A DNA stretch of 22,865 bases from a virus, in the IMG/VR virus record IMGVR_UViG_3300048013_000018, positions 1 to 22,865 of that record. One strand, given 5' to 3'. This document shows positions 1 through 22,865 of this stretch, piece after piece. The notes under the pieces are model-generated. The model had not been told where the DNA came from and did not search any database. It saw only the letters and a list, made by a program, of their open reading frames with translations. Position 1 is the first letter of the stretch; every line of letters starts with the position of its first letter. A program made the position numbers and the translations under genes.

Positions 1-470
1 CATTTGGTTATGCCTTTGCCAGCTTCCATGTCAAGGCTCCTATCTTTGTAGCTAGACAACTGGTCAAGCATAAGTTCCTACGTTGGAACGAGATTAGCCG
101 TAGGTATGTAGATGATGAACCTGAGTTCTATGAGCCTGATGTATGGCGTGGTAGGGCTGACGATAAAAAGCAAGGCAGTGTTGGTGCTGTAGATTCTGTA
201 CCTGTCGGTGCTTTAAAGGTTCAAGGGTATTGCCTAGCTGCTTATCAAGACTTATTATCTGGTGGTATCTGTCCAGAGCAAGCACGTATGGTGTTGCCAC
301 AAAGCACCATGACTGAATGGTATTGGTCAGGTAGTCTTGACGCCTTCATGGATATGTGCAATCTAAGATGTAAGCTGGACACACAGTATGAGACTAGGTT
401 AGTTGCAGAATATATACTGAGTGAAATGATTAACTTATTTCCAGTATCAGTGGAGGCATTAAGAAGATGA
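1..470 (+). CDS. thyX: Flavin-dependent thymidylate synthase ThyX, 5' end outside the window
   Basis: Makes dTMP from dUMP using methylenetetrahydrofolate and FAD/NADPH, so the phage does not depend on host ThyA. The frame is open from base 3 and gives about 155 C-terminal residues; the true start lies before the window. The sequence shows a ThyX-motif variant, KHKFLRWNEISRRY (family RHRxxSxNExSxRY, first Arg residues replaced by Lys), then DDEPEFYEPDVWR, a KQGS segment, the QARMVLP substrate-binding segment and a C-terminal LRCKLDTQYETRLVAEYI helix. These are the usual landmarks of phage ThyX. Its stop overlaps the next start (ATGA at 467-470), indicating translational coupling to the helicase gene. 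Identification is secure; only the N-terminus is missing. Confidence 0.93.
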   Translation, partial: FGYAFASFHVKAPIFVARQLVKHKFLRWNEISRRYVDDEPEFYEPDVWRGRADDKKQGSVGAVDSVPVGALKVQGYCLAAYQDLLSGGICPEQARMVLPQSTMTEWYWSGSLDAFMDMCNLRCKLDTQYETRLVAEYILSEMINLFPVSVEALRR

Positions 471-1690
471 TGGAGCTATCTCTAATTAGAACCCTACACG
501 ATCAGGAGTTCTATGAAGATCACAAGGGTATCAAATGCCCTGACAAGTTGTTCACTAAAGATGTACGCAAGATCAAGCGTGTGTTGGACAACGCTATGGA
601 AAAGTATGACTGCAATATATCTACTTCTGAGTTAGAGGCTTTGTTCTTCTCTGAGTACAGTACCATGACCACAGCTAACAAGGTTTTGTATGAGGGTCTG
701 TTTGCCAAGCTACGTAAAGAGGTTCCTATGTCTAGGGATGTAGCCTCTGATGTACTGTCTAGGATGTTTAGGCAGCACGTAGGGGAGCAAGTAGCTAACT
801 TAGGGTTTGACTACGTTAACGGTAAGCTTACGTCCCTTGAGCCACTACGCCAAGTGCTAGAGGCACATGAGGATAACTTCATGCCTAACATGAATGTTGA
901 GTGGGCTGACATTGATATAGATACCATCCTTGAGGCGGGTACTAAGCAATCACAATGGAAGTGGAACATACCTAGCCTCGCCGGGCGCATAGAAGGAATT
1001 AGTAGTGGTCACTTTATTATTGTGGGTGCTAGGCCCAACACAGGTAAGACAAGCTTCCATGCGTCTACTATTGCCTCACCTAAAGGCTTTGCAGAGCAAG
1101 GTGCTAAGTGTATGGTACTGTGTAACGAGGAAGAGTATGTACGTGTAGCTGAACGCTACCTGTGTGCTGCTGCTAGTATGGATACAGACGAGATTAAGTC
1201 TAACTATGCGTTAGCTGCTGCAAGGTACAAGAAGGTGCGTGATCAGATCAGCATGTTTGACAGTACAGGTAAAGACTTAGGTTGGGTAGAGAATATCATA
1301 AAGCACAGTAAGCCTGACATAGTTGTACTTGATATGGGAGATAAGTTTGCCTTAAAGACTAGCGACAAGTCAGATGTGTACCTCAAGGCTGCTGCCATCC
1401 ACGCTAGGAACATAGCTAAGAAGTATGACTGTGCTATTATATGGATGAGCCAGTTGTCGGCTGATGCACAAGATAAAGTTTACTTAGATCAATCCATGTT
1501 AGAGGGGAGTAAGACAGGCAAGGCAGCAGAGGCAGACCTGATGTTGTTGATTGCTAAGAACCAAGTTACTGAGGGTGATGACGAAGACAATCAACGTCAC
1601 ATTAACGTAGCTAAGAACAAGCTAAAGGGTGGATGGCATGGGGTTGTCCATTGTGAATTAGATGGGGGTAGGTCGCAGTACCTAGCCTGA
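467..1690 (+). CDS. Replicative DNA helicase, DnaB-like RecA-fold ATPase
   Basis: Probable replicative helicase that unwinds duplex DNA ahead of the phage polymerase. The 407-residue protein has an N-terminal region without a recognisable motif (about 1-160), then a RecA-type ATPase core. Walker A is GARPNTGKTS at 187-196, a conserved glutamate region CNEEE follows at 219-223, Walker B is IVVLDMGD at 285-292, and a DnaB-type motif with SQLSADAQ lies at 328-335. No Zn-binding or TOPRIM primase domain is present, unlike full-length T7 gp4, so any primase is a separate gene or N-terminal regions differ. The start overlaps the thyX stop; ATG codons at 467 and 470 are both possible. The polymerase gene follows 13 bases downstream, which fits a replisome operon. 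Confidence 0.85.
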   Translation: MMELSLIRTLHDQEFYEDHKGIKCPDKLFTKDVRKIKRVLDNAMEKYDCNISTSELEALFFSEYSTMTTANKVLYEGLFAKLRKEVPMSRDVASDVLSRMFRQHVGEQVANLGFDYVNGKLTSLEPLRQVLEAHEDNFMPNMNVEWADIDIDTILEAGTKQSQWKWNIPSLAGRIEGISSGHFIIVGARPNTGKTSFHASTIASPKGFAEQGAKCMVLCNEEEYVRVAERYLCAAASMDTDEIKSNYALAAARYKKVRDQISMFDSTGKDLGWVENIIKHSKPDIVVLDMGDKFALKTSDKSDVYLKAAAIHARNIAKKYDCAIIWMSQLSADAQDKVYLDQSMLEGSKTGKAAEADLMLLIAKNQVTEGDDEDNQRHINVAKNKLKGGWHGVVHCELDGGRSQYLA

Positions 1691-1703
1691 TGAAAGGAAT
1701 ACA

Positions 1704-3788
1704 ATGAGATTTGTATTAGATGTAGAAAACACAACAAAGAAACGTAATGGCAAGCTAATGCTTGACCCTTGGGAAGAGGGTAACTTCCTAGTTAACGTAG
1801 GGGTGCGTGACGTTGACGATGGCACTGAGGCTTTGACGTTTGACTTACAGCACAAGGAATACGTTGACCAGACAGGTGTTGAGTCCAAGCGTATCCAAAA
1901 GATACTAGACCACACTACCCTGCTGATTATGCACAACGCACAGCACGACTTGGCTTGGCTTTGGGAGTGTGGCTTTAAGTACGATGGGCCTATATGGGAT
2001 ACCATGTTAGCTGAGAGTATTTTACTCAGAGGAAACAACCTAGAAATCTCACCGAAAGGTGTAGCTAAAAAGATTTCTTTGTCTCTTGAGAATACTGCCA
2101 TCCGTAGGAACCTAGACTTTAAAAAGGATGACACCCTCAAGCGTTACTTTAAAGATGGGTACAACACGGATGAGATACCATTATCAGAATTGACTTTTTA
2201 TCTTGAGGCTGATTGTAACACCACGGCTTCTCTGTTTCACTCTCAGGTTGCAGACTTCATGCTTCCTGAGTCACAAAGTCTTATCAAAGTGAGAGACATT
2301 ACATTTGAGGTATGTAAGCTTCTTACACGTATGAAAGCTGACGGTATGAAGGTAGACCGTGAGGCTTTAAACGCAGTACGTAAAGAGTTTGAAGATGAGC
2401 GTGGCACTATACAATCCCGTCTACAGATGCAAGTGCGTGATGTTATGGGTGACACACCAGTTAACTTAAATAGTCCAGAGCAAATGTCTCAGGTTATCTT
2501 TAGCCGTAAGCCTCACTCCAAGGATGATTGGCCTAACTTATTTGATAACTGTAAGAATCTGGCAGACTTAAAGAAGATTGTAAATGCTAACAGTGACCTT
2601 TTGTATCGTACTGAGGCGTTCACTTGCCCAACTTGTGAAGGCAGTGCAGAAACGTATAAAGTAAAGAAGGATGGCAGTAGGTATGCAAGAGCTAACAAAT
2701 GTAAGGACTGTGACGCCAGAGGCTACCAACTCAAGAAGCAAGATAGAATGGCTGGCTTTGGTTTCTTCCCACCTAGCGCATCTTGGGTTAGTGCTAGTGG
2801 TTTTTCTACAAGCAAGGATGTATTAGACGTACTCAGGGCTACAGCTATGGACAACAACATGGATGTAGCTGTTACGTTCCTTGAGGATTTGAAACGGTTG
2901 AACGCTGTGTCTAGCTACCTGTCTAGCTTTGTTGAGGGTATAGATACGTTTACCAAGCAGAACGATGTACTGCACGTATCACTGACGCAGCACATTACGT
3001 CTACTGGTAGGTTTAGTGGGCGGGAGCCTAACATGCAGAACATGCCTAGAGGTGGTACGTTCCCTGTTAAGCGTGTCTTTGTTTCACGTTGGTCTGGTGG
3101 TAAGATTATGGAGGCAGACTTTGCACAGCTAGAGTTCAGGGCTGCTGCATTCTTGTCACAGGATGAGACAGCTATGGAAGAGATTAACACAGGGTTTGAC
3201 GTACACTCTTACACTGCACAGATTATCTCTGATGCAGGGCAACCTACTGCTAGACAAGCTGCCAAGGAACATACCTTTGCCCCTCTCTTTGGCGCGACAG
3301 GGTATGGCAGAACTAAAGCGGAAGCTGCATACTACACGCACTTCATTGACAAGTACAAAGGTATAGCTAAGTGGCACAAGAAGCTAGGTGATGAGGCTAT
3401 ACGGTTTCAGAAGATAACCAATGTATCAGGTAGACAGTATGCATTTCCCGGCACGACTAGAAGGGAAAACAATACACCTACCAACTTCACTAGGATTAAG
3501 AACTATCCTGTTCAAGGGTTTGCTACTGGTGATGTTGTGCCTGTTGTGTTGCTTGAGATTGACAAGAGGCTTAAGAGTATGCGCTCTTGCATAGTTAATA
3601 GTGTCCATGACTCAGCGGTTATAGACATACACCCTGATGAACAAAAGGAGGTAATCAATGTCATTAACGATGTTAACGACAATCTTAATAGTATCATTGA
3701 TAATTACTACGGCATAAAGATGAACGTACCACTACTTTTAGAAGCCAAGATTGGACCGAATTGGCTTGACACTAAAGATGTGATATGA
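1704..3788 (+). CDS. polA: Family-A DNA polymerase with 3'-5' exonuclease and a DnaJ-like zinc insertion
   Basis: Phage replicative polymerase, 694 residues. The exonuclease domain shows Exo I (LDVENT, D6/E8), Exo II (MHNAQHDLAWL, D82) and Exo III (YLEAD, Y166/D170), so proofreading looks intact. Between exonuclease and polymerase lies a two-CxxC module (C308/C311 and C333/C336, CPTCEG and CKDCDARG) that resembles half of the DnaJ cysteine-rich domain. The polymerase domain has TGR at 434-436, motif A with D472 (EADFAQLEFR), motif B from R517 to G530 (K521, F525, F529) and motif C HDS at 635-637. F525 aligns with E. coli Phe762, F529 replaces Tyr766, and HDS replaces the usual HDE. An AAAGGA ribosome site precedes the ATG. 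The Zn insertion is, from memory, reported for HMO-2011-type phages. Confidence 0.95.
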   Translation: MRFVLDVENTTKKRNGKLMLDPWEEGNFLVNVGVRDVDDGTEALTFDLQHKEYVDQTGVESKRIQKILDHTTLLIMHNAQHDLAWLWECGFKYDGPIWDTMLAESILLRGNNLEISPKGVAKKISLSLENTAIRRNLDFKKDDTLKRYFKDGYNTDEIPLSELTFYLEADCNTTASLFHSQVADFMLPESQSLIKVRDITFEVCKLLTRMKADGMKVDREALNAVRKEFEDERGTIQSRLQMQVRDVMGDTPVNLNSPEQMSQVIFSRKPHSKDDWPNLFDNCKNLADLKKIVNANSDLLYRTEAFTCPTCEGSAETYKVKKDGSRYARANKCKDCDARGYQLKKQDRMAGFGFFPPSASWVSASGFSTSKDVLDVLRATAMDNNMDVAVTFLEDLKRLNAVSSYLSSFVEGIDTFTKQNDVLHVSLTQHITSTGRFSGREPNMQNMPRGGTFPVKRVFVSRWSGGKIMEADFAQLEFRAAAFLSQDETAMEEINTGFDVHSYTAQIISDAGQPTARQAAKEHTFAPLFGATGYGRTKAEAAYYTHFIDKYKGIAKWHKKLGDEAIRFQKITNVSGRQYAFPGTTRRENNTPTNFTRIKNYPVQGFATGDVVPVVLLEIDKRLKSMRSCIVNSVHDSAVIDIHPDEQKEVINVINDVNDNLNSIIDNYYGIKMNVPLLLEAKIGPNWLDTKDVI

Positions 3789-3794
3789 TATAAC
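3766..3794 (+). promoter_or_regulatory. Sigma70-like promoter for the SSB-like gene
   Basis: A perfect -35 TTGACA (3766-3771), a 17-base spacer and a near-perfect -10 TATAAC (3789-3794) overlap the end of the polymerase gene. Transcription would start near 3801, about 28 bases before the ATG at 3829, which is preceded by AAAGGA. It could boost expression of an ssDNA-binding protein needed in large amounts. Host RNA polymerase would be the user; this is inferred from consensus only. Confidence 0.65.
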
Positions 3795-3828
3795 TGCGGT
3801 TCTAAATTAAGCTCAGAAAGGATATATA

Positions 3829-4704
3829 ATGAGCAATGAGTTGAGTACAATGATGGCAGGGTCAGACCTTGCTGCAGCTATGGGTTTCAGTGCAGACACT
3901 GCAGAGGTATCGGCTGGCCCAAACCTTGCACGTTTAGCGCAGGTACAGGCTCCTATTATGCGTGAGCAAGTAGATGAGGACGGTGAACTAGAAGAGAAGG
4001 TAGTTGTGCCTTTGGGTGCTTACAAACTGACTGACGCAGAAGGTAACACCGTGTATAGCCGTAGTGCTACTATTCGTCTGTTTGCACAGCGTCAACAGTG
4101 GACGCAATGGGATAGCGACAGCAACACCATGAACAAGACGGTCATGGCTACTGTGCTTAAAGGTGATCTTAAAGATACCAAAGGTACGTTCAACCTTGGT
4201 CGGCCTAGTAAGTACGTTAAAGATTGGGAAGCTTTAGATGAAGATACTAAAGCAATCATTCGTAGCGTTAAGAATACCAAGGTTTTGTTTGGTAAAGTTA
4301 AGCTAGGTAAAGTCATTGACGATAACGGTGTAGCTGTAGCAGGTTACGACTCAGAGGTTGACTTTACAATGGACGTAAAGAATGCAGACAGTAAACGCTC
4401 TTTAGATGCTGCACTTAAAGACATTGTGTCTAAAAAGCTTCTTCCGATTGAGCATACTATTTCTTTGTCTTCTCAGAAAGAGACCCTGCCTACGGGTAAC
4501 AAGTATGCTACTATGGTTGCTACCTTGGGTTCCAAAACTAAAATGGTTCCAGAGGATCACGGTACAGTACAGGCGTTTGTAGACTACATTGATTACGGCA
4601 ATGAGTATGTACTTAGCAAGTGGAAGTCTTTACGTAAGCCTGATGTACAGGTAGACCCTGCTACACTTGACGCTATCGTGCAAGTAGAAGAAATCCCGTT
4701 CTAG
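3829..4704 (+). CDS. Putative single-stranded DNA-binding protein
   Basis: A 291-residue protein placed between the polymerase and recombination nuclease genes, where T7-like phages carry their ssDNA-binding protein. I do not recognise a clear domain by eye. The C-terminus is the best clue: the last residues are VQVEEIPF, nearly the conserved acidic tip of bacterial SSB ((D/E)DIPF), which docks SSB onto partner repair and replication proteins. The body (about 40-250) alternates polar and hydrophobic residues with many Lys, Thr and Val, compatible with a beta-rich OB-type fold. The gene has an AAAGGA ribosome site and its own predicted promoter at 3766-3794, fitting high expression. The role is inferred from position and tail; a different ssDNA or recombination mediator is possible. 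Confidence 0.55.
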   Translation: MSNELSTMMAGSDLAAAMGFSADTAEVSAGPNLARLAQVQAPIMREQVDEDGELEEKVVVPLGAYKLTDAEGNTVYSRSATIRLFAQRQQWTQWDSDSNTMNKTVMATVLKGDLKDTKGTFNLGRPSKYVKDWEALDEDTKAIIRSVKNTKVLFGKVKLGKVIDDNGVAVAGYDSEVDFTMDVKNADSKRSLDAALKDIVSKKLLPIEHTISLSSQKETLPTGNKYATMVATLGSKTKMVPEDHGTVQAFVDYIDYGNEYVLSKWKSLRKPDVQVDPATLDAIVQVEEIPF

Positions 4705-4705
4705 G

Positions 4706-5623
4706 ATGGACTACGAACACGCTGCTGAAACTCCTGTAAGGATACTCATGCGTGACGCTACTTTAGGTACTGCAGAAATGTCAGAGGCGGTGATTAATTC
4801 CGTTGCCTCTGATGTATCAGCGGGACTAGACAAGCAGTTTAACGGTGGGCCAAGGGATGCGTTCAGACTTAGAATGTCCAACATAGGACGCCCTAAGTGT
4901 CAACTCTGGTTTGAAAAGAATATGCCTTACGTTAAGGAAGACTTACCAGAACAATTTATGATGAACATGATGTTAGGTGATATAGTTGAGGCTGTATTTA
5001 AAGGCATCTTAAGTGCAGCAGGGGTTAAGTTTCAAGATAACACCAATGTAACACTAGACTTAGGTGGGGGAAGAAAGCCTATCAAAGGAGAGTATGACTT
5101 ATTGTTAGGGGATAGAATAGATGACATAAAGAGTGCGTCTGACTACTCCTACAAGAATAAGTTCGTAGACCTTGAGACATTACAGGCTGACGATCCTTTT
5201 GGCTATGTAGCACAGCTTGTAGGCTACGCTACAGCAGCAGGTAAGAAGGTAGGTGGCTGGTGGGTAGTCAATAAGAACAATGGACACCACAAGTATGTCT
5301 CAGCTAAGGACGTTGACGTTGATGCTGTACTGGATAAGATACGGGAAACGTATGACTACTTAGAGAACGATGAGCCTTTTGAGCGTATGTTTACAGATGT
5401 TCCTGAGACATACCGCAAGAAACCATCAGGTAATAGAATACTGTGCAAACAGTGTAACTTCTGTTCATTTAAGTCTGCTTGTTGGCCTGAGTACAAAGAA
5501 CTGCCTTCTAGGACTTATCAAGGTAAACTAACGCCACCTAACGTGGCTTACACTCAAATTAACGATAAGCAATCTAAGTACAGAGGTTCTTCTCATCCAA
5601 GAAAAAAAGTAGAAGATGCCTAA
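4706..5623 (+). CDS. PD-(D/E)XK exonuclease, Cas4/RecB-like, with probable Fe-S cluster
   Basis: A 305-residue nuclease likely acting in recombination, end processing or host DNA breakdown. The fold's landmarks are in order: SNIGRPKCQLWFEK (C65), GDIVEAVFKG (E95), KGEYDLLLGDRIDDIKSAS (D131, D140, K142; the catalytic D..DxK) and QLVGYATA (Q170, Y174). The C-terminal CKQCNFCSFKSAC supplies C250, C253 and C259 in a CxxCx5C pattern that, with C65, matches the split 4Fe-4S site of AddB/Cas4 nucleases; C247 is an extra cysteine. It begins two bases after the SSB-like gene and overlaps endonuclease I by eight bases. There is no cas1/cas2 nearby, so a CRISPR role is unlikely. T7 gp6 or lambda Exo would be functional analogues. 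Confidence 0.8.
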   Translation: MDYEHAAETPVRILMRDATLGTAEMSEAVINSVASDVSAGLDKQFNGGPRDAFRLRMSNIGRPKCQLWFEKNMPYVKEDLPEQFMMNMMLGDIVEAVFKGILSAAGVKFQDNTNVTLDLGGGRKPIKGEYDLLLGDRIDDIKSASDYSYKNKFVDLETLQADDPFGYVAQLVGYATAAGKKVGGWWVVNKNNGHHKYVSAKDVDVDAVLDKIRETYDYLENDEPFERMFTDVPETYRKKPSGNRILCKQCNFCSFKSACWPEYKELPSRTYQGKLTPPNVAYTQINDKQSKYRGSSHPRKKVEDA

Positions 5624-6059
5624 ACCTAAGAGGCGTCACCTTAAAGCCAAGTACAGGAGCGGTCTTGAAAAACAGACTGCTCTTGTTTTGTCTGAGTGCC
5701 AGAAAAAAGTAAGGTATGAGTTACTTAAAATAGAATGGGAGGACTTACGTTACCGTACTTACACGCCTGACTTTCAGCTAGACAACGGTATCTTTATTGA
5801 GACCAAGGGTATCTTTGATAGCGAGGACAGGCGCAAGCATATAGAAGTAAGAAGGCAACACCCTGAGTTAGACATACGGTTTGTATTTAGTAACGCTAAA
5901 GCAAAGCTATACAAGGGTGCTAAGAGTAGATACTGTGATTGGTGTGAGAAAAATGACTTTTTATACTCGCACAGGCTAATACCTCAAGAGTGGTTGACAA
6001 TGCAAGGAAAGTGTGTTACACAGACTAAGATACCACTTAAAACAAAAAGGAAGACTTGA
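5616..6059 (+). CDS. Endonuclease I, T7 gp3-like Holliday junction resolvase
   Basis: Resolves branched DNA before packaging and, in T7, helps break down host DNA. The 147-residue protein follows T7 gp3 closely along its length. The catalytic residues are all present: E18 in SGLE, D52 in TYTPDF, E62 and K64 in FIETKG. They are followed by DRRKHIEVRRQHPELDIRFVF, KLYKGAKSRY, the CDWCEK segment and LIPQEWL. A basic tail follows after residue 127. The start overlaps the preceding nuclease by eight bases and the stop overlaps the next ATG (TGATG). The context of nuclease plus resolvase is a compact recombination and DNA-recycling unit. Confidence 0.95.
   Translation: MPKPKRRHLKAKYRSGLEKQTALVLSECQKKVRYELLKIEWEDLRYRTYTPDFQLDNGIFIETKGIFDSEDRRKHIEVRRQHPELDIRFVFSNAKAKLYKGAKSRYCDWCEKNDFLYSHRLIPQEWLTMQGKCVTQTKIPLKTKRKT
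5994..6022 (+). promoter_or_regulatory. Weak candidate promoter inside the endonuclease I gene
   Basis: TTGACA at 5994-5999 is followed after 17 bases by TACACA at 6017-6022, a poor -10 element. It would start transcription about 30 bases before the 113-residue gene. It has the same -35 and spacing as the sites at 3766 and 9839, but the -10 is weak and it lies in coding sequence, so chance is a real alternative. Confidence 0.22.
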
Positions 6060-6400
6060 TGCCATACGTACTAGAAGATGATGAGATTGCAATACTAATC
6101 AAGCCTATGGGTGATGGGCGTATTGGTACTTGTATATGTAAGAGTGATGACCATGAATTGTCTGATGCACAACTAACAGAAGCTATGGGTGTGGGCCTAG
6201 CTATGATTGGTTTGTTTGAGTTACTTAATGATGATCATGACGGTATCTATGATGATGTTAAGGAAGCTTTAGAGGATAAAGTAGAACGTTTACTAGCAGA
6301 CAATCAAGTGCCACAAGATGATAAACTAGAGCCTACATATACAGCAGAGGGTAACGTACTACGGCTCAATGCATTTACTAGAACTAAGGGTAGTTGCTAA
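6059..6400 (+). CDS. Acidic protein of unknown function, 113 residues
   Basis: I do not recognise this protein. It is strongly acidic: 25 Asp/Glu against 10 Lys/Arg. A hydrophobic stretch, MGVGLAMIGLFELL (about 43-56), is probably a buried helix rather than a membrane segment. The ATG at 6059 is preferred over the TTG at 6056: it overlaps the endonuclease I stop (TGATG) and follows an AAAAAGGA site. The C-terminal tail (TYTAEGNVLRLNAFTRTKG) is more basic and possibly extended. It lies in a run of small genes between endonuclease I and the MazG-like gene, where phages often keep host-takeover genes. The open frame, gene overlap and ribosome site support a real gene; function is unknown. Confidence 0.75.
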   Translation: MPYVLEDDEIAILIKPMGDGRIGTCICKSDDHELSDAQLTEAMGVGLAMIGLFELLNDDHDGIYDDVKEALEDKVERLLADNQVPQDDKLEPTYTAEGNVLRLNAFTRTKGSC

Positions 6401-6401
6401 T

Positions 6402-6668
6402 ATGGCTAAGTGGAAAGAAATGACTATGCCTTTTGAAGTAGACATGGTAGACAAACCACCTCACTACAACACAGCTAACATTGAGTGTATAGATGCAATG
6501 AAAGCTATGTCAGAGGGTGCTGATGTATCACCTCATGAGGCGTACTGTTGGCAGAACTCATTTAAGTATATGTGGAGGTGGCCTTACAAGAATGGCGTAG
6601 AGGACTTAAAGAAAGCACGATGGTACTTAGACCGTCTAATAGAAGAGGTTGAGAGTAATGAAGGCTGA
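6402..6668 (+). CDS. DUF3310 family protein
   Basis: A small protein of the DUF3310 family, common in phages and sometimes labelled nucleotide kinase without good proof. The family pattern is clear: DKPPHYNTANIECIDAM near the start, then a helical part with YCWQNSFKYMWRW and the C-terminal KNGVEDLKKARWYLDRLIEE. An in-frame ATG at 6369 would overlap the previous gene by 32 bases; I prefer the ATG at 6402, which follows the previous stop and an AAGGG about 11 bases upstream and gives 88 residues. Its neighbours are the MazG-like and reductase genes, which fits a nucleotide-related role, but function is not established. Confidence 0.85.
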   Translation: MAKWKEMTMPFEVDMVDKPPHYNTANIECIDAMKAMSEGADVSPHEAYCWQNSFKYMWRWPYKNGVEDLKKARWYLDRLIEEVESNEG

Positions 6669-6831
6669 GAAGTTCAGTGTTACTTTTGTTTTAGCAGTTG
6701 ACAAGTCAAACAACATACTGTCTTCTCACCCTATGTACTATGAAGAAGACATAAAGGACTTGATAGAGCGTGTTATCTATGATATAGATGACGTAGAAAT
6801 ATCTAACATAAACGTAAAGGATCAGGGATGA
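6658..6831 (+). CDS. Small protein of unknown function, 57 residues
   Basis: A short ORF starting at ATG 6658 inside the end of the DUF3310 gene; a TTG at 6649 is an alternative but ATG fits the gene overlap better. The protein begins KAEKFSVTFVLAVDKSNNILSS, probably two beta strands, followed by an acidic helix EEDIKDLIERVIYDIDD and a final strand-like VEISNINV. This looks like a small alpha-beta fold. Its stop overlaps the next start (ATGA at 6828-6831). I do not recognise a family. The tight overlaps on both sides are the main evidence that it is translated. Confidence 0.65.
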   Translation: MKAEKFSVTFVLAVDKSNNILSSHPMYYEEDIKDLIERVIYDIDDVEISNINVKDQG

Positions 6832-7256
6832 TTACGCAACAAGAAATAGATGACTTTGCTGAGTACGACAGAGAGGATATGATTAATAACCTCAAAGAGT
6901 GTACGCCTCTTGATATGGTCAAAGAGTTTGCTACAGCAATGGATCACCCTCTTGATGAGAAGTACGGTTACAGTAGAAAGCTAGAAGGTCTGCGTTGGTT
7001 ACTTCTCAAAGAAGAGTACAATGAAGTTCGTGATGCAGATGGGCCACAAGAGCTACTTAAAGAGTTAGCTGACTTGGTGTACGTTACGTATGGATATGCA
7101 GCTACTTATGGGTGGGACTTAGATGAAGCTTTCCGTAGGGTACACGCATCTAATATGTCTAAGCTAGGCCCAAGAGGTAAGCCACTTAAACGCCCTGATG
7201 GTAAAGTATTGAAGGGGTCAAACTACTGGAAGCCTGACCTGTCTGACTTAGTATAA
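6828..7256 (+). CDS. MazG-like nucleotide pyrophosphohydrolase
   Basis: All-alpha NTP pyrophosphatase, likely hydrolysing a nucleoside triphosphate to the monophosphate and PPi. The metal-binding pattern is present: E63xxE66 in KEEYNEV and E79xxD82 in KELADLVYVTYGYA, followed by GWDLDEAFRRVHASNMSK and a tail GPRGKPLKRPDGKVLKGSN. This tail is typical of phage MazG-like/PRA-PH-like proteins. Length (142 residues) is normal for the single-domain form. Its position just before the ribonucleotide reductase fits control of the dNTP pool; another proposed role, cleaving the alarmone (p)ppGpp, has been suggested for phage MazG proteins but is debated. The start is coupled to the previous stop by ATGA. 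Confidence 0.88.
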   Translation: MITQQEIDDFAEYDREDMINNLKECTPLDMVKEFATAMDHPLDEKYGYSRKLEGLRWLLLKEEYNEVRDADGPQELLKELADLVYVTYGYAATYGWDLDEAFRRVHASNMSKLGPRGKPLKRPDGKVLKGSNYWKPDLSDLV

Positions 7257-7267
7257 GGAAATAAAGT

Positions 7268-9169
7268 ATGAATAACAATTATCTACCTAGCGACTACCAA
7301 ACCTTTATTGCAACCAGCCGCTATGCACGTTGGCTTGAAGGCGAAGGACGCCGTGAAACATGGGGTGAAACTGTAGAGCGTTACTTGCAGAACATAGCTA
7401 AGACATGGCTCAAGCCTGTTGACCTAGATGAAATGCGTGACGCTATTCTTAGCCTTGAGGTTATGCCTAGTATGAGGTCACTCATGACTGCAGGAAAAGC
7501 GGCAGACAGGGATAATACCTGTATGTATAACTGTAGCTACTTACCCGTAGATGACCCTAAGTCTTTTGATGAGGCTATGTTCATCCTCCTTTGTGGGACG
7601 GGGGTTGGTTTCAGTGTTGAGCGTCAGTTCATCGCTAAACTCCCTGATGTTCCTAGTCTTTTCCAAAGCGATACGACTGTTGTCATCAAGGACAGCAAGG
7701 AAGGATGGGCTAAAGGTCTCAGACAAGTGTTGGCACTCCTATGGGCTGGTGAAATTCCTAAGTGGGATATTAGCAGAGTTCGCCCTGCAGGGGCAAGGCT
7801 AAAAACGTTTGGTGGTCGGGCTAGTGGTCCTGCTCCTTTGGTTGACTTGTTTAACTTTGCGGTTACAACATTCAAGGGCGCACAAGGGCGTAGGTTGTCT
7901 AGCCTTGAGTGTCATGACTTAATGTGTAAGATTGGTGAAGTTGTCGTTGTAGGTGGTGTTAGACGTAGTGCTATGATTAGTCTGTCTAACCTTTCAGATG
8001 ACCGTATGCGTCACGCTAAGTCAGGTGCATGGTGGGAAAACGCAAGTCATAGAGCCTTGGCTAACAACTCAGTATCTTATTCAGAAAAACCTGACAGTAT
8101 GTCATTCATGCGTGAATGGACTGCACTAATGGAGAGTGGTAGTGGAGAACGAGGAATATTCAACAGAGAAGCATCAGTTAAACAGGCTGCAAAAAATGGC
8201 CGTAGGGAGTCTTGCTATGAGTTTGGAACCAACCCATGTTCGGAAATCATACTTAGGCCGAATCAGTTCTGTAATCTTACGGAAGTTGTCATCCGTGCTA
8301 ACGACAGTTTGGAAGACCTTACAAGAAAAGTCCGTCTTGCAACTGTACTTGGAACCATTCAGTCAACATACACTAAGTTCCCCTACTTGCGAAAGGTGTG
8401 GGCTACCAACACAGAAGCAGAACGCTTGCTCGGTGTGTCACTCACAGGGATAATGGATAACAAATTAATGACTACGGCTAATGATGGCCTAGCTGATACA
8501 TTGGAGCATCTTAAAAATGTGGCTGTTTCTACTAACGCTGAGTGGGCTGACCGTCTTGGTATCCCTCATAGCACTGCTATTACTTGTGTCAAGCCCAGTG
8601 GAACAGTTTCCCAACTGGTTGACTCATCTTCTGGCATTCATGCTCGTCACTCTCCCTATTATATCCGTACTGTGCGTGGTGATAACAAAGACCCACTAAC
8701 GGCATTCATGCGTGACCAAGGTATACCTAGTGAGCCTGACGTTATGAAACCTGACGCTACAACAGTGTTTAGCTTTCCTATGCAGTCACCTATTGGTGCA
8801 GTGTGTACGGCTGACATGACAGCACTAGAGCAACTAGAAATGTGGTTGTTGTATCAACGTCATTGGTGTGAGCATAAGCCTAGCGTCACGATTAACGTTA
8901 AGGCAGATGAGTGGTTTGAGGTAGGAGCCTTTGTATACAAACACTTTGATGAAATGTCAGGTGTGTCGTTCCTTCCGTTTAATGAACATACTTATCAACA
9001 AGCACCCTATCAAGAGTGTACTAAAGAAGAGTACTATGAAATGTTAGATATGTCACCCCCTAAAGTAGATTGGAGTTTATTTGATAACTATGAAATAGAA
9101 GACAACACATCTGGTATGCAAACTATGGCTTGTACTGGTGATGTGTGTGAAATGGTGGATATAACCTAG
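7268..9169 (+). CDS. nrdJ: Class II (adenosylcobalamin-dependent) ribonucleoside-triphosphate reductase
   Basis: Reduces ribonucleotides to deoxyribonucleotides with a B12-generated thiyl radical, needing neither oxygen nor an NrdB subunit. The 633-residue protein matches the monomeric RTPR type. TNPCSEI at 321-327 holds the presumed thiyl cysteine C324 with N322 and E326; C335 (NQFCNLTEV) and C89 (YNCSYLPV) form the expected active-site redox pair; C622 and C627 in ACTGDVCEM are the C-terminal shuttle cysteines. GERGIFNRE (293-301) and CVKPSGTVSQL (440-450) are further family landmarks. No iron or tyrosyl-radical subunit is nearby. It starts after AAGGAAATAAAGT and ends directly against the next ATG. 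Dependence on host-supplied B12 is an inference. Related marine podoviruses carry similar genes. Confidence 0.95.
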   Translation: MNNNYLPSDYQTFIATSRYARWLEGEGRRETWGETVERYLQNIAKTWLKPVDLDEMRDAILSLEVMPSMRSLMTAGKAADRDNTCMYNCSYLPVDDPKSFDEAMFILLCGTGVGFSVERQFIAKLPDVPSLFQSDTTVVIKDSKEGWAKGLRQVLALLWAGEIPKWDISRVRPAGARLKTFGGRASGPAPLVDLFNFAVTTFKGAQGRRLSSLECHDLMCKIGEVVVVGGVRRSAMISLSNLSDDRMRHAKSGAWWENASHRALANNSVSYSEKPDSMSFMREWTALMESGSGERGIFNREASVKQAAKNGRRESCYEFGTNPCSEIILRPNQFCNLTEVVIRANDSLEDLTRKVRLATVLGTIQSTYTKFPYLRKVWATNTEAERLLGVSLTGIMDNKLMTTANDGLADTLEHLKNVAVSTNAEWADRLGIPHSTAITCVKPSGTVSQLVDSSSGIHARHSPYYIRTVRGDNKDPLTAFMRDQGIPSEPDVMKPDATTVFSFPMQSPIGAVCTADMTALEQLEMWLLYQRHWCEHKPSVTINVKADEWFEVGAFVYKHFDEMSGVSFLPFNEHTYQQAPYQECTKEEYYEMLDMSPPKVDWSLFDNYEIEDNTSGMQTMACTGDVCEMVDIT

Positions 9170-9580
9170 ATGCAACTAAGTCTTTTTGAAAGTATACCTG
9201 ATCAAATAGAAGATGGTAACAACAAGACCTGTAATAAATGTCATCGTACTCTACCCTTAACTGCTTTTTCTATGCACAGTGCTTCTAACTACCAAAGACC
9301 TGAGTGTAAAAAATGTAACAACGAACTTTCTATTATTCGTAACAGTTTACGGAAAAAAATAGAACCACCAGATAAAACTCATGTATGTCCTATATGCCTA
9401 TCTACGGAAGAACAAGTATCAGGTAAGGGTAATAAAAGGAATGGTTCATGGGTGCTTGATCATGACCACATTACAAACAGCTTTAGAGGTTGGTTATGTC
9501 ACAAATGCAATAGAGGTCTAGGAGCCTTTAATGATAACCCTAAATACTTAGAAAATGCAATCAAATACTTAAAGGAGTAA
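9170..9580 (+). CDS. Endonuclease VII-like HNH nuclease
   Basis: A 136-residue HNH (beta-beta-alpha metal) nuclease of the recombination endonuclease VII type. The C-terminal half has CPIC (73-76), LDHDH (96-100), FRGWLCHKCNRGLGAFNDNP (105-124) and a final AIKYLKE helix; the zinc is held by C73/C76 and C110/C113, and D97/H98 are probably catalytic. The N-terminal half holds another CxxC pair set, C21/C24 and C46/C49. It starts immediately after the reductase stop with no gap. Free-standing HNH genes beside phage reductases are often homing endonucleases, so this may be a mobile gene; a branched-DNA resolvase like T4 gp49 is the alternative. Which of the two it is cannot be read from sequence. 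Confidence 0.85.
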   Translation: MQLSLFESIPDQIEDGNNKTCNKCHRTLPLTAFSMHSASNYQRPECKKCNNELSIIRNSLRKKIEPPDKTHVCPICLSTEEQVSGKGNKRNGSWVLDHDHITNSFRGWLCHKCNRGLGAFNDNPKYLENAIKYLKE

Positions 9581-9584
9581 TAAA

Positions 9585-9806
9585 ATGGTATGGGTTTACA
9601 CAGTAGTAATGATGATGCTAGAACCAACAACAAGTGAGAAAACTTTCATAGTGTTTTCACCAAACGTAGCCTTTACAACCGAGGAGTCTTGTCAACAATG
9701 GAGAGAGGTAGATATGCTAAGGCTATACAATTCAAGACCAAGTGAAAATGCAAAAGCAGTTAGTCAATGTTTTGCATTCCCGTTTAATGTAGATAAAGGT
9801 ACATAA
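9585..9806 (+). CDS. Small protein of unknown function, possibly exported
   Basis: A 73-residue ORF with an excellent ribosome site: AAAGGAG at 9571-9577, seven bases before the ATG. The N-terminus, MVWVYTVVMMMLEPTTSEK, has a short hydrophobic stretch without a leading basic residue, so it is a weak signal or anchor candidate at best. The rest is polar, with two cysteines (about 36 and 62) spaced so that a disulfide is possible if the protein reaches the periplasm, and a C-terminal QCFAFPFN. I do not recognise a family. It is the last gene of the long + operon before a non-coding gap with its own promoter. Confidence 0.6.
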   Translation: MVWVYTVVMMMLEPTTSEKTFIVFSPNVAFTTEESCQQWREVDMLRLYNSRPSENAKAVSQCFAFPFNVDKGT

Positions 9807-9838
9807 GTTACATGATAGTAGTGAGGTCAACAAACATC

Positions 9839-9867
9839 TTGACAACACTTACGATAAGCTTTACAGT
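9839..9867 (+). promoter_or_regulatory. Sigma70-like promoter for the 67-residue gene
   Basis: TTGACA at 9839-9844, exactly 17 bases, then TACAGT at 9862-9867, in the 104-base gap before the GTG at 9911. Predicted transcription start is near 9874, giving a short leader of roughly 37 bases. The -35 is perfect, the -10 matches four of six. Both boxes are overlapped by the arms of an inverted repeat, suggesting repressor control. Confidence 0.5.
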
Positions 9868-9871
9868 GTTG
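9843..9871. repeat. Inverted repeat CAACACT/AGTGTTG over the promoter
   Basis: Perfect 7-bp arms CAACACT (9843-9849) and AGTGTTG (9865-9871) are separated by 15 bases containing AAGCTT. One arm abuts the -35 and the other covers the -10. The centre-to-centre distance of the arms is 22 bases, about two helical turns, which suits a dimeric repressor. A terminator is unlikely because no U-run follows. Confidence 0.4.
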
Positions 9872-9879
9872 CTATAAAG

Positions 9880-9895
9880 ACACACACACACACAC
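9880..9895. repeat. (AC)8 dinucleotide tract in the leader
   Basis: Eight AC units lie between the predicted transcription start and the ribosome site GAAAGG (9896-9901) of the 67-residue gene. Such a tract can change length by slippage. Here it would alter only leader length, not the reading frame. Its presence is certain; any role is a guess. Confidence 0.85.
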
Positions 9896-9910
9896 GAAAG
9901 GTAGCACACT

Positions 9911-10114
9911 GTGAACTTAGAAGAAGAGGCACTAAACTATAGCAAAGGTAATAGGCAAATCTTTGTTGAAGACTTAACAAAGCTATGTGAGGGACTAGAT
10001 AATTTTATAGTTAAACATATAGAGCCTTGCCCAGAGCGTAAGCACGTTATGCAGAGCGTTAGGGATGTTTATTTATGGGCTAGGTACTGCTCGGAGTTAC
10101 ATGGCGTAAAGTAA
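9911..10114 (+). CDS. Small helical protein, tentative Acb2-like cyclic-nucleotide sponge
   Basis: A 67-residue ORF with a GTG start, nine bases after GAAAGG, and its own predicted promoter. The sequence reads as two or three helices: EEALNYSKGNRQIFVEDL, then TKLCEGLDNFIVKHI, a turn EPCPERK, then VMQSVRDVYLWARYCSELHG. The layout of an N-terminal helix, a helix ending in a Pro-x-x-Arg turn and a last helix with a WA motif resembles, from memory, phage Acb2-type proteins. Acb2 proteins bind cyclic oligonucleotides and block CBASS or Thoeris defence. The match is by pattern only and the protein is short. The position alone at the end of the arm, with separate control, suits an accessory or counter-defence gene. 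A helical DNA-binding or unrelated protein remains possible. Confidence 0.6.
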   Translation: MNLEEEALNYSKGNRQIFVEDLTKLCEGLDNFIVKHIEPCPERKHVMQSVRDVYLWARYCSELHGVK

Positions 10115-10115
10115 A

Positions 10116-10131
10116 TGTTTCACGTGAAACA
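10116..10131. promoter_or_regulatory. parS site (ParB-binding centromere sequence)
   Basis: TGTTTCACGTGAAACA is a perfect 16-bp palindrome and equals the canonical chromosomal parS (TGTTNCACGTGAAACA) bound by ParB across most bacterial phyla. It lies one base after the stop codon of the 67-residue gene and eight bases before the terminator stem. I found no second copy or close variant in the window and no parA or parB gene. A chance exact match in 23 kb is of order 1 in 100,000, so the identity of the motif is strong; binding by a host ParB is an inference. Confidence 0.85.
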
Positions 10132-10139
10132 AAGTAAGA

Positions 10140-10170
10140 GGGGCAGTCGTTGTGACCGCCCCTTTTTTTT
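10140..10170 (+). terminator. Rho-independent terminator at the convergence of the two arms
   Basis: GGGGCAGTC (10140-10148) pairs with GACCGCCCC (10154-10162), with one A-C mismatch and a GTTGT loop, followed by eight T (10163-10170). It ends the + arm. The - strand gene from the other side stops at 10172, so the same stem may slow opposing transcripts, although on that strand no T-run follows. Confidence 0.92.
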
Positions 10171-10171
10171 A

Positions 10172-13100
10172 TTACCTTAATTGTCTTCTTACATCTCGTT
10201 TTTCTTTACGTTTCTGTATTCTAAAAAAGTTTTTCAATAAACGCAATTCTCTCATAGATAACTCAGTTGGTTTTTTATCTATACCTAACTCTTCTAACGC
10301 AACTTCAATATCTTGTAGTTGTACATTAGAGCTTCTTTTACTTATGTCATACATAAGAGCATGACGTTTATCGTCCTGAGAGCCTCTAAAAAGCTCTCTC
10401 ATAGCTCTCTTTCTAGCTCTTGATATTAAATTGCTTAAAAGTTTCTTCTTTGTTTTTTGAGGTAGTGTATCCCAATTAGGTTTATCTACAGCTTTTTCAG
10501 CCTCATACTCTAAGTGTTTAGTAATTATACGGTTCATAGCGTTGTTAGCTTCTGGTATATTTGCCTTAATGTTAGTCTTCCACTCAGGCATACCTATATC
10601 CGCAAATATTTTATCTAAAGAATTAGGTGCAGGTGATTCTCTATAACCAAACAATCTACCAATAGGGGAGCTTCTTTCTCTTTCCTCTAAAGCCCTTTGT
10701 TTAGTTATTGCCTCACCGCCTACATCTAAGCCTACAAACTCTCCTACTTTTTTACCTGCCTCTACAGTTTCTAATCCAGTAAAATAGTCTAGTGCATCAA
10801 ATATGTTCTCAACGTAACGCACTGAGTTATTTACAAACTCACTACCTATTTTTCTATCTGTTTCACTGTAAGCATCACCCATAGCAAATGCAGCAATTTG
10901 ATTGATGGGGTCTAAGGGTCTTGAGTATCCTGATAAATACAGAGAGCCAGCACCACTTAATAGTTTAGAAAGACCATCTGTTAGGTCAGGCACATTACCA
11001 GAAGCAGCATCTAAAGCCAGATCACCTAGCATCTTATTGGTTTCGCCTAGTGATCGTGTCAAGTTAGCAGGGCCAAAAGTATCTCTTATGTCAATATATA
11101 ATTCCTTTGGTACTGTACCGTCTTGACGAAGATGAGCAAATATTCTGCCTACACCTTTCCAAAAGCTAAACGGAAAGTCATAAAGTCTGGATATTACTTG
11201 ACCATCATCATCCCTATCTTCATGCCAAGCTAACCCTTGACCTAAGTTCTTCATTTCATACTCAGAGGCAGCATACCCTGCAGTTAAACCTATAGCACCT
11301 TTAGTGAACATATCAAATGGATCAGCTTTGTGCCTACCAGACTGAGTAAAATAACCATGCACTGCACTTATACCTGAGTAGTCAGCCATAAAAGCTATAG
11401 TGTTATTAAAGAATTGACCAAAAGGTATCATAGCACCAATTACAGGGTAGGCACGTGCAGCTTCTATTTCACCTGCAACTCTCTCAATTAAAGTTCTGTT
11501 AGACTTGTTAAACTCATTACCAGCATAAGACTTAGAAAACACATTACGTAGTGAGTCTTGCACTGCTAAAGATTGAACTTCAACAAACTCATCTGAGCGC
11601 ATTTTATCCCAATTTAAAGGCTGCGTACCAATCTTCTTACCTGCATCATCAAATACATCTGCCTTAGCACCTATAAATTCAGAATAACTCATGCCGTACT
11701 TTTTGATTATCTGTTTATCTATGTTGTACATATACTCTTGAGTTTTTGTAAGTATGTCTACAGCTTTAACACCATACACCGTTTGCATACCATCAACTAT
11801 TCTGTCAAAAACGCCGGGTTTTTCTATGTCATCAAAGTTAATATTAATAGTTTTAAGAACGTCTTTGCTGTCTACACCACCTGCAATATAACGAAACAAC
11901 TCTCTCTGTTGCTTAGGGTTGGCAGACAATAAGTTTAAAACCTCTTCCTTAGTTGCAAAGGGGTTCATTAAGTTGCGTATTTTTCTACCTTGTAAATCTA
12001 ACAAAAGCTTGGCTTTTTTACCTGCCTCTACAGCTTCTTCTTTATTTCCTACAAGGTGCTTTGCTGCCCACTCTCCTTTGTAAAGACTTGCTCTAAATAT
12101 ATCTGAAGCAGTAGACAATGCAGTAGTGTTTGACCAGCCATACAAGTTAAGAGCTACAGTTGCAGGGTGTGTAACAAGAAGCTGTATAAGACGCCTCTGC
12201 ATGGCTTCAAAGAAGCCCTCTTTCTTTTTCTCAGGAAGGTTCTTTATTGCCCCTGTATGAGGGTCTAACTCTCCTACCAATAAGTCTTCTGGTGTAATGC
12301 CTTTAGTATCTTTAAAAGCTCCCTTTTTTTGTTGAGCTTCTTTTAAGCCTTTCATAAACAGTCCTTGATAGTGCAGCTTTGTACCTGATGCACTAAGCTC
12401 TGCAGCAAGCACACTCATACCCTCGTCTAAGTCAGTTATACCTTTATGGCGATTGCTATACTTTAATAGTGTAGCATCATACAGGCGTTTTACTTCCTGC
12501 TTTAATTCATCAGGCATATCTTTAATTACTTCTTTTTGAAAGTGACTAACGTGCTTCCAAGGATCATTAGCTTTATCAAGCGTCAAACCTGCCTGTTTAA
12601 ATATAGTAAGAAGACCACCAAAAGACTTTTCATCACCTACTAGAAAAGCTTTAAATGCTTCATCCGTTTGTTCTGCTATAGCTTCAAGGTTTTCGTCAGA
12701 AAGGGTAGCAGAAATCTGTCTACCCTCCATTACTGTTTTAGCCCAATCTTCTGCTGCTATAGTATTTTTTCTAAGATTATTTACAAAAGCTGTCTTCTGT
12801 TCTTGATCAGCCATAATCTCGTCAAGCTTTTGTTTAGCTTCTTTTTTTGACTCTGTTCTAGCCAGTGTTTTAGCTGCAGCCTCTGCCCCTTGTGCTGCAT
12901 CAAATACATCAAGTGCTACTGACGTAGGTAACTTCTCACCGCTTAGATGAGGTATAACTTTAGCTAGTCCGTATCCAAAAAAACCACCACCTGCAATAAG
13001 AGCCGTATTTAAAAAGTTATACTCATCTTGAAAGCCAACTTTCATGTAGGCGGCTCTTTGTTGTATATCATCAATACCAATCATACCAAGGGTTTCTACT

Positions 13101-13819
13101 GCTGCACCATAAGCTAGTTCTTTACCTGCAGTCTTTTTAAGAGCCGTTTCTATTGCACCCTCTTCAACACCCTCTACAGCTTCCCTGTTCATAGTCTTAG
13201 CTAGAACTCTTCTACGTGCTTGATCTAGTTCTGCTTTAATTGCAGGAGATAAGTCAGAAACCTTTGCACCTCGTTTACCTGCTTTCTTAAGTATCTTATC
13301 TGTGGCTATCTTTAGCCCCTCTTCTGCTACCCCTGCTGCAGCTTTAGAAGCACCACCACCTAAAAGTTTACCTGCCCCAAAAGTTACTAAGTTAAGAGGG
13401 TCTACAATTAAAGCTACACCGTAGTCATACACATTGTCTAGCTTTTGTCCTAATGTACCGCCTTCAAAAGCACCCTTCATATTATCCCACAATTTGTAAG
13501 AGTTAAGAGCATTAAACTTTTCTTCATCGTCTGCTTTACTTAAATAACTAGCTTCTCCTAGTACACTAAGGGTATTACCAAAGTTAAACTTTCTGTTGTA
13601 ATTAACCCACTTGTCAATTACTTCTTGCCTGTCATAATTCTTCTCTGACATACCAAAGCGAGACTTCATTTGTCTCTCAATAATATTGTAGTTGTGATCT
13701 TCAGATAAATCAGTAAGCCCAAAAGAGCCTTCCTCACCCCCTGTGTAGGTCATAAAGTCAGGCTCTTGTTCTTGTTGTTTTTCTTTTTTATTGGTTAGGA
13801 AGTCATAAAGCTGTGACAT
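10172..13819 (-). CDS. Large internal virion / DNA-ejection protein (probable)
   Basis: A 1215-residue protein, the largest product in the window and the last of the - arm. It is largely helical, charged and Ala/Lys/Glu-rich. Moderately hydrophobic or Gly-rich stretches lie near residues 130-165 (VALIVDPLNLVTFGAGKLLGGGA), 270-290 (ALIAGGGFFGYGLAKVI) and about 550-575 (LLVTHPATVALNLYGW). A very large helical protein following a virion lysozyme and other virion genes fits the T7 gp15/gp16 group, which enters the cell with the DNA and builds a channel across the envelope. I see no catalytic motif. The start is coupled to the upstream stop (TAATG). The family is not recognised by eye; the structural role is inferred from size, composition and position. 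Confidence 0.65.
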   Translation of the reverse strand: MSQLYDFLTNKKEKQQEQEPDFMTYTGGEEGSFGLTDLSEDHNYNIIERQMKSRFGMSEKNYDRQEVIDKWVNYNRKFNFGNTLSVLGEASYLSKADDEEKFNALNSYKLWDNMKGAFEGGTLGQKLDNVYDYGVALIVDPLNLVTFGAGKLLGGGASKAAAGVAEEGLKIATDKILKKAGKRGAKVSDLSPAIKAELDQARRRVLAKTMNREAVEGVEEGAIETALKKTAGKELAYGAAVETLGMIGIDDIQQRAAYMKVGFQDEYNFLNTALIAGGGFFGYGLAKVIPHLSGEKLPTSVALDVFDAAQGAEAAAKTLARTESKKEAKQKLDEIMADQEQKTAFVNNLRKNTIAAEDWAKTVMEGRQISATLSDENLEAIAEQTDEAFKAFLVGDEKSFGGLLTIFKQAGLTLDKANDPWKHVSHFQKEVIKDMPDELKQEVKRLYDATLLKYSNRHKGITDLDEGMSVLAAELSASGTKLHYQGLFMKGLKEAQQKKGAFKDTKGITPEDLLVGELDPHTGAIKNLPEKKKEGFFEAMQRRLIQLLVTHPATVALNLYGWSNTTALSTASDIFRASLYKGEWAAKHLVGNKEEAVEAGKKAKLLLDLQGRKIRNLMNPFATKEEVLNLLSANPKQQRELFRYIAGGVDSKDVLKTININFDDIEKPGVFDRIVDGMQTVYGVKAVDILTKTQEYMYNIDKQIIKKYGMSYSEFIGAKADVFDDAGKKIGTQPLNWDKMRSDEFVEVQSLAVQDSLRNVFSKSYAGNEFNKSNRTLIERVAGEIEAARAYPVIGAMIPFGQFFNNTIAFMADYSGISAVHGYFTQSGRHKADPFDMFTKGAIGLTAGYAASEYEMKNLGQGLAWHEDRDDDGQVISRLYDFPFSFWKGVGRIFAHLRQDGTVPKELYIDIRDTFGPANLTRSLGETNKMLGDLALDAASGNVPDLTDGLSKLLSGAGSLYLSGYSRPLDPINQIAAFAMGDAYSETDRKIGSEFVNNSVRYVENIFDALDYFTGLETVEAGKKVGEFVGLDVGGEAITKQRALEERERSSPIGRLFGYRESPAPNSLDKIFADIGMPEWKTNIKANIPEANNAMNRIITKHLEYEAEKAVDKPNWDTLPQKTKKKLLSNLISRARKRAMRELFRGSQDDKRHALMYDISKRSSNVQLQDIEVALEELGIDKKPTELSMRELRLLKNFFRIQKRKEKRDVRRQLR

Positions 13820-15411
13820 TATTGATCTTCCTCATCAATTAAAGGTGCGCCTGTTGTAAAGTCATGTGAACTTCCCCACAAATCATCCCACAAGCGTTGT
13901 GCATCGCCTACCTCTGTAGGTCTAGGTGCTACGTAACGTTTTGAGCCATTTTCAAAGTACTTGCTACCGTACTCGTTAAACCAATCTTCTCTATCCTTTT
14001 TACTAGAAGGTCGTTCATTACCACTTGTATAAAGTACAGGTTCAGGCAAAGCAGGTACTACTGACTCTGGTTCTGGCTGTACAAGTAACTCATAGGTATC
14101 TGGATCAAACTCTGCAGGTGTTACAGGTTCACTACCACCTTCGTTACCACCTTCGTTACCTCCTTCACTACCACCTTCACTACCACCTTGTTCTTCTAAT
14201 TCACTTAAAAAAGCCTCTGTTGGCTGTATTGTGCCATCAACAATAATGAAAGGCAGTGAAGGATTAGCACTTAAAAACTCTTTTACTTTTTCCACATCTT
14301 CAGCACTATCTTCAGTCCTAGTAAAAGTATTGTCTATTATTAATTGCGCCTGTTCATCAGTTATTTCTTCATTAGTAACTTTTTCAATTATTTGTTGCTC
14401 TACAGTCATCCTAAGTGATGCTAAATAATCTGGCCCACCAAAGAACATTTCAGCTAAATTATTGTTTGCCCACAATTCAGCACGATCATCATAGGAGTCT
14501 CTTATAGCTTGCTCAAAAGCATTTCTAACAGTGTCATCTGTATCTTTCTTTAGAAGAATGTTATCCATAATTTCACTGGGTCTCAGAGCGATACCCATGC
14601 CTTCATCAGAAAGTCTAATTACATCACTGTAAGGCAGACCCGTTTCATTACCTTCATTGTCAACAAAATCTATACCGCTTAACAAATCTAAAGTACGAGT
14701 TTGTATGTAACTTTTTAACATCTTAGTGTTTTCTTTACTTTCACTAGAATAGCCTGTCTGAAATACACTTGTGTCAAAAGCAGCTAAATCTCCTGTGCCT
14801 CTAGGCATACCTCTGTAAGCTAACTCTCTAGTTTCATTAATAGATAAACCACCTTCATAGTCTTGATCTAAGAACCTTCTTAACTTTTCGCTCTCTCTTT
14901 CACCGCTTAAGTTATAACTTAATCTTTCTAAAAAGCCCATCTCTTCTGTATCAACAGGATCAGAAGTATCACGCATTTTAACTACTTCAAAAGCATCTTG
15001 TACAGCTTGTTCAATAGTTTTACCTTCTACATCATAATCTTCTATGCCTTCAAAAGCTTGTGTCATTAACTCTTCAGTCAAAGGTTCTCTATTTTTAGCT
15101 TGATATTCTTGCACAAGTTTAGAAAGCTCTAACACACTCTCAGGCCCATGTATTTCAAGTAACTGTATTACGTCTGAATCAGGTAAACCTGCCCCTTTTA
15201 TTCTTTGCGCTGCACTTTCAATAGTATCTTCTTTTGCTTGATTGTCAGCTATGGCTTTACGTCCATACGTAGCCATCCACTCTTCTTGTCTACGTTTGTT
15301 TTCTCTAAATTCTTTTTCTAAGAGATCACGTTTAGCCATGTACCCTTTGGCTGCACCAGCAGCTAAGGGCAACACTACGCCTTTTGCTATTCTACTTAAG
15401 TTTATAGCCAT
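13819..15411 (-). CDS. Probable internal virion protein with Gly/Ser/Glu linker
   Basis: A 530-residue acidic protein of unknown family. The N-terminus (about 5-30) is mildly hydrophobic, KGVVLPLAAGAAKGYM, followed by a charged, probably coiled-coil region. The middle is helical with many Glu and Asp. Residues 408-427 are a five-unit GGSE/GGNE repeat, then a Pro- and Glu-rich stretch and a compact-looking C-terminal part with DREDWFNEYGSKYF and RLWDDLWGSS. The linker separates two parts of the protein. It sits between the 190-residue gene and the 1215-residue ejection-protein candidate, with a GAGGGG ribosome site. T7 gp15-like function is a guess from position. Confidence 0.55.
   Translation of the reverse strand: MAINLSRIAKGVVLPLAAGAAKGYMAKRDLLEKEFRENKRRQEEWMATYGRKAIADNQAKEDTIESAAQRIKGAGLPDSDVIQLLEIHGPESVLELSKLVQEYQAKNREPLTEELMTQAFEGIEDYDVEGKTIEQAVQDAFEVVKMRDTSDPVDTEEMGFLERLSYNLSGERESEKLRRFLDQDYEGGLSINETRELAYRGMPRGTGDLAAFDTSVFQTGYSSESKENTKMLKSYIQTRTLDLLSGIDFVDNEGNETGLPYSDVIRLSDEGMGIALRPSEIMDNILLKKDTDDTVRNAFEQAIRDSYDDRAELWANNNLAEMFFGGPDYLASLRMTVEQQIIEKVTNEEITDEQAQLIIDNTFTRTEDSAEDVEKVKEFLSANPSLPFIIVDGTIQPTEAFLSELEEQGGSEGGSEGGNEGGNEGGSEPVTPAEFDPDTYELLVQPEPESVVPALPEPVLYTSGNERPSSKKDREDWFNEYGSKYFENGSKRYVAPRPTEVGDAQRLWDDLWGSSHDFTTGAPLIDEEDQ
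14131..14190. repeat. Five 12-base repeat units encoding GGSE/GGNE
   Basis: Five tandem 12-base units (ACTACCACCTTC and close variants on the + strand) lie inside the 530-residue gene. They encode residues 408-427, a flexible Gly-Gly-Ser/Asn-Glu linker. Units two and three read GTTACC, the others ACTACC, and the unit length keeps the frame, so copy number can change without breaking the gene. Confidence 0.95.
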
Positions 15412-15413
15412 CT

Positions 15414-15986
15414 TTACGCCCCTCTACTCATTAATCCCATACCGCCTTGTGGCTCTTGGGGTGGTGGCTGTGGACTATCCATAGGTTCTTGCTCTTCTCT
15501 CATCTCTTCAAACTCTTCTGTTTGTTCACTAGATAAAGCTTTTATAGTTTCGGACACTTCAGCCTTAGTGCCTTTATCTTTAATGCTTTTAAGCTTACGC
15601 ATAACCTTAGCTTTAACACGTGCTTTAGCTACTTCTTCTTCTTCTGCTTCCTCAGAGAAGAACTCTTCATATTCAATACCTGCCATATCAGCTATGCTGA
15701 CTATCTCTTTGTGTATTACAGGAGCAATAATTAAACCTACATCAATGCTGTGCAAGCCTTCAGCTACAGCTAAAGTTATAGTAGTATTAGTTAATACTTC
15801 TACAGGCAAACCCATCTCTAGTAAAAATATAGTGCTATCCATAAAAGCAGGTTTAGCCATATGATCTAGGTGAATTTTAATAGCTTCCTCTGGCACAGCA
15901 GTCTCAGGAGGTCTTTCCCAAGGGTAGTTCTTAGGTGTGTCAGTGAGAGATTGGCCGGGAATAGGACCACTTATTTTAGAGACCAT
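15414..15986 (-). CDS. Unknown virion-associated protein, 190 residues
   Basis: I do not recognise this protein. The first half contains a hydrophobic, probably helical section (about 50-95, with TIFLLEMGLPVEVL and DVGLIIAPVIH). The second half is highly charged: an acidic run SEEAEEEEVA at 111-120, a basic segment KARVKAKVMRKLKSIKDKG at 121-139, then acidic residues and a Pro-rich tail SPQPPPQEP near 171-179. It overlaps the lysozyme gene by 11 bases and is two bases from the next gene, so it is part of the virion operon. A chaperone or small structural role is possible; nothing in the sequence decides this. Confidence 0.6.
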   Translation of the reverse strand: MVSKISGPIPGQSLTDTPKNYPWERPPETAVPEEAIKIHLDHMAKPAFMDSTIFLLEMGLPVEVLTNTTITLAVAEGLHSIDVGLIIAPVIHKEIVSIADMAGIEYEEFFSEEAEEEEVAKARVKAKVMRKLKSIKDKGTKAEVSETIKALSSEQTEEFEEMREEQEPMDSPQPPPQEPQGGMGLMSRGA

Positions 15987-16746
15987 CTTGTACGGTATCC
16001 TTTTTGTAATTATTAGTGTACTCTATTGTTAATGCTTCTCTAGTAGGCATATTAGTTTTCTTTTTGTCAGGCTTTAAGTAGCTATTTACAATTACTCTAT
16101 TAGCTTCCTCTGGTGTTTCTGTTTCACGTAGCTTTTTAAGAGCAGACTTTTGATCACCTTTAGTTAATTCAAAAATAGAAAAGTCTACTCCTGCATCGTA
16201 ATCTCTAGGGTCTAAGTTGTTTTCTTCTACATACTTTTCAAAGTTGTACCTTCTATAGCCGGGCTGCAAACCTGTAAATTGAAAGACGTTAGTTCCTCCT
16301 TTAGAACCCCTGACTGTTGGTTTTAATTCATCCATAAACTTGAAACCGCCCGTTTCATAGTCGGCATTACCCGCCAAAGCTGCCGCTTGAAATGGCTTTA
16401 AGTTTAACTCACTTATATACCTAGCCATCATTTTTTCACCAAAGTTACTGGTGCTAACTTTTTTAGTTTTAGTCTTTTGTTTTTTATAAAGGTCATCATA
16501 TGTAGACATAGTGCTTGCATAAGATGTATCTTCACTACCAGACATATCTGCATCAGTCTGACTCATAATCTCATCTGCATCAGCAGTTAAGTCTTCTATA
16601 CTAGGAGACATTAAACCTTTAGAGCTTGACTTAGAGTAAACGTCTTTAATACCCTCAGTGATATCTTCACTTTTTTCAGGCACTACAGATGCTTTTATAC
16701 TGTCTGCAAAAGTCTCTAATCTGGCTCTATCTATAAAACTACTCAT
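15976..16746 (-). CDS. Virion-associated peptidoglycan hydrolase, phage tail lysozyme domain
   Basis: A 256-residue protein whose second half matches the phage tail lysozyme family (Phage_lysozyme2). Landmarks: LNLKPFQAAALAGNADYETGGF (about 115-135), with E131 the likely catalytic acid, then NVFQFTGLQPGYRRYNFEKY (153-172), DYDAGVDFSIFEL and a C-terminal helical part with TPEEANRVIVNSYLKP. The first 100 residues are polar and Ser/Asp-rich, likely a flexible region that places the enzyme in the virion. It probably opens the cell wall locally so the DNA-ejection proteins can pass. A role in final lysis is less likely because it is embedded among virion genes and has no signal peptide. The start follows an AGAGGG site. 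Confidence 0.82.
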   Translation of the reverse strand: MSSFIDRARLETFADSIKASVVPEKSEDITEGIKDVYSKSSSKGLMSPSIEDLTADADEIMSQTDADMSGSEDTSYASTMSTYDDLYKKQKTKTKKVSTSNFGEKMMARYISELNLKPFQAAALAGNADYETGGFKFMDELKPTVRGSKGGTNVFQFTGLQPGYRRYNFEKYVEENNLDPRDYDAGVDFSIFELTKGDQKSALKKLRETETPEEANRVIVNSYLKPDKKKTNMPTREALTIEYTNNYKKDTVQDGL

Positions 16747-16757
16747 ATTACCCTCTT

Positions 16758-18848
16758 TTAAAACTTATAGCCTAATATAGCAGAACCAATAGTTCCCCAC
16801 ATTTCAGCCTCACCCCTACGATCTGATGCACTTGCAGTAGTCTGTGCATTTTCCTTTGATGCAGTGGCACTGATGTTAGCAATAATTACATCGTTAATTC
16901 TATCTAACGAAGTCTCACTTGTTTTCCAAGCGTAAGACATAAGATCACGCTCACGTTGCCATACTTGATCTAAAGTACTGGCAGTAAAAGCATTGGCTGC
17001 TTTAGCATCCTGCATGTTAGCCTCGTTCTGTGCTGCAGTGTTGGCAGTAGATGTATTCTGCCGCCACTGTGCATTAGCTTGTGCTATGATTAAACCGTTC
17101 TGTGTATTAAACTGTTGCCTAGCGTTGCGCTGTTCTTCATTAAACTTCCGTATTGCATTTGTTTCAGATACAGCAAATTGCTCCATAGCGTTAGCTTGAG
17201 AGGTATTAAACTGTGATACTTGTGATGCCAACGTAGCCATAAACTCTTGTGTTTGATTTACGCTAGAGGCGTTAAACTGTTTAGCTGCATTATCTGCTGC
17301 AGCATCAGTTAAAATAGATTGCTGTAGTGCCTGTACTTTAAATAACTCAGTTTGCTGATCATTAGATAAATTAGTTAAATCCATCTGGAGAAAGTTCTTA
17401 GCGTTCTCTACAGAGGCTTGCTGTTGATTACTTAGGTTAGTCAACTCCATGTTAGATATAGCTGCAGCATCAGCCATAATCTTAGCATTCTTAGCACTAA
17501 GGTTTGTTAGATTGGCAGTCTGAGCCATCTTAGCATTCTCTAATGCAACCTGTTGGTCTGCAGTAAAGTTCATATTTGCTATATCACTAATTTTAGCTGC
17601 ATTAGTAACACGCGATTGAAAGTCTTGATTAAAGTCTATCTTAAGGAAGTCAGCCCGTTGTTGTGCAGCAAACATAGCAACCTGCTGACGGTTACTTAAA
17701 TTCTGGGCTTCAAATTGAGCTACAATCTGTGCGTCTTGTTGTGCAATAGGTAAGGCTGACTCCATCGCCGCCTGTACGATAGCTTGTCCTGCCATACTAC
17801 TAGAGCCTAGACCACGTGCATTCATAGCTGCTGTAGCGGCTCTCATGGCTCCTGCAGCCCATGCAGGGGTAGCACCGTCCTCAAAGTCATCCATTAAGTC
17901 ATCTAGTTGACCTTTTACACTTGCAGATTTTGAAGGGTCAGCTTGAGCAGCTTGTATCTCTGTGGCTTCCTTTACTGCTGCCATGTCTACAGCAGAGCCG
18001 CCTATAAGCTCACCTTCTTGTAAAGTACGTGCAGGAGGAACTACAACTTTAGTTGGGTCTGTAATTTGAGCTACGTCAAGCTTTCTACCTCCCAAAGTTG
18101 CAGGGTCTTGAGTGGCGGCGTCAACTGTAGTTGACACAGTGCCTTGTGCGCCAGTTGCACCCTGCAGTGCTGCCTCTGAAGCAGCTTGAGTACCAGTAGC
18201 TTGCATGGTAGCAGGGGTAAGGCCAGAAGGAGTTGCAGCTTGTTGTGTAACACTGGGAGAGGCAGCAGTAGCTGTACTAGCTGCACCTGCATCACCTGTA
18301 GTGGGATCAATAGTAGCACCTACAGTATTAGGGTCTATTGTAGCTACAGTTGTTGGCTGTGCTAGTTGTTCAGGTGTTTTAACTGCAGTAGATGTAAGGT
18401 TTTGTTGACCTTCAGTTAGTGCCTTAGCGGAAGCTTGCTGTTGCTCTTTGGTCTTTTCTTCTATAGCTTTAATCGTAGCAGGATCAGTCTGATCCATAGC
18501 GTACAGATCAGCAAGCTCTTGGTTGAGCGTGTCTAGCTTGTCTTGCATTGGTGTCATATTGGAACCGCCTACGGGTTTAGGTGAAAAAATCATACTTTTT
18601 TGACTGTCTGTAAGCGGAGTGTAACCTGTAGGAGGACGCATTATAGGAGAATTAGAAGGAGCTTGTGCTTGTTTTGCAGCAGCCTCTAGTTGAGCTTTTC
18701 TAGCATCCATAGCCTTAAACACACCAGAGGGATCACCTATTGCAAGCCTTGGGGCATTTAATTCTTCTAAAGACATATTGCCTACAGTGCGTTGTACGGC
18801 CTGTGCCTCAGTTTCACCGGGCTGTAGTATAGGTCTAAAAGCTGCCAT
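16758..18848 (-). CDS. Virion protein with a long 11-residue helical repeat
   Basis: A 696-residue Ala/Gln/Asn/Thr-rich protein of no family I can name. The N-terminal part (about 1-160) is polar and Gln-rich; 160-260 is a low-complexity Thr/Ala/Pro/Gly stretch; 380-590 is an unbroken 11-residue repeat; the end is Ala-rich with a short hydrophobic tail (GTIGSAILGYKF). In the repeat, LSNxQQ-type units recur at 383, 449, 471 and 493, and Phe recurs at 525, 536, 547, 558, 569 and 580. Such hendecads form right-handed coiled coils. The gene precedes the virion lysozyme and ejection-protein candidates, so it is probably structural: an internal tube, tail needle or ejection protein. Its ribosome site (GAAAGAGAA) is weak. 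Confidence 0.65.
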   Translation of the reverse strand: MAAFRPILQPGETEAQAVQRTVGNMSLEELNAPRLAIGDPSGVFKAMDARKAQLEAAAKQAQAPSNSPIMRPPTGYTPLTDSQKSMIFSPKPVGGSNMTPMQDKLDTLNQELADLYAMDQTDPATIKAIEEKTKEQQQASAKALTEGQQNLTSTAVKTPEQLAQPTTVATIDPNTVGATIDPTTGDAGAASTATAASPSVTQQAATPSGLTPATMQATGTQAASEAALQGATGAQGTVSTTVDAATQDPATLGGRKLDVAQITDPTKVVVPPARTLQEGELIGGSAVDMAAVKEATEIQAAQADPSKSASVKGQLDDLMDDFEDGATPAWAAGAMRAATAAMNARGLGSSSMAGQAIVQAAMESALPIAQQDAQIVAQFEAQNLSNRQQVAMFAAQQRADFLKIDFNQDFQSRVTNAAKISDIANMNFTADQQVALENAKMAQTANLTNLSAKNAKIMADAAAISNMELTNLSNQQQASVENAKNFLQMDLTNLSNDQQTELFKVQALQQSILTDAAADNAAKQFNASSVNQTQEFMATLASQVSQFNTSQANAMEQFAVSETNAIRKFNEEQRNARQQFNTQNGLIIAQANAQWRQNTSTANTAAQNEANMQDAKAANAFTASTLDQVWQRERDLMSYAWKTSETSLDRINDVIIANISATASKENAQTTASASDRRGEAEMWGTIGSAILGYKF
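17079..17705 (-). repeat. Region encoding the 11-residue repeat (about 19 units)
   Basis: Residues about 382-590 of the 696-residue protein can be written as consecutive 11-residue units with no insertion. Early units pair into a 22-residue super-period (TNLSNxQQ at 448, 470, 492); later ones start with (Q/E/K)F every 11 residues. The repeat is visible in protein but poorly kept in DNA, so it is old or under selection for structure. Confidence 0.85.
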
Positions 18849-18868
18849 TTTAATTCTCTTTCTTTCTC

Positions 18869-19135
18869 TTATTCAAAGCCATCTTTTAGGCCATCTAGTA
18901 TGTCTTGAACTGATACTCTCTTCTTAGCATTAGGTGTGTATCTACACATATATGTCTTAGGGCATTCACTAAACTTAAACATGGGATAATGATATCCTAT
19001 TGTACCATTAGGTCCACGGTAAATGCAAACCATTTCTCCCTGTATCTTAACTCTTTTTGCTAAGTGACACTGTACAAACTCAGGGTTACTTAACAGCCCT
19101 GCTAACACAAGGGGTAACACAACAAGATTAATCAT
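18869..19135 (-). CDS. Small exported or membrane-anchored cysteine protein
   Basis: An 88-residue protein with a hydrophobic N-terminus, MINLVVLPLVLAGLLSNPEF, that looks like a short signal or anchor though it lacks a basic start. The rest carries four cysteines (C23, C37, C58, C64), which could form two disulfides in the periplasm, followed by a C-terminal helix VQDILDGLKDGF. The pattern IYRGPNGTIGYHYPMFKFSECP looks like a small beta fold. No lipobox is visible, so it is not a classical outer-membrane spanin. The start shares a base with the upstream stop (TAATG). Its place next to two membrane-protein genes suggests a lysis or envelope role; this is inference. Confidence 0.6.
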   Translation of the reverse strand: MINLVVLPLVLAGLLSNPEFVQCHLAKRVKIQGEMVCIYRGPNGTIGYHYPMFKFSECPKTYMCRYTPNAKKRVSVQDILDGLKDGFE

Positions 19136-19614
19136 TAACCAATTCCTAGTGATATCAGATATATGCCCCCACCTAATACACCAATTATTAGTAATGATAG
19201 GCCACCTATAGCTGCGTTGTTTGCCATCTGTCTTTTAGCTTCCATCGCCGCATACACAGTCTCTTCACGTTCCTTACGTATTTGCCTACGCATACCTAGC
19301 ATTTCATCGTATGTGCCTACACCAAACCTAAAGTCTAACATAAACTTTATTTCTTTTTCTTTCTCAAGCAATGTTTTTTTACGAACAATAATGTCCATTG
19401 CTTCTTGTTCTATGTTGTCAGAGCCGTGGGTCTGCTTGTCTAACCATGTAGGGTTCTTACGTTGAGACTCAGCCCTAGTAATGTCAGCTACTGCACCGTA
19501 CCACTTACCTAGTTGCTGTGATACATCTTGTATTTCTCTGCCAGCACCTACTAGCATCTTGACCCCTTTGAAGGCTGCATTAGCTGCAGCAAAAGCTGTA
19601 ACGGGGTCAATCAT
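19135..19614 (-). CDS. Membrane protein with coiled coil and C-terminal membrane segment
   Basis: A 159-residue protein. Residues 1-45 are helical with DPVTAFAAANAAFKGVKMLVGAG, residues 65-130 are a highly charged likely coiled coil, and residues about 136-157 form one hydrophobic membrane segment (IGGLSLLIIGVLGGGIYLISLGI) at the very C-terminus, so it may be tail-anchored. I do not recognise a family. It lies between an N-terminally anchored small protein and an exported cysteine protein, and follows an AAAGAGA site inside the tail of the upstream gene. A lysis (holin or spanin-like) or virion membrane role is possible. Confidence 0.6.
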   Translation of the reverse strand: MIDPVTAFAAANAAFKGVKMLVGAGREIQDVSQQLGKWYGAVADITRAESQRKNPTWLDKQTHGSDNIEQEAMDIIVRKKTLLEKEKEIKFMLDFRFGVGTYDEMLGMRRQIRKEREETVYAAMEAKRQMANNAAIGGLSLLIIGVLGGGIYLISLGIG

Positions 19615-19618
19615 TTAA

Positions 19619-19873
19619 TTATCTCTTTGCGTGATTAGTTGTAACCACATTTAATGCATCCTTGATTGCTTCTACATTTGCATCAATACGTGCAATCATT
19701 ACGTCATTCTCATGTATATCATCAGCTAGTCTTGCTGTGCTAGTTTCTACATCAGCTATCTCAGCCCTGTTATACTTAATGTCTGATACCATGCTGGACA
19801 CTGCCCATACTACAGCAGCACCTTGTGCTAGTAATGCTCCTGCTATTGTTACTAATGTCCAGTTGATATCCAT
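19619..19873 (-). CDS. Small membrane protein, candidate holin or inner-membrane spanin
   Basis: The ATG at 19873 is chosen because it follows GGAG by eight bases and begins a membrane protein; a longer reading to 19945 would overlap the upstream gene by 68 bases in a basic, unrelated stretch. The 84-residue product has one N-terminal membrane segment (about 6-29, TLVTIAGALLAQGAAVVWAV) and a predicted coiled coil with repeating ADVETSTARLADDI and ARIDANVEAIKDAL. One N-terminal membrane helix plus an external coiled coil is the plan of inner-membrane spanins and of some small holins. No second membrane segment is seen. The role is not proven by sequence. Confidence 0.6.
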   Translation of the reverse strand: MDINWTLVTIAGALLAQGAAVVWAVSSMVSDIKYNRAEIADVETSTARLADDIHENDVMIARIDANVEAIKDALNVVTTNHAKR

Positions 19874-19877
19874 TAAG

Positions 19878-20135
19878 TTACTCCGATTCCGATTCACTTG
19901 TAGTATCTGTCCAATTTGGATTTGCAGACCACGTTGTACCGTCAAACAAATATCTAATACCCGTCCAGTTTTCAGGAGCAGTCACACCTGTGTACATTAC
20001 ACTATTAGAAGTATTGCAGTCACCAGCTATAAGTTCCACAGGGGAACCAATTTCTGTATGGGTAGATGCTGTGTTTACAACTTTATCATCGGCAAAAAGG
20101 TAAACAGATATGCCATTTTTCACTAAAGTTTTCAT
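19878..20135 (-). CDS. Small tail-associated protein, 85 residues
   Basis: An acidic, beta-looking 85-residue protein: KTLVKNGISVYLFADDKVV, then PVELIAGDCNTSNSVMYTGV, PENWTGIRYLFDGTTWSAN and an acidic tail DTTSESESE. Trp and Gly placement suggests a small beta fold. Its start shares a base with the stop of the tail-fibre gene (TAATG), so it is translated with the fibre and may assist its folding, trimerisation or attachment. I do not recognise a named family. Small genes of this kind follow fibre genes in many marine phages, as far as I recall. Confidence 0.6.
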   Translation of the reverse strand: MKTLVKNGISVYLFADDKVVNTASTHTEIGSPVELIAGDCNTSNSVMYTGVTAPENWTGIRYLFDGTTWSANPNWTDTTSESESE

Positions 20136-21997
20136 TAGAATTTCCCTGTATTAATGTATAAACTTGACGATGATAGCGCCACACCAATAGCGTTAGATGC
20201 ACCCGCCGTAAGTGCTGTAGCAGTTACTGGCAACCCATAGACTGCGCCAGTAACAAGACTGCTTTGATTGGTGTTTATGCCACCAATTACTGTGACTTTT
20301 CCTGATGCGCCATCTGAAATTGACTCAGCCGCAATACCAACCCATGTAGGGTTGCCAGAATTAATAATTGATGAAGTCGCATTATAGTTACTGTCATTTT
20401 GAAAAAATGTAATACATTGGTTAGTGTCTGGATCAAAAACAAGACCGCCTATCTGTACGTTAATTTCTACAGCAGTTGCTGCTTCACCCGCAAAGAATGA
20501 AGTACCTGAAATCTGACCTTTAATTACATTGCCAAAATCTGTAGTTTGAGCTTCATAAAACAAAACCATTTGATTTTTGTTACTGTCAAAAACAAGCGCA
20601 TTGGCTTGCGAAGAGCCTACTGCAGTTAAAGTAACTTTCGTGCCAAAAGATATTGATGTACCACTTACTGTTCCGACCCTAGCCCTCAGTATGCTGCCAA
20701 CAGAATACACATGCAAAAATTTATTACTGTTTGAGTCAAAAGCTAAACTCATTCCCCTATTAGCAGTTGTTGCTCCTGAATCTATAGTTGTCTCTGAACC
20801 CCAAGATATTGATGTGCCACTTACTGTTCCAACGGCAGCAAAAGGTTCGTAATCGTCATAGTCGTTCCATTGAGCAACAACTTTATTTGAGTTAGAATCA
20901 AACTCACATCTTATGGTATAAGAGTTGCAAGTAGCACCAGACGGGCCAGCCGCTGAACCAAAACTAATTGATGTTCCACTGACTGTTGCAACTTTGGCTA
21001 GAACAGAATCATCGTTGTGTTTATAAACAATGACACATTTATTAGCATTACTGTCATAACAAATATCCAGTGCCTCTACAACTCCACCGTAAAATTCTGT
21101 TTGAGTGCCGAAGGTAGGCGTAGTCCCGCTTACAGAAACAACTACGGCATAGGCATGATTCGCATCAGATTCATTCCTAAAAACACAAACTGCTCTTTGA
21201 GCATTAGTATCATAAACTGCTTTCATCCTTCTTGGAATTTGAGATATAGCCACAGCAGTGCCAAACGAAATGCTTGTTCCTGACACCGTTCCAACACGGC
21301 AAGTTAAATAACCGCTATTCTGTTGATCCCGATAGAAATAAATAACCTTGTTATTTGCGGTATCATAAACAATAGCCTCCGTACCGTCATGTGCGCCAGT
21401 AAAATTAGTTGCATTAACTTGCACCGGGTCGCCAGCATTTGCACCCATCGTGGAAATTGTGCCGTCAATATTTAAGCCGACTAAAGCACCAGCACTAATG
21501 CTACCACTAGCAGTAAAAGTTTGTGAACCGCCACTTATTTTAGTACCCATGTAGGTTGCCAATCGTGACATAGTGGCTTTTCTATTTGTTCCACCTGCGC
21601 CATCATCAACAACCATTAGGTCTGCGTCTACTAATGCAGCCCCAATATCAGTACCCCCATCAATATCTAAATCTGATATACTGATACTTCCGTCTGGGAA
21701 ATTTACTGTGCCTGTTACAGTACCACCAGTAAGAGGTAGTGCATCTGCTGATTGGAATGTACCAAAAGAAACAATCTCTACTGTGTCATTAGCTGTAGCA
21801 CCAGAGGCCAGCACAACGTCTGACCCATTAGTAGCTGTAAAGTCTGCCCTAGCTAAGTGTACACCGTTAAGATATACAGACACAAAACCCGGCGTGTAGC
21901 CTTGGGTAGTAAATGTAGTTTGATTTGATGTGGCTGTATATACGTCCCGACTTTGTGTAGCCTGTGGGGTAGGTATTGCGCCGATATATCCTGACAT
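20135..21997 (-). CDS. Tail fibre or spike with a seven-repeat beta-propeller
   Basis: A 620-residue receptor-binding protein candidate. Residues 1-100 form an N-terminal attachment part rich in Thr, Gly and Asn. A conserved block follows (DLDIDGGTDIGAALVDAD and GGTNRKATMSRLATY, 109-153) that is shared with the neighbouring fibre gene. From about 200 to 560 there are seven repeats of about 52 residues, each with a (F/Y)DSNxNK-type strand (Asp at 212, 263, 315, 367, 421, 471, 522) and, in most, a VGTVSGTSISFG-type strand. Seven such repeats fit a seven-bladed propeller. The end (560-620) is Gly/Ala/Ser-rich and probably a trimerising or distal tip. Its ribosome site is AAGGA. The receptor is unknown. 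Confidence 0.82.
   Translation of the reverse strand: MSGYIGAIPTPQATQSRDVYTATSNQTTFTTQGYTPGFVSVYLNGVHLARADFTATNGSDVVLASGATANDTVEIVSFGTFQSADALPLTGGTVTGTVNFPDGSISISDLDIDGGTDIGAALVDADLMVVDDGAGGTNRKATMSRLATYMGTKISGGSQTFTASGSISAGALVGLNIDGTISTMGANAGDPVQVNATNFTGAHDGTEAIVYDTANNKVIYFYRDQQNSGYLTCRVGTVSGTSISFGTAVAISQIPRRMKAVYDTNAQRAVCVFRNESDANHAYAVVVSVSGTTPTFGTQTEFYGGVVEALDICYDSNANKCVIVYKHNDDSVLAKVATVSGTSISFGSAAGPSGATCNSYTIRCEFDSNSNKVVAQWNDYDDYEPFAAVGTVSGTSISWGSETTIDSGATTANRGMSLAFDSNSNKFLHVYSVGSILRARVGTVSGTSISFGTKVTLTAVGSSQANALVFDSNKNQMVLFYEAQTTDFGNVIKGQISGTSFFAGEAATAVEINVQIGGLVFDPDTNQCITFFQNDSNYNATSSIINSGNPTWVGIAAESISDGASGKVTVIGGINTNQSSLVTGAVYGLPVTATALTAGASNAIGVALSSSSLYINTGKF
20318..21400 (-). repeat. 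Seven propeller-repeat units within the tail-fibre gene
   Basis: DNA repeats are visible on the + strand as ATTGATGTxCCACTxACTGTT near 20650, 20805 and 20965, each encoding VSGTSIS. Spacing between the Asp residues of the DSN motif is 51, 52, 52, 54, 50 and 51 residues. Units 2, 6 and 7 are more diverged than 1, 3, 4 and 5. The repeated DNA could recombine and change the blade number. Confidence 0.85.
21539..21673 (-). repeat. Shared fibre block, copy in the propeller fibre
   Basis: Encodes residues 109-153 (DLDIDGGTDIG to GTK). The same 45 residues occur at 22523-22657 in the neighbouring fibre with 44 of 45 identical, while the DNA differs at about 32 of 135 bases. It is probably a small folded connector between the fibre base and the distal domain. 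Confidence 0.9.
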
Positions 21998-22006
21998 TAT
22001 TTTTCC

Positions 22007-22865
22007 TTATGAATTAACCATGCCGTACATAGTGATTGTTCCTGATGCTATGTTACCACTTGTAAAACTAAATTGTGCTGCGTTTACGACTGTGGCAGCT
22101 TTAGTTTTTCCATTACCATACTGCGTAGAATAGTTTTCAAGTGTACCGTTTTGAATAGTAATAACACCATTATTATAAACATATGTCGGTGCATTTAAAT
22201 GAGGCCCATTTATATGTATCTCTCCAACCAGACCTTCACCTGCTGCACTGCCCATACCACTGTAGCCAAATGATATGTACGTGCTGTCGCCAGCACTTAC
22301 TGCGGCAGTACCACCAAGAAGGTAACTGTCACTAGCTGATAAATAATTACTCCCACCATCTACAGATAATCTTAGTCTAAGCCATTGACCGTCTGTAGCA
22401 GGTAAAAGATTAGCAATCATAAAAACATAATTATCATATTTGCTACTGTCAAAACCTGTAAAAGAAAGGGTGGCTGAACTACTAGCATCACTAGTAGCAA
22501 TAAACTCCATACCTCCACCAACTTTAGTGCCAATATAAGTTGCAAGCCTAGACATTGTGGCTTTACGATTAGTGCCACCTGCGCCGTCATCCACAACCAT
22601 CAAGTCTGCATCAACTAAGGCTGCACCAATGTCTGTGCCACCGTCTATGTCTAGGTCAACCAAAGGTATTGAACCATCTGGGACAATTAGACTATTTGCA
22701 GTAACACTACCACTAACTGTTACGTTACTACTAAACGTACCACCAGATGCCTTACTTACTGTATCACTTGTTTCAAAGCTACCGTGGGACACAATAACAA
22801 TTTGATCACCTTCAGTAGCACCTGTTTCTAGTGTAACAGTAGAACCATTCGTGGCAGTGTAATCT
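22007..22865 (-). CDS. Tail-fibre protein, N-terminus outside the window
   Basis: The - frame stays open to the window end, so this gene is cut at its 5' side. The GTG at 22792 is not the start: the upstream frame reads DYTATNGSTVTLETGATEG and aligns with FTATNGSDVVLASGATAND of the next fibre gene. The visible 286 residues contain this motif, the DLDIDGGTDIG and GGTNRKATMSRLATY block, and then a beta-rich C-terminal domain with LSFTGFDSSKYDNYVFMIANLLP, LRLRLSVDGGSNYLS and a Gly/Asn-rich end. Such a C-terminal jelly-roll-like domain is common in marine phage fibres and may bind a receptor. It is the first of two adjacent fibre genes. Confidence 0.75.
   Translation of the reverse strand, partial: DYTATNGSTVTLETGATEGDQIVIVSHGSFETSDTVSKASGGTFSSNVTVSGSVTANSLIVPDGSIPLVDLDIDGGTDIGAALVDADLMVVDDGAGGTNRKATMSRLATYIGTKVGGGMEFIATSDASSSATLSFTGFDSSKYDNYVFMIANLLPATDGQWLRLRLSVDGGSNYLSASDSYLLGGTAAVSAGDSTYISFGYSGMGSAAGEGLVGEIHINGPHLNAPTYVYNNGVITIQNGTLENYSTQYGNGKTKAATVVNAAQFSFTSGNIASGTITMYGMVNS
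22523..22657 (-). repeat. Shared fibre block, copy in the truncated fibre
   Basis: Second copy of the 45-residue block; the only amino-acid change is Met to Ile before GTK. Codons differ at most positions where the code allows. Confidence 0.9.

Follow-up and report, generated by a model that had tools for sequence, protein, structure and literature searches.

The window analysed here, which is the whole of a viral record of 22,865 bases, encodes ThyX and a DnaB-like helicase, along with a ribonucleotide reductase, an endonuclease I and a family A DNA polymerase that has a DnaJ-type insertion. HMO-2011-type podoviruses are a dominant marine virus group, among the commonest in the ocean. The traits of this type, namely the DnaJ-type insertion in the family A polymerase, the ribonucleotide reductase, the endonuclease I and the gene order, are all present in the window and, because gene order and homology match, we assign its virus to the HMO-2011-type marine podoviruses. 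Directly after the ribonucleotide reductase gene, an endonuclease VII-type ORF (9170-9580; PF02945, E 1.8e-15) is a candidate free-standing homing endonuclease. Our study concerns a long repeat protein and the genes that follow it downstream:

16758..18848, minus strand: ORF of the 696-aa repeat protein, a homologue of HMO-2011 gp25 and a proposed ejection/pilot protein
15976..16746, minus strand: phage tail lysozyme (PF18013, E 3.8e-13), in the variable hydrolase slot of the module
15414..15986, minus strand: 190-aa conserved companion protein, present alongside the repeat protein in 93 of 112 loci
13819..15411, minus strand: 530-aa protein, in a gp15-like position by synteny
10172..13819, minus strand: 1215-aa protein, in a gp16-like position by synteny

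Homologues and gene neighbourhood

The 696-aa protein is homologous to HMO-2011 gp25 (YP_008320287.1), with 52% identity across 65% of the query. Together with the homologues in CRP-2, CRP-603, HTVC103P, CHOED and phiM6, gp25 shares about 25–60% identity in the matched part and the gene order of the window, but array lengths differ from that of the window protein by multiples of 11 and the N-terminus is unrelated or much longer in some. None of 27 homologous phage records carries an informative annotation for the gene, the label being "hypothetical protein" in all but one called "huntingtin" and one without annotation. Pfam and PHROGs gave no significant match to the repeat protein of the window, and a PDB profile search gave nothing significant, its top hit (KMP-11, E 0.06, on the Phe half of the array) being put down to chance helix composition. 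When tblastn was run transitively from the homologues in CHOED and phiM6, it returned the same closed set of phages, with no informative annotations. The repeat protein thus belongs to an uncharacterised family with an unusually clear modular architecture:

17868..18848, minus strand: N-terminal region, residues 1-327, rich in Ala/Thr/Gly/Pro, variable in length and sequence in the alignment and probably largely disordered
17736..17867, minus strand: helix-turn-helix, residues 328-371 (PAWAAGAM...ARGLGSSSM...ALPIA), with invariant alignment columns; predicted helix 329-344, a turn, and a helix from 352
17034..17729, minus strand: hendecad array, residues ~374-605, with register position 1 at residue 374
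17073..17300, minus strand: Phe half of the array, residues 517-592, with Phe at register position 9
16761..17033, minus strand: C-terminal helix and Gly-containing tail, residues 606-696, from AlphaFold2 and the alignment

Residues 328-371 are the most conserved block of the protein in the alignments. A crude hydropathy test found no strong transmembrane segment in the repeat protein, the best 19-residue value being 0.92 (residues 351-369). Both ends of the protein vary among relatives. One viral sequence (L004, 990-1775, compared with window positions 17982-18848) is 98% identical over residues 290-696, yet its N-terminus of ~55 residues is unrelated, a difference that, judged from the two sequences, is an N-terminal exchange among close relatives. 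HMO-2011 gp25 carries a C-terminal extension of ~70 residues (L023:15357-15578) beginning CWVAREVYGEGDPRW, the sole case among the relatives examined.

The order repeat protein, hydrolase slot, ~190, ~530 and ~1200 aa is conserved, and recurs in phages of SAR116, Roseobacter, Pelagibacter, Vibrio, Pseudoalteromonas, Sinorhizobium and Rhizobium. The hydrolase slot holds a cell wall hydrolase in CRP-603, and in HMO-2011 no hydrolase is annotated there. Podovirus ejection clusters consist of a gp14-like gene, a gp15-like gene and then a larger gp16-like gene, and a peptidoglycan-hydrolase domain can shift between their members (PMC8954989). In order, size and hydrolase presence the module resembles such clusters, an analogy to which we found no sequence or fold link: an AlphaFold2 model of the 530-aa neighbour (pLDDT 58, pTM 0.32), made to look for a gp15 fold, had no Foldseek match, and the 1215-aa neighbour was without match in PDB and PHROG searches. 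At 14128-14189 the 530-aa gene also has a tandem repeat of 12 bp whose translation is a Gly-Gly-Ser/Asn-Glu linker.

Immediately upstream of the repeat-protein gene are fibre genes. Two adjacent tail-fibre-type ORFs have in common a 176-bp segment (21494-21669 and 22478-22653; 72% identity) with the near-identical module DLDIDGGTDIGAALVDADLMVVDDGAGGTNRKATMSRLATY, which from its sequence appears to be an exchangeable fibre segment. A 620-aa fibre ORF contains ~52-residue repeats with the motif GTVSGTSISFG (20647-20992; 31-bp cores spaced 156 and 159 bp), a sequence pattern suggestive of a repeated beta-rich fold.

The 11-residue array and its length

The initial annotation had placed an 11-residue periodicity at 17079-17705 on the minus strand, which corresponds to residues 590-382 of the ORF. 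The repeat is indeed there, although its signal reaches slightly further, over residues ~374-605, and comprises about 19-20 back-to-back hendecads. The expected self-identity is 0.09; the observed values are 0.19 for lag 11 (z 5.1), 0.25 for lag 22 (z 7.7) and 0.19 for lag 33 (z 4.6), with no excess at any other lag from 2 to 39. The reported Phe positions (525, 536, 547, 558, 569 and 580) are exact; not one of 20,000 shuffles produced six Phe at +11 spacing, and all six are invariant in the homologue alignment. TNLS does occur at 448, 470 and 492 as described, but these are 22 residues apart and not 11. Sliding scores place a 22-residue repeat of two alternating units up to about residue 500, and confine the pure 11-residue repeat, in which Phe occupies a single register position, to ~500-600. 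The periodicity extends to the homologues, lags 11, 22, 33 and 44 leading in nearly all relatives examined; a missing signal in homologues, which would have counted against the initial interpretation, was not what we observed.

The repeat exists at the protein level, since Tandem Repeats Finder detected no 33- or 66-bp array in the region and the excess of nucleotide identity at lag 66 is greatest at codon position 2 (0.49) and least at position 3 (0.33). On the same two results we dropped recent DNA tandem duplication as the origin of the array.

Measured from directly behind the conserved PxWA block to a point downstream of the array, the length differences between the window protein and 21 relatives aligned with MAFFT were 0, –44, –55, –66, +88 and +110 residues, and a wider set of viral contigs added –11 and –22. 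In that wider set, the anchor of two sequences (L029 and L031) was matched falsely within the array and their MAFFT values (–66 and +88) were used instead; the count excludes 20 sequences lacking the second anchor. The phiM6/CRP-3 lineage gave raw differences of –67, –68 and –78, but 1-2 residues are absent there in the turn before the array, and the array changes are therefore –66 and –77. All observed changes in array length are thus multiples of 11, odd and even, from –77 to +110. Because the sequences are related, these changes represent a handful of independent events, not dozens. Nothing else argues as strongly that the unit of 11 residues is a structural one, since array lengths of relatives differ by whole units only, and these changes were absent from the initial annotation.

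Helical pattern and predicted structure

AlphaFold2, run on residues 290-696 with 60 sequences, produced essentially only helices at low confidence (pLDDT 62, pTM 0.21), the main ones spanning 329-344, 352-402, 408-426, 431-492, 496-619 and 623-692. The model supports a helical array, and a beta-solenoid was dropped because hardly anything but helix was predicted. Foldseek of the model against the PDB found nothing below E 4.7. The array had been described as one unbroken right-handed hendecad bundle of the order of 30 nm. The register does run without a break; continuity of the helix does not follow, as the low-confidence monomer breaks at ~427-430, ~493-495 and ~620, and its longest helix has 124 residues. 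The length is right as arithmetic only, 19 x 11 x 0.15 nm giving about 31 nm if the array were one straight helix.

Classical right-handed hendecad coiled coils have an 11-residue period and an alpha-helical unit, as the array does, and are predicted to show a hydrophobic stripe of period 3.67 (11/3). The array lacks this single stripe (p is 0.85 for the window protein, and none of 26 relatives reaches p<0.01), so the bundle proposed at first retains its unit and helicity but not its expected core. A 2.75-residue hydrophobic signal is present instead, reaching p<0.01 in 21 of the 26 relatives; it describes a four-position hydrophobic pattern and is by itself no proof of a barrel. The two halves do differ in character, as had been suggested, with amphipathicity at 3.6-3.67 residues seen in the Phe half (517-592) and missing in 352-450.

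A helix of 3.67 residues per turn gives fixed directions to all 11 register positions. The hydrophobic fraction is 0.53 at position 6 (229 degrees), 0.50 at position 8 (65 degrees), 0.48 at position 9 (164 degrees) and 0.30 at position 11 (0 degrees), the last being mostly Ala when not hydrophobic. Adding the amide-rich positions 4 and 2 gives two stripes, {4,8,11} and {2,6,9}, about 160 degrees apart, both with 3-4-4 type spacing as in a hendecad core. On one face (positions 1 and 5), which is rich in Gln and small residues, Gln is concentrated towards 98 degrees (p<0.0005); roughly opposite, on a charged/Asn face (positions 3, 7 and 10), charged residues point towards 293 degrees (p 0.014), and Asn accounts for 66% of the residues at position 10. 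Asn and Gln make up 28-29% of the array and Lys/Arg 7%.

Possible functions and comparison with known ejection proteins

Podovirus ejection (internal virion) proteins are carried in the virion and ejected before the DNA. Our preferred reading, with a probability of about 0.45, is that the virion carries the repeat protein and ejects it, and that its two-faced hendecad helices join side by side in a long tube-like assembly, with one face lining the lumen. The repeat, its register, the stepwise length and the conserved gene order are established and helicity is supported; virion location, ejection, oligomeric state, lumen and DNA transport are what we infer; no virion proteomics of HMO-2011-type phages was found in the literature searched. 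The conserved helix-turn-helix (residues 328-371) is followed by the array, whose stripes {4,8,11} and {2,6,9} would contact neighbours on both sides of each helix, the two contact stripes allowing it to pack on either side. The Gln/small and charged/Asn faces sit between the stripes, several copies would build the long tube-like helical assembly with one face towards the lumen, and the tube would lengthen the short tail so that DNA could pass through the cell envelope. As one unit makes three whole helical turns, gain or loss by 11 would leave the pattern of faces intact. That the array lines a tail, as suggested initially, is unlikely in a short-tailed phage, while a trans-envelope role would fit the gene neighbourhood.

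The main rival, which we regard as a doubtful but serious candidate, is a structural strut or molecular tape: a solid bundle, or a strand running along the other core proteins in the head or along the periplasmic channel, without a lumen of its own. The all-helical prediction and the gene neighbourhood suit this, two contact stripes would also serve for packing between other proteins, and PMC8954989 calls T7 gp16-N a molecular tape for gp15. However, a regular Gln face and a quantised length over hundreds of residues exceed what a tape needs, and the partner proteins show no matching 11-residue period. It is improbable that the array is the shaft of a tail fibre or adhesin, the stalk of an external fibre, despite the fibre genes next to it and the lack of any record whose annotation gives the gene a function excluding a fibre. 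The conserved block lies in the interior of a protein with two variable ends, whereas a fibre would keep a conserved tail-attachment domain, and the gene stays with the hydrolase/190/530/1200 set in phages with differing fibre genes. Least probable, by a small margin, is an amphipathic helix that lies on or curves membranes in the manner of alpha-synuclein or apolipoproteins. Such helices would share the 11-residue periodicity and helicity, but need one amphipathic face of period 3.67, and this reading is disfavoured because that stripe is missing (significant in none of the 26 relatives); the Lys/Arg content is also low.

Taken at their broadest, the 11-residue repeat and its stepwise changes in length point to a helical strut or conduit of modular build that would aid DNA passage through the bacterial envelope. 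To our knowledge, little has been learnt about how short-tailed phages beyond the T7 and P22 groups get through the Gram-negative envelope, and a part that varies in whole three-turn units only is a directly testable handle on this step.

T7 gp14 is an internal virion protein that forms an outer-membrane channel. The repeat-protein gene heads a cluster whose order and gene sizes would fit an ejection module, although its neighbours have no demonstrable gp15 or gp16 homology. Profiles of gp14 and the repeat protein show no similarity (hhalign probability 0.2-1.5%), and at 696 residues the window protein lies far from the 196 of T7 gp14 and outside the range of about 180-240 residues of the gp14 family (PMC8954989). 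The helices of gp14 tend to 3.6-3.67 amphipathicity and have no 2.75 signal, opposite to the window array; in 220-residue windows of T7 gp15 and gp16 neither signal is strong. T7 gp14 has a helix-turn-helix element (PMC11784390); the trait compared is its two-helix antiparallel hairpin when ejected, and the low-confidence model of the window protein has a predicted helix-turn-helix at 329-402. Membrane helices of the gp14 type were not predicted in the repeat protein (19-residue hydropathy at most 0.92 in the crude test). The repeat protein thus sits like T7 gp14 but falls outside the gp14 family in sequence and size, and neither sequence nor fold searches linked it to a known ejection protein.

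The DNA pilot protein H of phiX174 forms a decameric tube. Its tube domain (residues 151-271, PDB 4JPP) is helical and has Asn/Gln-rich hendecads, as does the array, and the tube lumen is lined mainly by Asn, Gln and Arg (PMC7354561). The H-tube hendecads, in the 44 residues printed in PMC7354561, have a 2.75 signal (p<0.001) and no 3.67 signal (p 0.29), so that both proteins combine the 2.75 hydrophobic pattern with high amide content and lack the 3.67 stripe. They have no sequence relation (hhalign probability 0.3%). Whereas H has three hendecads, a transition and then 11 heptads over about 17 nm, the window array has about 19 hendecads; H acts in crossing the cell wall, and an envelope role for the window protein is what we would expect by analogy; phiX174 is an ssDNA microvirus and the window a podovirus. 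In our preferred reading the repeat protein would work like the H tube while standing outside the H family. A wider claim, that it represents a class of podovirus ejection proteins not seen before, in which a two-faced hendecad helix forms a self-assembling, amide-lined, DNA-conducting tube of modular length to which evolution adds or from which it removes 11-residue units, convergent with the phiX174 H tube, is tentative and we think it rather unlikely as a whole. If the tube reading is true, dsDNA podoviruses and ssDNA microviruses would have converged on one amide-rich hendecad design.
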